This document shows positions 1-64,000 of a stretch of DNA of 64,000 bases, in pieces (position 1 is the stretch's first letter; every line of letters begins with the position of its first letter). The position numbers and the translations under genes are program-made. The DNA is from Chthoniobacterales bacterium. GTDB taxonomy: Bacteria > Verrucomicrobiota > Verrucomicrobiia > Chthoniobacterales > UBA10450. The notes under the pieces were generated by a model. It made no database searches, had not been told where the DNA came from, and worked only from the letters and a program-made list of their open reading frames with translations. The DNA lies in the NCBI GenBank assembly GCA_025929155.1, contig JAICMR010000001.1, positions 31,799 through 95,798 of the forward strand, given 5' to 3'.

Positions 1-920
1 TGGGTGATTTCTACGAAGACGTCCTCAAGGGTGGCTTTTCGCTGCGAAAGCTCGCGCACGATCCACTTTCGGTCGCTGGCCAGACGGAAAACCTCCGGAC
101 GGACCTCCGCGCCAGCTTCGGCGCGCAAGGAGAAAATCTCCCACTCTCCTTCACTCGTTAGGGTGACGTCCTTAACCCCATCTACCTTCTTAAGTTCTTC
201 GACGCCGTTGTCGGCCCCGGTTTTGGCTTCGAGAGTGACACCGGTGGCAGTCCGGATTTGGTGGAGCAAATTTTCCGGTGTGTCGCAGGCTTCGATGCGG
301 CCTTTGTTGATAATGATGACGCGACTACAGGTCATCTCTACTTCCGGCAGGATGTGAGTAGAAAGGAGGATTGTGTGCTGGCGGCCGAGGTTCTTGATCA
401 GGTCGCGGACCTGGCGGATTTGGTTGGGGTCGAGGCCGCTCGTCGGTTCATCCAGAATAAGTAGATCCGGTTCGTGCACGAGCGCATCGGCCAGTCCCAC
501 GCGCTGACGATACCCCTTCGAGAGCGCGCCGATGAGTTTGCGCTCCACGTCCTGCAGGCCACACAATTCTTTTACGTCGCCAACTCGTTCCTTGATCCGG
601 CGATGCGAGACGCCCTTCAAGGCGGCGCGGTAATCGAGATATTCGGTGACGCGCATGTCATTATAGAGCGGGACGTTTTCCGGCATGTAGCCGAGGTGGG
701 AACGCGCTTCGAGCGACTTCTCGAAAATGTCGAAACCCGCAATCGTCGCCCGCCCCGAAGTCGGGGGCATGAAGCTGGAAAGGATGCGCATGGTTGTGCT
801 TTTGCCCGCGCCATTCGGGCCGAGGAAACCCATGATTTCTCCCCTGCCAACTTCGAAACTCAGGTTGTCGATCGCCGTCTGGCCGGCGTAGCGTTTGGTG
901 AGATTTTCAACCTTGATCAT
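1..920 (-). CDS. ABC transporter ATP-binding protein (truncated by window edge)
   Basis: Own translation of minus strand from ATG at 920: MIKVENLTKRYAGQTAIDNLSFEVGRGEIMGFLGPNGAGKSTTMRILSSFMPPTSG...; Walker A GPNGAGKST. No stop before window start, so absent from the ORF track. Confidence 0.93.
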   Translation of the reverse strand, partial: MIKVENLTKRYAGQTAIDNLSFEVGRGEIMGFLGPNGAGKSTTMRILSSFMPPTSGRATIAGFDIFEKSLEARSHLGYMPENVPLYNDMRVTEYLDYRAALKGVSHRRIKERVGDVKELCGLQDVERKLIGALSKGYRQRVGLADALVHEPDLLILDEPTSGLDPNQIRQVRDLIKNLGRQHTILLSTHILPEVEMTCSRVIIINKGRIEACDTPENLLHQIRTATGVTLEAKTGADNGVEELKKVDGVKDVTLTSEGEWEIFSLRAEAGAEVRPEVFRLASDRKWIVRELSQRKATLEDVFVEIT

Positions 921-988
921 CGTGGCGGTGAGTTACTTAGTGACAGCACGAACGCGCGAAGCGTTGGCATTTTTTTCGGAAAAACATT

Positions 989-2311
989 TCACCGCGCCTG
1001 CAGATTCACCGTCTCCACACGACGTCCGCGCCCGTCGCGTCCGATGATGCCGACGGCGAGATCGATGCTCGATCCGCTGTCGGCTCGCGAGAGGATTTTC
1101 TCGGCCGCCTTCACCGAATTCACCGGATATTTGCCAATCCGGTAAATCACGAGGCCCCGCTCGATTCCGGCGTCGTCCGCCGGGCTGCCGGGCTCAACGG
1201 CGCTGACGAGCGCGCCCTGGCCCGCTGCGTAACCCAGCGCATCGGCCAGCTCAGGCGTCAGATCCTGTAGTTGCAAACCAAGGAGCCGTTCGGCGTTCGT
1301 GGCGCCGGTTTCGTCGTCGGTGGCACCCGGCTTCGGCGGTGGTTGTTTCTCGGCGATCTTCTTGAACGCCTCGACATTTTGCCTGACGACATCGGCCGGA
1401 ATGGCAAACCCGAGGCCTTGCGTCGGGACGCCCTGCGGCGTGAAAGCCATTTTCGCGGAACTAATGCCGACGAGCCGGCCATCAATGTCGATCAACGGCC
1501 CGCCGCTATTGCCGGGATTGATCGCTGCGTCGGTCTGAAGAAGATCGTGGTAATCAACGTTCTCGATCGTGATCTCGCGTTTCACACCGCTGAGAACGCC
1601 GCGGCTGATCGAGGTCCCGTAGCCGAGCGCGTTGCCCACCACGATGACGGTCTGGCCGAGTAAATTGGGCGAGATGTCGTGCAGGTTAATGAAGGGAAGC
1701 GGCTTGTCGCTGTCGATCTTGATCAAAGCGAGATCCTTTTGTTCATCACCAGTGATGTAGCGGGCTTTGTAACTCTTGTTGTCGTTCGTGATGACCTCGA
1801 TCTTGAGGTCGGCCGCGCGGGAAACGACGTGTTCATTCGTGACGATGTAGCCGGAGGGATCGACAAGAAAACCACTCCCGAGGCTCTGCAAAGTCTGGCG
1901 AATTTCCCGCGGCCGATTCCGATAGACGCCGAAAAATTGGGCCGCGAAATCATCCCATGGATCACGCACCTGCCGCCTAACGACGCGCTCGGTATTGATG
2001 TTAACGACGGCGGGAAGGACCTTCGCGACCGCGAGGACCGTGGGCTCAGAGGCGGGATCAGGCGTCGGGGTGACAGTCTGGGCGAACACCGGCGCAGCGG
2101 AGAGAAAAAGGCAAACAAACGCCAGGATCGCCGCGTGAATTTCGGGCAGCGCCTGCGCCTCCCGTGCTGTTTTCGGCGCCCTAGCCGAAATCTGTTCCCA
2201 AACCAGGGTTGGCTGCACAGGAAGCGCGCGAGGACGCACGCTTCGGCACGCAAGGCGTCTGCGTCTGCGCTTCCGGGAACTGTCGCGACGGCAAACCGGG
2301 CTACCGCTCAT
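989..2311 (-). CDS. HtrA/DegP-like trypsin-like serine protease with PDZ domain
   Basis: ORF 989..2662; likely start near 2311 (MSGSPVCRR...) since the upstream part is antisense to sucA. Motifs TNEHVV, DLALIKID, GNSGGPLID, C-terminal PDZ-like region. Confidence 0.88.
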   Translation of the reverse strand: MSGSPVCRRDSSRKRRRRRLACRSVRPRALPVQPTLVWEQISARAPKTAREAQALPEIHAAILAFVCLFLSAAPVFAQTVTPTPDPASEPTVLAVAKVLPAVVNINTERVVRRQVRDPWDDFAAQFFGVYRNRPREIRQTLQSLGSGFLVDPSGYIVTNEHVVSRAADLKIEVITNDNKSYKARYITGDEQKDLALIKIDSDKPLPFINLHDISPNLLGQTVIVVGNALGYGTSISRGVLSGVKREITIENVDYHDLLQTDAAINPGNSGGPLIDIDGRLVGISSAKMAFTPQGVPTQGLGFAIPADVVRQNVEAFKKIAEKQPPPKPGATDDETGATNAERLLGLQLQDLTPELADALGYAAGQGALVSAVEPGSPADDAGIERGLVIYRIGKYPVNSVKAAEKILSRADSGSSIDLAVGIIGRDGRGRRVETVNLQAR

Positions 2312-2433
2312 GAGCGAGTCCTTCACTTCCTGCCTTTTCATGCTCGTTCGGGTCACTTTTGCTCGCGAACATCGGAGCCTCCCCGGGACTGTCAACTTGC
2401 CCGCAGCCCAAACGCTTGCAGAGTTAAATACAC

Positions 2434-5193
2434 ATGCGTCCATCGTTCGCGACCCGCGGAAATCTCGATTTGCTCGAGGAAAACTACCGTCGTTGGAAAG
2501 AGAACCCCTCTTCCGTCGATAGCACTTGGGATGCGTTTTTTGAGGGTTTCGAACTGGGTGAAACGCCCTATCGCAACGGCGCGGCCACAACCGCCGCAGC
2601 GCCGCGGAAGGAACCGGCGGAGAGCCCGCTCCAGACGCGAGTGGACGGATTGGTTTACGCATATCGCACGCTCGGGCATTCGATCGCGCGGGTGAATCCG
2701 CTCGCGGATACGCGGCCGAAAAACCCGCTGCTCAGTCTGCGTGAGCTTGGCTTCAGCGAAAAAGATCTCGACCTGCAGGTGTCCTCCAAATTTTTCCTGG
2801 GCAACAAGCGCATGACGCTGCGGCAGATGATCGCCTCGCTCGAGGAGATGTATGCCGACGTGATCGGCTCCGAATTTCAGCACATCCAGAACCCGCGCAT
2901 CCGCAACTGGGTGCGCGACCGGATCGAAGCGCGGCCGACGAAACATCACGCTTCGACCGAAGTGGAGGTCGCGCTTCTGCGAGTGTTGCTGGAATCGGAA
3001 GCGTTCGAGGTTTTCCTCCATACCCGTTACGTCGGGCAGAAACACTTTTCGCTTCAGGGCGCGGAGTCGCTCATGGTGATTCTGGACACGATTTTGCATC
3101 GCTGCCCGGGCCACGGGATCGAGGAGATCTGCATGGGCATGGCGCACCGCGGGCGGCTCAACGTGCTCGCCAATTTCCTCCAGAAATCGCTCAAGCTCCT
3201 CTTCACCGAATTCAGCACGAACTACGTGCCAGACCTGGTCGCAGGTGATGGCGATGTGAAATATCACCTCGGCTACCACACGATGCGCAAGCTTGCGTCC
3301 GGCGCAGAAGTAGAGATTCGGCTCGCGGCCAACCCGAGCCACCTCGAAGCGGTCGATCCAGTCGTGGAAGGCATCGCGCGCGCGCGGCAGCGGATTCGTG
3401 GTGACACCGAGCACCGCCGGAAAGTTTTGCCGCTTCTCATCCATGGCGATGCCGCTTTTGCAGGCCAGGGGATTGTCGCGGAGACGCTTAACATGTCGCA
3501 ACTGCACGGCTACTCGACCGGCGGCACGGTGCACGTGGTCGTAAATAACCAGATCGGTTTCACCACGCTGCCGGAAGACGCGCGGTCCTCGATGTATGCG
3601 ACCGACATCGCGAAGATGATCGAGGTGCCGATCTTTCATGTGAACGGCGACGATCCACTGGCCGTTCGTTTCGTCACCGAGACGGCGCTGGACTTCCGTC
3701 AGGAATTCGGACGCGACGTAGTGATCGACATGTATTGCTACCGTCGCTACGGCCACAACGAAGGCGACGAACCCCTCTTCACCCAGCCCGATCTCTACGC
3801 CAAGATCGCGAAGCGGCCGTCGGTCGCGCGGCTTTACAAAAAGGAGCTGATCGAGGGCAAAGTGCTGAGCGAAGAAGCAGCGGCGGAGTTGGAAAAGGAC
3901 CTGCAGAATCGGCTCGAGACCGCGCTCGAAGAAGTCAAGGCGGCGGAAGGCTCGCCTAACGATCGCAAGGACCGCTTCAAGGAATCAACCGCTGTTTTCC
4001 AGCCGCAATATTCGGGCACCTCCGGGCCGACCGCGATCACGCCGGAGATGTTGAAACAGATCGTTGATGGCCTCACAAAGGTGCCGGAAAACTTCAACCT
4101 GCTCCCGAAAGTGAAGCGGATCACGATCGACCGGCAGCGCGCGGTTTTCGCAGCCGGCGGCCCGTTCGACTGGGGTTTTGCCGAGGCGCTCGCGTTTGGT
4201 TCTCTCCTGCTCGAGGGAATCCCCGTCCGGCTCTCGGGCCAGGATAGTCGGCGCGGCACCTTCAGCCAGCGACATGCCTTTCTTTACGACGCGAAAAGCG
4301 GCAAGCCCTATTTGCCGCTGCTCCATCTCAGCCCGAATCAGGCGCGCATCTGCATCTACAACAGCCTGCTTTCCGAAGCCGCCGTTCTCGGGTTCGACTA
4401 TGGCTACTCGCTCGATTACCCAAACATGCTTTGCCTTTGGGAAGCGCAGTTCGGCGATTTCGCGAACGGCGCGCAGACGATTATCGACCAGTTCGTCGTC
4501 TCGGCAGAATCGAAATGGCAGCGGCCGAGCGGAATCGTCCTCCTCCTGCCGCATGGTTACGAGGGCCAGGGTCCGGAGCATTCCAGCGCACGGCTCGAGC
4601 GGTTCCTGCAGGCCTGCGCGGAGGATAACATCCAGGTCTGCAACCTGACGACAGCGGCGCAATACTTCCACGTCCTGCGGCGGCAGATGAAACGGGATTT
4701 CATTAAGCCGCTCATCATCATGACGCCGAAAAGTCTGCTCCGTTCGGAGGCGGCTTGTTCGCGCACGGAAGATTTCACCCAGGGAAGTTTCTCGGAAATC
4801 ATCGGCGACAACGAAGCGACCGCGCCGGAGAAAATCGAGCGGGTGATTCTGTGTTCCGGGAAGGTTTATTACGACCTCGTGAACCATCGGACGGAGCAAA
4901 AGATCGCGAACGCCGTGATCGTTAGGCTGGAACAGCTCTATCCGTTGGCGGAGGAGAAGCTAATGGAGATTCTCGCACCGTTTCCGCGGGCGAAACAGAT
5001 CGTCTGGTGCCAGGAAGAATCGCAGAACATGGGCGCTTGGACCTACATCGAACCGCGACTGCGGAAGTTGTTAGGCCGCGAGATCGCCTATGCGGGACGG
5101 AACGCGAGCGCGAGCCCGGCGGTGGGCGCGCTCGCCCTGCACAAACGCGAGCAAGCCTGTGTGATAACCGAAGCTTTTAGCGTCTCCTCCTGA
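2434..5193 (+). CDS. sucA: 2-oxoglutarate dehydrogenase E1 component
   Basis: 919 aa; N-term NLDLLEENYRRWKENPSSVDSTWDAFF; GMAHRGRLNVLAN, HGDAAFAGQG, YRRYGHNEGDEP, LPHGYEGQGPEHSSARLERFLQ. Confidence 0.97.
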   Translation: MRPSFATRGNLDLLEENYRRWKENPSSVDSTWDAFFEGFELGETPYRNGAATTAAAPRKEPAESPLQTRVDGLVYAYRTLGHSIARVNPLADTRPKNPLLSLRELGFSEKDLDLQVSSKFFLGNKRMTLRQMIASLEEMYADVIGSEFQHIQNPRIRNWVRDRIEARPTKHHASTEVEVALLRVLLESEAFEVFLHTRYVGQKHFSLQGAESLMVILDTILHRCPGHGIEEICMGMAHRGRLNVLANFLQKSLKLLFTEFSTNYVPDLVAGDGDVKYHLGYHTMRKLASGAEVEIRLAANPSHLEAVDPVVEGIARARQRIRGDTEHRRKVLPLLIHGDAAFAGQGIVAETLNMSQLHGYSTGGTVHVVVNNQIGFTTLPEDARSSMYATDIAKMIEVPIFHVNGDDPLAVRFVTETALDFRQEFGRDVVIDMYCYRRYGHNEGDEPLFTQPDLYAKIAKRPSVARLYKKELIEGKVLSEEAAAELEKDLQNRLETALEEVKAAEGSPNDRKDRFKESTAVFQPQYSGTSGPTAITPEMLKQIVDGLTKVPENFNLLPKVKRITIDRQRAVFAAGGPFDWGFAEALAFGSLLLEGIPVRLSGQDSRRGTFSQRHAFLYDAKSGKPYLPLLHLSPNQARICIYNSLLSEAAVLGFDYGYSLDYPNMLCLWEAQFGDFANGAQTIIDQFVVSAESKWQRPSGIVLLLPHGYEGQGPEHSSARLERFLQACAEDNIQVCNLTTAAQYFHVLRRQMKRDFIKPLIIMTPKSLLRSEAACSRTEDFTQGSFSEIIGDNEATAPEKIERVILCSGKVYYDLVNHRTEQKIANAVIVRLEQLYPLAEEKLMEILAPFPRAKQIVWCQEESQNMGAWTYIEPRLRKLLGREIAYAGRNASASPAVGALALHKREQACVITEAFSVSS

Positions 5194-5232
5194 TCGGCGC
5201 GGAAGCTCCGCCAGATCTCGAGAGTTGGCGCG

Positions 5233-6492
5233 ATGTCCAAGGGGGCGGAGATTAACGCCGTGGACAAAACGGTTGTGACGGATTGGCTAAAAATCCGCGC
5301 GGACTTTCCCATTCTCCAACAACAGGTGCACGGAAAGCCGCTGATCTATTTTGACAATGCGGCCACGACGCAAAAGCCGCGGGCTGTGCTCGAAGCGCTG
5401 CGACATTATTACGAAAAAGATAACGCGAATGTGCATCGCGGCCTGCACGAGCTGAGCTCACGCGCCACCGAAGCTTATGAAGCGGCGCGCGGTCGCGTGG
5501 CCGAATATCTCGGCGCGGCGAATGCGGACGAAATTGTTTTTACCCGCGGCACGACCGAGAGCATCAATCTCGTGGCGCAGGCTTGGGGCGGCAAATTCCT
5601 CCGGCCAAACGACGTCATTTTGGTCACTGAAATGGAACATCATAGCAATCTGGTTCCATGGCAGCTCGTGGCGGACCGAACTGGCGCACGGCTGCGTTTT
5701 GTTCCGGTGCGCGACGACGGCACTCTGGCCTTGGACCAGCTTTCTTCCCTGCTCACAGAGGAGGTGAAACTATTCGCCTTTACTCATGTCTCGAACTCGT
5801 TAGGCACGATCAATCAGGTTGAGGAACTCTGTCGCCGGGCGCGCGCGGTGGGGGCGCTGAGCCTCGTCGATCTCGCCCAAAGCGCCGGACATTTCCCGGT
5901 AGACGTGCGGGAGATGGGCTGCGATTTCGCCGCCTTTTCCGGCCACAAAATGTGCGGGCCGACCGGGATTGGCGTCCTTTACGGGCGGGCTGAGATACTC
6001 GACGCGATGCCACCATGGCAGGGCGGCGGCGAAATGATTGTGAGCGTGACGCTCGAAAAAAGTATCTACAAAAAAGCGCCTCAACGTTTCGAAGCCGGTA
6101 CACCGAATATTGCCGGCGCGATCGGATTGGCGGCGGCGATGGATTACCTCGAGGCGATCGGCCGCGAAAAAATCTCTCGGCACGATGCCGGCCTAACCGC
6201 TCACGCGATCGAGCAGCTTGCAGAAATTCCGGGAGTGCGACTCCTTGGACCGAAAGACCCGCGCGGCGCACTGGCCGGTTTCGTCATGGAATCAGTCCAT
6301 CCGCATGACTTGACGACTTTCGCCGATCGTCAGGGCTTGGCTTTGCGCGGCGGGCACCATTGCAATCAGCCGTTGATGAAAAAATTCGGTCTGTCCGGGA
6401 CCACCCGCGCGAGTTTTTACTTCTACAACACACTCGAAGAAGTCGATCGGATGATCGAGATTCTCCATCAGGCCGCGCGCTTTTTTTCATGA
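5233..6492 (+). CDS. sufS: SufS-type cysteine desulfurase
   Basis: YFDNAATTQKP, NVHRGLHELS, FSGHKMCGPTGIGVLYG, RGGHHCNQPLM. Confidence 0.96.
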   Translation: MSKGAEINAVDKTVVTDWLKIRADFPILQQQVHGKPLIYFDNAATTQKPRAVLEALRHYYEKDNANVHRGLHELSSRATEAYEAARGRVAEYLGAANADEIVFTRGTTESINLVAQAWGGKFLRPNDVILVTEMEHHSNLVPWQLVADRTGARLRFVPVRDDGTLALDQLSSLLTEEVKLFAFTHVSNSLGTINQVEELCRRARAVGALSLVDLAQSAGHFPVDVREMGCDFAAFSGHKMCGPTGIGVLYGRAEILDAMPPWQGGGEMIVSVTLEKSIYKKAPQRFEAGTPNIAGAIGLAAAMDYLEAIGREKISRHDAGLTAHAIEQLAEIPGVRLLGPKDPRGALAGFVMESVHPHDLTTFADRQGLALRGGHHCNQPLMKKFGLSGTTRASFYFYNTLEEVDRMIEILHQAARFFS

Positions 6493-6968
6493 ATTCGGAC
6501 CTGGAAGAACTTTATCAGCAGGTCATTCTCGACCACTCCCGAAGACCGCGAAATTTTGGCGAGTTGGCCGACCCGGCGGTGCGGGTGCACGGCGACAATC
6601 CATCCTGCGGCGACGAGATTCATCTGGCGGTAAAGTTCGGGCCCGGCGACGAAGTGGAAGAGCTGAAATTCACCGGGAGCGGTTGCGCGATCAGTCAGGC
6701 TTCGGCGTCGCTCATGACGATGAAGGTGAAAGGAAAATCTCCGTCGCAGATTCGGTCGATGCTGGACGCCTTTGAGAAACTGGTCACGACGGGGCGCGAG
6801 AGCCACCCGCAGTCGTTAGGCGACCTTGGTCTCCTCGCCGGCGTGCACAAATTCCCGCAGCGGGTGAAATGCGCGATGCTCGCCTGGCGCGCGATCGAAC
6901 AGGCCCTGCAGGAAGACGCCGGCCAAGCAATCGTTTCGACCGAAGCCGAGCCCTCGCAATCAGAATGA
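6489..6968 (+). CDS. sufU: SufU/IscU-like Fe-S cluster scaffold/sulfurtransferase
   Basis: Start MNSDLEELYQQVILDHSRRPRNFG overlaps the sufS stop; NPSCGDEIHL, GSGCAISQASASLM, KCAMLAWRAIE. Confidence 0.93.
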   Translation: MNSDLEELYQQVILDHSRRPRNFGELADPAVRVHGDNPSCGDEIHLAVKFGPGDEVEELKFTGSGCAISQASASLMTMKVKGKSPSQIRSMLDAFEKLVTTGRESHPQSLGDLGLLAGVHKFPQRVKCAMLAWRAIEQALQEDAGQAIVSTEAEPSQSE

Positions 6969-7099
6969 TGGTTTGGAAGCGCGGCTGAAACTGATCTTAC
7001 CGGCAAATCAGGAGCGGTTTCTGATCCGACAGATTAAGCGGATGCCGCTCATGCTCCGCGGCTTGCGCGGCGCGCGGAGATGACGCTTGTTGTGGAGCG

Positions 7100-8242
7100 A
7101 TGAGCGCACCCCACGTTTTCACTCTCGGGATCGAAGAGGAATTTCAAATCATCGATCCTGAAACGCGCGAGTTGCGTTCCCACATCCAGCAAATCCTCGG
7201 CGAGGGAAAAGTCACGCTGAAGGAGCAGATCAAACCCGAGATGCATCAGTCGGTCGTCGAGCTCGGGACCGACGTCTGCGAAAATATCCACGACGCGCGG
7301 GAACAGGTGATCCGCCTCCGCAGCGAGCTGGCCGCCATGGCTGGGAAAGGCGGTTTGAAAATCGCCTCGGCCGGAACACATCCCTTCTCACATTGGTTCG
7401 ATCAGCACATCACGGAAGGCGAACGCTACGCCACGATCGTGCGAGATTTGCAACAGGTTGCGCGCGCGAATTTGATCTTCGGTCTGCACGTGCACGTCGG
7501 AATCCCGGATCGCTCGACCGCGATCCACGTGATGAATCAGACGCGCTATTTCCTCCCGCATCTTTATGCGCTCTCGACGAATTCGCCCTTCTGGGTCGGC
7601 CGCAACACCGGCTTGAAAGGCTATCGACTCAAAGTCTTCGAGCGTTTTCCGAGAACCGGCACCCCGGACGCGTTCGAAAGCCTCTCCGAGTATGAGGATT
7701 TCCTCAAGCTCCTGATCAAAACCGGCTGCGTCGACAACGCCAAAAAGATCTGGTGGGACATCCGGCTTCATCCATTTTTCGATACGCTCGAGATCCGGAT
7801 TTGCGACGCGCAATCCCGCGTGGACGACACGCTCGCGCTCGCCGCCGTCATCCAGGCGGTCGTCGCAAAGCTCCACAAGTTGCACTGGCAGAACCTGAAT
7901 TTCCGAATCTACCGCCGGCGCTTGATCGACGAAAATCGCTGGCGCGCCTCGCGCTACGGGCTCGATGGCAGGATGATCGACTTCGGCCGGGAAGCGGAGG
8001 TAGAGACGCGCTCGCTGATCGGCGAGTTGCTCGATTTCATTTCCACTGAAGTGGACGAACTCGGAAGCGATCAGGAGATCGCGCACATCGAGCGGATCGT
8101 GCGGGAGGGCACCGGAGCCGACCGGCAGATCGCGGCGTGGGAAAGCGCGCACAACATGCACGACGTGGTCGATCTGCTCGTGCACGAAACCTACGAAAAG
8201 TTGACCGTGCCCGAGCCGGTGGATGAAGCGCTCCGCGCCTAA
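7100..8242 (+). CDS. Carboxylate-amine ligase, YbdK / glutamate-cysteine ligase 2 family
   Basis: MSAPHVFTLGIEEEFQIIDPETREL, GLHVHVGIPD; stop TAA lies inside a GCCTAACGA motif. Confidence 0.9.
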   Translation: MSAPHVFTLGIEEEFQIIDPETRELRSHIQQILGEGKVTLKEQIKPEMHQSVVELGTDVCENIHDAREQVIRLRSELAAMAGKGGLKIASAGTHPFSHWFDQHITEGERYATIVRDLQQVARANLIFGLHVHVGIPDRSTAIHVMNQTRYFLPHLYALSTNSPFWVGRNTGLKGYRLKVFERFPRTGTPDAFESLSEYEDFLKLLIKTGCVDNAKKIWWDIRLHPFFDTLEIRICDAQSRVDDTLALAAVIQAVVAKLHKLHWQNLNFRIYRRRLIDENRWRASRYGLDGRMIDFGREAEVETRSLIGELLDFISTEVDELGSDQEIAHIERIVREGTGADRQIAAWESAHNMHDVVDLLVHETYEKLTVPEPVDEALRA

Positions 8243-8729
8243 CGAACTCGAGCTCGCGCCTGCCGATCCGCTCGCCCCGGAAAGTCTGCGCCTTGCGGCT
8301 GCGCTCTGGGCAGAGCTGAGCGCGATCTATCCGGAGCAAACCGCGCCGCCCTTTCCACCGCGCGATATCGTTGGCGACCGGGCGGTTCTTCTCCTGGCGT
8401 CGTTAGGCGGAGTAGCCATCGGCTGCGGTGCGGTCCGACCGCTGCCAGGCGACCCGCCCGCCAATGGGCCAGAGGCACTCGTGACGGCTGAAATCAAGCG
8501 CCTCTATGTCGCGCCGGAAGCGCGCGGGCGCGGAATCGCAGCCGCGATTCTGGACCAGCTTGAAAGCTGGGCGCGGACGCATGGTTACGAGCGCGTGCAA
8601 CTGGAGACGGGCGGCCGGCAGCCGGCTGCGATTCATCTTTACGAGGAATCTGGTTACGCGCGCATTCCCTGTTACGCGCATCACGCGGCCGATCCACTCG
8701 CGGTCTGCTTCGCAAAGTCGCTCTGGTAA
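8223..8729 (+). CDS. GNAT family N-acetyltransferase
   Basis: EIKRLYVAPEARGRGIAAAILDQLESWARTHGYERVQLETG acetyl-CoA binding motif. Confidence 0.88.
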   Translation: MKRSAPNELELAPADPLAPESLRLAAALWAELSAIYPEQTAPPFPPRDIVGDRAVLLLASLGGVAIGCGAVRPLPGDPPANGPEALVTAEIKRLYVAPEARGRGIAAAILDQLESWARTHGYERVQLETGGRQPAAIHLYEESGYARIPCYAHHAADPLAVCFAKSLW

Positions 8730-8818
8730 TTCGCCGGACCACCCGGCGCGACCACATTTTTACCTACCTTTCCGTGCGATTGCTCGCGCGACTTTTCCTG
8801 TTTAATCTGTGCGCTCTC

Positions 8819-9844
8819 ATGCGTGACCGCCGATCCATCAGCTCTATCGCCGTCGATCCCGAACTTGTCCCCGGAGCCCGCAACGCGATCTTTGATTGCC
8901 TGCGGCTCCAGCCTGACGAACGCATCACCATTATCACCGACGAGGCGACACTGGAAATCGCGGCGGCGCTCCAGGAGCAGGTCGAGGAAGTCGGCGCGGA
9001 GCACGCCGTTTTCGTGCTCGAGGAATACGCAGAGCGACCGTTGCAGAACATGCCCCGTCTGATCCTGGACGATCTCGCGACGTCGCAGGTTTCGATCTTT
9101 TGCGCGCAAACCCAGCGCGGTGAACTCGGCTCGCGCATGCAGATGAGCGACGTCGTGAACAAGAATCACATCCGTCACGGCCACATGGTAAACATCAGCC
9201 GCGAGATCATGCTCGAGGGAATGCGGGCCGATTTTCATGCGATCGACGCCCACAGCCAGGTGCTTGTCGAGATGGCGCGCCGCACGAAACGCGTCACCTG
9301 CAAAACCGCGGCCGGCACCGACTACAGCGCGGAGCTTTCCTCAAATCTTCGCTGGCTCAAAACGAGCGGCATTATTACTCCCGAGAAATGGGGCAACCTT
9401 CCGGGTGGCGAAATTTTTACTTCGCCCTTCGACAGCGACGGCCTCTTCGTGGTCGACGGCGTGGTGGGCGATTATCTTTGCCAGAAATACGGCGACATCC
9501 AGAAAACCCCCCTAACGATCGAGATCAAAGACAACCGGATTCACAAGCTCGCCTGCGCCAACCAGGAGTTGCTGGAAGAGTTCGCCGCCTACACGAGCAC
9601 CGACGAAAACAGCGACCGCGTCGGTGAGTTCGCGGTCGGCACCAACACCGCCTGCACCCGAATCATCGGGAACATTTTGCAGGACGAAAAAATTCCCGGC
9701 ATCCACATCGCTTTCGGCCATCCGTATGCCGAACATACCGGCCAGACTTGGCTCTCGAAGACGCACATTGACTGCGTCGGCCGCGATTTCGACATCTGGT
9801 TCGACGACGAACAGGTAATGGCGAAGGGGAAATTTTTGGTCTGA
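8819..9844 (+). CDS. M29-like aminopeptidase (aminopeptidase T family)
   Basis: NLPGGEIFTSPFDSDG, GEFAVGTNTACTR, GIHIAFGHPY, SKTHIDCVGRDFDIWFD; ORF 8774..9844 with likely internal start at 8819. Confidence 0.8.
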   Translation: MRDRRSISSIAVDPELVPGARNAIFDCLRLQPDERITIITDEATLEIAAALQEQVEEVGAEHAVFVLEEYAERPLQNMPRLILDDLATSQVSIFCAQTQRGELGSRMQMSDVVNKNHIRHGHMVNISREIMLEGMRADFHAIDAHSQVLVEMARRTKRVTCKTAAGTDYSAELSSNLRWLKTSGIITPEKWGNLPGGEIFTSPFDSDGLFVVDGVVGDYLCQKYGDIQKTPLTIEIKDNRIHKLACANQELLEEFAAYTSTDENSDRVGEFAVGTNTACTRIIGNILQDEKIPGIHIAFGHPYAEHTGQTWLSKTHIDCVGRDFDIWFDDEQVMAKGKFLV

Positions 9845-9933
9845 TCGGCTCCGTGGTTTGCGACGCGCGGGAGCGCCTTTCGCCGATCTCGCTTGTCAGT
9901 CTTAGGCGCTTCCGAAACCGCCTGCCGATCGCG

Positions 9934-11124
9934 TCACATCCGTTCCCCTTCGGTCAGCATCCGCACCCGCTCGTCCAGGAACGGCAGCCGGATCGTCAAT
10001 GTCAGTCCCTTGCCTTCGGTACTTTCGATCGCGATCTCGCCTCCATGTTCGCGAACAATCCGCCTAACGATAAGCAGGCCGAGTCCCGAGCCGCCGCGTT
10101 TGGTTGTGAAATAAGGCTCATAAATCCGGCTCAGATTTTCCGCCGAGATTCCGCCGCCCGTGTCCGTGAAACTGATCTTCACGTGCGTGTCGTCCCGGTC
10201 GCTCCGGATGCGGAGGATCCCGCGACGTTTCATGGCTTCGAAGCTGTTCTTGATCGCGTTATAAAAGACCTGCTTCATCTGGTCGCGATCGAGCTGGAGC
10301 GGCGGTAGATCTTCGCGCAGCTCCGTCTCGACCACGATGTCGCGGTCTTTTATCTCCGCCTGGAAAAAGCGGATCGTTTCCTCCAGCAGCTTGTTCACGT
10401 CCTCCGGCTGGAGTTGGGGTTTCGAGGGACGAATCGCACGCAGGAATTGTGTCACGATCGAGTCGAGCCGGTTGATCTCCGCCCGCGCGATATCGATCGA
10501 TTCCTGCAGCTCGCGCTTCTCTTCCGTCGCGCTCAGTTTCCTCACCTTCCGCTCCATTAATTGCAGATGGATGTGGAGCGAGTTGAGCGGATTGCCGATT
10601 TCATGTGCGACCCCGGCGGCGAGCAAAGTGAGCGCCGAGAAACGCTCGGATTCGATGGTCTGCTCGGCCGAGCGCCGGCTCTCGGTGATGTCGCGCAGGA
10701 TCATGGCATGCCCGACCCGCTCCGCCACATGGTCGTTAGGCTGCGATCCATCGGTCTTCCGCTCGATCATGAGCGGCACGACGTAAAAGTTAATGAATCG
10801 GTTCGCCGGATAAAAAATCTCCATGTCCCGGCTGAGCACGCTCTCCGATTGCGAGAGCGCTTTCCAATCGAGGCCACGAACGCGCTCGTCGAGCGGCCGG
10901 CCCACCGCTTTCTCTCCGTCGATGCCGAAGATTTCGCAGGCGGCGTCGTTCAGGTAAGTGATCCGACCCTTCGCGTCGGTCACAATGATCCCTTCCTGGA
11001 TGGAGTTGAAAATCGTCTCGAGGAATCCCTTCTCCTGCGCGAGGCGCAGCAGGTAATTTTGCACTTCCTCGGGCCCAATACGGCCGAGGCGTTCGATGAG
11101 TTTTTCGAGAAAACCGGATTTCAT
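9934..11124 (-). CDS. PAS-domain sensor histidine kinase (NtrB-like)
   Basis: GVAHEIGNPLNSLHIHLQLMER H-box, DQMKQVFYNAIKNSFEAM N-box, GSGLGLLIVRRIVREHGG G-box; N-terminal PAS-like region. Confidence 0.92.
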   Translation of the reverse strand: MKSGFLEKLIERLGRIGPEEVQNYLLRLAQEKGFLETIFNSIQEGIIVTDAKGRITYLNDAACEIFGIDGEKAVGRPLDERVRGLDWKALSQSESVLSRDMEIFYPANRFINFYVVPLMIERKTDGSQPNDHVAERVGHAMILRDITESRRSAEQTIESERFSALTLLAAGVAHEIGNPLNSLHIHLQLMERKVRKLSATEEKRELQESIDIARAEINRLDSIVTQFLRAIRPSKPQLQPEDVNKLLEETIRFFQAEIKDRDIVVETELREDLPPLQLDRDQMKQVFYNAIKNSFEAMKRRGILRIRSDRDDTHVKISFTDTGGGISAENLSRIYEPYFTTKRGGSGLGLLIVRRIVREHGGEIAIESTEGKGLTLTIRLPFLDERVRMLTEGERM

Positions 11125-11195
11125 GTAGCGTGCGCTGTCCCAGCGCAGAAGAGCTTGGCAAGGGCGTTTCCTAGAGAACAGCCGACACTACACAC

Positions 11196-11813
11196 ATGAC
11201 TCGGACTTTTCTTCTCTCGCCCGCCTATGCTGGCGGCCGCCGCGCGCAGATGCTCCTGAGCGAACGGGCGCAGTTCGCGCTCGCGCGACGGTTGCGCATG
11301 GGTGAAGCGGTGTCGTTAGGCGAAGTCTTCACCTTTCTCAGCGGTCTCTATTTTCGAGGGAAACTGGCCTACGCGAATACCTTCGCTAGCGACTTTGAGC
11401 GGGTGCTCGTGATCACGCCGACGCGCGGCCTCGTGCCGGCAGCGACCGGCGTCACGCTCGCGGACCTGCGGGAATTTGCCGAGGTCGATATTGCGCAAGA
11501 CGAGCCGCGTTATCGGCAACCGCTCGAGCGCGACCTGCGCCGGCTCGTTCGGCAACTTTCGCCGGCCTGCGACGTTGTGCTGCTCGGAAGCATCGCGACG
11601 GGCAAGTATGTCCGTGTGATGCTCGAGATTTTGCAGGATCGGCTGCGGTTTCCAGCGGATTTCGTCGGGCGTGGCGACATGAGCCGTGGCGGGTTGCTCC
11701 TGCGCTGCGCGGTGGATCGCGTCGAACTCAGTTACATCCCAGTGGCCGGCGCGACACGAAAAGGGAAGCGACCCCCAAAGCTGGCGCCGCGTCGCTACCC
11801 GCGGTCGTCCTGA
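11196..11813 (+). CDS. Hypothetical protein upstream of ATP-dependent ligase
   Basis: 205-aa ORF MTRTFLLSPAYAGGRRAQMLLSERAQFALARRLR; stop TGA supplied by palindromic element at 11804. Confidence 0.7.
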   Translation: MTRTFLLSPAYAGGRRAQMLLSERAQFALARRLRMGEAVSLGEVFTFLSGLYFRGKLAYANTFASDFERVLVITPTRGLVPAATGVTLADLREFAEVDIAQDEPRYRQPLERDLRRLVRQLSPACDVVLLGSIATGKYVRVMLEILQDRLRFPADFVGRGDMSRGGLLLRCAVDRVELSYIPVAGATRKGKRPPKLAPRRYPRSS

Positions 11814-11921
11814 GCGAAGTCGAAAGATCCCGGGAAAAAACCATGAAGCGCAAACTGCAAAACTCGCTTTCCAGAAACTCCGCGGGATCTTTCGACTCCG
11901 CCTCGCTGTGCTCAAGATGAC
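11804..11921. repeat. Palindromic element, family A (GTCATCCTGAGCG..AAGGATC type)
   Basis: Left arm gtcgtcctgagcgaagtcgaaagatcccg; right arm cgcgggatctttcgactccgcctcgctgtgctcaagatgac. Confidence 0.85.
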
Positions 11922-12954
11922 AAAGCCTCTGCAACCGCCGCTCCCGCCGATGGAAGCCCGCTCCGTCGATGAAATCCCGAGCGACGACGGCTGGCAATAC
12001 GAGCCGAAGTGGGACGGCTTCCGCTGCCTCGCCTTCCGCGAGGGTGACGAAATTTACCTGCAGTCAAAAGCTGGCCAGCCGCTGGCGCGTTATTTCCCCG
12101 ATGTCGTCAAGGTGCTCCTCGAACTGAACGCGAAACGGTTTGTTCTCGACGGCGAATTAGTGGTTCCGGTCAAGGGCGCCCTTTCCTTTGATGAATTGCA
12201 ACTTCGGCTTCATCCCGCCGCCAGCCGCGTCCAAAAACTGGCTGCGGCCCATCCGGCGACCTTCGTCGTCTTCGACCTGCTTTCCGGCACGGACGGGCAA
12301 TCGCTCGTCGAGATACCGCTCGCGAAACGCCGCCCATTGCTCGAGGAATTCGCGAGCCAATTGTTCGCTGGCGAAAAGCAAATCCGCCTCTCACCAGCCA
12401 CAACCGATCTTGCCCGGGCGGAAAAGTGGTTTGAGAAAGTCGGTGGCGACCTCGATGGGATCATTGCGAAGCGGACCGATGCCGCCTACGCCTCGGGCGA
12501 GCGGACGGCGATGGTGAAGATCAAACAAATTCGGACCGTCGACTGCGTTGTCGGGGGCTTTCGTTATGCCAGCAGCGGCGACGTCATCGGCTCGCTCCTG
12601 CTCGGACTTTACGACGAGGAAGGGTTGCTCCACCACGTCGGCTTTACTTCCGCCTTTAAGGCGGGCGAGAAACCTGCCCTAACGAAAAAGTTTGAAGCCC
12701 TGAAGAAGCCGCCCGGATTTACCGGCAATGCACCGGGCGGACCGAGCCGCTGGAGCACGGAGCGGAGCGGAGAATGGGAACCGGTCGCACCGTGCGAAGT
12801 GGTGGAAGTCACTTACGATCACTTCACGGGCGGACGCTTTCGGCACGGCACGAAGATTGTGCGCTGGCGCAAAGACAAACCGCCGAAGCAATGCACGCTT
12901 GCCCAGGTCGAAGATCGCGAAGGCAAATCGCTCACGCTCCTGTCTTCATCTTGA
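11917..12954 (+). CDS. ATP-dependent DNA ligase (LigD/LigC-like)
   Basis: QYEPKWDGFRCLAFREGDEIYLQSKAGQPL ligase motif I (K-x-D-G), DGELVV, EWFEKVGGDLDGIIAKR-like motif. Likely start MTKPLQPPLPPMEARS at 11917. Confidence 0.9.
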   Translation: MTKPLQPPLPPMEARSVDEIPSDDGWQYEPKWDGFRCLAFREGDEIYLQSKAGQPLARYFPDVVKVLLELNAKRFVLDGELVVPVKGALSFDELQLRLHPAASRVQKLAAAHPATFVVFDLLSGTDGQSLVEIPLAKRRPLLEEFASQLFAGEKQIRLSPATTDLARAEKWFEKVGGDLDGIIAKRTDAAYASGERTAMVKIKQIRTVDCVVGGFRYASSGDVIGSLLLGLYDEEGLLHHVGFTSAFKAGEKPALTKKFEALKKPPGFTGNAPGGPSRWSTERSGEWEPVAPCEVVEVTYDHFTGGRFRHGTKIVRWRKDKPPKQCTLAQVEDREGKSLTLLSSS

Positions 12955-12984
12955 TTCGACTCTCCGATCGGAAACCATTCGCGC

Positions 12985-13497
12985 ATGACTAACGAATGGG
13001 AACAGGCGCGAATTCCAACTGCGATTCTGTGGGGAGGTTTGGTTGCCGGCGTGCTCGACTTCACCTTCGCGCTCACCTTCAATCACTGGCGCGGCGTCCC
13101 TTTCATCCGGGTTCCGCAGGCGATCGCGAGCGGCCTGCTCGGCCGCGATGCGTTTCAAGGTGGCCTAACGACTGCGGCGTTCGGCGTCGCGCTCCACTTC
13201 CTGATCGCGTTCTGTCTGGCGGCTTTTTATAACGGAGTGAGCCGCCTCTTTCCGGTCTTGATCCGTTGGGCGGTGCTCTTCGGTCCGCTTTACGGCGTCG
13301 CGGTTTATTTCTTCATGAATCTCGTCGTGCTCCCGCTCTCGCGAGCGCCAAAATTTAAGCACACCGCGCTCTCGACCTGGAGCGATCTCGGCTCGCATGT
13401 CGTCTTCGTCGGTCTAACCATCGCGCTTTTCGCGCGCCGCTACGCGAGCGCGCGCCAACCGGCGGATTTGCCTAACGACTCCAGCTCGGCTCGGTGA
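12985..13497 (+). CDS. Hypothetical integral membrane protein
   Basis: 170 aa, several hydrophobic segments (GGLVAGVLDFTFALTF, FLIAFCLAAFYNGVSRLFPVLI). Confidence 0.7.
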   Translation: MTNEWEQARIPTAILWGGLVAGVLDFTFALTFNHWRGVPFIRVPQAIASGLLGRDAFQGGLTTAAFGVALHFLIAFCLAAFYNGVSRLFPVLIRWAVLFGPLYGVAVYFFMNLVVLPLSRAPKFKHTALSTWSDLGSHVVFVGLTIALFARRYASARQPADLPNDSSSAR

Positions 13498-14626
13498 TTT
13501 TGCCGAGGCCTTCGAGCACCTTGATCTTTTGGCTGTTCACCGTGTCAACCATGTAGAGCGTGCCGCCGTCGCTGTAGATCAGGTGGCGCGAGTCCGGTCC
13601 CCACACCGGATCTTCGCCGGTCCCGACGACGCGCTTGTTCCCGCCGCCGAGATCCATCACCACCACCTGAAAGTCGCCGCCGGAGCGGACATTGAAGGCG
13701 ATCTTTTTTCCGTCCGGCGACCAACTCGGCTCGGTGCAGTAGCCATAGCCGGTCGAGATTGGGCTACCCGATCCGCCGCGCGCCGAAATCCGATAAAGTT
13801 GCGGGCCGCCGGAGCCGCTGAACGAGTAGATAATTTCCTCCCCGTCAGGAGACCACGTCGGGCTCGACTCCACCCCGCGGGTGTGGGTCAAACGCTCCGC
13901 GCCGCCCCCGTTCGCGCTCACGGTGTAAAGTTCCGGGTTGCCATCTTTGCTGATCGTTAGGGCGATCCGGTTGCCGTTCGGGGAAAAGGCGACGCCGCTG
14001 TTGGTGCCGGGGTAATTTACGATCTTGTTCCGCGCGCCGCTCGCGAGATCAATCAGATACACATCAGCGTAACCGCTCTGGTAACCGGTGTAGGTGATTC
14101 GGCTCCCGTCGGGGCTGATCGAGGGATGCACGCTGATCGTATTGTCATGCGTGAGCTGCCGCGCATTCGTCCCGTCGTAATCCGCGACGTAAACTTCCTT
14201 GTGGCCGCTCCGCGTCGCGATGAAAGCGATTTTGCTTCCGGCCAGGCCTTTGTGGCCGGTCAGCGTTTCGATGATGTCGTTAGCAAACTCGTGCGCATTC
14301 GCGCGATTTTCGCCGTTGTAGGTTTTCGAGAGCACGGTGCCGCCGCTGTGATCCACAACCGTTCCCTGTAGATTTCCAGCGTCCGCGCGTCCACTCACGG
14401 TATAGGAGGCGTTGGCGCTGCCGAGGTTGAAAAGGCCCGACATCGTCAGGTCCTTTTGCACGATATTTGTCGCAGCCGCGCCGTCGGCTCCCGTGAGCCC
14501 GGCGATGCTCAGGTTCAGGCGGTCACCCTTACTCACAGTGATCGTCGGCACATCCTCGCCGCGCGCCAGTTGCATTGTTGTTAGGCAAATGATCGCCGTC
14601 ACGGTTGCTCGTAAAATTTGTCTCAT
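13472..14626 (-). CDS. tolB: TolB-like beta-propeller protein
   Basis: WD40-like/TolB repeats: [75 protein letters not shown]. Confidence 0.93.
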
Positions 14627-15588
14627 TGCCCGGAATTTAATTCGAAGTTGATGTTCACGTCATAATATTCGTTGCCCAGGCCAGCCGGCAACGGATCGAC
14701 TTTTTTGACGCGCGCAGCAGCGGCTTTCACGGAGTCGTCCACGACGGAATTACCGGAGGATTTCGCGATTGAGTAGTCGGAAATTCGTCCGTCTTTTTCG
14801 ATCCGGAGGCGCAGCAGGACCGAAAGCTTCGCGCTCTGCACGACGGACGTCGGCTGGACCCATTCGCTGTAGAAACGGTCGTGCAACATGCCGCCATACC
14901 AGCCAAACTCGGAGGCGCCGGAGCCTTGGCCGTGACCGCCGGAACCGCCTGCGCCTTTGGTTTCGCCGGTCTCACTCTCGCCCGCGGCGGTTGCTTTCTT
15001 CGCTGATTTTTCTCTCAGAGATTTCTCCTCGCCGTCGTCTGCTTTCTCCTTCGCCAGGGCGGCCTTGGCGATGGCCTTTTTCTTTGCGGTTTCCTTTTCT
15101 TCCTGCTCCTCGTCAGGCGTGGCCTTTGGCTTCGCTTTCGGCGTCGCCTTCTTCTTTGGAGTCGGTGATGGCTTCGGCGTATGTTTTGGCGTCGATTTTG
15201 GCGTCGGTTTCGGCTTGGGCGTCGGCGTCTCGGTTGGCTTGGGCGTTGGAGTTGGAGTCTCGGTCGGAGTCGGAGTCGCCGTCGCCGTCGGGCTGACCGG
15301 GATTTCTATCTCGCTCTTGGCGCTCGGCAAAACTTCCGGAGTCGCTTCTTCCGCCGGTTCGTTAGGCGAAGTGACCGGAGTTTCTTCTTCCGGCGGCGGC
15401 GCGGGGGTTTCCGCGGCCGCTTCCGGGGCTGGCAGGGCCTGACTCGCGCCCGCGCCGCCTTCCATCCAGACGATGTCCTTCGGCGCCGGTCTCGTCGTTC
15501 GACTCCACCAAAGCAGCCCAAGCAGGACCACGACGTGGATCAACCCGACGATCGTGACGTTGCGCCAGAAACGCGCGTCGCGCGTCAT
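14623..15588 (-). CDS. TonB/TolA-like energy transducer with Pro/Thr/Lys-rich linker
   Basis: N-terminal TM ([18 protein letters not shown]), [24 protein letters not shown] low complexity, C-terminal TonB-like domain; in cluster with tolQ/R/B. Confidence 0.85.
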
Positions 15589-16007
15589 TTCCCCGGCGTC
15601 TCTTCCTGGGTGGCGATGCCGACTTTCGTGATCTCCGCCCGCTGCAATGCGTCCATGAGGTTGACCAATTTTTGCACCGGCAAAGAACGATCCGGACGAA
15701 TCACGACCGCGACATTGGGATCGGCTTGTTTCAAGCTCGCGAGTCGCGTCGGGAGCGCCGCTGCTTCCACCACTTCTTCATTCAGCCTAACGACTTCGTT
15801 GCGATCCATCGAGAGCGTCTGGACGGCGGCCGGATTGATCGGCGCGTTCGTCGTGCCGCTCGAGGGAATGATGAGTGTCTTGCTGTTCTCCATCAGCGGC
15901 GTCGTGATCATGAAAATGATCAGCAGAACGAAAGCGAGATCGAGCAGCGGAGTGATGTTGATCTCCGAGAGCGTCGTGAGGCTGGTGCGGCTGGAGTAAC
16001 GGCGCAT
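15585..16007 (-). CDS. tolR: ExbD/TolR biopolymer transport protein
   Basis: [27 protein letters not shown] signature. Confidence 0.93.
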
Positions 16008-16128
16008 GGATCGCTAAGGAAAGGAGGAAAACAGGAACGTTCTTCGAACGAGATTTCGACTCAGAAGATTAGGCAAAACGCAGCAAAGCATCAGGCAGAT
16101 CCGGTTTCTCTCCTCCGCGATTCTGCTC

Positions 16129-16893
16129 TCATCTGCGGAAATCGGACATGCGTCCACCGTGCTCGACATATCTGTGCTCAAATTCGGAGGCGAGCTCGGC
16201 CGCGAAGTTATCCATCTCCACCGTCATCGCGCGAATGCTGGTGACGAGAAAGTTGTAGCCAAACATCGCCGGGATCGCGACGCAGAGCGCGGTCACGGTT
16301 GTGATCAGCGCGCCGGAAACACCCGGCGCCATCGCCGCGAGGTTCGCGCTGCCCGCTTCGGCCACGCCGGTAAAAGTATCCATGACTCCCCAGACCGTGC
16401 CTAACAATCCCAGGAACGGCGCACCGCTAACTGCGGTCGCGAGCAGGATCATTTGCGATTCGAGTTTCAACGCCGTCTCGCCGACCGCGCGCTCCATCGC
16501 CGCGTTGACCGCGTGCATCTGCGCCGGCGTGATCTTGTCCGCAATCTCGAGACGCGCGCGAAACGTCTCGTCGATTTCCGCCGACCCGAGCAGGTGAAAA
16601 GTCAGCTCCTTGCATCCGGCGCGATAGACATTGAAGACGGGGGACCCCGAAAAACGCACGCTTGATTCAAACAAGCGCAGCGGCTGCCGATCCTGGCGGA
16701 AGGCAGCGAGAAAACGGTCGCTCTGTTTCCGCGCAAACTGAATCACGCGCATCTTCGTCACCATCACTGACCAACTGAAAATCGAGCCGATGCAAAGAAT
16801 GCCGAGCACCATCTTGCCCGCGATCGTGGCGTGCTCGAAAGAAAAAACGAGGCCGCCATCCGCAAGAAATCCGGCCGAAAAGAGTTCCGTCAT
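16129..16893 (-). CDS. tolQ: MotA/TolQ/ExbB proton channel protein
   Basis: LLATAVSGAPFLGLLGTVWGVMDTFTGVAEAGSANLAAMAPGVSGALITTVTALCVAIPAMFGYN. Confidence 0.93.
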   Translation of the reverse strand: MTELFSAGFLADGGLVFSFEHATIAGKMVLGILCIGSIFSWSVMVTKMRVIQFARKQSDRFLAAFRQDRQPLRLFESSVRFSGSPVFNVYRAGCKELTFHLLGSAEIDETFRARLEIADKITPAQMHAVNAAMERAVGETALKLESQMILLATAVSGAPFLGLLGTVWGVMDTFTGVAEAGSANLAAMAPGVSGALITTVTALCVAIPAMFGYNFLVTSIRAMTVEMDNFAAELASEFEHRYVEHGGRMSDFRR

Positions 16894-16949
16894 TCCGGTC
16901 TAAGTCATAGCCCGCTCAGGGCGAAACGAAAGGCGCAATCCCGGCCCCG

Positions 16950-17936
16950 TCACGTCTGACGGAATCGCGGCGCCGACTGTTCATTGCGGATCCTGCCGAC
17001 GATGATAAACGCCAGTCCGATCGCGATGAGGAAGAAAGAAAAGAACTGTCCGCGCGTGAAACCGGCGATCAGCGACGCGTCCGGTTCGCGAAAATATTCC
17101 ACGATGATCCGGAAGATCGCGTAGCAGACGAAGAATAAACCGGTCAGCACGCCATTCGGCTGGCGGGTCCGCGTACGCACAAGCCAAAGGATCGCGAAGA
17201 GCGCCACGCCTTCGAGCAGCGCCTCGTAAAGCTGCGACGGGTGCCGCGGCGTGAGGATGAAGTGTAATTTTTCGCGCAGGAGCGGATGCGTCTGCAGACC
17301 ATTCACGATTGCTTCCGGAGTCGTTAGGCTGGGAGCGACGGTTTGCGCGGCGAGAAGCGCGTGATCAGCGACCGCGGCGTTCGCCGGATCGAGGATCTCC
17401 TTCGGGAAAAGCATTGCCCACGGCACGGTCGTGGGCCGTCCGTAAAGCTCGCCGTTGATGAAGTTCGCGCAGCGGCCGCAGAAGAGGCCGATCGGTGCCA
17501 CAACCACGAGGTTGTCGCCGAGATTGGTCCACGAGATCTTGTGCCGCCACGAGTAGTAAAAAGTGAACGCGATCAGCCCAAGCATGCCGCCGTGGCTCGA
17601 CATCCCACCTTCCCAGACGCGGAAAATCGAGAGGGGATCGCGCAACATTTCCGGCCGGTAAAACAACACGTAGCCGAGTCGGCCGCCGAGCATCACGCCG
17701 AAGAGCGCGCCCCAGGTAATGAAGTCGCCCACCTGATCGACCTGCAGTTCGGTGTAACCCTTTTTCGCCAGATGGCGCAGAAGCAGAAACCCGAGAGCGA
17801 AGGCGAGCACGTAAGCCATGCCGTACCAGCGCGGCCCGATGTTGCCCCAGAGGCGGAAGATGAACGGATCGAAGTCGTCGAGGAAATAGGCGAGCATCAG
17901 GCGCGCGAGCTTCCGCGATTTTAGGTCGAGCGGCAA
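16950..17936 (-). CDS. lgt: Prolipoprotein diacylglyceryl transferase
   Basis: WEGGMSSHGGMLG, GRCANFINGELYGRPT, HPSQLYEALLEG. Confidence 0.97.
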   Translation of the reverse strand: MPLDLKSRKLARLMLAYFLDDFDPFIFRLWGNIGPRWYGMAYVLAFALGFLLLRHLAKKGYTELQVDQVGDFITWGALFGVMLGGRLGYVLFYRPEMLRDPLSIFRVWEGGMSSHGGMLGLIAFTFYYSWRHKISWTNLGDNLVVVAPIGLFCGRCANFINGELYGRPTTVPWAMLFPKEILDPANAAVADHALLAAQTVAPSLTTPEAIVNGLQTHPLLREKLHFILTPRHPSQLYEALLEGVALFAILWLVRTRTRQPNGVLTGLFFVCYAIFRIIVEYFREPDASLIAGFTRGQFFSFFLIAIGLAFIIVGRIRNEQSAPRFRQT

Positions 17937-17993
17937 CCGCGGGAAACTCTGGTGGTCCGCGCAGTCATCCTGTGCGAGCGCCGTGGGATCCGA

Positions 17994-20900
17994 TCAGGAT
18001 GACCGGGGGCGAGATGGCGCTTTACGGAGGGCTGGCGCGGTTCCCGTTTTGGTCTTCAAAGCAACCTCCCGCCCCTGCGCAAGCACTTTACGCAGAAACG
18101 GCGCCGTCCGGCTCACCCGATTCTTCGCGACTTCTTCGGGCGTACCTGCAACCACGATTTCTCCGCCTAACGAACCCGCCTCCGGACCGATATCGATCAC
18201 GTAATCGGCTTCGGCGATCACGCTCAGGTTGTGCTCGATCACGATCACAGTGTTTCCATCGTCCACGAGCCGATGAAGGACATTTAAGAGCAACTTCACG
18301 TCGGCCATGTGCAAACCGATCGTCGGTTCTTCCAGAAGATAGAGCGTCGACTTCGGCGTCCGCATTTTGCGCATCCGTTCGTTCGTCGCGCGACTGACTC
18401 CGCGCGTTAATTTGGTTGCAAGCTTCAGCCGTTGCGCTTCGCCGCCGCTCAAGGTCGGGCTCGGCTGCCCAAGTTTCAGGTAGCCCAAGCCCGTATCCAC
18501 GAGCAGGCCGAGCGGACGCGCGATCTTCTGGTTCGCGGCGAAGAATTCCGCGGCCTGCGCGATCGTCATTTCCATCACGTCACCGATGCTTTTGTCGTGG
18601 TAGAGCACTTCAAGCGTCTGCGCGTTGTAGCGTTTCCCGCTGCAATCTTCGCATTCAACGTAGCTGCTCGGGAGGAAGCTCATTTCGAGCTTAAGCTCGC
18701 CCTGGCCGCTGCACGTTTCGCAACGGCCGCCTTCGGTGTTGAAGGAAAATCGACTCGCGCTGTACCCGCGTACGCGAGCAACCGGTAACTGCGCGAAGAG
18801 ATTTCGGATTTCGTCCAAGACCTTGATGTAAGTCGCCGGAGTCGAGCGTGACGTTTTTCCGATCGGTGATTGATCGACTTCGTAGATCGCTTCCAGAAAT
18901 TCCGCGCCAGCGATGGTCGTCTGGTCAGGGCGCCCGTTTCGGGTGCTGGTTGACGTGTCCCGGGGCAACGAACTTTTGCTGCTGGTGGAAGTTTGAGAAG
19001 GCGAGACGCCACCGCCAGCACGCGAGAGGCGCCCCCTACCCAGCGCTTCCTTCACCGACGGAAGGAGAACCGACCGCATGAGCGTTGACTTTCCGGAACC
19101 GGAAATTCCCGTGATGACCGAGAGCCGGCTGATCGGAAACTTCACGTCCACGTGCTTCAGGTTGTTGACCTGCGCGTCTCCAATTTCGAGCCAATGCTCG
19201 ACTTCGCCTAACGACCTCCGCGATTTCCGCACCGGGTGACAAAGTGGGTCGCGCAGGCAGCGCCCGGTCTGTGATGCACTGATTTCCTGGATGTCGCGGA
19301 GCGTTCCCTCCGCCACGACTTCGCCACCGTGCACACCCGCGCCCGGCCCCAGATCGATGATGTGATCGGCGCGTCGCATCGTCTCCTCGTCGTGCTCGAC
19401 GATCACGAGCGAGTTTCCTTTTTCGCGCAGCGCGGTCAGCGTTTCGAGGAGCCGGACGTTGTCGCGCGCGTGCAGGCCGATGGTCGGCTCGTCGAGGACG
19501 TAAAGCACGCCGCGCAGGTTCGAGCCGAGCTGCGCCGCCAGCCGAATGCGTTGCGATTCGCCGCCACTCAAGGTCTTCGCGGAACGCCCGAGCGCGAGGT
19601 AACCGAGCCCAACGTTTTCCATGAAACGGAGCCGCTGCTCGATCTCCGGAACGAGATCGGCCGCGATGATTTTTTGCGTGCCGCGAAAGCGCAGCCGGGC
19701 GATCAGCGCGAGCGCTTCAGCTGCCGAACGGGCCGAGAAATCGTCGATCGTTTTTCCCTGGAGCCGCACGTGGCGCGCAATCGCGTTCAGGCGTGAGCCG
19801 TGGCAATCGGGACAGGGAACGGCTTCGCCGTCGTCAATGGCTTCAAACTGACGTTCCGCGCTCAGCTCGTTCTCGAGCGCGGAATCGCCCGTCTCCTCTT
19901 CGCTGCCCTGCAGTTTTTCGTTCCAGATTTCGCCGAAACCTTTGCAAGTCTCGCACCAGCCATGCGGGGAATTAAACGAAAACAAACGCGGGTCGAGCTC
20001 CTCGAAAGCGCGCCCGCAACCGGGGCAGCTCATCTCGGTGCTCATCGTCGTCAGTCGATTTTGTGCATCGAGCAGGTGAGCGGTGCCACGCCCAATCTGG
20101 AGCGCGCGCTGGATCAGGTTGCGGGCCTTCAGAATTCGCTTGGCATCGATCGCTCCGACAACCGCGTCGATCGTGTGTTCTTTGAAACGCTCGAGCTTGG
20201 TGAACTGTTTAATCCCGACGAGGCGGCGATCGACGTAGAGGGTGTCGAACCCCTGCCGCTCCGCCCAGCGCGCAACTTCCGTATGAAAGCCTTTGCGGGC
20301 TTTCACGAGCGGCGCCAGGACCTTGAGCGGGCCCCGCCGCGCCGCGGTTTCCAATTGCCTAACGATTGCGCCGAGCGTCTGCTTTTCCACCGGCAGATCG
20401 CAGTCCGGGCAAAATTGGGTCCCCGTTTTAGCGAAGAGGAGCCGGAGGAAATGGTAAACCTCCGTCACAGTTGCGACCGTAGATTTGCCGCCACCGCGCG
20501 TGACGCGCTGCTCGATCGCGACGCTCGGCGGCAGACCTTCGATCAGATCGACATCAGGCTTCTCGAGTTGCTCGACGAACTGCCGCGCGTACGGCGACAT
20601 GCTGTCGAGAAAACGGCGCTGTCCTTCTGCAAAGAGGAGATCGAACGCAACGGTCGATTTGCCGGAACCGCTCAGGCCGGTGATCACGACCAGCTCGTCG
20701 CGCGGGATCATCAGGCTGATGTTCTTGAGATTGTGTTCGCGCGCGCCGTGGATCGCGATCTCACGAGCGCGTCGCGTCGCGAGAGATCTGGGGTGCGCAC
20801 ACGCCCGTGCACCGTCCGGGGCCTCGCCCAGCGGTTCTTCGGCCGCGCGCAAGAACGATTCGTGATCGTTAGGCAAGTCGTAGTACACACTGGTTTTCGG

Positions 20901-23900
20901 CGAGGGGCCGAAACCAGCACGTGAGGCGCGTGCGCTCCCCAGACGAAGAAGCTCGCACAAATAGCGACCTGTGTGCGAACCCTCGACTTCCGCGACCGCT
21001 TCCGGCGTTCCGGCCGCGACCAGTTTCCCCCCTTCTTCGCCGCCTTCCGGCCCGAGATCGATAATCCAGTCGGCGCATTTCATCACTTCCAGATTGTGCT
21101 CGATCACGACGATGGAGTTCCCCGCCTCGACCAGCCGCTGAAACAGCCTGACGAGCAGAGCGACATCGTCGAAATGCAGTCCGGTCGTCGGCTCGTCGAA
21201 GATGAAGAGATCGCCGCGCCGGGTGGAATCAGCCCCGGATTCGCTCAAATGCCGGACGAGCTTGAGGCGCTGCGATTCTCCGCCGGAAAGCGTATTCAAC
21301 GGCTGCCCGAGCCGCACGTAACCGAGCCCGACCTCCTCGAGGATCGAGAGTGGCTGCGCGAGCTTCTCTGTTTCGCCTAGCAACCCGAAGAATTCCACCG
21401 CCTCGCTCACCGTCAGCTCGAGCAGGTCGTGGATCGACCGGCCTTCGAGTTTCACCCGCAGGACGTGCGGCTGGAAACGTTTCCCCTCGCACTCCGCGCA
21501 GCGCACGTAGAGATCGCTCAGGAATTGCATCTCGACTTTCTCAAAGCCGGTCCCACCGCACCGCTCGCAACGACCGCTCCCGGAGTTGAAGGAAAATGCG
21601 CTCGCAGTCAGGCCCTGCGCCATCGCTTCCGGCAAGGCGGCGAACAGCTCGCGCACTCGATCGTAAACACCGAGGTAAAGAATCGGCGTCGAACGCGGTG
21701 TGCGGGAGAGCGGCGCCTGATCGACCATCACGATCTGACCCACGCGATGCGCGCCGGTCACGCTTTTGCAGGCACCGGCTTCTTCGCCCTGTTCGCCGCG
21801 CGCGCGCAGAAGGCCTTTGTAAAAAACATCGTGGATCAGCGTGGATTTTCCCGATCCGGACACACCGGTCACGCAGGTGAAAACGCCTAACGGAATCTCG
21901 ACATCGAGGTTCTGGAGGTTGTGTTCGCTCGCGCCTTTGATCCGGATCGCGCGTTCCGATTTCCGGCGCGAAGTTGGAATCGGGATGCTTTTGCGTTCGG
22001 TCAGGTAGGCAGCTGTCAACGATCCTGTCCGGGTAGCGCCCGCGTCTCCCGTGCTGGTCGCCGCATCCTGCCGCGACGAACTTTCATCGAGCGATCTCGC
22101 GTCAAAAACTGTGCGCTCTTCTGGCAAACTTCGTGCCGCTGAGACACCGTCGCCAGCACCCGAGACGGGTGCGCTCTCCAGCATCTGCGCGAGCGTCCCT
22201 TGAAAAACCAGCTCGCCGCCATTTTCGCCACGGCCGGGGCCAATATCGAGCAGGTGATCCGCCGCCCGGATGATCGCTTCCTCGTGCTCGACCACCAGCA
22301 GCGTGTTGCCTTTGTCCCGGAGGTTATGCATCACCCTAACGAGTCGTCCGACATCCCGCGGATGGAGCCCAACACTCGGTTCGTCCATGACAAAAAGCGT
22401 GTTCACGAGCGAGGCGCCGAGGCAGGTAGTGAGGTTGACGCGCTGGACTTCGCCGCCGCTCAGCGTCCTTGTAGAGCGATCGAGCGTGAGATAGCCGACG
22501 CCGACTTCGCAGAGATAACTGAGCCGGGTCACGATCTCGGCCCGCAACATGGATGCCGCAGAATCGTTAGGCGGAAGCTCGAGCCTGGTGAGAAAATCGC
22601 GCGCTTCCGAGACCGGGAGTGCGGCCAGTTCGGGCAGCGTAAACGCAATTCCATCCTGCCTGACCAAACGGAAATTCAGCGCCTCCGGTTGAAACCGTGC
22701 GCCCCGGCAGCTCGGGCAGGTCGTGTAGGCGCGGTAGCGGCTGAGGAGCACTCGCACGTGCATTTTGTAGCTCTTGCTCTCGAGCCATTTGAAAAAGCCG
22801 CGCACGCCATACCAGCGATCGCTTTCGTAATCTTCCTCGCTGTATTCACCCGCGCCCTTTTCGCCGTTGATGATGAAATCCTGATCGCATTGCGGCAATT
22901 CCTCGAACGGAGCGTGGACATCGATCTCGGCGCGGGCACAGGCCCGGAGCAGGTCCTTTTGCGACTCGCCCATCTCCTGTCCGCGAAAAACCCGCACCGC
23001 GCCCTGCGCGATCGAAAAGGAGCGATCGGGAATCGCGCGGTGGTAATCGACACCGATGGTGCGCCCAAAGCCGCGGCATTCCGGGCACGCGCCTAACGGA
23101 TTGTTGAAGCTGAAAAGGCCCGGAGTCGGCGGCCGGATATCGAGATCGCAGTGCGCGCAATGCCAGCCCGTTGAAAACGGGTGCGTCTCCTTGGTTTCGA
23201 GATCGACGAAGTTAATTCGGTCTTTCCCGAAGCGGAGCGCGGTTTCGAGCGACTCGACGAGCCGTGCGCGCGCGTCTTCGCTGATCGTCAGGCGATCCTG
23301 GATGACTTGGACCCGCGCACCGAGCCGGACGTTTTTGGCTTCGGTATCCGCGCGGACAATTTCGCCGTCGAGCCAGATGCGCAGGTAACCCTGCTGCTGG
23401 AGGAAGGCGAAGAAATCGCGCGCTTCCGTCTTCGGCGGGACGGCGATCCAAAATGTGATCAGACCGGCCTTGGGAGAAGCGCGGTTTTCCCCGTCATCCT
23501 GAGCGGAGCGCAGCGCAGTCGAATGATCCCGCGGAGCTTCCGAGAAGCTTCTGCGCGCGGGCTTCACGGCAGCTCCACCGGATCCTTCGAATCCATTCCG
23601 CTGCGCCCCACTCCGCTCGGAACAACCGTTGTCGCCCGGCCCGAACGTCGCGAGAATCTCATCCGCGATCGATTTGGCTGTTTCCGGCCGAATCTCGCGA
23701 GCGCAGCTGGGGCAAAAGGCCCTTCCCACGCGCGGCATGAGCAGCTTCAGGTAGTCGTTGATCTCGGTCATCGTCCCGACGGTCGAGCGCGAGCTTTTTA
23801 CCGGATTCGATTGCTCGATCGCGATTGCCGGTGGGATGCCGCGAATCTCGTCCACGCGCGGTTTATCCATCCGGTCGAGAAACTGCCGTGTGTAAGGCGA

Positions 23901-24128
23901 GAAGGTCTCGACGTAGCGGCGCTGCCCTTCGGCGTAGATCGTGTCGAAAGCGAGGGACGATTTGCCGCTCCCGCTCGGGCCCGTCACAACGGTCATTTCG
24001 CCCAGCGGGAGATCGAGATCGAATCCCTTGAGATTGTTCTGGCGAGCCCCGCGGATCTCGATGCAGCCGCGGTCAGCGGGCGCCGTGACGCAGGGTTCTT
24101 TGCCGTTGGTGGAAGCCACCGACGACAA
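17994..24128 (-). CDS. uvrA: Excinuclease ABC subunit A, tandem double-length fusion (2044 aa)
   Basis: Two complete UvrA-like halves: GPSGSGKSSLAFDTIYAEGQRRY ... LSGGEVQRVNL ... VSGSGKSTL ... then again LSGSGKSTVAFDLLFAEGQRRF ... LSGGESQRIRLA ... ISGSGKSTLM ... LSGGEAQRLKLA. Probable TTG start. Contains repeat-encoded insertions. Confidence 0.96.
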   Translation of the reverse strand: MSSVASTNGKEPCVTAPADRGCIEIRGARQNNLKGFDLDLPLGEMTVVTGPSGSGKSSLAFDTIYAEGQRRYVETFSPYTRQFLDRMDKPRVDEIRGIPPAIAIEQSNPVKSSRSTVGTMTEINDYLKLLMPRVGRAFCPSCAREIRPETAKSIADEILATFGPGDNGCSERSGAQRNGFEGSGGAAVKPARRSFSEAPRDHSTALRSAQDDGENRASPKAGLITFWIAVPPKTEARDFFAFLQQQGYLRIWLDGEIVRADTEAKNVRLGARVQVIQDRLTISEDARARLVESLETALRFGKDRINFVDLETKETHPFSTGWHCAHCDLDIRPPTPGLFSFNNPLGACPECRGFGRTIGVDYHRAIPDRSFSIAQGAVRVFRGQEMGESQKDLLRACARAEIDVHAPFEELPQCDQDFIINGEKGAGEYSEEDYESDRWYGVRGFFKWLESKSYKMHVRVLLSRYRAYTTCPSCRGARFQPEALNFRLVRQDGIAFTLPELAALPVSEARDFLTRLELPPNDSAASMLRAEIVTRLSYLCEVGVGYLTLDRSTRTLSGGEVQRVNLTTCLGASLVNTLFVMDEPSVGLHPRDVGRLVRVMHNLRDKGNTLLVVEHEEAIIRAADHLLDIGPGRGENGGELVFQGTLAQMLESAPVSGAGDGVSAARSLPEERTVFDARSLDESSSRQDAATSTGDAGATRTGSLTAAYLTERKSIPIPTSRRKSERAIRIKGASEHNLQNLDVEIPLGVFTCVTGVSGSGKSTLIHDVFYKGLLRARGEQGEEAGACKSVTGAHRVGQIVMVDQAPLSRTPRSTPILYLGVYDRVRELFAALPEAMAQGLTASAFSFNSGSGRCERCGGTGFEKVEMQFLSDLYVRCAECEGKRFQPHVLRVKLEGRSIHDLLELTVSEAVEFFGLLGETEKLAQPLSILEEVGLGYVRLGQPLNTLSGGESQRLKLVRHLSESGADSTRRGDLFIFDEPTTGLHFDDVALLVRLFQRLVEAGNSIVVIEHNLEVMKCADWIIDLGPEGGEEGGKLVAAGTPEAVAEVEGSHTGRYLCELLRLGSARASRAGFGPSPKTSVYYDLPNDHESFLRAAEEPLGEAPDGARACAHPRSLATRRAREIAIHGAREHNLKNISLMIPRDELVVITGLSGSGKSTVAFDLLFAEGQRRFLDSMSPYARQFVEQLEKPDVDLIEGLPPSVAIEQRVTRGGGKSTVATVTEVYHFLRLLFAKTGTQFCPDCDLPVEKQTLGAIVRQLETAARRGPLKVLAPLVKARKGFHTEVARWAERQGFDTLYVDRRLVGIKQFTKLERFKEHTIDAVVGAIDAKRILKARNLIQRALQIGRGTAHLLDAQNRLTTMSTEMSCPGCGRAFEELDPRLFSFNSPHGWCETCKGFGEIWNEKLQGSEEETGDSALENELSAERQFEAIDDGEAVPCPDCHGSRLNAIARHVRLQGKTIDDFSARSAAEALALIARLRFRGTQKIIAADLVPEIEQRLRFMENVGLGYLALGRSAKTLSGGESQRIRLAAQLGSNLRGVLYVLDEPTIGLHARDNVRLLETLTALREKGNSLVIVEHDEETMRRADHIIDLGPGAGVHGGEVVAEGTLRDIQEISASQTGRCLRDPLCHPVRKSRRSLGEVEHWLEIGDAQVNNLKHVDVKFPISRLSVITGISGSGKSTLMRSVLLPSVKEALGRGRLSRAGGGVSPSQTSTSSKSSLPRDTSTSTRNGRPDQTTIAGAEFLEAIYEVDQSPIGKTSRSTPATYIKVLDEIRNLFAQLPVARVRGYSASRFSFNTEGGRCETCSGQGELKLEMSFLPSSYVECEDCSGKRYNAQTLEVLYHDKSIGDVMEMTIAQAAEFFAANQKIARPLGLLVDTGLGYLKLGQPSPTLSGGEAQRLKLATKLTRGVSRATNERMRKMRTPKSTLYLLEEPTIGLHMADVKLLLNVLHRLVDDGNTVIVIEHNLSVIAEADYVIDIGPEAGSLGGEIVVAGTPEEVAKNRVSRTAPFLRKVLAQGREVALKTKTGTAPALRKAPSRPRSS
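18927..19040. repeat. Palindromic element, family B (GGTAGCGC..CTCGCGTGCTGG type), inside uvrA
   Basis: gggcgcccgtttcgggtgctgg ... ccagcacgcgagaggcgccccctaccc. Confidence 0.8.
20891..20943. repeat. Partial family B element inside uvrA (inter-half linker)
   Basis: ctggttttcggcgaggggccgaaaccagcacgtgaggcgcgtgcgctccccag. Confidence 0.7.
22029..22179. repeat. Palindromic element, family B, inside uvrA
   Basis: ccgggtagcgcccgcgtctcccgtgctgg ... ccagcacccgagacgggtgcgctctcc. Confidence 0.85.
23493..23622. repeat. Palindromic element, family A, inside uvrA
   Basis: gtcatcctgagcggagcgcagcgcagtcgaatgatcccg ... ggatccttcgaatccattccgctgcgccccactccgctcgg. Confidence 0.8.
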
Positions 24129-24184
24129 TCGTTTTGAGGCGCAGAAAGCGCAAACTTCGCGCTAGCCGGTGCGGCGAAAAAATG

Positions 24185-24272
24185 AATCAGGAAAGCAGGA
24201 AGAAAGGATGGATACGTTCTTCTTTCTCCCGCACCCTTTGTTCGGCTTTCCTGTGTTCCTGCTTTCCTGATT
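24185..24272. terminator. Long inverted repeat between exosortase and uvrA (hairpin/REP-like, possible terminator)
   Basis: Perfect 17-bp arms AATCAGGAAAGCAGGAA (24185-24201) and TTCCTGCTTTCCTGATT (24256-24272), starting at the exosortase stop codon. Confidence 0.6.
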
Positions 24273-25848
24273 ATCCTCGCTGCACGATTTTCTCGAGCTC
24301 GCGTCGTAGCGCCGCTTTCGCTTCGGCGTCGTTCTCGTGGCCCCAGGCAGCGAGCTCAAACATCTGCGCGCCCCGCTCCCGTTTCCCTTGCCAGGCGGCG
24401 CGGATACGGCCGCGTGCGGTCCAGTCTTCCGCCGCTGCCGCGGTGTCGTTTTCGTAACTGGAACGTCCGTCCCAGTAGCAGTAGAAAATGTGGAGGGGCC
24501 AGCCATGATCGTCGAAGCGATAAGCCCGGATGGGCAAACTGATGCCATGCAGCGTCACAAAGTGCACGCCACTTTCTTTTTGCATCGTTAGGCCGCTGGC
24601 CGGAAGGCAGATGTCCGGCCGATGATTTTTCACGAAGAGCGCCGCCGTTCGCCCCGGCAGCCAGTGAAACGAATACAACATCCAATGCCGATTGTCGGGC
24701 GAGCGCCAGGTCGCCGCGCCGCCTTCGTTATAGCGCAATAATTCCTCCGCCGCCGCGGGAACAACTTGTGTCTGGTAATCGAGTTCGGTTGCCGGCCAGC
24801 GCACCGACCACGGCTGCGAAATCGCCACCCAATTCGGAGCATACCAAAGGGCGACCACGCTTTCCGTTAGGCAAAGCCAGAGGAACAAGGCAAGCGGCCA
24901 GCCAAAAACGCGGAGGCGAAATGACTGGCGTCTTTTCGTTAGGGCGACCGGCGGCGCCGTTTTCGGCTGCAACCAAAGACTCATCCCCCAGAGCGCAAGC
25001 AGACAAATCCCAAGGATCGTGAACCCAGCGGGATCGTGCCAGCGCTCGATGGCCGCGATCCCGTCATTCGCCGCGATCTGGCAGAGCAAAAAAGTCCGTC
25101 CGATATTGCAAACGAATGCGAGGCACCCGCCGGCGACGACGAGCAGCACCCGGCGCGACGGCGTGATTCGATAGAAAGCCCCGAGAAAGAGGGCGACCAT
25201 GAAGGTCGCCTGAAGCGAGCGCACCCCGGTGCAGGCGTCGTCGATTCCAACCTGGCCGGTGCTGAGCTCGATCACGTTGCCGTGCTGGACCGAAAGCGTG
25301 CCGATGAAGTTGAGCAGCCCGATCGTGATGGCCGCGTCAGCCCGCATCAGATGTTGGACGACCAATTGTTCGAGCTGCACCGGCCAGGGCACCGCGACGA
25401 GAAAGAACAAAGCCGGGAACGCAAAATGCCGCAGCCAGGACGAGCCGCCGGCCAGGTAAATTCCGCCTAACGAGATCGCGACAACCGCAAGCGCCATGAT
25501 CCAGTCGAGCAAACGCCAGTCCGGGTTCGCGACCGCGACGAGCCGCGCCAGGAACAGAATCAGCGCGGTAACGATCAGCAGCGCGATCGTTAGGCGAGGA
25601 AACTCCGGCGCAGTTGCGACCGGCCGTCTCGGCCAGCGTTGCCAGAGCAGAATCGCGGCGAGAAATGGCGCCGTCCAGCCATAGCTGTATTGCGGATTGA
25701 GCGACCATTCGCTTCCGAGTTGATGGATGATCTCGAACCAAAGAAAACCAAACCCGAGGACGCAGAAGGCGATCTCTGACCTGCCCATCCCCATTCGCGC
25801 GAGCGGCGGCAGCGGGAGCTCGGGAGCTTCCGCGGTGGAATGGGACAT
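24271..25848 (-). CDS. Exosortase with C-terminal EpsI-like domain
   Basis: Multi-TM; DDACTGVRSLQATFMVALFLGAFY and CNIGRTFLL exosortase motifs (Cys/Arg); C-terminal EpsI-like KNHRPDICLPASGLT. Confidence 0.88.
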   Translation of the reverse strand: MSHSTAEAPELPLPPLARMGMGRSEIAFCVLGFGFLWFEIIHQLGSEWSLNPQYSYGWTAPFLAAILLWQRWPRRPVATAPEFPRLTIALLIVTALILFLARLVAVANPDWRLLDWIMALAVVAISLGGIYLAGGSSWLRHFAFPALFFLVAVPWPVQLEQLVVQHLMRADAAITIGLLNFIGTLSVQHGNVIELSTGQVGIDDACTGVRSLQATFMVALFLGAFYRITPSRRVLLVVAGGCLAFVCNIGRTFLLCQIAANDGIAAIERWHDPAGFTILGICLLALWGMSLWLQPKTAPPVALTKRRQSFRLRVFGWPLALFLWLCLTESVVALWYAPNWVAISQPWSVRWPATELDYQTQVVPAAAEELLRYNEGGAATWRSPDNRHWMLYSFHWLPGRTAALFVKNHRPDICLPASGLTMQKESGVHFVTLHGISLPIRAYRFDDHGWPLHIFYCYWDGRSSYENDTAAAAEDWTARGRIRAAWQGKRERGAQMFELAAWGHENDAEAKAALRRELEKIVQRG

Positions 25849-25909
25849 GCTATTTTCCTAGCAGCTTGTGCGCCGCGACGCCACTCGGCGCGGAACCGGC
25901 CAACTCGAA

Positions 25910-27658
25910 ATGGCGCTCCCAACCGACGAACGCGAAATCACGCTGCAAAAGACCGAACGGGTCTATGTCCGCCTCTCGTTAGGCATTATTCTTGGACTCG
26001 TTCTGCTCATCACGATCTGCTGGGCCGGCCGCCGCCTCTATGTAGTGTGGCAGGAGCGCAAGCTCATGCACCAGGCCCACGTCGCGTATAACAAACTGGA
26101 TCTCCGCTGGGCCGCGATGGCTGCGCAACGCGCATTCAGCCTCGACGACAAGAGCCTCGACGCCTGCCGCACCCTGGCGGATATCGCCGAGAAACAAAAG
26201 AGCGTTCAGGCGATCGAATGGCGGCGGCGCGCGCTCGCGATTGATCCCACGTCCTTCCCCGATCGGCTTTCGCTCGCAAATACCGCGCTTCGTTTTTCCC
26301 AACCGACGATAGCCGCCGAAGCGCTCGCGCAGATCGCGCCCTCGCAACAAAACAACCCGGAGTATCACGCCGCCGCCGCGCGCGTTGCCTTGACCCAAAA
26401 CGACCTTGCCGTCGCCGGCGCGCATTTTCGCGCTGCCGTGCGCTTCGCGCCTAACGACCCGAAACACGCGCTGGAACTGGCGGAGTTTCAACTCCGCTCC
26501 GGCAACGCCGACGAGCGCGCCACCGGACGCGCCAGCGCCACGCGCGTGAAGAGCAACAAACTCGTGCAGCTCGACGCGCTCCACATTTTGCTGAACGACG
26601 CGCTCGCCCGCCGCTCCGATGCTGATGCGGTTGCGCTCGCTCAAGAACTGGATGCGCTTCCGGACGCGCCAGCAACGGATCGTCTGCTTGCGCTCGGAAT
26701 CTTGCGCCGATTTAACGCTCCCACTTTCACTGGTGCGCTGACTCAATTGGAATCGGAGTCGGCCGGTTCCGCGGAAAAGGCCGCGCGACTGATCAATTGG
26801 ATGACGAGCCAGGGTCTCGCGCTGCTGGGGATCGATTGGAGCAAACAACTCGTGCCCGAAATGACCGGCAGCGTTTCAGTCCGTTTCGCGCTGGCCGATG
26901 CATATATCCAACTGCGGGATTGGACTGCGCTGAAGGCGATGCTGCAAGGCGGCTCGTGGAGTGGTGTCGAATCGTTCCGACTCGCGCTCCAGGCAAAGGT
27001 CGCGCAGGAAACCGACGACTCGGATGACTTTGAGAAATTCTGGGCCGAAGCGGTCGCCCAAGCCGAGAACAATAGCGACCGACTCAATGTTTTGCAGAAG
27101 CTCGCTTTTCAATGGCGTTGGCCGGCGAAAGGCGTTGGCGTTCTTTGGCTGCTCGCTCAAATCCCCGACTCCCAAACGACTGCGCTCCAAGCGCTCTATA
27201 ATTATTTTGCTGCGGAAAGAGACACTGCGGGGTTGTTCCGCGTGCTCACCCGGCTCATCGATGTGCTGCCGGATGACCCGATGGTGAAAAACAATTACGC
27301 GCAGATTTCCCTCCTCCTGCACGCCGATCCGTTCCGCGCCCGGACCCTCGCCGGCTATGTGCACCGCGAGCAACCTAAGAATGCCGCCTTCGCGTCCACT
27401 TACGCTTTCGCGCTTTACCGGGACGGCGATCTCGTCGGTGCGCTGAAGGTGATGGAAACCCTCACGCCCGAGCAGTTGGAAGATCCGTCGGTTGCGGCTT
27501 ACTACGGGATCTTTCTCACCGCGGCTGGTCATTCGGCCGAAGCCGTCAAGTTTCTCGATGCGTCCGGCCCGGCTAAACTCCTACCCGAAGAAGAAAAGCT
27601 GGTGAGCCAGGCTCGGACCAGCCTTGCGCGGCAGAAGAGCAAGAACGGCGGCGCGTGA
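25910..27658 (+). CDS. TPR-repeat membrane-anchored protein
   Basis: N-terminal TM (LSLGIILGLVLLITICWAG) then helical TPR-like repeats; divergent from exosortase. ORF 25868..27658, likely start MALPTDEREI at 25910. Confidence 0.75.
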   Translation: MALPTDEREITLQKTERVYVRLSLGIILGLVLLITICWAGRRLYVVWQERKLMHQAHVAYNKLDLRWAAMAAQRAFSLDDKSLDACRTLADIAEKQKSVQAIEWRRRALAIDPTSFPDRLSLANTALRFSQPTIAAEALAQIAPSQQNNPEYHAAAARVALTQNDLAVAGAHFRAAVRFAPNDPKHALELAEFQLRSGNADERATGRASATRVKSNKLVQLDALHILLNDALARRSDADAVALAQELDALPDAPATDRLLALGILRRFNAPTFTGALTQLESESAGSAEKAARLINWMTSQGLALLGIDWSKQLVPEMTGSVSVRFALADAYIQLRDWTALKAMLQGGSWSGVESFRLALQAKVAQETDDSDDFEKFWAEAVAQAENNSDRLNVLQKLAFQWRWPAKGVGVLWLLAQIPDSQTTALQALYNYFAAERDTAGLFRVLTRLIDVLPDDPMVKNNYAQISLLLHADPFRARTLAGYVHREQPKNAAFASTYAFALYRDGDLVGALKVMETLTPEQLEDPSVAAYYGIFLTAAGHSAEAVKFLDASGPAKLLPEEEKLVSQARTSLARQKSKNGGA

Positions 27659-27768
27659 GCTGTTGAATAGGAGCTCTGCAGATCCTAAGGATCACAGGTC
27701 TTCCTGCCGCCGGCACGATAGCGCCTCTTAGCGATAAAAAGACGCTCACGAGATCCTGGTCATCGCTT

Positions 27769-30045
27769 CTAGAAGCCAAGGTCAGTCTGCGCCGGTTCTT
27801 TGCCGGCCGTCTTCGTGCTCGTAAAACTCGCGAACTTCTTCATCAGGTCATCGAGCTTCGCGGCGTAGTAATCGATGTTCTCGTCGCGTGCCTTCGGATC
27901 GAAATCCGACACGAGTTTGGCGTTGTCATAAGCGGCTACCTTTTTTGTCGTACCAGTAATGTAGTAACTGACTTGATCACCCGGCCGATAGATACGCCCG
28001 CTGGAGAGCGCTAGTTCATAGGCGGCGGCGCGATTCCGGGCGGACCCTGCGATTTTCTGGCGATACTTTTCGAGCGAATCCTGCAGTGTGTCGGTCTTCA
28101 TCAGCATTTCGATGGGCCAGGCCCGGGCGCGAATTTTCTCCTCAAACTGGCCGCGCAGGTCGTGGATCGCCTCCGACTTTTCCTGCATGAGCAGCTTGAT
28201 CATTTCCTCGAGAAAGACGCGCTGAAATTTCTCCAGCCCTCGTGACTTGAGCGCACCGCCCTTCAGTGTGACCTCGCCTTCCTTGTCCAGGAGTGCGTAG
28301 TTCTTGGCCTTATAGCTGAACATAGCATCGAACTGCTCGTCGAATTCTACGTCGATTCCGCGCGGTAGCTCCTTTGCCAAACCATCACGCAGGCGTTCAA
28401 TCTGCGCTGTAGTGGCGGCGGTGTCGGCCGCTTTCCCCGGGCCTCGGTCCGATCCGGACACTTTCACGTTATCTTCGTTAGGTGGAACAAAGTAGATACC
28501 ATCTGTATCGACCTCGATCACTTTCGCGCCTTGCGCTTGCAGCCACGCGATCATTTGTTTCAGGAGATCGCGACCGATCTGAGTTACCCGCGCCGCCGCT
28601 TCGAAATCGGCAAAATTTCCCTGGGCAAAGCCCAGATAGCCATAGAAACTGTTGATCAGAATCTTAAAGGTGTTCTGCAACGCGTGATAGTAGCGGCGGG
28701 CCGGCTCATCTTTCGCCTCCCGCATGTCTGCCTTCGCCTGCAGACGAAAAGTCCGCAGGTCAGTCAATAGGTGTCGAAAGATCTGGAGCTGGTCGTTGAC
28801 CGGAAAACAATCGAACTGCAACATGATTGACGGGTAGAGCGACGCAACGTCGCAATGCCAGACATTCCGCGCCACGCCGGTGAAGAAGATATCGGTGTAA
28901 CCGCCTTCGAACCCGCGCGCCATCGGCATCTCCGGAATGCTATGACGTTGCCGAAAATATTCGCGAAGGAAGAGCGCGTTGATCCGGGTCGCGTTGCCGC
29001 GCACGATCACATCCTGATAGTTATAGGGGAAAATCTGCGCCTGAATGAAGTAACTGGGGCTCAACAGATCGGCCACGTCGCGCGTTTCGCGCACGGCACA
29101 AAGAGCGCGCTCCCGGTAACGCTCCGGATCTTCCAGCCAGGCGCGCTGCAGCTCTTTCCCGGAGAGTCGGGAAATTTCGGCTATACTCGTTAGGCCAAAG
29201 TGCTGCGCCACTTCGCTTCGCTCGAAACCGGAGAGGGTTCGCATCCCGACATCGTAGAACTGCGCCAGGAGAAAGGTATCGAGAAAGTGCCGGCCTTCGA
29301 TCGTGAACTTCGGGTAATCGATAGTCTTCTCGGCAATCTGGAGCCGCGAGGGACGCGAGCGAAGAAAGCCGCCGCTTCTGCCCCAGTCGAGTTTCGTTTT
29401 CGCCTTGCGCGCGCGGGCCACGAGAAAGGGCAGGTCGAACTTAAAGAGGTTATGACCTTCGATGACATCAGGATCGCGTTCTTTGATCAAAGTGGTTAGC
29501 CGTTTGATCGCGGCATGTTCGGATTCCTCGATCGCATTCGGATCGACCGTAATCAGTTCCTCCCAGCCTGAGTGATCGGAGACGGCGATGCTGGTGATAT
29601 GATCATCGCCGGCGGCTTCGAGATCACCACCGGCGAAAGAGAGGACCTCCAACTGGAGGCGCTTCAGCTCGTTGAAGGGCAACTTTTTGAAAAGCGTCCG
29701 TCCGGTTTGCGTCAGGTAGTGCTGGACTGGATCACTGAAAGCGAAAAAGTTCCGGCCCGCTTTCTTCAAACCATTGCGAAGAGCGATCAGTTCCTTCCAG
29801 CTATCGGTTGTGACAAGCCAGTTATACTTGAGGTCGCCGGTCAGCTTTTCGGCCGTCTTTAACCCGAGATCAGCGACGTCCGCATCGCTCCAGACGAAAG
29901 GATGGAACGGTTCAATGTCGCAGACCGTTCTGCCCTCCTTCTCGCGGCGGTAAACCTTAATGGTTCCCGTTTCGCCCAGCTCGATTGCCACAATTCGCGT
30001 GGTCGGATCGGCGCCGAAGAGGAGCTGGTTATCTTCAAAACTCAT
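27769..30045 (-). CDS. Family B DNA polymerase (DNA polymerase II-like)
   Basis: Exo motif DPDVIEGHNLFKFDLPFL, Pol motif A CDVASLYPSIMLQFDCFP, motif B KILINSFYGYLGF, motif C EVDTDGIYF. Confidence 0.94.
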   Translation of the reverse strand: MSFEDNQLLFGADPTTRIVAIELGETGTIKVYRREKEGRTVCDIEPFHPFVWSDADVADLGLKTAEKLTGDLKYNWLVTTDSWKELIALRNGLKKAGRNFFAFSDPVQHYLTQTGRTLFKKLPFNELKRLQLEVLSFAGGDLEAAGDDHITSIAVSDHSGWEELITVDPNAIEESEHAAIKRLTTLIKERDPDVIEGHNLFKFDLPFLVARARKAKTKLDWGRSGGFLRSRPSRLQIAEKTIDYPKFTIEGRHFLDTFLLAQFYDVGMRTLSGFERSEVAQHFGLTSIAEISRLSGKELQRAWLEDPERYRERALCAVRETRDVADLLSPSYFIQAQIFPYNYQDVIVRGNATRINALFLREYFRQRHSIPEMPMARGFEGGYTDIFFTGVARNVWHCDVASLYPSIMLQFDCFPVNDQLQIFRHLLTDLRTFRLQAKADMREAKDEPARRYYHALQNTFKILINSFYGYLGFAQGNFADFEAAARVTQIGRDLLKQMIAWLQAQGAKVIEVDTDGIYFVPPNEDNVKVSGSDRGPGKAADTAATTAQIERLRDGLAKELPRGIDVEFDEQFDAMFSYKAKNYALLDKEGEVTLKGGALKSRGLEKFQRVFLEEMIKLLMQEKSEAIHDLRGQFEEKIRARAWPIEMLMKTDTLQDSLEKYRQKIAGSARNRAAAYELALSSGRIYRPGDQVSYYITGTTKKVAAYDNAKLVSDFDPKARDENIDYYAAKLDDLMKKFASFTSTKTAGKEPAQTDLGF

Positions 30046-30097
30046 GGCCGCTCAACTAACCATAAGTTTGCCGCGGCGCGACTCGCGGCCACCGTCG

Positions 30098-31267
30098 TTA
30101 GGCGGAAAAAGCGGCGAGCGCAGCCTGATAAATCAGTCGTAACGGTTCCCCGCTTCGTTCCTGGGCGACGCGGCAGCTTTCGTATTCCGGCGCGATCTGC
30201 ACAACCTCCTTTTCGAGAAGGCCCAGCTTGATTGTGATCTCGCCGAAGCGCGTCATCACCTTTTCAAAACGCCGCTCAAGTTTGTAGCGCCGCTTCTCGC
30301 TCCGGCGCAGCCCGAACGCGCTTGTCTCTGTAAGAAGCGCACGCACGATCCTATTTTCGAGTGCGGGCGCGCAAAGGACTGACAACCGCATGCCCGGTCG
30401 GTTTTTCTTCATCTGCACCGGCGCGAGAGTGACATCGAGTGCGCCGAAGGCGAGCAGCTGCTCCATCGCGGCACCGGTTAATTCCGGAGAGAGATCGTCC
30501 AAATTCGTTTCGAGCTCGATCACGGTGTCGTGTTCCCAATCGTTAAGGGAGGATCGACCGAGGATGGCGCGCAAGACGTTTGGCCGCTCCGCCAAGTCGC
30601 GCGTCCCGATGCCATAGCCGACGCGCTCGATCTCCAACGGCGGCATCACGCCGAAGGCCGTCGCACATTCCGCGGCGATCGCCGCTCCGGTCGGCGTGAT
30701 CGATTCCCACGGCTCATCAACCTGCTCGAGGGGAATTCCGCGCAAGATCTCGAGTGTCGCCGGCGCCGGGAGCGGGAAACGCCCATGTGCACAATCGATC
30801 CAGCCGCGGCCTTCGCGGAGCGACGAGACCAGCACCCGCGGATCACCAAGTTCTTGAAGTGCCACGGCGGCCGCGACGATGTCGGCGATCGAATCGGCCG
30901 CGCCGACCTCATGAAAACCAACGGTCTCAAGTGGGACACCGTGGATTTTCGCCTCCGCCTCCGCGATCCGCGCGAAGATGCCGAGGGCTTTCTCCCTAAC
31001 GAACTGGGAGAGCTGGCTCGAAGCGATCAACTCGCAGATCTGCGCGTAAGTGCGGCCGTGCCGATGCTCCTGCTCGCGCACGACAAATTTCAGGCCGCTG
31101 ATCCCCTGCCGCGTCTGCCGCTCGAAATGTATCTCCGTATTGCCTATCGGGAGCTTGCGCAGCTCGCTCGTGATTCGCTCCGGTTCCAGCCCAAGATCGC
31201 AGAGGGCGCCGGCTGTCATGTCGCCGCTGATTCCGGAAAAGCAGTCGAGATAAAGGATGCGATTCAT
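30098..31267 (-). CDS. larC: LarC / DUF111 nickel-pincer cofactor biosynthesis protein
   Basis: MNRILYLDCFSGISGDMTAGALCDLG, ETVGFHEVGAADSIADIVAAAVAL; LETNLDDLSPE. Confidence 0.93.
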   Translation of the reverse strand: MNRILYLDCFSGISGDMTAGALCDLGLEPERITSELRKLPIGNTEIHFERQTRQGISGLKFVVREQEHRHGRTYAQICELIASSQLSQFVREKALGIFARIAEAEAKIHGVPLETVGFHEVGAADSIADIVAAAVALQELGDPRVLVSSLREGRGWIDCAHGRFPLPAPATLEILRGIPLEQVDEPWESITPTGAAIAAECATAFGVMPPLEIERVGYGIGTRDLAERPNVLRAILGRSSLNDWEHDTVIELETNLDDLSPELTGAAMEQLLAFGALDVTLAPVQMKKNRPGMRLSVLCAPALENRIVRALLTETSAFGLRRSEKRRYKLERRFEKVMTRFGEITIKLGLLEKEVVQIAPEYESCRVAQERSGEPLRLIYQAALAAFSA

Positions 31268-31356
31268 CGAGGAACAAAAAGTGGATCAGCTTATCACAGG
31301 AGAAAAGGAGCGGCAGCGGCGCTTTGCTCGTTAGGTTTTTCGCTCTAATCTGCGAG

Positions 31357-32703
31357 ATGAAATTCTTCTCCGCGCTCCTCCTTTTTCTCCTCGCCACCAG
31401 CACGCCGCTCGCGCTCGCGGAGCAGACTGCGGCCCAACTGGCAGAGCAGGAGCTGCCCTCGCTCGTCCAGATTTACAAGGATCTACATACCCATCCTGAA
31501 CTTTCCACCCAGGAGAAGGAAACCTCCGCCCTCATTGCAAAGGAATTGAAAGCCGCAGGGTGCGAAGTCACGGATCATCTCGGTAAATACGAGACCCCCG
31601 GCCTGACCGGTTACGGCGTCGTCGGCATTATGAAAAACGGGGAGGGCCCGACTGTGCTCATCCGCACCGACATGGATGCGCTCCCGGTTGAGGAGGAAAC
31701 CGGCCTGCCCTACGCGAGCAAAGTCACGACCACGGACCAGGCTGGCAAAACCGTCCACGTCATGCACGCCTGTGGTCACGATGCGCATATGGCGATCTTC
31801 ATCGGCGTCGCCCGCGCGCTCGCGAGGACTAAAGATCAATGGCACGGCACGATCGAGTTTGTTGGCCAGCCGGCGGAAGAAACTGGTTCCGGCGCCAAGG
31901 CGCTGCTGGCGGACGGGCTTTACAAGAGATTTCCGAAGCCGGATTACGCGATCGGCTACCATGACAATGCCGAGCTCCCCACCGGCACGATCGGCGTCCG
32001 GCCAGGTTATGTTTTCGCCAACGTCGATTCCGTCGATATCACCGTGCGCGGCATAGGTGGGCACGGTGCCTATCCGCACAAAACCAAGGACCCCGTCGTA
32101 CTCGCTTCCGAGATTGTGATGGGACTGCAGACGATCGCGAGCCGGGAAAACAACCCCCTCGATCCGATCGTCATCACGGTGGGTTCGATCCACGGCGGGA
32201 CCAAGCACAACATCATTCCGGACGAAGTGAAGATGCAGCTGACGGTGCGCAGTTATAAACCGGAAGTACGCAAACATGTTCTTGAAGCGATCGCCCGCGT
32301 CGCCAAAGGGATGGCGATCGCGGCCGGCTTCCCTGAGGACAAAATGCCGATCGTCCACGTGGAGGAAGATGAGTTCACACCCGCGACCTATAACAATCCG
32401 GAGCTGACCGGGCGTCTCACAAACGTCTGGAAAAGCGCGATCGGCGCCGAACATGTGGTCGACAAAGACCCGACAATGGGTGGGGAAGATTTCTCCGAGT
32501 ACAGCCTGCCGGATCATTCCGTTCCGGCGTGTGACTTCTGGATCGGCGCAGTCGCGCCCGAGAAAGTCGCGGCGAGCGAGAAAAGTGGTCAGCCGTTGCC
32601 GAGCCTGCACTCCAGCAAATTCGCGCCCGTTCCGGAGCCAACGATCAAGCTCGGCGTCACCGCCGTGACGACCGCCGTGCTGGATTTGATGGGGAAAAAG
32701 TAG
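31357..32703 (+). CDS. M20 family amidohydrolase (hippurate hydrolase-like), probable signal peptide
   Basis: HTHPELSTQEKETS, LIRTDMDALPVEEETGLPYAS, MHACGHDAHMAIFIG, GGEDFSEYS; likely start MKFFSALLLFLLATSTPLALA. Confidence 0.93.
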   Translation: MKFFSALLLFLLATSTPLALAEQTAAQLAEQELPSLVQIYKDLHTHPELSTQEKETSALIAKELKAAGCEVTDHLGKYETPGLTGYGVVGIMKNGEGPTVLIRTDMDALPVEEETGLPYASKVTTTDQAGKTVHVMHACGHDAHMAIFIGVARALARTKDQWHGTIEFVGQPAEETGSGAKALLADGLYKRFPKPDYAIGYHDNAELPTGTIGVRPGYVFANVDSVDITVRGIGGHGAYPHKTKDPVVLASEIVMGLQTIASRENNPLDPIVITVGSIHGGTKHNIIPDEVKMQLTVRSYKPEVRKHVLEAIARVAKGMAIAAGFPEDKMPIVHVEEDEFTPATYNNPELTGRLTNVWKSAIGAEHVVDKDPTMGGEDFSEYSLPDHSVPACDFWIGAVAPEKVAASEKSGQPLPSLHSSKFAPVPEPTIKLGVTAVTTAVLDLMGKK

Positions 32704-32864
32704 CAGTCGCATTGCGCGCGGGATTTTCGGGCAACATCACCGCACTATTCGTTAGGCACGATCCGTCGCATGTGCGAATTCCATCACCGCGGAATCTTGC
32801 AACGGAGTGAACGGCAGCGCGACCAGTCGCGGCGGTGCCTAGCGAACCGGCCAAGCGGAACCCG

Positions 32865-34364
32865 TCATTTCACCCGCACGTTCTTGCGCAGAAACGTCGG
32901 CACGTCGAGGTCCTGGCCTTCCACAATCGTTGGCTCGCTTTTCTCGAAACGTCCGCGCGAGACGGACTCGAATTGCAATACTTCCTGTCGTGCTTGCACA
33001 AATTTTTCCTTCCGCGGCGTCTTTGCCGCAACCGGTGCTGCCGGAAGCAATTCATCCGGTTCCTTCGGCAGCGAGACCTTCTTTTTTTCCCGGACCGGGG
33101 CGGGAACCGGGGAAGCGCTCGCTTCGATTGGCTCTGGTTTGACTGGCGGTTCCGCGACCACTTCGATCGGCGCAGGAGGTGGCGTCGGCTCGGTGCGCCC
33201 CTCGCTCACTGGGGTCGCAGATTCCGAAGCACGTGAAATCTCCGCCTGCGGCTCAATGATTTCGGCGGCCGCCGGTTGCGCTGCGGGTTCCGGCGGCAGC
33301 GCCGGTGACAATTTCGGAGCCGCCGGGGAAGCTTTCAGCCCCACCGGCGCGGGCTCCCGAATCGGCGGCGGCGGCGCCGCTTCCATCGCGGAGCCAATCG
33401 AGCTGATCAACGTCACGCTCATGCGATTTCCCATTTTCCCATCGACCGACGTCCCGAACAAAATCTGCGTCTGATCTTCCACGTGGCGATTCAGCTCCTG
33501 CATCACGATCTCCACTTCCGTCAGCGTCATGCCGGGGCCGCCGGAGATTTGCACGAGCACATGCCGCGCGTCGGTCAGCATTTTGCCGCGATCCATCAGC
33601 GGATTTTTCAGGGCAAGCGCGAGTGCTTCGTGGGCGCGATTGTCGCTGTCGGATTCGCCGAAACCGAAGAGGCAGCGGCTGTCCTGGCTGCGCAGCGCTG
33701 AGAGCAATTCGTCAAAGCCGATCCGGATTAAACCCGGCCGCCGAACGACATTGACGATCGCCCGCACGCTTTGGCTGATCGTCTGGTCGGCAACCGCGAA
33801 AGCCTGATGGATTCCCGCTTTCGGCAAAACCATGTCGCCCATCCGATCGTTCTCAAAACAGACGACCGCGTCGGCCAATTGCTGGAGCTCGCGGAGCGCT
33901 TCGCTCGCCTGCGCGCCGCGGCGTTTGCCTTCGAATGCAAAGGGCAAGGTCGCGAAAGCCACGACCAGCGCGCCGCATTCCCGCGCCATCTGCACGACGC
34001 AAGGCGCGCCTCCCGAACCGGTGCCCCCGCCCAGCCCGGCGCAGACGAAAACCATTCGTGCGCCTTGCAGCGCCTCGCGAATTTCATCAGCGGATTCGTT
34101 GACCGCATTGAAGCCGAGCTCCGGGTCGCCACCCGCACCTAAGCCGCGCGTGACGTCGCGCCCAAGCTGCACCTTTTGTGTCGCAACGGAACTGGCGAGC
34201 GATTGCACATCGGTATTCGCGGCGATCAGGTCAACGTGTTCGAGGCCGTCGAGCACGATCCGATCGAGCGCGTTTGAGCCGGCGCCTCCCACGCCAATGA
34301 TTTTGATCGCGAGATCGTCTTCGTGCTTTTCGGGCAGAGTGTAGTTGCGGCTGAGCTGGATCAT
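32865..34364 (-). CDS. ftsZ: Cell division protein FtsZ
   Basis: IKIIGVGGAGSNALDRI, AGLGGGTGSGGAP tubulin signature; long Pro/Ala-rich C-terminal linker and conserved tail PTFLRKNVRVK. Confidence 0.98.
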   Translation of the reverse strand: MIQLSRNYTLPEKHEDDLAIKIIGVGGAGSNALDRIVLDGLEHVDLIAANTDVQSLASSVATQKVQLGRDVTRGLGAGGDPELGFNAVNESADEIREALQGARMVFVCAGLGGGTGSGGAPCVVQMARECGALVVAFATLPFAFEGKRRGAQASEALRELQQLADAVVCFENDRMGDMVLPKAGIHQAFAVADQTISQSVRAIVNVVRRPGLIRIGFDELLSALRSQDSRCLFGFGESDSDNRAHEALALALKNPLMDRGKMLTDARHVLVQISGGPGMTLTEVEIVMQELNRHVEDQTQILFGTSVDGKMGNRMSVTLISSIGSAMEAAPPPPIREPAPVGLKASPAAPKLSPALPPEPAAQPAAAEIIEPQAEISRASESATPVSEGRTEPTPPPAPIEVVAEPPVKPEPIEASASPVPAPVREKKKVSLPKEPDELLPAAPVAAKTPRKEKFVQARQEVLQFESVSRGRFEKSEPTIVEGQDLDVPTFLRKNVRVK

Positions 34365-34413
34365 TTCGTTAGGTGGTCGTTAGGCATAAAGAAAGGAGCA
34401 GAAAAGAGAAATT

Positions 34414-34552
34414 GTCATCTCGACCGGAGCGCAGCGAAGCCGAAGGATCTCGGCGGTTTCTTGGAAGGCGTCGCGCATTTTGTTCACTTCGATTGGGGCT
34501 TCATGCAGCTCCACGTGATCCCTCGACTCCGCTGCGCTTCGCCCGAGATGAC
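34414..34552. repeat. Palindromic element, family A, between ftsA and ftsZ
   Basis: gtcatctcgaccggagcgcagcgaagccgaaggatc ... gatccctcgactccgctgcgcttcgcccgagatgac. Confidence 0.88.
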
Positions 34553-34580
34553 AGAATGGCTGGTTCCGGCGTGGATCGGC

Positions 34581-35792
34581 TCATCGCATCCGTTGCAACA
34601 GTTTCCCGAACATGCCGCGGAGGCCGCCGACCGGCTGGCGTTCTCCCTGGACGGCCTGCGCATACTTGATCAACCCAATCGCGGAGGCGAACTGCGGGTT
34701 CTCAAACGCACTCGTTAGGCCGGACATCGTCCGCGCATGCGTGACGCGCGCCGGAATTCCGAAAACGTCTTCTGCCAGGTTGTCGATTCCGTTGATCTGG
34801 CTGCAGCCGCCGGTGATGAAAATTCCTTCCCCGAGATAATCGAGAAACGGCTCGTCCTCGAGCTTGCGCTTAAGTAACTCGAAGGTCTCGCGCAGCCGCA
34901 TGTGGATGATCGTGTTCAGCGTTTCCCGCTCCACCTCTTTGCCGGCAAAACCGGAATCATCTTTCAGCAAAACCGTTTCGCCCGGAAGGCAGTTGCCGAG
35001 AATCGTGCTGCCCTCTTCGATCTTAAGTTTCTCGGCGCGCGTCATCGGAATCCGCAAGCCCATTGAGATGTCGTTCGTGATGTGATCCCCGCCGACCGCC
35101 AGAACGCCGCTCTGCTTCACCGCGCCATCGACGTAAAGCACGTAGTCGGTCGTGCCGCCGCCGATATCGATGACGAGCGCGCCGAGGCTTTTCTGGTGCG
35201 GCGTAAGCACGACTTGGGCGGAAGCGAACGCGGTGAAAACGACATCTTCCACATCCAGCGGCAGCTCCTTCACACAGCGGATCGTGTTTTGAATCCGCGT
35301 CCGCACGCCGTGGATGATGTGGAAATCCGCCTCGAGCTTTTGTCCAAGCATCCCTAACGGATTCAGGACGCCATTCTGCCCGTCGACGTGATAGTGCTGG
35401 ATGATCGTGTGCAGAAAAGCGTTCTGCGCCGGAATACTGACTTCGCGCGCGTTGATCTTCACGTCGTCGATGTCCTGCTCGTCGATCTCGTCCCGATCGT
35501 CGGGCAACGTGACACAACCGCGGTTATTAAAACTGGCGATATGAGCGCCGGTGATGCCGATGTAAACGCTGCGAATCATGATGTCGCTCTTCTCTTCGGC
35601 GTCGACGACCGCTTCGTGGACGCATTTCATCGCCGTCTCGAAATCGACGATCTCGCCTTTGCGCACGCCGCGCGACGGCGCCTGCCCGACACCGAGGATT
35701 TTGATGGTTCCGTCGGGCCGGCTTTCGCCGACCACGACACAGATTTTCGAAGTCCCGATCTCGAGACCGACCATGAGGTTGCTGCTAGCCAT
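34581..35792 (-). CDS. ftsA: Cell division protein FtsA
   Basis: MVGLEIGTSKICVVVGE, VIDIGGGTTDYVLYVDG, ITGGCSQINGIDNLAEDVFG. Confidence 0.97.
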   Translation of the reverse strand: MASSNLMVGLEIGTSKICVVVGESRPDGTIKILGVGQAPSRGVRKGEIVDFETAMKCVHEAVVDAEEKSDIMIRSVYIGITGAHIASFNNRGCVTLPDDRDEIDEQDIDDVKINAREVSIPAQNAFLHTIIQHYHVDGQNGVLNPLGMLGQKLEADFHIIHGVRTRIQNTIRCVKELPLDVEDVVFTAFASAQVVLTPHQKSLGALVIDIGGGTTDYVLYVDGAVKQSGVLAVGGDHITNDISMGLRIPMTRAEKLKIEEGSTILGNCLPGETVLLKDDSGFAGKEVERETLNTIIHMRLRETFELLKRKLEDEPFLDYLGEGIFITGGCSQINGIDNLAEDVFGIPARVTHARTMSGLTSAFENPQFASAIGLIKYAQAVQGERQPVGGLRGMFGKLLQRMR

Positions 35793-37008
35793 TGTGACCG
35801 TCGTTTTCCATGTTGAAGTGCTGTAGTGGAACGCCTTTACGCGCCGGGCTTGAATTCGGTAACGGCCCGGCGGGACGACTATGAAATTGTTTCACGCCCG
35901 GGCTCACGAGCGTCGCGCGCGGGATCGCGCGCTCGACCGCTTTCGCCGCGCGCACTTCCGGTTCGTGCCAGATTTTCGGCACGCTTTTGTGCGGCTTCTC
36001 GGCGACGGTTTCGTGTTTCGGTTCCGGCGCGGATTTCTTTTCGGCGACCGGCGCTTCCGGCGCCACGCCTTCCGCCTCGAGCTGCGAAATGATCTCCGAG
36101 ACCGGCTGGGCAAAAGTGACCGGAATGTTTCGGGCGACGAGGAGGTTTGCGGTGCTGATTTGCCGATGTGAATCGTCGGAATAGACCAGCAGTTGCTCGA
36201 GCGTTCCCATCTGCTTCTCGAGATCGTCGAAGCCGAACATGACCTGCGTCTGGTTCTTATCGGTCACGAGCAGGCAATAGCCTTTCGAGACGTCGATCGT
36301 TTGAATCTGGAAACGCGTTTGCATGAAACTGGTTGTCGTTAGGCGGAGCAAGGCAAGCGCGGTTTTTGCCTCGAAGGAATCGACCTGTTTCCCGGGCACG
36401 AGCGCTTCACTCGAGCAGTTGGTGATCACCGGAAGCGAAAGGTAGTCGGTCACCAGGTTCTTCTCCTTCAAGATCACGCCGCGCGCGTCGACCAGGTAAT
36501 CAGTACCGTTGGCGAACGGATTTCGCAGTTCGCCCTCGCTCGTAATCCACGCCACCGGACGTCGCTCGGTGATGTGGATATCGATCTCGTTAGGCATTTT
36601 TCGCTCCACCTGGACCTCGTCTACTTGGGTGAGCTGCTGGAGGCGCTTGTGGACCGCCGCGAGGTTGATCGAAAAGATGTTGCTGCCTTCCTTGATTGCG
36701 GCTTTTTCGAGCACGGTTTGCCGCGTCAGGCTTCCATCGGTCGAGACGAGAATGGCGCTGAGCCGGTAATCCGGATTGGCAAAAAAGAACCGATTCAACG
36801 CCGCGCGCGTCCCGAAATAGGCGCCGGCGCAAAGGCCAATGACGAGCGCGATTTTCGAGAGGAAAACCAGGACCTGCCGGTTCCGATGATGCGACGCGCG
36901 CCGCGACCGGACGCGAACGTCGAGCAGGTGTTGTTGCCGGCGCTGGCGCGAGGTCGAGAGGCGCTGATTCCTCGGTCGCGGTGAATTGGCGGAGCGCGTC
37001 GTCTTCAT
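35785..37008 (-). CDS. ftsQ: Cell division protein FtsQ (POTRA)
   Basis: Position ddl-ftsQ-ftsA; TM then POTRA-like segment IFSINLAAVHKRLQQLTQVDEVQVERKMPNEIDIHITERRPVAWI. Confidence 0.88.
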   Translation of the reverse strand: MKTTRSANSPRPRNQRLSTSRQRRQQHLLDVRVRSRRASHHRNRQVLVFLSKIALVIGLCAGAYFGTRAALNRFFFANPDYRLSAILVSTDGSLTRQTVLEKAAIKEGSNIFSINLAAVHKRLQQLTQVDEVQVERKMPNEIDIHITERRPVAWITSEGELRNPFANGTDYLVDARGVILKEKNLVTDYLSLPVITNCSSEALVPGKQVDSFEAKTALALLRLTTTSFMQTRFQIQTIDVSKGYCLLVTDKNQTQVMFGFDDLEKQMGTLEQLLVYSDDSHRQISTANLLVARNIPVTFAQPVSEIISQLEAEGVAPEAPVAEKKSAPEPKHETVAEKPHKSVPKIWHEPEVRAAKAVERAIPRATLVSPGVKQFHSRPAGPLPNSSPARKGVPLQHFNMENDGHNG

Positions 37009-37945
37009 TTCTTGGGAGGCCGCGCGGCGAGCGAAAGCTCGATGATGCGCGCGCAGAGTTCGGGGTAGGAAATCCCCGCGACCGCGGCGGCGTCGGGCAG
37101 CAAACTGGTCTCGGTCATTCCCGGAATCGTGTTCGCCTCGAGCACGAACGGCACGTCCTCAGGCGATAAAAGCAGATCGACGCGCGAGTAAACTCTCAAC
37201 CCAAGCGCGACGACCGCCTGGAGCACGAGGTCTTGAACTTTTCCGGCGAGCTCCGCTTCGATCGCCGCCGGGCAAACGTGCTGGGCACCGCCGCCGCCCT
37301 GCGGGTTGAGAAACGGATACTTGTCGTTGAAATCGTAGAAGCCGCTTTCGGGATGATCTCAAGAATGGGAAGGGCAAGGTCACCGAGCACGCCGACGGTG
37401 AGCTCGCGCCCCGGGATGAATTGCTCGATCAAGAGCTCGTCGTCGAATTCGCGCGCCGCGGCCAGCGCGCTCGCCACTTCCGAATCCTGCCTAACGATCT
37501 GGATACCGACAGTCGAGCCCTGCCGCGGCGGCTTGATCACATACGGCAACGGCAGCGTCGGCTTCTCGCCGGCGTGGATAATTTCCCAATGCGGCGTGTT
37601 CACGCCGTGCCTGGTAAATTGCTGTTTCGACGGGATTTTATCAAACGCGAGCCGGCTGCCTTCGACATTTTCGCCGGTGTAGGCGATGCCGCGGTCTTCC
37701 AGTATTTGCTGCAACTGCCCGTCTTCCCCGAACTCCCCGTGGAGCGCAATGAAGGCGAGCCAGGTGTCGTTAGGCAACTCGAAATCGGGGCCCGCCACAT
37801 CGACCTCGGTAACGTTCGCGCCTAACGAACGGAGCGCGCGCGCGATTCCGGCCCCGGTCGCGAGTGAAACCGCGCGTTCCGAGCTCGGGCCGCCTTTCAG
37901 GACCGCGATAGGTTTTCCACCGAGCGCGATCATAAACGAATCCAC
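37005..37945 (-). pseudogene. ddl: D-alanine-D-alanine ligase, reading frame split by apparent 1-nt deletion near 37345-37355
   Basis: N-terminal ORF 37196..37945 (KGGPSSERAVSLATGAGI ... FIPGRELTVGVLGDLALPILEIIP) then out of frame; ESGFYDFNDKYPFLNPQGGGGAQHVCPA...VDLLLSPEDVPFVLEANTIPGMTETSLLP continues in the next frame into ORF 37005..37226. Confidence 0.85.
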
Positions 37946-38087
37946 CTCCGGGAAGCACGGGGTGTGACCCGGTGGGCCGAAAAAAACCGTCTAACGAAAT
38001 TACGAGCAAACCGTCCGGAAGGGCCGGGGAAACTCCCCCGCACGATGGGGTAGCAACCCATCCTCCCCGGAATTGTGATAACGCCGT

Positions 38088-40388
38088 TCATCCCTCCTCC
38101 CCCACGATTTGCACTTCGGTCTCCAGCTCGATCCCGCACTTTTCCCACGCCATCGCCTTGATTTTGTCTATCAACTCCAGCATCTCCCGCGCAGTCGCTT
38201 TCCCTTCGTTCACCAGAAAGTTCCCGTGCACTTCCGAAACGCGCGCGTCCCCGATTCGCGCGTTTTTCAAACCCAGTTGATCGACCAGCTTTCCGGCGGG
38301 ACAGGTCGTCGGGTTTTTAAAAATGCAACCTGCACTCTTTGCGCTCGGCTGGCTCGTGTGCCGCTTCTCCTGCGACTCCTGTAGTCGCCTAACGATTTCT
38401 TCCGGTGACGATTCGATCCCGCGAAAAACTGCCGAGACCGCGTAGTTGCTGTCTAGCATTGGCACGTGCCGATAGCGGACTTCCAACTCCGCCGGCGTCC
38501 GCACCCGGGGCACGCCGTCGCGATCCAGATAACGAACCCGCAGGACCTGGTCGAACGTCTGCAGACCCATCGCGCCGGCATTCATCCGCAGCGCGCCGCC
38601 GACTTCGCCGGGAATCCCTTCCATCCATTCGAAGCCGCCAATGCCGGCTGCTTTTCCGGCATAGGCGATCGCCTTTAATTTCGCGCCCACCCCGGCCGTT
38701 ACCTCAAGGCCGGACACGGTCACCCTGTCGAAGTCGCCGCCGCTTGGATGAACCACGACGCCGCGGATGCCGCCATCGCGCACGAGCAGATTGGAACCGC
38801 GCCCGATCACAAAGAGCGGCAGATTCTCGTGCCGGCAAAACCGGATCAATTCAGCGAAAGCCGCTTCCGTCCGCGGCTCGACCCAGAACTGCGCCGGTCC
38901 GCCGACGCGCAAGGTTGTGTGTTTCGCGAGCGGCTCCGAAAGCCGCGCCGCACCCTCGACGCCGACGATTTCCTTCAGCTTCTCGAGAATGACCAGATCG
39001 GCGGCGAGTTTAGCCAGTTGTTCGTGAATGTTTCCCGCGCCGAGGCTGAGCACGAGGTCGCCGTCGGTGATCATTCGCCCCAGATCCTCGTGCAAGAAAT
39101 CGAGGCGCGGCTGATAGGCAACGCTGCGATGACCGTGGCCCGCGATTTCATCCACGATCGTCTGACCGCTGATCCCGGGAAGCGCCGCTTCACTGGCCGG
39201 ATAAACGTCGGTCACAAGGATGTGATCGGTGTCGTCGAAAGCCGCGCCAAATTCATGCCGGAGCGCCCGGGTGCGCGAGTAACGATGCGGCTGAAACATC
39301 GTCAGGACGCGTTTCCGACCGGCGGAACGCGCGGTCGCGAGGGTGGCGCGAATCTCGGTCGGATGGTGCGCGTAATCGTCGACGAGGAGAAACCGTTCGC
39401 TCTCGTATTTGATCTCAAACCGGCGGCGCGCGTGTCGGAAGTTGCCTAACGACTTCGCGATTTTCGCGAAAGGCACGCCCAGCTCGGTTGCGAGCGCGAT
39501 TACGCCGAGAGCGTTGCTGACGTTATGCTTGCCCGGAACATTGAGCGTGGCCTCGCCCAGTTTCTCGCCGCCGCGCTGCACGCAAAAGCAGGCCGCAAAA
39601 TCGTGCAGCTCGAGCCCGGTTGCCCGATAATGCGCTTCATCGCGAAAGCCGTAGGAAATCGACTTCGCCCGACCGCCGCAGATGCGCCGGGCATGTGGAT
39701 CATCCGCACAATAGAAAACCGAGCCGCTGGTTTGCGCGAGCAACCTGCAAAACACTTCCTCGATTGCCGCCAGGTCCGCATAAAAATCGAGATGTTCTTC
39801 TTCGATGTTCAGGATCAGGGCGTGTTCCGGATGGAAGAGCTGGAGCGTGCCGTCGCTCTCATCGCCTTCCGCGACGAAATATTCGCCTAACGAATCCCAG
39901 TGAGCGTTGCTCCCCAGGATCGGAATTTCGGCGCCCACGTAATGCGACGGATGCAGTCCGCCGCCGCGCAGGACATGCGCGGTCATCGCCGACGTCGTCG
40001 TCTTCCCGTGCATCCCGGCGATGATGATGCCGCGCTTGCCGAGCATGATCGCAGCGAGCGCTTCCGCGCGGCGAATCGCCGGCACGCCGCGGACGCGCGC
40101 GTCAGCCAGAATCTCGTTATCGGGTTTGATCGCGGAGGAATAAATAATCAACTCGGCGTCGGCGGCGTCGGCCGCGTGATGGGGCGAAAAAGCGCGCAGG
40201 CCCAGCTGCGCAAGCCTTTCCGTCTCGAGCGTGCGCGCCTTGTCCGAACCGCGCACATCATGGCCGAGCTCGAGCAGGAGCGCGGCGATTCCGCTCATCC
40301 CGCTCCCGGCCACGCCGATGAGATGGATCGCGTGCCGTTCCCTGGTCAGGAAACGCTGCAGCTCGAGATCAGGCAGCGATGGCGTCAT
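38088..40388 (-). CDS. murC/murB: MurC-MurB fusion (UDP-MurNAc-L-Ala ligase / UDP-MurNAc dehydrogenase)
   Basis: N-half: HLIGVAGSGMSGIAALLLELGHDVRGSD, GMHGKTTTSAM; C-half: HTTLRVGGPAQFW, IGRGSNLLVRDGGIRG, GIPGEVGGALRMNAGAMG. Confidence 0.95.
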   Translation of the reverse strand: MTPSLPDLELQRFLTRERHAIHLIGVAGSGMSGIAALLLELGHDVRGSDKARTLETERLAQLGLRAFSPHHAADAADAELIIYSSAIKPDNEILADARVRGVPAIRRAEALAAIMLGKRGIIIAGMHGKTTTSAMTAHVLRGGGLHPSHYVGAEIPILGSNAHWDSLGEYFVAEGDESDGTLQLFHPEHALILNIEEEHLDFYADLAAIEEVFCRLLAQTSGSVFYCADDPHARRICGGRAKSISYGFRDEAHYRATGLELHDFAACFCVQRGGEKLGEATLNVPGKHNVSNALGVIALATELGVPFAKIAKSLGNFRHARRRFEIKYESERFLLVDDYAHHPTEIRATLATARSAGRKRVLTMFQPHRYSRTRALRHEFGAAFDDTDHILVTDVYPASEAALPGISGQTIVDEIAGHGHRSVAYQPRLDFLHEDLGRMITDGDLVLSLGAGNIHEQLAKLAADLVILEKLKEIVGVEGAARLSEPLAKHTTLRVGGPAQFWVEPRTEAAFAELIRFCRHENLPLFVIGRGSNLLVRDGGIRGVVVHPSGGDFDRVTVSGLEVTAGVGAKLKAIAYAGKAAGIGGFEWMEGIPGEVGGALRMNAGAMGLQTFDQVLRVRYLDRDGVPRVRTPAELEVRYRHVPMLDSNYAVSAVFRGIESSPEEIVRRLQESQEKRHTSQPSAKSAGCIFKNPTTCPAGKLVDQLGLKNARIGDARVSEVHGNFLVNEGKATAREMLELIDKIKAMAWEKCGIELETEVQIVGEEG

Positions 40389-41472
40389 CTGGTTGAGTGT
40401 ATCTTTCCATCGTTTCCACGACCAGCTCGGCCGCGTTTTTAGGCGCCAGTTTTGCAGCCGACTCCGCCATCGACCGCAGCGTTTCCGGCTCGCTCAGGAG
40501 TTGCTGGATTTTTTTGCCTAACGAGTCCTCAATCAGCTCAGACTCCTTCAGGAGCAGCGCCGCCTTCGCCTGCGCGAAAACCTCTCCATTCCGCGTCTGG
40601 TGATCGCCAGCCGCGTAGGGATACGGAATCAGAATGGATGGCAATTCGAAGGCCGCGATCTCGGCCAGACTGGCCGCGCCGGAGCGCGCGACCGCGAAAT
40701 CGGCCGCGCTGTAAACTTCCTCCATCGCGTGATGAAAGGCGGCCACAAACGCCGGGATGTTTTCGCGCCGGTAATTGTCCTCGAGCAGACGCGCGTCGCG
40801 ACTCCCGGTGAGATGAATGATCTGGAGCGGCGTGCCCTGGAGCGCAGGGAGCGCCTTGATCATCGCCTGGTTGATCCCGCTCGCGCCCTGGCTCCCGCCC
40901 ATCACGAGGAGCGTCGGAAGTTCCGGCCGTAATCCCAGCCTAACGAGCGCCTCGTCGCGATCGATCCGGCGCAGGGTTGAGCGGATCGGCGTGCCAGTCC
41001 ATTCCGTCTTCGCCCTGGGGAAAAAGGCCGCGCATTCCTTGAAACCGAGAAGGACGGCGCGGACAAAACGCGCCGTGTAACGGTTGGCTTTGCCGGGCAC
41101 CGCGTTGGACTCATGAATGAAGGTCGCGCTCCCGCGCATGCGCCCAGCCAGAACCGGTGCGGTCGAAGTGAAGCCGCCCATTCCGAGAACAACCTGGGGA
41201 TTGAACTTCCGGTAGATCGCGCGGCAGAGCGCCAGGCTGCCGTTGAAGCGCCTAACGAATGCCAGGATTGCCGGTGAGAAAGGCGACGGAAGCGCAACCG
41301 TGGGTAACTTTTCAAAGCGAAATTCCGGATGACCCGCAACTGCCAGACTGTCGATCTCCTTTTCGGAAATGAAGACGAGCACTTCGTGGCCGTGCGCCCA
41401 CAGAACTTCCGCAACGGCGAGTCCGGGGAAAAGGTGCCCGCCAGTTCCGCCGCATGCGATCACGACGTTCAT
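40369..41472 (-). CDS. murG: UDP-GlcNAc transferase MurG
   Basis: MNVVIACGGTGGHLFPGLAVAE, VLGMGGFTSTAPVLAG, MGGSQGASGIN, YPYAAGDHQTRNGEVF. Confidence 0.97.
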   Translation of the reverse strand: MNVVIACGGTGGHLFPGLAVAEVLWAHGHEVLVFISEKEIDSLAVAGHPEFRFEKLPTVALPSPFSPAILAFVRRFNGSLALCRAIYRKFNPQVVLGMGGFTSTAPVLAGRMRGSATFIHESNAVPGKANRYTARFVRAVLLGFKECAAFFPRAKTEWTGTPIRSTLRRIDRDEALVRLGLRPELPTLLVMGGSQGASGINQAMIKALPALQGTPLQIIHLTGSRDARLLEDNYRRENIPAFVAAFHHAMEEVYSAADFAVARSGAASLAEIAAFELPSILIPYPYAAGDHQTRNGEVFAQAKAALLLKESELIEDSLGKKIQQLLSEPETLRSMAESAAKLAPKNAAELVVETMERYTQPDDAIAA

Positions 41473-41521
41473 GTAAACTCCTCCCTCCGTTCTTGAGAGA
41501 AGAGCAGCGAACCGAGCGCGC

Positions 41522-41675
41522 CGGGGTAGCGCACTCCTCTCGAGTGCTGCTCACGGCGTCCTCGCGGTGTTGAACTTTCCTGACTCGGACGACAAAAGCC
41601 GCGTCCGGTCGTCCCTCGGAAGTTCGCGACCGCGCGGACGCGTTCGTCAGCGCTCGGAACGAGCGCGCTACCCGC
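41522..41675. repeat. Palindromic element, family B, between ftsW and murG
   Basis: ggggtagcgcactcctctcgagtgctg ... cagcgctcggaacgagcgcgctacccgc. Confidence 0.8.
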
Positions 41676-41704
41676 AGTCAGAGCTCGCGAGCAAGTGTTC
41701 ATTC

Positions 41705-42841
41705 TCAAATTCGCGGCGTCACGCGGACGCGCATCGGGATTTGTTTTTTAGCGGCCACAGGTTCGAGGACACCTTGCCGATAAATGTTAAGGAGCACGCC
41801 GACGGCGAAAAGCGCGACGATCAGGTTCGATCCACCGTAGCTAATGAACGGCAGCGGCATGCCTTTGTTCGGAAGGAGCGAGGTGACGACCCCGATGTTG
41901 ATCGCGGCCTGCCACGCGATCAGCGACACAATTCCGCTTCCGAGCAACAAGCCAAACCGATCCTTCGCGTGGAGCGCAATCGCGAGGCCGCAGAGGATCA
42001 CGACGACGAACAAAAAGACGACAAGCAGCGTGAAACGCATCCCAAGTTCCTCACCCACGATCGGGAAGATAAAGTCGGTGTGCGCATACGGCAGGTAGAG
42101 CAATTTCTCGCGGCCGTTCCCGAGACCGAAGCCGGAAATGCCGCCGCTTCCAAAGGCGATGAGCGCCTGGAATTGCTGGAGACCGGCGCCATCTTTTGCG
42201 AGTTCGGGATGCAGGAAAGCCAGCATCCGGCCGAGCCGTTCCGGGATCTGAATCGCGAGAAAAACAAGTCCGGCAATTCCGCCTAACGAAAGCGCGCCGA
42301 GAAGCGCGAGGTTCGACCCGGCGATGAACATGACCACAAAAGTCGTCGCGCCGATCAGCGCGGTTGTGCCGAGATCGACCTCTGTCACGATCAGTGAACT
42401 GAGCAAACCAACTACCGCCAGTGGAATGAGAAACCCGCGCCAGATCTGGCTGCTTTCTTTCTCATAACGCGAAAACCAGTAAGCGAGGAAGAAGACGGTT
42501 GCGATCTTCGCAAACTCGGACGGCTGGGCACTCCAGCCGTGAAACATGATCCAGCGATGGGAGCCGTTCCGCGCTGGAACCAGGAAACAAACCGCGAGGC
42601 CAAAGAGCGCGAGCGCAAACCAAATCATCCAGGTCCGCTGCCAGAAATGGTAATCGATCAGCGCGGCCCCGATGCAAAGAAGCAGGCCGAGGCCAAGCCA
42701 GAAGGCGTGCTTCTTGATAAAGAAAAAGGAATCGCCATGACTGTCGTAGGCATAGGCGCCGGTGCTGTAAATGATCACCGCACCGATCGCGAGCAAACCG
42801 AGAACGGCGAGAAACAAAATGTGGGCGCTCTTACGATGCAT
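41705..42841 (-). CDS. ftsW: Cell division protein FtsW (SEDS glycosyltransferase)
   Basis: Multi-TM, FAHTDFIFPIVGEELG-like segment, LPFISYGGSNLIVALFAVGVLLN. Confidence 0.96.
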   Translation of the reverse strand: MHRKSAHILFLAVLGLLAIGAVIIYSTGAYAYDSHGDSFFFIKKHAFWLGLGLLLCIGAALIDYHFWQRTWMIWFALALFGLAVCFLVPARNGSHRWIMFHGWSAQPSEFAKIATVFFLAYWFSRYEKESSQIWRGFLIPLAVVGLLSSLIVTEVDLGTTALIGATTFVVMFIAGSNLALLGALSLGGIAGLVFLAIQIPERLGRMLAFLHPELAKDGAGLQQFQALIAFGSGGISGFGLGNGREKLLYLPYAHTDFIFPIVGEELGMRFTLLVVFLFVVVILCGLAIALHAKDRFGLLLGSGIVSLIAWQAAINIGVVTSLLPNKGMPLPFISYGGSNLIVALFAVGVLLNIYRQGVLEPVAAKKQIPMRVRVTPRI

Positions 42842-42871
42842 CAGGTTTTCGTTAGGCGGACCGCCTTCTCC

Positions 42872-42941
42872 CGGTAGAGCGAGACTCGGTCGAGCCGGCG
42901 CCTCGCGTCCCCAAAACTTCGACTGAGTCTCGCGCTAGCAA
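42872..42941. repeat. Palindromic element, family C, downstream of the LysM gene start / upstream of ftsW
   Basis: ggtagagcgagactcggtcgagccgg ... cttcgactgagtctcgcgctagcaa. Confidence 0.75.
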
Positions 42942-42989
42942 TCGGACGCGGATCGAGTGGAAGAAGATCTGTGGCTGAGGCGGTCATCG

Positions 42990-43568
42990 TTAGTCTTCCC
43001 CAGATTTTTTCTTTGCATCCGCACGCCGCTCCGGAATTTTCAGCTTCTGGTTGATCTGCAATCGGCGTGGATCGGTGATCTGATTCAGCTCGAGCAGGTC
43101 AGCTTCCGAGACTTTGAGATGGCGCGCGATCGTGACCGGATTGTCGCCCCTGACGACGGTATAAACTTCGCCCGAATCCTTCACCGTCGATTTCGCGGCG
43201 GCCGCTGCCGATTTTTCCGGGGCTTCGGCGGTTTTGCTTTCCGGTTGCGTCGCCGTTTTTGCGACCTCGTTAGAAACGGGCGCCACGCTCGGAGCGACAC
43301 TTGGCGCAATCGATGCCTCTGCGCTCGCTTCGAGTTCGGCCGTCGGTGAGGGCAAATCCTCGCGGGTTTTGATCGTGTTAAATGCGACGATGCCCGCGAC
43401 CGCGACAATGTGGAGAACGAGCACGATGAGGAGCGCGCGCGACAACTTCATGTTCGGCTCCCCCATCTCTTCGTAGTCCATTTCCTCGGGCAGAGCGAGG
43501 GCTCGCGAGCGGCGCGCGGTTGCGGCGCTCAGCCTCTTTTTACGAGTCATGATGGCAGGTAGTTTCAT
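42990..43568 (-). CDS. LysM-domain membrane protein in dcw cluster
   Basis: One TM (LLIVLVLHIVAVAGIVAF) and C-terminal LysM: YTVVRGDNPVTIARHLKVSEADLLELNQITDPRRLQINQKLKIP. Confidence 0.9.
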   Translation of the reverse strand: MKLPAIMTRKKRLSAATARRSRALALPEEMDYEEMGEPNMKLSRALLIVLVLHIVAVAGIVAFNTIKTREDLPSPTAELEASAEASIAPSVAPSVAPVSNEVAKTATQPESKTAEAPEKSAAAAAKSTVKDSGEVYTVVRGDNPVTIARHLKVSEADLLELNQITDPRRLQINQKLKIPERRADAKKKSGED

Positions 43569-44902
43569 AATGAGGTCTCGGGTAACGCGCGGACGAGAGC
43601 GCGGAACTGGTCGCCGCGATCGGCGTAGCTTTTGAACATGTCGAAGGAGGAGGTGCCGGGTGAGAAGAGAACGACTTCACCTTCCCGCGCGACGTTCTGG
43701 GCTCGGGTCACGGCTGCGCCTAACGAGCCCACAACCTCGCACTCGGTTGCGCCTTCCCAGTCGTCAGCGATCCGACCGCCGATTTCGCCGATCAGAATGG
43801 CATGCCGCACCTTTTGCCTAACGAGAGTGGTGATCGAGCGGAAGTTGAAGCCTTTGTCTTTCCCACCAGCGATGAGCACGATCGGTTTCGTCGCGCTCAG
43901 AAGCGCTTTCTCGAGCGCGTCGAGATTGGTGGCCTTCGAATCGTTGACGTAATCAACGCCGCCGATCGTGCGGATGAATTCGATCCGGTGAAGCTGCGCG
44001 CGATAGGCGCAAAGCGGCGGCACCATTTCCTCGAAGGAGAGGCCGCGCGCCCGCCCGACGGCAAGCGCAGCCATCATGTTTTCGGCGTTGTGCGGGCCGC
44101 GCAGTTGCGCCTCCGCGAGGTTCAAAATCGGCTGTTGCTGATATTTGATCCAGCCATCGCCTAACGAAAAATCTCCGTCATTTGTCCAGGCGCTGAAGGT
44201 CGTGATTCGGGCCGCGATCGGTGGAAGATGTTCGGCAACATTCACGACCGCCGTGTCTCCCGCCGTCTGGTTTTCGAAGATGCGCAGCTTCGCCTCGCGA
44301 TACTCTCGGATCGACGGATAACGATCGAGATGGTCGGGTGCGAAATTCAGCCAGACGCTGATTTCGGGATGAAAATCCCGGATCGTCTCGAGCTGAAACG
44401 AACTCACTTCGACCGTAAGCACGTCGAGGTCATCTCGTTCCCGCGCCGCTTCCACGAGCGGCTTGCCGATGTTCCCGCAGGCGACCGTGCGCTGGCCGCA
44501 GGCATTCAGCATTTGCGAGATCAATTCCGTCGTGGTCGTCTTGCCGTTCGTGCCCGTAATGCCGATCACCGGCACGCGGCAGAACTGGTAACCAAGTTCG
44601 AGTTCGCCAATCGCCGGAATGTTTTTCCGGTAAAAATTCCGCGCCAAAGGCAGCTCGGGATCGACACCTGGACTCAGGATTCCAAGGTCGTAAACGGCCG
44701 GGTCTTCATTCGCGGCCGGGCCGCAAAGCAGGTAAACGCCAGCGTCGCGCAACGGCTCGAGACCGACGAGCTTTTCCTCCGGCGCGCTATCGAGCAAGGT
44801 CACGCGCGCGCCTTCCTGCGCGAGAAGCAGCGCAGCGGCTTTCCCGCTCCGGCCGGCGCCGAGGACAGCGACATTTTTGTTTTTGTAATCAGGCGTCTTC
44901 AT
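43565..44902 (-). CDS. murD: UDP-MurNAc-L-Ala-D-Glu ligase MurD
   Basis: NVAVLGAGRSGKAAALLLAQEG, GITGTNGKTTTTELI, VNDSKATNLDALEKAL, GGKDKGFNF. Confidence 0.96.
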   Translation of the reverse strand: MKTPDYKNKNVAVLGAGRSGKAAALLLAQEGARVTLLDSAPEEKLVGLEPLRDAGVYLLCGPAANEDPAVYDLGILSPGVDPELPLARNFYRKNIPAIGELELGYQFCRVPVIGITGTNGKTTTTELISQMLNACGQRTVACGNIGKPLVEAARERDDLDVLTVEVSSFQLETIRDFHPEISVWLNFAPDHLDRYPSIREYREAKLRIFENQTAGDTAVVNVAEHLPPIAARITTFSAWTNDGDFSLGDGWIKYQQQPILNLAEAQLRGPHNAENMMAALAVGRARGLSFEEMVPPLCAYRAQLHRIEFIRTIGGVDYVNDSKATNLDALEKALLSATKPIVLIAGGKDKGFNFRSITTLVRQKVRHAILIGEIGGRIADDWEGATECEVVGSLGAAVTRAQNVAREGEVVLFSPGTSSFDMFKSYADRGDQFRALVRALPETSL

Positions 44903-44928
44903 CGCGGGCGAGACCGTTCGTTAGGCGA

Positions 44929-45019
44929 ATCGCTAGCGCGAGACTCTTTCGAACCGGAGGAGGACGTGTGCTCAGAAGACAATCCCGGCCTCGGCTCGAC
45001 GGAGTCTCGCGCTGCCAAT
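44929..45019. repeat. Palindromic element, family C, between mraY and murD
   Basis: atcgctagcgcgagactctttcgaaccgg ... ctcggctcgacggagtctcgcgctgccaat. Confidence 0.78.
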
Positions 45020-45032
45020 CCGTGCTCCTTCT

Positions 45033-46133
45033 TCATCGCAGTTTCAAAGTGGCCAGACCGAGGAGGGCGAAGACGATCGAGAGAATCCAAAACCGCACGA
45101 TAACGGTGTTTTCCTTCCACCCGCTCAGCTCGAAATGATGATGGATTGGCGACATCGCAAAGAGCCGTTTGCCCGTCAGCTTGAAACTTGCGACCTGCAA
45201 AATCACCGAGACAGCCTCGATCACAAAAACCCCGCCAACGACGGTGAGGAGCAGCTCCTGTTTGCAGCAAATCGCGACCACTCCGATCGCACCGCCAATC
45301 GCGAGAGAGCCGGTGTCGCCCATGAAAACTTTCGCCGGATGGCAGTTGAACCAGAGAAAACCGAGACCCGCGCCAACCAGTGCCGAGCAGAAAACCGCGA
45401 GCTCGCCGGAGTAGGGATAAAATGGGACCTGCAGATATTCCGCGATCCGGAAATTCCCTGCCGCGTAACTGAGCAGCGCGTAGGCGAAGGCAACCGTGAT
45501 CGTGCAACCGATCGCAAGGCCGTCGAGACCATCGGTCAGGTTGACGGCGTTCGACGCGCCCACGAGCACAAGCGCGAAAAAGAAGAAAGTGAACGCGCCC
45601 ATGTTCACGATCACGGGCAACTTAAAAAAAGGGAGATAAAGCGAACGCGCCTGCACTTCGATCAGCGGATTCAGGAGAAAAAAAGCGGTCACGATCCCGG
45701 CCAGGACGAGCTGGAAAACCAGTTTCCAGCGGCCGCTGATGCCGTCGGATTTTTTCTTCGTCACCTTCAGGTAGTCATCGGCAAAGCCGAGCCCGCCGAG
45801 GTAAACCATGGAAAAAAGGGCGAGCCAGACGAACGGGTTATCGGGCCGCGCCCAGAGCAGGGAGGAAACGACGACCGCGCCGATCACGAGGACGCCACCC
45901 ATCGTGGGTGTGCCTTGTTTTCCCCCGTGCAGCTCGGCCAGTTGCCGCACTTCGCGGGCGGTGCGAATTGGCTGACCGACCTTGAGCGAGATCAATTTGC
46001 GGATCGTCCAATTCCCGAAAAGGAGACAAAGGGCGAAGGCGGTGATGGCGGCGAGGACGGCACGAAACGTAACGTAATAGAAAACGTTGAAGCCTTTGAA
46101 TTGCTCCGTCAGCCGATGCAGGAAAAACATCAT
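45033..46133 (-). CDS. mraY: Phospho-MurNAc-pentapeptide transferase MraY
   Basis: GTPTMGGVLVIGAVV, NAVNLTDGLDGLAIG, FMGDTGSLAIGG, PIHHHFELSGW. Confidence 0.97.
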   Translation of the reverse strand: MMFFLHRLTEQFKGFNVFYYVTFRAVLAAITAFALCLLFGNWTIRKLISLKVGQPIRTAREVRQLAELHGGKQGTPTMGGVLVIGAVVVSSLLWARPDNPFVWLALFSMVYLGGLGFADDYLKVTKKKSDGISGRWKLVFQLVLAGIVTAFFLLNPLIEVQARSLYLPFFKLPVIVNMGAFTFFFFALVLVGASNAVNLTDGLDGLAIGCTITVAFAYALLSYAAGNFRIAEYLQVPFYPYSGELAVFCSALVGAGLGFLWFNCHPAKVFMGDTGSLAIGGAIGVVAICCKQELLLTVVGGVFVIEAVSVILQVASFKLTGKRLFAMSPIHHHFELSGWKENTVIVRFWILSIVFALLGLATLKLR

Positions 46134-47524
46134 GAGGCGACGTCAGCCTCCTTTTGCAGTTTCAAAAATTCCTCAAGCACGAGCTCGGTCCGCGCGGAGC
46201 GGCTGCCTTTGACGAGCACGAGATCGCCGGCGTGAGTCGTCTCGGCCAAAACGGCAGCCGCTTCTCCGGCGTCAGCGGCGCCGCTGCTATTCGTCAGGCC
46301 CGCTTCCCGCGCGGCCGCCGCGATCTCGCGCCCACCTTCTCCGAGCGCGATCAGTCGATCGATGCCTAACGACGCCGCGGTGGCGCCGACTTCGCGGTGG
46401 CCGCGGACCGATTCCTTGCCCAACTCCGCCATTTGCCCGAGGACCGCGATCCGTTGGCCGTCAGTCTCGAGCTCAGCGAGCGTCTGCAGCGCAGCTTTGG
46501 TCGAGTCCGGATTCGCATTGTAGCTGTCGTCGATAAATTGCACACCCGCGATGTGCTTGATCTGCAAACGCGCTTGCGTGATCGGGGTGGAGGCAAGACC
46601 GGCCGCGCAGTTTTCCAGCGAGAGACCGAGCGCGCGTCCCGCCGCGACCGCCAGGAGCGCATTTTGCACCATGTGAAAACCAGGCACCGGCAGGATCGCG
46701 TGACAACGATGCGCGCCTTCCAGAATGGTGAACTCCGCGCCACTGGCAGTCTGGACGATTTCGGTCGCACGAACGGAGCCGTGCTCAAGACCAGCGAAAA
46801 CAACTTTGGCGGCGGTGCGTTGCGCGATGGTTTCGGCGAAGTCATCGCCGCTGTTCAACACCAGAGTTCCGTCCGGACCTAACGAGGCCGCGAGATCGCC
46901 TTTTTCCTGCGCAATCGCTTCCCGCGAGCCCATGAATTCGATGTGCGCCCGACCGACGTTTGTGACGATCACGATGTCCGGCCGCGCGAGCGCTGCGAGC
47001 GGTGCGATCTCACCGGGATGGTTCATGCCGATCTCCCAGACGGCGACATCGTCCGCCGCGCTCGTGCGCAAAATCGTCTGCGGCAGGCCGACGTGGTTGT
47101 TGAGGTTTCCTTCCGTTTTGGTGACTCGAAAACCGCGGGCCAGGACGGAGGCGGTGAAATCTTTCGTGCTCGTCTTGCCGTTGCTGCCAGTGATTGCAAC
47201 CACCTTTACGCCTAACGAACGACGATATTCCCCGGCAATTCGTTGGTAGGCGGCGAGGGTATCGCCGACGCGGAGAAGCGCGAAATCAGGGCGGGTTTTG
47301 CCGGTCCAGACTTTCTCGACGACGGCGCCGATTGCGCCTCGCTGGGCGGCCTGCCCGACAAACTTGTGACCATCGAAATGGTCGCCGCGCAGCGCGACAA
47401 AGAGATCGCCCGGGCCGATTCGGCGCGAGTCGGTACTCAGGTTTGTGACCTTCGTTTCAGCGTTTCCGTTCTGCCGAACAGCACCGGCAAAGCGCGCAAT
47501 TTGATCGAGTGAAATTGGGTCCAT
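46130..47524 (-). CDS. murF: UDP-MurNAc-tripeptide D-Ala-D-Ala ligase MurF
   Basis: ITGSNGKTSTKDFTASVL, DDSYNANPDSTKAAL. ORF extends to 47626 but the upstream part is palindromic repeat; MDPISLDQIARFAG at 47524 is the likely start. Confidence 0.94.
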   Translation of the reverse strand: MDPISLDQIARFAGAVRQNGNAETKVTNLSTDSRRIGPGDLFVALRGDHFDGHKFVGQAAQRGAIGAVVEKVWTGKTRPDFALLRVGDTLAAYQRIAGEYRRSLGVKVVAITGSNGKTSTKDFTASVLARGFRVTKTEGNLNNHVGLPQTILRTSAADDVAVWEIGMNHPGEIAPLAALARPDIVIVTNVGRAHIEFMGSREAIAQEKGDLAASLGPDGTLVLNSGDDFAETIAQRTAAKVVFAGLEHGSVRATEIVQTASGAEFTILEGAHRCHAILPVPGFHMVQNALLAVAAGRALGLSLENCAAGLASTPITQARLQIKHIAGVQFIDDSYNANPDSTKAALQTLAELETDGQRIAVLGQMAELGKESVRGHREVGATAASLGIDRLIALGEGGREIAAAAREAGLTNSSGAADAGEAAAVLAETTHAGDLVLVKGSRSARTELVLEEFLKLQKEADVAS

Positions 47525-47534
47525 CAGTGGCGAC

Positions 47535-47684
47535 AGCTCTGGGTAGCGCGCACGTCTCGCGTGCTGGTTTCGGCGTCCTCGCCGGAACAATTCTTCGTTC
47601 CACGGCAAGCGTTGAGGCAGAAGCAAGTTCGCGATGACGAGGACTCCATCGCCAGCACGCGAGACGCGCGCGCTGCCCAGAGCT
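47535..47684. repeat. Palindromic element, family B, between murE and murF
   Basis: 33-bp terminal inverted repeat with 2 mismatches: agctctgggtagcgcgcacgtctcgcgtgctgg ... ccagcacgcgagacgcgcgcgctgcccagagct. Confidence 0.9.
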
Positions 47685-47716
47685 GGCCTGCTTCAGTTAT
47701 CGTTAGGCGGAGCATT

Positions 47717-49267
47717 TTAAAATTCGAGCGGACGGTTTTCCAACGCACGCTTTGCCACCTGCAGGTCGTCGAAGGGAATGGTGTGATCGGCAAACTCCTG
47801 GTAGGTCTCGTGGCCTTTACCAGCGATGAGCACGATGTCGCGCGGCTGAGCGAGTGCGATCGCGCGGGCGATCGCTTCCGCCCGGTCCGGCACGGCTTCA
47901 TAGCGATCGGAAAGAAAACCTTTCTTGATGCTTTCTATGATTGCGAGCGGATCTTCTTTGCGAGGATTATCGGAAGTGATGATGCTGAAATCGGCATTCT
48001 GATCCGCCACCCGTCCCATCAGCGGGCGCTTGGCCTGGTCGCGATCGCCGCCCGCGCCGAAGACGCAGATCAATCGGCGCGGGGAAAGCTCGCGCAGAGT
48101 TTTCAGGACGTTGAGGAGCGCGTCGTCGGTGTGCGCGTAGTCGACAAAGGTCTGGAATTGCCGCTTCGCCGGGACGGCTTCGAGGCGGCCGGGAACCTGC
48201 GGCGCTTTACCGAGGCTAAGGACGGCGTCGCGCAGGCTGACGCCTAACGACGTCGCGGCGGCGAGGGCGGCGAGGGAGTTGGAAACATTAAAGCGCCCAA
48301 TGAGCGGCACCCGCACAAGATAGCTCCGCCCGCGCGCATCGAGTTGAAAGGAAGTGCCGCTGAATTCCGCCCGGTAATTCGAGGCACGAAAGTCGGCTCG
48401 CTGGCTCAGTCCGTAGGTGATGACGCTTATGCCCTCATCTCGAGAGCCAAGAGAGCCGGGGTTGGCTTTAGGGTTTCCCGACTGGATCCCTCGGCTGCGT
48501 TCGGGATGACCGAGCCGGGTCACCAGTTGCTCGCCGTAGCGATCGTCGATGTTGATGACGCAGGTCGCGTTCTTCTTATTGCCTTGATTCGTTAGGCCAG
48601 TGAAGAGCCGGGCTTTCGCATCGAAGTAGTCGGCCATCGTCCGATGAAAATCGAGATGATCCTGGGTGAGATTGGTAAAGATCGCCACGTCCCATTCGAT
48701 CCCGCGAATCCGTTCCTGCGCGATCGCGTGCGAGGAGACTTCCATGATCGCTGCTTTGCAGCCGGCGCCGACCATTTGCCCGAGCATCTCCTGGAGATCG
48801 GCTGATTCCGGCGTGGTGCGAGTCGCTGGCAAAACGCGCTCACCGATCTGGTAGCGGACGGTGCCGATCAGACCGCTCCGCAAGCCGGCGCTTTCGCAGA
48901 TGTGCTTGAGGAGAAAAGTCGTGGTGGTCTTGCCATTCGTCCCTGTGACCCCGGCCATCTTCAGACGCAGCGCGGGCTTTTTGTAAAAGGTGAAGGCCAG
49001 GTCGGCGAGCGCATGACGGGCGTCATCGACCACGAGGGTCGTGGCGCGGGCGTGGGTTTCCGCGCGTTCCACCACGACCGCCGTCGCGCCTCGCTCGATG
49101 GCCTGATTAACGAACTCGTGGCCATCAACCTTCGTTCCCGGCACCGCGACGTAGAGACCATTCTTCTGCACCCGGCGCGAGTCGTAATAAATGCCTTCGA
49201 CCTCGCGATCGAGCGGACCATTTACTTCTCTGGTTGGGATGGCCGCGGCCAGGGTTTTGAGCTGCAT
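47717..49267 (-). CDS. murE: UDP-MurNAc-tripeptide synthetase MurE
   Basis: GVTGTNGKTTTTFLLKHI, SDNPRKEDP, GKGHETYQEF; carries repeat-encoded insert LGHPERSRGIQSGNPKANPGSLGSRDEG. Confidence 0.95.
   Translation of the reverse strand: MQLKTLAAAIPTREVNGPLDREVEGIYYDSRRVQKNGLYVAVPGTKVDGHEFVNQAIERGATAVVVERAETHARATTLVVDDARHALADLAFTFYKKPALRLKMAGVTGTNGKTTTTFLLKHICESAGLRSGLIGTVRYQIGERVLPATRTTPESADLQEMLGQMVGAGCKAAIMEVSSHAIAQERIRGIEWDVAIFTNLTQDHLDFHRTMADYFDAKARLFTGLTNQGNKKNATCVINIDDRYGEQLVTRLGHPERSRGIQSGNPKANPGSLGSRDEGISVITYGLSQRADFRASNYRAEFSGTSFQLDARGRSYLVRVPLIGRFNVSNSLAALAAATSLGVSLRDAVLSLGKAPQVPGRLEAVPAKRQFQTFVDYAHTDDALLNVLKTLRELSPRRLICVFGAGGDRDQAKRPLMGRVADQNADFSIITSDNPRKEDPLAIIESIKKGFLSDRYEAVPDRAEAIARAIALAQPRDIVLIAGKGHETYQEFADHTIPFDDLQVAKRALENRPLEF
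48430..48515. repeat. Palindromic element, family A, inside murE
   Basis: ccctcatctcgagagcc ... ggatccctcggctgcgttcgggatgac; encodes GHPERSRGIQ on the coding strand. Confidence 0.75.
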
Positions 49268-49298
49268 GAGGTATGGACACGCGCGCCGCGGTGGTGGT

Positions 49299-51059
49299 TC
49301 AGCGATGGGCATCGGTTAAGGGCGACTCGGCCGCCGCGACCTGCGGTCCAACGTCCTCATGCGGCTCAAGGTCGAGATAGCGGGCCGCCTTCGCGGCGAC
49401 ACGCGAGAAAATGGGTCCGGCCACTCTACCGCCGTAATTTTCCTCGGCGGTTTTGGTGTGCGCGTCGTCGAGCACGACGAGGCCGACGAAAGCCGGATTA
49501 TCCGCCGGGAGCGCGCCGATGAAGGAGACGATTTCCTTTCCTTTTTCGTAACCGCCTTTCGGATCGACTTTTTGCGCGGTGCCGGTTTTTCCCCAGAGGT
49601 CATAGCCGGGAACAGCGGCTTCCGCTGCCGTGCCCCGTTTGGTTACAACACCGCGGAGCGCGAGCGCGACCTCCGCGGCCGCTTCCGGGCTGATGACCTG
49701 CCGGACGGTGGTCGGCCGGAGTTCGCTGATGGCTTTGCCGTTTTCATCCACAATCGATTTCACGATTCGCGGCTCGACCATTTTCCCGCCGTTCGCGATC
49801 GTCGCCATTGCGACCATCATCTGCAACGGAGTGACGCCCACTTCGTGACCCATCGGCATGCGGGTGATGGAAATTTTGCTCCAGGCGCGCGGTGGATGAA
49901 TCAGTCCCGGAATTTCGCCCGGCAACTCGATGCCGGTCCTTTGCCCGAAACCGAAGTGCAGGATGTAGTCGTAAAACTTCTGATCGCCGAGCATGAGCGC
50001 GATCTTGGCCGCGCCGATGTTGCTCGATTTCACGAGGACATCGCGAACAGGAATCTCCCCGTAATATTTGTGATCGTGCAGATAGCGGCCGCCGTAACGC
50101 CAGGGGCCGTTCTCGCAAAAGATGGGCGTCTGGAGCGTCACTTTCTTCTCATTCAAGGCCGCGCCGACGGTCACGATTTTGAAGGTCGAGCCCGGCTCCA
50201 TCAGGTCGAGGATCGCGCGGTTGATCATCTGGTCGGGCTTGGCAGTCGAACGTTGGTTGATGTCGAAATTCGGCCGGTTCGCCATCGCCAGAATCTCGCC
50301 GGTCTGCGGCTTCATCAGGATAATCGTGGCCTTTTGCGGTGCGTATTCCTTCACCGCGGCGTCGAGCTCGTTCTCGACAATGTTCTGCAGGTTCATGTCG
50401 ATGGTGAGGTGAACGCTGTAGCCGTTGCGGGCCGGGCGTTCCGTCACGCCGAGGGCCGAGACCTCGCGGCCGCGCCGATCTTTTTCAAACTCGCGAAAGC
50501 CGTTCTCGCCGCGCAGATATTGATCCATTGATTTCTCGACACCCTGGATGCCGAGGTGGTTGAAATCGGAAAACCCGATGACGTGGCAGAGCATCGAATC
50601 GTTCGGGTAACGCCGCACGAAATCGCGATCGAAGCCGATCCCGGGCAGATGCTTCTTGCGCAGCTCGTCGCCTAACGAAACCGCAACGGCTTCCGGCACC
50701 CGCCGTTTCAGCACCACATACATGCCATCGCGCGCGAGCTTTTGCGCGATCTCATCGGCCGGTAATTCCAAAGCCCGGGCGAGAATCGGCGTCATTTCTT
50801 CAGGCGCTTTGATGACGCTCGGATCGGCGAAGACGGTTTCGACCGGAACGTTCATGGCGAGAATCTCGTCGTGCCGATCGTAAATCGTGCCGCGCTCGGC
50901 GAAAATTGTGGAACGCTCGCTGTGTTTGCTTTCGGCCTGCGCGGCGTAATAGCTGTGCCGCACCATCTGCAGCCAGACGAGACGAAACGAAAACACGCTG
51001 AAGAGCAGGGCAAAGCCGAAGCCGACGAGCGCGCAACGTGTTCGCCCGTTCCACTTCAT
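49299..51059 (-). CDS. ftsI: Peptidoglycan transpeptidase FtsI / PBP2-3 family
   Basis: RGTIYDRHDEILAMNVPVE, LMEPGSTFKIVTV, KSSNIGAAKIAL, WGKTGTAQK. Confidence 0.95.
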   Translation of the reverse strand: MKWNGRTRCALVGFGFALLFSVFSFRLVWLQMVRHSYYAAQAESKHSERSTIFAERGTIYDRHDEILAMNVPVETVFADPSVIKAPEEMTPILARALELPADEIAQKLARDGMYVVLKRRVPEAVAVSLGDELRKKHLPGIGFDRDFVRRYPNDSMLCHVIGFSDFNHLGIQGVEKSMDQYLRGENGFREFEKDRRGREVSALGVTERPARNGYSVHLTIDMNLQNIVENELDAAVKEYAPQKATIILMKPQTGEILAMANRPNFDINQRSTAKPDQMINRAILDLMEPGSTFKIVTVGAALNEKKVTLQTPIFCENGPWRYGGRYLHDHKYYGEIPVRDVLVKSSNIGAAKIALMLGDQKFYDYILHFGFGQRTGIELPGEIPGLIHPPRAWSKISITRMPMGHEVGVTPLQMMVAMATIANGGKMVEPRIVKSIVDENGKAISELRPTTVRQVISPEAAAEVALALRGVVTKRGTAAEAAVPGYDLWGKTGTAQKVDPKGGYEKGKEIVSFIGALPADNPAFVGLVVLDDAHTKTAEENYGGRVAGPIFSRVAAKAARYLDLEPHEDVGPQVAAAESPLTDAHR

Positions 51060-51415
51060 CGGCTGCCTCGTTCGTTTGCTACCGGTTGCACGGCGTCGTC
51101 ACTCCGCGGATGCGGCGTCAACTTCACGATCGCGCCGTCTTCGATGTGGATCATTTTCAGGTAACCTTCCTGGAGCCGTCGCTCGAGCGCGGGCCGGGAA
51201 GTGAGCGCGGCGATCTGGACGCGCGCTTCTTTCGTCTGCAGATCGATTGCGACGAATTCCTTCTCGAGCACGGTTCGATTATTACCGAGCGTGTGCAGTT
51301 GCACCGAGAGATAGACGTAGCTCAGCCCGGTCGCCGCGAGGAACGCAAAGATCACAATCCAACGCGCGAGCGACGGCGCATTGATCGGGTTCAATTTTTG
51401 GTGGCGGCGATTCAT
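51056..51415 (-). CDS. FtsL-like small membrane protein
   Basis: Short ORF between rsmH and ftsI with one TM and coiled-coil-like segment; position-based. Confidence 0.7.
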   Translation of the reverse strand: MNRRHQKLNPINAPSLARWIVIFAFLAATGLSYVYLSVQLHTLGNNRTVLEKEFVAIDLQTKEARVQIAALTSRPALERRLQEGYLKMIHIEDGAIVKLTPHPRSDDAVQPVANERGSR

Positions 51416-52338
51416 CCGATCCTTTCTGCGACGCGCAATTTAGCGCTGCGCGCTCTTGGGTTGGTGCGTTGTTCAAGCGCATCCGGCTCGACCGGTTTAT
51501 GCGTGATCAATTCCAGTTGGTAATCCGGGTTCGGCCGCGGCTCGGGCCATTCCGGGCGATCGAGGAATTCGCGACTCCGATCGCGGAAGAAATTTTTCAC
51601 GATCCGATCCTCGAGTGAGTGGAAGGTGATGACCGCGAAACGGCTGTCAGGTTTGAGCCGCGCGGTGATCTCGCGCAAACCCTGCTCGAGGGCGCCGAGC
51701 TCGTCATTTACCTCCATCCGGAGCGCCTGGAAAATCTGCGTCGCCGGATGGCGCCGGCCGTGACGGCCGACGATTTTTTCGATCGCTTTCGCGAGCGTGA
51801 GCGTTTCATGAAACGGCGTTTCCTTGCGTGACTTAACGATTTGGCTCGCTACCCGGCGGGCGGCCGGTTCTTCGCCGTACTCGCGGAAAATCCGAGTCAG
51901 TTCGTCTTCGGTATAGCTGTTGATCACCTCTGCCGCGGTCAGCTCGCGGCGAGGGTCCATCCGCATGTCGAGCGGGCCGTTCCGCATCAGGCTGAAACCG
52001 CGGTCGGCGTTTTCGAGTTGCCGAGATGAAACACCAAGATCAAGCAGCGCGCCGCCGATTTGAGCCATTCCAAGACGATCTAGAACCGCGCCCGCTTCGC
52101 GGAAGTTCGCGCGTTCCAAAGTCACATGACCTGCGAAGTTCGTTAGGCGCGCGCGCGCGAATTCCAGCGCGTCCGGATCCTGATCGAGCGCGAGCACATC
52201 GGCGCCCGCCTGCAAAATCGCTTCGGTGTGGCCGCCGCCGCCGCAGGTGCCGTCGAGGATCAATGAACCGGCGCGAGGATCGAGCAGCTCGAGCGTCTCC
52301 GTCGCGAGGACCGGGCGATGATAACTAAAATCCTCCAT
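51412..52338 (-). CDS. rsmH: 16S rRNA m4C1402 methyltransferase RsmH (MraW)
   Basis: HRPVLATETLELLDP, DGTCGGGGHTEAIL, GALLDLGVSSRQLENADRGFS, VITFHSLEDRIVKNFFR; likely start MEDFSYHRP at 52338. Confidence 0.96.
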   Translation of the reverse strand: MEDFSYHRPVLATETLELLDPRAGSLILDGTCGGGGHTEAILQAGADVLALDQDPDALEFARARLTNFAGHVTLERANFREAGAVLDRLGMAQIGGALLDLGVSSRQLENADRGFSLMRNGPLDMRMDPRRELTAAEVINSYTEDELTRIFREYGEEPAARRVASQIVKSRKETPFHETLTLAKAIEKIVGRHGRRHPATQIFQALRMEVNDELGALEQGLREITARLKPDSRFAVITFHSLEDRIVKNFFRDRSREFLDRPEWPEPRPNPDYQLELITHKPVEPDALEQRTNPRARSAKLRVAERIG

Positions 52339-52423
52339 GTCCTGTGCCTCCTCCATGTTCATAAGCGGCCCGGTCGAGAACCAGATCGGTCGCTCAGATA
52401 ACAATGCGTCCATATTTTCCCGG

Positions 52424-52882
52424 CTAGAGGCCAACCAGGTTGGCCACTTGTTGATACGTTTGGTGTTCGTCCTGATGGGCGCGTTTCCAGCGCGCCGGAT
52501 TCCAAATCTCGAAACGTCCCGGACCGCCGACGAGTGCGACTTCGTTTTTGAGATCGAGCTGTTGACAGAGGTCATCGGGCAAAACCAAACGGCCCTGCCG
52601 GTCGGTCGAACCATGTTGCGCCCGCGCATGGAGCTGGCGTTGGAATTTGCGAACGTCGCCAGCGGAAATTCCCGGCGCCTGCGCGGCGGCCGCGCTAATC
52701 CGCTCGAATTCGTTAGGCGGCATCACGAGCAGACAGCGCAGGTTCTGCTCGGCGAGGAGAATGAACTCTTCAGCCTGGCCGTTGCGCCGCCACCGTGACG
52801 GGATGGTGACGCGATGTTTCTCGTCGATCTGATGACGAAACTCCCCCGCGAAGAAAGTTTGAGATGACGAGGCCGATTCCAT
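52424..52882 (-). CDS. mraZ: Transcriptional regulator MraZ
   Basis: FFAGEFRHQIDEKHRVTIPSRWRR, DRQGRLVLPDDLCQQLDLKNEVALVG. Confidence 0.95.
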   Translation of the reverse strand: MESASSSQTFFAGEFRHQIDEKHRVTIPSRWRRNGQAEEFILLAEQNLRCLLVMPPNEFERISAAAAQAPGISAGDVRKFQRQLHARAQHGSTDRQGRLVLPDDLCQQLDLKNEVALVGGPGRFEIWNPARWKRAHQDEHQTYQQVANLVGL

Positions 52883-52911
52883 GCGAGCGAGGATTAATGG
52901 TCCATATCAAT

Positions 52912-52943
52912 CCACTTTCCGCCACTTTAAACCACCTCACTTT
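52912..52943 (-). promoter_or_regulatory. Putative MraZ-box array upstream of mraZ
   Basis: Minus-strand direct repeats AAAGTGA (52943-52937), AAAGTGG (52928-52922), AAAGTGG (52918-52912), directly upstream of the mraZ start; similar to AAAGTG-type MraZ operators. Confidence 0.6.
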
Positions 52944-53012
52944 TCCCCGGTCAATTAAATTCATGCCGATTTGCACGCTTTTCTTCGCCAGCTATTCTTT
53001 CTTTCCTCCCCC

Positions 53013-53492
53013 ATGTTTCCCCACCTCCTCGTCCCCGCGGTCGCGGCGACCCTCATCTTCAATGCCTTTCCGGCGGACGGACAATCCGAGGACGACACCG
53101 TTCGCGTGACCGTAACCGTCAATTCAGACGGCTCGAAAACCGTTTACCGCGTGGACAACGCCAGACACAAATCCGTCGCCACGACTATCACGGCGAATGG
53201 GAGGTCCGGAGGCAAAGTGATCTACAGTCTTGACCTCGAAGGACGCTACCAGAGCGGCCGCGTCTTCAACGCCGCCGGCAGGCTCCGTTTCGAGACGCTC
53301 TATCGCTACGATGATTCGGGACGATTGGCGGAAGAAACGCAGATCAATGAGCACGACCATGTGCAGCACAAAATCGTCTACATTTTCGACAATGCAGGTC
53401 GTCCGGCCGGTTATGCCATTTACGACGGCTCCGGTAGGCTGCTCGGCCGGACGACACTGAGTTCCGCGCCAGTGCAGTCTGGCCCACGGTGA
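53013..53492 (+). CDS. Secreted small protein with YD-repeat-like segment
   Basis: Signal-like N-terminus MFPHLLVPAVAATLIFNAFPADGQ; RFETLYRYDDSGRLAEETQ. Confidence 0.65.
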   Translation: MFPHLLVPAVAATLIFNAFPADGQSEDDTVRVTVTVNSDGSKTVYRVDNARHKSVATTITANGRSGGKVIYSLDLEGRYQSGRVFNAAGRLRFETLYRYDDSGRLAEETQINEHDHVQHKIVYIFDNAGRPAGYAIYDGSGRLLGRTTLSSAPVQSGPR

Positions 53493-53529
53493 AGGAACGA
53501 GAATCCTTTATTCGTTAGGATGGACTGCG

Positions 53530-53640
53530 GTCATCCTGAGCGGAGCGCAGCGCATTCGAAGGATCCCGATGAGTTTCCTTAAACCTTTCCCACAGGGTTC
53601 ACGGCAGCGTTCGACTCCGCCGTGGGTCCGCTAAGGATGA
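53530..53640. repeat. Palindromic element, family A, intergenic
   Basis: gtcatcctgagcggagcgcagcgcattcgaaggatcccg ... gttcgactccgccgtgggtccgctaaggatgac; shares ttcacggcagc with the uvrA copy. Confidence 0.85.
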
Positions 53641-53726
53641 CGCGCGTGCTGTTGTAAGATGGTCGGCTTCGGAAGCTTCCGTCGATTACTTGCCAGCGGC
53701 AGGAAAGAGCCTTATCAGGTCACGGC

Positions 53727-54404
53727 ATGATCGATTACATCCAAAAGGGTGGTCTGCTCATGTGGCCGATCCTGATTTGCAGCATCATCTCGATTGCTGT
53801 CTTCGCCGAGCGACTTTTTTATTTCCACCGCGCGACGATTCACGTGGGCGAGTTTCTCCAGGGCCTCTCCAATCTTGTGCAGCGCCGCAATTTCGCCGAA
53901 GCGCTGCATGAATGCGCCGGCACACCGGGTCCGGTTGCGCGAGTGATCCACTCCGCCCTGATTCGGCATGACGCGCCGCGCGCGGAGCTGCGCGAGATCG
54001 TGCAGGAAGCGGGCCAGCTGGAAGTGCCGAAGCTCGAGCGTTTCCTCGGAGTACTCGCGACGCTGGCTTATCTCACGCCTTTGATCGGATTGTTAGGCAC
54101 GGTCGCGGGAATGATTGAGGCGTTTGGAATGGTGTCGTCGAACGGGGGTTACGCGACCGTGACAGAGCTTTCCACCGGGATTTATAAGAGTTTACTGACC
54201 ACAGCCGCGGGTCTGGTCGTCGCGACTCCTACTTTTGTCGCCTACAGCTATCTTTCTTCGCGCGTGAACACCTTGCTCCACGACATGGAACGCGCCGGGA
54301 TAGAAGTCGTGCACATGTTGACGGATCGCGAGCCGACTGCGGAGATCATCAGCTTTCGCGAAGCGCAGAACAAGGCGACCGCAGAACGACGCTCCGAGTT
54401 CTAG
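53727..54404 (+). CDS. MotA/TolQ/ExbB proton channel protein
   Basis: GGLLMWPILICSIISIAVFAERLFYFHR, YLTPLIGLLGTVAGMIEAF. Confidence 0.92.
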   Translation: MIDYIQKGGLLMWPILICSIISIAVFAERLFYFHRATIHVGEFLQGLSNLVQRRNFAEALHECAGTPGPVARVIHSALIRHDAPRAELREIVQEAGQLEVPKLERFLGVLATLAYLTPLIGLLGTVAGMIEAFGMVSSNGGYATVTELSTGIYKSLLTTAAGLVVATPTFVAYSYLSSRVNTLLHDMERAGIEVVHMLTDREPTAEIISFREAQNKATAERRSEF

Positions 54405-54421
54405 AACATTCCGGCCACCGT

Positions 54422-54512
54422 GTCATCCCGAGCGAAGCGCAGCGCAGTCGAGGGATCCCGCGGAGCGGGCTATAAGATTTCGCCACGGGATCCATCCGTT
54501 TTGCTCGGGATC
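54422..54512. repeat. Palindromic element, family A, intergenic (exbB-exbD)
   Basis: gtcatcccgagcgaagcgcagcgcagtcgagggatcccg ... cgggatccatccgttttgctcgggatcac. Confidence 0.8.
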
Positions 54513-54571
54513 ACTGGCGGTTCGATCCCCCTTCTAGCAAGGCGGCGTTCGGAACCCGCGCCTAACGAGTC

Positions 54572-54976
54572 ATGAAACTGACCCGGACGAGCAACATCAG
54601 CTTTGGGTGGCTCTACGTTTTCCCACTGCTCGATGTGCTTTTTTTGCTCATCTTCTTTCTGCTCCTGAGCTCAAACTTTGTCCTCCAGCCGGGTATCTCC
54701 GTCACGGTTCCTTTCTCCCGCTTCACTCTGGGACCTCAGCCTAACCAGGAGATCATCAGCATCACCGGCGGACCGAGCGCGGCGATTTATCTGCGCGATC
54801 AAAAAGTGACTCTTGATCAACTCGGGCCCGCGCTCGATGAGACGAAGCGCGAAGGTCGCTCGGTTGTGATCAAGGCGGACCGGCAGACTTCCTACGACCT
54901 CGTCATGGCCGTGACGAACGCCGCCTTGGTTAAGGGAATTACGTCTGTCGCGCTCGCAACCACTCCGCAACAATGA
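54572..54976 (+). CDS. ExbD/TolR-like protein
   Basis: N-terminal TM FPLLDVLFLLIFFLLLSSNFVLQPG; VVIKADRQTSYDLVMAVTNAALVKG. Confidence 0.88.
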   Translation: MKLTRTSNISFGWLYVFPLLDVLFLLIFFLLLSSNFVLQPGISVTVPFSRFTLGPQPNQEIISITGGPSAAIYLRDQKVTLDQLGPALDETKREGRSVVIKADRQTSYDLVMAVTNAALVKGITSVALATTPQQ

Positions 54977-55752
54977 GCGCCCGGACTTACGCGCAGCCGC
55001 ACGGCGCTCTCCTTTTTCACTGGGAACGGCCGCGCCGGAGGAAAGTGGCGATCGCCGGCTTTCTCCTGGCGTCGTTAGGCCTGCACGCTTTTTGTTTCCT
55101 GCTCTTCCAGGTGATTTACCCGCCGATGAGTTCGCTGCTTCCGCCGCCGGCGCGGGTCAGCCTGATCGCACCGACTTCTGAAGAAGCGCGCAGCTTTTTG
55201 CATTGGCTCGCGGCGGAAGATCCTGCGCTCATCACGCAAACCCAGCGCCCGGTTGACGCGCGCCGATTTCAGCTTCCGAGGCTGGCGCATGTGCCCTCCT
55301 ACGTCGCGGTGCCGCCGAGCCTGAAGCAATTGCCGCCTCCGGCGCTGGAAAAGCTCGATCGCTTTTCGATGCCACCTGCTCCGGTTCCGATGACGACACC
55401 GATCATGCCGTCGCCGCCCGTGATCGCGCCAAGCGCGATCACTTTCGCCGGTGCGCTCCAGGGGCGGACCTTCACGAGCCCGGCGCTTGCCTTCCACGCG
55501 ACCCAGCATGACGCGCCGCAGGACGCGCAATTCCGCGTCGGGGTCGATGGGAAGGGAATGGTCCGCTATTGCCTCCTCGCCAATTCCTCGGGCGACGCGG
55601 CGCTCGATGAACAGGCTCGGCACGCGCTCATCCTATGCCGGTTCCAAGCCGCCCCGCGGATCTTGCCTAACGACAAACTGACCTGGGCGCTCGCGACGGT
55701 GCACTTCGGCACGGACCTGCAACTGCCGCCGGCCGCGGCGACGGCGTCGTGA
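54973..55752 (+). CDS. TonB-like energy transducer
   Basis: N-terminal TM, Pro-rich middle, C-terminal VGVDGKGMVRYCLLANSSGDAALDEQARHALILCRF; follows ExbB/ExbD. Confidence 0.75.
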   Translation: MSARTYAQPHGALLFHWERPRRRKVAIAGFLLASLGLHAFCFLLFQVIYPPMSSLLPPPARVSLIAPTSEEARSFLHWLAAEDPALITQTQRPVDARRFQLPRLAHVPSYVAVPPSLKQLPPPALEKLDRFSMPPAPVPMTTPIMPSPPVIAPSAITFAGALQGRTFTSPALAFHATQHDAPQDAQFRVGVDGKGMVRYCLLANSSGDAALDEQARHALILCRFQAAPRILPNDKLTWALATVHFGTDLQLPPAAATAS

Positions 55753-55988
55753 TTCGTGTCAGCCTCGCGGCCCTGGCGACGATTTACCTGCTGCTTTTTC
55801 TTGCGGCGGTTTTTCTCCTCTGGATATTGGGTGAGTGGAATCGGCGGCGCCGGGAACAGCGGGCTCTGCGATACCGTTTGCGGTGTGTGATATGCGCCTT
55901 CGAGTTTGAAGATCGCACGACGACGCTGCTCCCACGCTGCCCGCGCTGCGGCAGCTTGAACGAACGTTTTAAATTGGATCGGATTTAA
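55749..55988 (+). CDS. Small membrane protein with C-terminal zinc-ribbon
   Basis: One TM and two CxxC: RCVICAFEFEDRTTTLLPRCPRCGSLNERF. Confidence 0.7.
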   Translation: MIRVSLAALATIYLLLFLAAVFLLWILGEWNRRRREQRALRYRLRCVICAFEFEDRTTTLLPRCPRCGSLNERFKLDRI

Positions 55989-55990
55989 CC

Positions 55991-57169
55991 ATGGGAATGT
56001 GGATTGGCAGAAATCGCAAAGCGCGCGTCACCTACGGGTTCGACGAAATCGCGCTCGTGCCGGGGCAGGTCACGATCAACCCCAACGAAGTGGACATCAG
56101 CTGGCGTCTTGGTCGTAAAAATGACGAGCCGTTGGAATTCAAAATCCCAATCCTCGCGAGCGCGATGGACGGCGTAGTGGACGTGAAATTCGCCATCGCG
56201 ATGGGAAAGCTCGGCGGCCTCGCGGTATTGAACCTCGAAGGCGTCCAAACGCGCTACAAAAATCCCGAGGAAGTGCTGCAAAAAATCGTCGATGCCGACA
56301 AGGCCGAGGTCACGGGGTTGCTCCAGAAAATTTACCAGGAACCGGTCCAGGAAGACCTGATCCGCGCCCGCGTGAAGGAAATGAAAGACGCCGGTAATCC
56401 GGTCGCTGTCAGTTCGATTCCGCAGCGCGCAGAACAGTTTGGCGCGATCGCACAGGAAGCGGGCGCTGATATTTTTGTGGTTCAGAGCACAGTCTCAACC
56501 GCGCGTCATATTTCGTCCGAATATCAGTCGCTCGATCTGACCAAGTTCTGCCGGGAGATGCGCATCCCGATCATCGTGGGCAACACCGTTGGCTATGATG
56601 CGACGCTCGAGATCATGGAATGCGGTCCGTCCGCGGTCCTGATTGGCGTTGGTCCGGGCGCAGCCTGCACTTCGCGCGGCGTCCTCGGGCTGGGCGTGCC
56701 GCAAGTGACCGCGACCGTTGATTGCGCAGCGGCGCGCGACGCTTATTTCAAAAAAACCTCGCGCTACGTTCCGATCATTACCGACGGCGGAATGAGCAAA
56801 GGCGGCGACGTCTGCAAAGCACTCGCCTGTGGCGCGGACGCGGTGATGGTGGGCAGCGCTTTTGCGAAAGCCTACGAAGCGCCCGGCCATGGCTACCACT
56901 GGGGAATGGCGACGCCGCACGCCAACCTGCCGCGCGGGACACGCATCAAAGTGGGCGCGACCGGTTCTCTCAAGCAGATCCTCTTCGGCCCGGCGGAAGT
57001 GGACGACGGCTCGCAAAATCTGGTCGGCGCCATCACGACTTGCATGGGCAATGTCGGAGCGAGTACGCTCCCCGCCTTCCAGCAAACCGAGATCATCATT
57101 GCGCCCTCGATTAAAACCGAAGGTAAGCTTTTCCAGACCGTCCAAAGCGTCGGCATGGGCACAAGATAG
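55991..57169 (+). CDS. GuaB3-like IMP dehydrogenase family protein
   Basis: ITDGGMSKGGDVCKALACGADAVMVGSAFA, VGPGAACTSRGVLG; starts MGMWIGRNRKARVTYGFDEIALVPG. Confidence 0.9.
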   Translation: MGMWIGRNRKARVTYGFDEIALVPGQVTINPNEVDISWRLGRKNDEPLEFKIPILASAMDGVVDVKFAIAMGKLGGLAVLNLEGVQTRYKNPEEVLQKIVDADKAEVTGLLQKIYQEPVQEDLIRARVKEMKDAGNPVAVSSIPQRAEQFGAIAQEAGADIFVVQSTVSTARHISSEYQSLDLTKFCREMRIPIIVGNTVGYDATLEIMECGPSAVLIGVGPGAACTSRGVLGLGVPQVTATVDCAAARDAYFKKTSRYVPIITDGGMSKGGDVCKALACGADAVMVGSAFAKAYEAPGHGYHWGMATPHANLPRGTRIKVGATGSLKQILFGPAEVDDGSQNLVGAITTCMGNVGASTLPAFQQTEIIIAPSIKTEGKLFQTVQSVGMGTR

Positions 57170-57256
57170 TGACAAGCGACAGGTGATGAGTGACAAGTCC
57201 TGAAACTGCGCGCATAACTCCTCGCTCACACTCACCACTCCGTCTTCACTTCGCTT

Positions 57257-58507
57257 ATGAATCGCAGAGTCGTCATCACCGGCATGGGCGTAGTCACGCC
57301 CGTCGGCCAGGAGCTGGAAACGTTCTGGAGCAACCTTCTCCGGGGCCACAGCGGGATCGGCCCAATCACGCGCTTCGACACGACCGGCTACGATTCGAGG
57401 ATCGCCGGCGAAGTGCGCAACTTGGACGCCAAGTCTGTATTTAATAATCCGAAGGATCACAACCGGACTGACCGCTTTACTCATTTGGCGATGGCCTGCG
57501 CGAAGAGCGCGATGCGCGACTGCGGGGTCGATCTTGAGAAGTTGGATCGGACCCGTTTCGGCGTGCTCGCCAGCACCGGAATCGGCGGACTCAAGACGCT
57601 CGAAGACCAGCACTCCGCCCTTGTTAACAAAGGTCCCGGCCGCGTCTCCGCATTCACCATTCCGATGCTCATCGGCAACATGGCGAGCGGCGCCATCTCG
57701 ATGGAATTTGGTCTGCAAGGTCCGAACCTCTGCATCGTCACTGCCTGCGCCGCTTCGAATAACGCGGTCGGCGAAGCCTGGCGCATTATTAAATTCGGCG
57801 ATGCCGACATGTTCATCGCGGGCGGTTCGGAAGCGTCGATCATCCCCGTGGGCCTCGCAGGCTTTTCCGCCATGAAAGCGTTGAGCACACGCAACGACGA
57901 GCCGGAACGCGCCTCGCGTCCCTTCGACAAAGATCGTGACGGGTTCGTGATCGCCGAAGGCGGCGGCATGATTGTGCTCGAGGAACTCGAACACGCCAAA
58001 GCCCGCGGCGCGAAAATCTACTGCGAGATTGCCGGCTACGGATTGAGTGGCGACGCCTACCACATGACCGCGCCGCCGCCCAATGGCGAAGGCGCCGCCC
58101 GCGCCATGAAAATGGCGCTCGACCATGCCGGCCTGGCGCCCGAGCAGGTCGATTATCTGAATGCTCACGCAACCTCGACCGGCCTCGGCGATATTTGCGA
58201 AACCCGCGCCATCAAATCGGTTTTCGGCAATCACGCTCAGACCGGCGGGTTGACGATCAGCTCCACGAAATCGATGACCGGCCACTTGTTAGGCGGCTCC
58301 GGCGCGATCGAGTTGACCGCCTGCGCCCTCGCCATTCGCGATGGAAAAATCCCGCCCACGATTAATCTCGATCACCCCGATCTCGAGTGCGATCTCGACT
58401 ACACGCCGCACGTGATGCGCGAGAAAGAAGTGAACGTCGCCGTGAACAATTCATTCGGATTCGGCGGACATAACGCGACGATCGTGGTGACGAAATTTGA
58501 AGAGTGA
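57257..58507 (+). CDS. fabF: Beta-ketoacyl-ACP synthase II
   Basis: RRVVITGMGVVTPVG, CIVTACAASNNAVGEAWRII active-site Cys, NAHATSTGLGD, NNSFGFGGHNA. Confidence 0.97.
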   Translation: MNRRVVITGMGVVTPVGQELETFWSNLLRGHSGIGPITRFDTTGYDSRIAGEVRNLDAKSVFNNPKDHNRTDRFTHLAMACAKSAMRDCGVDLEKLDRTRFGVLASTGIGGLKTLEDQHSALVNKGPGRVSAFTIPMLIGNMASGAISMEFGLQGPNLCIVTACAASNNAVGEAWRIIKFGDADMFIAGGSEASIIPVGLAGFSAMKALSTRNDEPERASRPFDKDRDGFVIAEGGGMIVLEELEHAKARGAKIYCEIAGYGLSGDAYHMTAPPPNGEGAARAMKMALDHAGLAPEQVDYLNAHATSTGLGDICETRAIKSVFGNHAQTGGLTISSTKSMTGHLLGGSGAIELTACALAIRDGKIPPTINLDHPDLECDLDYTPHVMREKEVNVAVNNSFGFGGHNATIVVTKFEE

Positions 58508-58575
58508 TCCGCAACCGCGGAGCTCTTCGAGCGAACCGGACGGCTTCAAAAGTCTGAACCCTTCGCGAGGAATAG

Positions 58576-58660
58576 TGTCGGGTGAGAGTGGGCGTCTCGC
58601 CCCAGGTTCCGGCGTCTCGCCGGAACGAACTTCGGTCTTTCTGAGAGCTCGCGCGCAGTG
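58576..58660. repeat. Degenerate family B-like element
   Basis: gggcgtctcgccccaggttccggcgtctcgccggaacgaacttcgg; shares gccggaacgaacttc-like core with other copies. Confidence 0.5.
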
Positions 58661-58663
58661 CCT

Positions 58664-58786
58664 CGTCCTATCGTGCCGCAGCGCGCGAAGTGCCTCGGGA
58701 TCTCACAGATCGTATACTTAGCTCGTTAGGCGAACCCAGCGGCGAGCCGCGCGCGATCCCTCGCCATCGGCGCGACTCGGGATGAC
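58664..58786. repeat. Palindromic element, family A, containing one TCGTTAGGC
   Basis: cgtcctatcgtgccgcagcgcgcgaagtgcctcgggatc ... gatccctcgccatcggcgcgactcgggatgac. Confidence 0.75.
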
Positions 58787-58815
58787 AGATCAGGTTTTCA
58801 CGCTCTTGTTGAGTC

Positions 58816-59028
58816 ATGCCGGAGATGGGGAAAATGCTGGTCGTGCTCGGAGGCATCATCGTGCTTCTCGGGCTCGTGCTCTGGAGCGGGTTCGGCGGAA
58901 GCTGGTTCGGAAGATTGCCCGGCGATATTCGGGTCGAGCGCGGCCACTCATCGTTCTACTTCCCGATCGTCACCTGCATCATCATCAGCATTTTGCTCAG
59001 TCTCGTGCTTTCGTTTTTCCGTCGTTAG
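58816..59028 (+). CDS. DUF2905-like small membrane protein
   Basis: GKMLVVLGGIIVLLGLVLW...GRLPGDIRVERGHSSFYFPIVTCIIISILLSL; stop TAG is inside a TCGTTAGGC motif. Confidence 0.82.
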   Translation: MPEMGKMLVVLGGIIVLLGLVLWSGFGGSWFGRLPGDIRVERGHSSFYFPIVTCIIISILLSLVLSFFRR

Positions 59029-59031
59029 GCG

Positions 59032-59733
59032 ATGGCGGGCGTAAAGGAACTCCAGGCAAAGCTGGATCGGCATGTGGCGCGGTTGCGCAACTGCCGACGC
59101 TGTCCTCTGATGCATCCGCCGCCAGTGTCAGGCGCCGCGGTCATGAGCCGGATTTTGCTCGTGGGCCAGGCGCCGGGGGTGCGCGAGCCCGCTGCGGGGA
59201 AACCCTTTGCCTGGACCGCCGGCCGAACGCTTTTCCGCTGGATCGAAGACGCCACAGGCCTAACGGAAAGTGAAGCGCGGGCGAAGATTTACTTCGCGGC
59301 CGTCTGTCGTTGTTTTCCCGGGAAAGCGCCTGGCGGCAGCGATCGCGTGCCCAATCCGCAGGAGATTGCGAATTGCTCGTCGTGGCTCAGCCGTGAGCTG
59401 GAAATTTTGCGGCCGCAACTGATCCTGCCGGTCGGCAAGCTCGCGATCGCGCAATTCATGGCGGTCGGGAAGCTGGAGGAAATTATCGGGCGCAATTTCC
59501 GGGTCACGCGCGACGGGCGGACTTTTGATCTCGTTCCCTTGCCACATCCTTCCGGGGCGTCACCCTGGCCGAGAATTTCTCCCGGGCGCGAACTCCTCCA
59601 GCGCGCGCTGCAACTGATCGCGGCGCACCCGGCTTTCCAAAGAGGCGTGTCACAAAACTTCCGTCATCCTACGCGAAGTGCAGTTCGCGGAGCGAACGAA
59701 ATGCAGTCGAAGGATCCCGTCGAGTATCCGTGA
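59032..59733 (+). CDS. Uracil-DNA glycosylase superfamily (type 4/5-like)
   Basis: RNCRRCPLMHPPP, ILLVGQAPGVREPAAGKPFAWTAGRTLFRWIE, PLPHPSGASPWPR; C-terminus reads into a repeat. Confidence 0.87.
   Translation: MAGVKELQAKLDRHVARLRNCRRCPLMHPPPVSGAAVMSRILLVGQAPGVREPAAGKPFAWTAGRTLFRWIEDATGLTESEARAKIYFAAVCRCFPGKAPGGSDRVPNPQEIANCSSWLSRELEILRPQLILPVGKLAIAQFMAVGKLEEIIGRNFRVTRDGRTFDLVPLPHPSGASPWPRISPGRELLQRALQLIAAHPAFQRGVSQNFRHPTRSAVRGANEMQSKDPVEYP
59663..59728. repeat. Family A-like repeat at 3' end of the UDG gene
   Basis: gtcatcctacgcgaagtgcagttcgcggagcgaacgaaatgcagtcgaaggatcccg. Confidence 0.7.
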
Positions 59734-59860
59734 CGCGAGCGCGCACGTAGTGCCCTTGCCGGCGAAGTTCTCAACAAGCGCCGCTTTCTGTCGATTCGGC
59801 TGCGCCATGCCCCAGCCCATTTCCTGCTTTCCTCTTTTCCTGATTCATCTTTCTTGCCTC

Positions 59861-60643
59861 ATGCCCGATCGCCTGCGCGTCATCGTCTGGGGAGAAAATG
59901 TGCACGAGCACAAAAATGCCATTGTCAGGCAAATTTATCCCGAGGGCATGCACAACTGCATCGCCGCGGGCCTGCGTGAGGATCGAAAGCTCGAAGTGCA
60001 AACCGCGACCCTGCAGGAACGGCAGCATGGCCTAACGAAAAGCGCGCTGGCCGCGACCGACGTGCTCGTTTGGTGGGGCCACGCCGCGCACGGCCGGGTC
60101 GCCGACAAAGTGGCGGAGCGGGTGCTCAGCCGTATTTGGGAAGGAATGGGTTTTATCGCGCTGCATTCCTCGCACTACTCGAAAGTTTTCAAACGGCTGA
60201 TGGGCACGAGCTGTTCGCTGACATGGCGCGAGGCGGGAGAGCGCGAGCGCCTTTGGGTTTGCCAGCCCGCGCATCCAATCGCGCGCGGGATCGACCGGTT
60301 TATCGAACTTGAGCACACGGAAATGTATGGCGAGCCCTTCGCGATCCCGGCCCCGGATGAAACCGTTTTTCTCTCCTGGTTTGAAGGTGGTGAAGTCTTC
60401 CGGAGCGGCTGCACGTGGCGGCGCGGGAACGGCCGAATTTTCTACTTCCGCCCCGGCCACGAAACCTACCCGATTTATTTTCATCCGATTGTCAGGCAGG
60501 TGCTCCGCAACGCCGTCCGCTGGGCCGCACCGGAGGGCAAATGGATCGATCGCTGCCCGAACGTCCCGATCAAAAAAGCGCGCGAAACGCTGACGCAAAA
60601 GGGCCCGCGCCTGCACAAGGAGGGCGAAGCGGGGTTTCGCTAG
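59861..60643 (+). CDS. ThuA-like trehalose-utilisation family protein
   Basis: MPDRLRVIVWGENVHEHKNAIVRQIYPEGMHNCIAAGLRED; VLVWWGHAAHGRV; GRIFYFRPGHETYPIYFHPIVRQVLRNAVRWA. Confidence 0.9.
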   Translation: MPDRLRVIVWGENVHEHKNAIVRQIYPEGMHNCIAAGLREDRKLEVQTATLQERQHGLTKSALAATDVLVWWGHAAHGRVADKVAERVLSRIWEGMGFIALHSSHYSKVFKRLMGTSCSLTWREAGERERLWVCQPAHPIARGIDRFIELEHTEMYGEPFAIPAPDETVFLSWFEGGEVFRSGCTWRRGNGRIFYFRPGHETYPIYFHPIVRQVLRNAVRWAAPEGKWIDRCPNVPIKKARETLTQKGPRLHKEGEAGFR

Positions 60644-60648
60644 AAGAG

Positions 60649-63036
60649 ATGCCATCGACTCTCCAGCCGCCTCGGCCGCGGCTGCATCGCGGCCGGGTTC
60701 GCGCATCCTGGAAACGGCGCGCGCTCCGGGGACTTTTGCGCCTAACAATTCTCCTGGTCGTCGGCGGTCTCGCGCTCGGGGCTTGGTATTTGGCGCGGAA
60801 AGGTTTTTCTCGGAACTGGCGCAACCTGGTCGTCGCCGAGCTGCAGAAGCGGGGCGTGGAAGCCTCCGTCCGCCGGCTGACGCTCGACCCGTTTCGTGGG
60901 TTAATCGCGCGCGACGTCCGCATCTTTGACTACAAGAACCGCGCCCAGACGCTCGCGGTCGTCAGCGAAATTTCCCTCGATATCAACTATGCGGCGCTCT
61001 TTCATCACCAGCCGTTTCTGAACGCGCTCGATATCCGAAATGGCAATCTGACGATTCCACTGCCCGAGGCAGCCGGCCAGGTGCGCCAGGCCGAGCTGCA
61101 ACATTTCCGCGCGCACGTCTACTTTCCGCCGGAACGGATCGAGGTCTCGCAGGCGGAAGGATATTTCTGCGGCGTTCGCGTTTCGGCGAGCGGACAATTG
61201 GTCAAGCGCGAAGGATATCGTTCGTCGGCGCACGAATCTGCCGAAGAAGCCGCTGCACGTCTGCGGCTCCTGCAAACGCTCGTCACGATGATGCAGCGAT
61301 TCCGTTATCCCGGCGCGGCGCCGGAATTGCAGGTGAAATTTTCCGGCGATCTCTCGCAACTCGAGGATGCGCGAGTCGACGCGAGCCTGCGGGCGAGCGA
61401 AGTGGTGCGGGACACTTATGAGGTGCGGAATCTTCGCGCCACGGCGGAGTGGTCGGATCAAACCCTGGCGATTCCACAGCTCGAGTGGAGCGACTCAGCT
61501 GGGCGCTTTGCCGCGACTGGCGCATGGAGCCGGCGGGATGGCAGGGCGACTTTCCAGGCGCGCTCCACAATCGATCTCAAGCCGTTGTTAGGCAGTTTCG
61601 GCCTCGGAGGTGTCCTCGGCGATCTGGCTTATACGACTCCGCCGCTAATCGAAGCTTCCGGCTCCGGCGCGACCGGTGGCAGCGCAAAGAAATTTGATGT
61701 GATCGGCAGAGCTGCGATTGAGACTTTCAGCTACAAATCCATCCAGTTCGACGGGCTCACCGCCGACTTCGCGTGGGAAGCCGAGCGAATGATGCTACGC
61801 GACCTGCGACTTCGGCATCGCACCGGATTGCTGAGTGCCGACCTGCTGGATGCGCCTAACGACTTTCGCCTGAACGTCGAGAGCGGGATTGCCCCCAGCG
61901 CGCTGCTTCCGCTCGCGCAGCCGGGCACGGCGCGTTTCCTGAAGGAATGGGAGTGGCAGCGTGCACCAAATATCCGCCTAACGATCAAGGGGACCTCCCG
62001 CGATCCTACAACGTGGCACGGCGACGGCGGGTTCGATCTCGGGCCAGCCCGTTTCCGCGGCGTGCGCCTGAATAGCGCGCGTGGCGATCTGCATTTCGGC
62101 GACGGCCTCTACGCGATCCAAAACCTGAAGGTGACACGCGACGAAGGCCAGGGCACCGGTGCGTTTTCCTTCGACACGAAGAAGCAGGAGATCCAAATCG
62201 ATCACGTCGAGACGACGCTAAAGCCGAGCGAGGCGATCATCTGGATCGAGCCGCGCTTTCTCGAGCACGTCGCGCCATATCGGTTCCACCGCACGCCGCG
62301 AGTTTTGGCCAACGGCATCGTTCAGCTCGGCAAGGGGAAGCAGACGCATCTCGAACTGGAAGTCTCGGCGCCGGGCGGCATGGATTACACCTTCATCGAC
62401 AAGGTTCTGCCCTTTGATCGCATCGGCGGCACTCTGCTTTTCACCGATGACCGGCTCCAGATTCTCGGGCTGAAGGGAAAGCTCTTTCAGGGAAATCTCA
62501 CTGGCGGCGCGGACATTTCGCTCGCGCATAATGATCACCACTACACGGCCAACATTGCGGTCGAGAAAGTCGATTTCCCCAGTCTCACCGATCTCTATTT
62601 CAAATATAAGTCGGCTCGCGGCGAACTCAGCGGGAAGTTCGATTTTGGCGGCATCGGCGATCAAAAGCCGGCGCTCCATGGCGCGGGCGAGGTGGAAGTG
62701 CGTAACGGCAACGTCTTCGCAATTCCAATCTTCGGTCCGCTCTCGGAATTGCTCAGCAAATTCTTCACCGGCGCCGGCTACAGCGTCGCGCATGAAGCGA
62801 CCGCGCCGTTCACGATCCGCAACGGCGTCATCCACACCGAGAAGTTTAAAGTCTCCGGCAAGCTGTTTGCGATGATCGGGCATGGCGACATCGACTTCAT
62901 CAGGAACGATCTCGATTTTGATATCCGAATCGACGCGGCCGGGGCGGGCGCGGTGCTCACCCCTCTCTATCAGCTCTTTGAATATCACGGCTCCGGCAGC
63001 CTAACGAAGCCGGTCTGGAAACCGAAGCACCTTTGA
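60649..63036 (+). CDS. AsmA/TamB-like large envelope protein
   Basis: One N-terminal TM then repeated beta-rich AsmA-like segments; C-term FSVAHEATAPFTIRNGVIHTEKFKVSGKLFAMIGHGDIDFI-type region. Start MPSTLQPPRPRLHRG at 60649. Confidence 0.75.
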   Translation: MPSTLQPPRPRLHRGRVRASWKRRALRGLLRLTILLVVGGLALGAWYLARKGFSRNWRNLVVAELQKRGVEASVRRLTLDPFRGLIARDVRIFDYKNRAQTLAVVSEISLDINYAALFHHQPFLNALDIRNGNLTIPLPEAAGQVRQAELQHFRAHVYFPPERIEVSQAEGYFCGVRVSASGQLVKREGYRSSAHESAEEAAARLRLLQTLVTMMQRFRYPGAAPELQVKFSGDLSQLEDARVDASLRASEVVRDTYEVRNLRATAEWSDQTLAIPQLEWSDSAGRFAATGAWSRRDGRATFQARSTIDLKPLLGSFGLGGVLGDLAYTTPPLIEASGSGATGGSAKKFDVIGRAAIETFSYKSIQFDGLTADFAWEAERMMLRDLRLRHRTGLLSADLLDAPNDFRLNVESGIAPSALLPLAQPGTARFLKEWEWQRAPNIRLTIKGTSRDPTTWHGDGGFDLGPARFRGVRLNSARGDLHFGDGLYAIQNLKVTRDEGQGTGAFSFDTKKQEIQIDHVETTLKPSEAIIWIEPRFLEHVAPYRFHRTPRVLANGIVQLGKGKQTHLELEVSAPGGMDYTFIDKVLPFDRIGGTLLFTDDRLQILGLKGKLFQGNLTGGADISLAHNDHHYTANIAVEKVDFPSLTDLYFKYKSARGELSGKFDFGGIGDQKPALHGAGEVEVRNGNVFAIPIFGPLSELLSKFFTGAGYSVAHEATAPFTIRNGVIHTEKFKVSGKLFAMIGHGDIDFIRNDLDFDIRIDAAGAGAVLTPLYQLFEYHGSGSLTKPVWKPKHL

Positions 63037-63067
63037 GGATTACGGAGTGGCAAATGCAGATTTTGCA

Positions 63068-63994
63068 ATGAAGAAGAAGCGCGAGAGGCAGGACAGGCGA
63101 TCGAACAACGATCAAACGCCACTCTGCCCTCGGCGTTCCGAAATCCTTCTCGGCGCGCACATGTCCATCGGCGGCGGGGTGCATCGTGCGATCGAGCGGG
63201 CGCGCTCGATCGAAAGCACTGCCATGCAGATTTTCGTGAAGAACAACATGCAATGGTTCGCACGGCCGTTTGCGCCTAACGAGATTAAGGCGTTTCTCGA
63301 GCACGCCCAACGGCGTGAGCTGGCTGTGGTCTTCGCGCATGCGAATTACCTGATCAACCTCGCGGCGACCAACCCACAGTTTTACGCCAACTCGATCCGC
63401 GCGCTCGCGGAAGAATTAACCCGGGCCGATCAACTCAACCTGCCGTTCCTCGTGCTTCATCCCGGCGCGCATTTGGGCGCGGGCGAAGCAGCCGGACTCG
63501 AGAAAGTGGTGCAGTCGATCGACACCATCTTTCGGAAAATTCCGAAGGTGAAGACCCGGATCGCGCTCGAGACTACGGCCGGCCAGGGCTCCTGTCTCGG
63601 TCACAGGTTCGAACATCTCGCCGACATCATCGCGAATGTGCGCGAACCGGAGCGGCTCTGTGTTTGTCTCGACACCGCTCACGTCTTCGCTGCCGGTTTT
63701 GACCTAACGAGTGAAGCCGGAACGAAGAAGATGTTTCGCGCGTTCGATCGCGTGATCGGGTTGCAACATCTCGTCGCGCTGCACCTGAACGATTCCAAAA
63801 CCGCACGCGGCTCGCGGGTCGATCGTCACGAGCACATCGGAAAGGGCCAGATCGGACTCGAGGCCTTTCGCGTCATCATGCGCGACCGCCGTTTCCGCAA
63901 AATCCCGAAAGTGCTGGAAACGCCGAAAGACAAGAAGCTGCGTGAAGACATCGAGAACATGCAAACGCTCCGCAGCCTGCTCGGGAATCGTTAG
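63068..63994 (+). CDS. nfo: Endonuclease IV (AP endonuclease)
   Basis: LGAHMSIGGGVHRAIERARSIESTAMQIFVKNNMQW, HPGAHLGAGEAAGLEKV, CLDTAHVFAAGFDL, LHLNDSK; stop TAG lies inside TCGTTAGGC. Confidence 0.96.
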   Translation: MKKKRERQDRRSNNDQTPLCPRRSEILLGAHMSIGGGVHRAIERARSIESTAMQIFVKNNMQWFARPFAPNEIKAFLEHAQRRELAVVFAHANYLINLAATNPQFYANSIRALAEELTRADQLNLPFLVLHPGAHLGAGEAAGLEKVVQSIDTIFRKIPKVKTRIALETTAGQGSCLGHRFEHLADIIANVREPERLCVCLDTAHVFAAGFDLTSEAGTKKMFRAFDRVIGLQHLVALHLNDSKTARGSRVDRHEHIGKGQIGLEAFRVIMRDRRFRKIPKVLETPKDKKLREDIENMQTLRSLLGNR

Positions 63995-64000
63995 GCGATC

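Follow-up and report, generated by a model that had tools for sequence, protein, structure and literature searches.

The window, i.e. the whole stretch of DNA analyzed (64,000 nucleotides of a Chthoniobacterales bacterium; assembly GCA_025929155.1, contig JAICMR010000001.1), harbors on its minus strand the gene murE with a short repeat element of a family here called Family A and, at the junction of murE with murF, a pair of repeats of a second family, Family B:

47717..49312, minus strand: murE gene with insert, 531 aa, one open frame throughout (translation; Pfam domains Mur_ligase, Mur_ligase_M and Mur_ligase_C in the product)
48434..48510, minus strand: Family A element within murE, a REP-like dimer of inverted arms with a net gain of 72 nt or 24 codons (site empty in five relatives; arm and spacer matches to elements of relatives)
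48484..48510, minus strand: first arm of the murE element, GTCATCCCGAACGCAGCCGAGGGATCC (26/27 bases identical to the G010 element)
48434..48460, plus strand: second, decayed arm of the murE element, starting CTCATCTCGAG, tag CCTC (read directly; CCTC is a known tag variant of CGTC repeats)
47534..47685, no strand assigned: pair of inverted Family B copies where murE and murF meet (inverted repeat I4; match to transposon ends)

The translation of murE reads ...GEQLVTRL[GHPERSRGIQSGNPKANPGSLGSRDEG]ISVITYGLSQ... without interruption, the in-frame gain of 72 nt (24 residues) deriving from the 77-nt inverted-repeat element. It also contains TGTNGKTTTT, DAKARLF and SDNPRKEDP, which we take to be motifs with roles in Mur ligases, and murE has a single match in this assembly. 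Since the three motifs are kept and there is only this one match, the insert-bearing MurE is presumably functional; that the gene is essential would follow from the role of MurE and from the same single match. AlphaFold prediction of MurE alone gave a pLDDT of 31. The insert probably lies between a helix and a strand, in a surface turn of the Mur-ligase middle domain.

In the relatives the site is empty. DNA alignment revealed a clean gap of 72 nt opposite the insert in four congeners and in one genome of a sister genus, the borders of the insert being ambiguous at a divergence of 20%. The insert is absent from all 52 other genomes of the order with matches reaching the site, the four congeners included, as counted from the match table, in which either the two blocks adjoin or a spanning match falls short of the query by 24–28 residues. 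The alignments printed for three solved MurE or MurE-like proteins (8w9z, 2wtz and 8f5d) break at the insert site. A sequence-only reading of the window had placed an in-frame Family A element at 48430-48515 and had stated that MurE normally runs directly from one flanking block to the other; both points hold, the element lying at 48434-48510 in one open 531-aa frame and the blocks being directly joined in the 52 genomes and the three structure alignments. The counter-observation named in that reading, an equivalent insert in distant MurE proteins, was found neither in the 52 genomes nor in the three solved proteins. The insert is real, in frame and, among those sampled, species-specific. The genome is metagenome-assembled and consists of 241 contigs, and an assembly error or a local duplication therefore has to be considered; we regard it as very improbable, because the site is inside a contig of >95 kb, because the exact element has no second copy in the genome and because the frame is kept.

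Family A arms read [C/T]GTCATYCYGAGCG..RGRATC. The sequence-only reading had counted the murE insert as one member of this family, rightly so: the same inverted repeats, with arms near GTCATCCYGAGCGRAGCGCAGCGGAGTCGARGGATCCCG, are dispersed in the window. Over 27–45 nt the first arm of the murE element is 87–96% identical to arms in related genomes, the lowest BLAST E being 7e-9. The core of the arm, TCGRNGGATC, has 161 sites in this genome vs 6 for the reversed control pattern. Together these results place the element beyond chance. Compact relatives of the murE copy, e.g. one of 83 nt in G010, have the first arm and a spacer motif in common with it. As a compact form, the murE copy scored only weakly with the long-arm model in the profile search. 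Because its second arm is decayed, a 96-nt stretch of murE around the element folds no better than shuffles (z −0.26), and the inverted repeat noted in the earlier reading is confirmed, but becomes evident only by comparison with relatives.

The fold bears on the question whether the insert is removed again, from the mRNA by splicing or from the protein by translational bypass. Nothing direct speaks for removal, for which one could point to the RNA hairpin that an inverted repeat might form; with the frame open through the insert removal is unneeded, no Rfam match was found in the window, and the stretch does not fold better than its shuffles. We consider removal extremely improbable.

For most Family A copies an inverted partner is recognizable. 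The stem of the arm begins with A-T pairs and has 5 pairs with a loop of 11–12 nt. Among 60 arms from fetched loci the letter before GTC is C in 25, T in 22, G in 9 and A in 4; the murE element's own arms are tagged GGTC and CCTC. In arms listed across the phylum the stem variants switch together (ATTCC..GGAAT, ATCCC..GGGAT, ATCCT..AGGAT). At the outer variable stem position 58 of the 60 arms are paired vs 49.6 by shuffling (largest shuffle 55), at the next one 54 vs 51.2 (largest shuffle 53), and at the third an excess of pairing over shuffles is absent; part of the arm stem covaries. The folding energy of a lone arm is no better than that of shuffles.

These features bear on whether the element could be a classical MITE, with terminal inverted repeats and a DDE transposase as mover, rather than of REP type. 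Terminal inverted repeats of ~27–40 bp and a length of 55–210 bp would fit a MITE. However, a consistent target-site duplication was not seen by eye in the Family A flanks, the borders in murE being ambiguous, and every arm forms a small palindrome of its own that shows covariation, a feature not required of MITE ends; we regard a MITE as unlikely. With its tag, palindromic arm and inverted dimer, the element is built like a REP.

When stretches around matches in this genome were searched with a profile, ~46 distinct Family A copies of roughly 55–210 bp were obtained, most of them bounded by GTCATCC and GGATGAC; relatives contain further copies. Elsewhere in the window, apart from uvrA (see below), these are:

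34414..34552, no strand assigned: Family A copy outside genes (profile search)
53530..53641, no strand assigned: Family A copy outside genes (profile search)
54422..54520, no strand assigned: Family A copy outside genes (profile search)
11805..11921, no strand assigned: Family A copy immediately preceding a gene for a DNA ligase
59663..59718, no strand assigned: single Family A arm at the end of an ORF

A gene for an ATP-dependent DNA ligase with Family A just upstream is found not only at 11805-11921 of the window but also in a different genus (G013, L093:1438-1529). The exact short arm has a patchy distribution in the phylum: it is present in 10 of 289 genomes, with up to 158 sites in one (control pattern: none). 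A scan of genome contigs with the strict arm returned three Verrucomicrobia/Spartobacteria records, a scan of plasmids returned none, and a search of the literature for the letters of the motif gave only chance matches in unrelated papers.

Family A is mostly outside genes, although long stop-free frames cover ~94% of the window by a crude greedy choice of frames that is meant to give only the direction of the bias. Three of the ~46 copies, those in murE, uvrA and hsdM, clearly lie within a conserved gene whose product is matched on either side of the copy, and all three are in frame; several long ORFs over Family A, taken to be antisense frames or upstream extensions of genes, were not counted, and the methyltransferase of locus L075 may or may not be a further case. 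In another genus (G019) MetH has a Family A copy that separates its domains S-methyl_trans and Pterin_bind. At contig C138 of the own genome (L019:1511-3112) a Family A copy seems to join the end of a glycosyltransferase to the beginning of another ORF within a single open frame, possibly a gene fusion through the repeat.

At least two reading frames of the element are used among the host proteins, so selection does not act on the peptide as such. That the insert has been recruited as an extra MurE loop with a role, e.g. in regulation or partner binding, would agree with its being kept open in an essential gene. It is found, however, in one species only, and its residues are simply what a dispersed repeat encodes when translated, other proteins using other frames of this repeat. 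We judge recruitment to be quite improbable.

A second host protein in the window, UvrA, contains repeats of both families:

17994..24161, minus strand: UvrA ORF of double length, its frame from stop to stop reaching 24161, with one Family A and three Family B stretches (the latter by position and frame)
23493..23622, minus strand: Family A element in frame in UvrA (linker occupied in 6/12 species)
22028..22185, no strand assigned: two paired Family B copies within the UvrA frame (similar to the ends of transposons in relatives)
20896..20943, no strand assigned: Family B copy within the UvrA frame, read as GSARASRAGFG (E 7e-15 to the end of a nested transposon)
18993..19062, no strand assigned: further Family B copy within the UvrA frame

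Of the in-frame sites that of uvrA is the most informative. Among twelve species compared (L168-L179), six have a peptide of Family A, starting HPERS.. or VIPSE.. and running to RDPSTPLRSAQDD, in the linker before UvrA_inter; in the other six the linker is without the peptide, one of them having a possible remnant. Either one old insertion has often been lost or the linker is a hot spot. Family A, a dispersed family scarce in genes, has made an in-frame gain in murE and recurs in a few tolerant linkers.

Family B (GGTAGCGCGCACGTCTCGCGTGCTGG.., GTAG/GGAG type) led to the transposases. The GTAG REPs are thought to be moved by Y1 transposases (RAYTs), and the CGTC class is without a known enzyme (PMC3733652). 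The Family B copy at 20896-20943 matches the end of a unit nested in MetH of G034; Family B thus matches the ends of a RAYT unit and is the only one of the two families that goes with a RAYT as GTAG REPs do. Family A arms were found to flank none of 20 tested Y1 loci of relatives (two weak matches elsewhere), in agreement with what has been published on the CGTC class (PMC3733652). A RAYT as mover of Family A, whose arms were sought beside Y1 genes and found flanking none of these 20 loci, and Family A as a GTAG REP with RAYT, its tag being GTC and RAYT loci not being flanked, were both rejected.

The Y1 search showed that many Y1 transposases of the relatives are in unusually long frames. In ~20 genomes a Y1_Tnp domain is nested without stops in CarB, ValS, AlaS, MetH (in two linkers), RecG, ClpB or Sua5 (relatives: L192, L193, L194, L195, L196-L201 and L203-L214; own genome: L067:1483-3042, contig C194); the frames were read individually and eight were scanned with Pfam. 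Some of the units are on contigs of several hundred kb, and one MetH, that of G008, harbors two. Of 14 nested units tested for inverted repeats at both ends, nine gave E <1e-6, three were weaker and two had none. At two MetH sites the net gain relative to a congener without the unit is 567 and 561 nt, each divisible by three. Nearly all nested Y1 proteins have the HUH and Tyr motifs; the Tyr motif has been lost from the RecG copy of the own genome, which is located at the end of a contig. The CarB unit is found in ~16 genomes (continuity of the match). In the tree of nested Y1 proteins the CarB copies form one clade (100/98) and the MetH, AlaS and RecG copies are intermingled, which suggests that the CarB unit is one old inherited insertion and that the MetH/AlaS/RecG group is still moving between hosts. 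Among the matches listed from 145 genomes across the phylum only one Y1 was in a frame of >500 aa; the habit looks concentrated in this order.

Taking all together, we consider it probable that the murE insert is a recent, non-autonomous dimer of REP/REPIN type that survived because it is in frame and that was moved in trans by a single-strand transposase. The element would be a compact, partly decayed REP/REPIN-type copy with two CGTC-like arms in inverted order and a short spacer between them. A single-strand transposase of the Y1/HUH type, acting in trans, would have inserted it into murE after the species split from the sampled congeners. Every copy that breaks a needed gene would then be lost, and the frame-neutral copy in murE would survive owing to its position between helix and strand, a place that is probably on the surface of the middle domain. 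The 24 added residues would be translated without doing any particular work, the insert being tolerated selfish DNA, as has been proposed for the Rickettsia palindromic elements.

Judged from the related genomes, in-frame insertions, some with a whole transposase, are common among these Verrucomicrobiota. On balance we lean towards the wider view that in-frame residence in essential proteins is a regular habit of the REP class in this order, with old (CarB) and mobile (MetH, AlaS, RecG) nested Y1 units and with the murE insert as a short non-autonomous case. In-frame selfish palindromes, best known from intracellular Rickettsia, are now found in one soil lineage of Verrucomicrobiota with another repeat family, for which clean filled and empty sites in essential genes are provided. 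Transposases nested in essential proteins are a simple model of a mobile element that escapes selection by staying readable, and also of how new protein domains could arise.

How does Family A compare with the known repeats? In 2013 Di Nocera et al. described the CGTC-tagged REPs, families CGTC-1 to CGTC-4, which include RPE-4/6 of Rickettsia (PMC3733652). Their stem of 8–9 bp starts with A-T pairs, the loop has 4–5 nt, the tag, with the variants TGTC and CCTC, is unpaired at one end, inverted dimers predominate, and the five phyla listed do not include Verrucomicrobia (PMC3733652). Family A shares with them a GTC-type tag (C or T first in 47/60 arms), an AT-initial stem, inverted dimers, the lack of a linked transposase and in-frame copies inside genes, uvr genes included. 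It differs in having five stem pairs and a loop of 11–12 nt and in its host, which is outside the five phyla. Because the stem of 8–9 bp and the loop of 4–5 nt are not found in it, Family A is CGTC-like and not a member of CGTC-1 to CGTC-4.

Rickettsia palindromic elements are in-frame insertions that lengthen unrelated proteins by a few tens of residues (Ogata et al. 2000, 2002; reviewed in PMC10969869), and in Rickettsia almost half of them are in genes. Like these, Family A is a short palindromic repeat found in frame in unrelated genes (murE, uvrA, hsdM, metH); the host differs, the sequence presumably does so too, and few of the ~46 copies are in genes. GTAG REPs in frame in both uvrA genes of Opitutus terrae (PMC3733652) show that the in-gene habit was already known in the phylum Verrucomicrobia. 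They have the phylum and the in-frame position in uvrA in common with Family A, which has the tag GTC and is another family; Family B is the closer match to the GTAG class.

Like the RAYT, TnpA-REP and TIRYT transposases (PMC3733652, PMC6006769), the nested Y1 proteins possess the HUH and Tyr motifs, and most of them come with inverted repeats at their termini; unlike them, they reside in frame inside CarB, MetH, AlaS, ValS, RecG, ClpB and Sua5. A description of Y1 transposases nested in frame in such proteins was not found in open-access text, and a survey of 2018 left out proteins that were longer than expected, taking them for fusions or errors of annotation (PMC6006769). The murE insert alone is a variant on the known theme of in-frame palindromes; the nested transposases are less expected.
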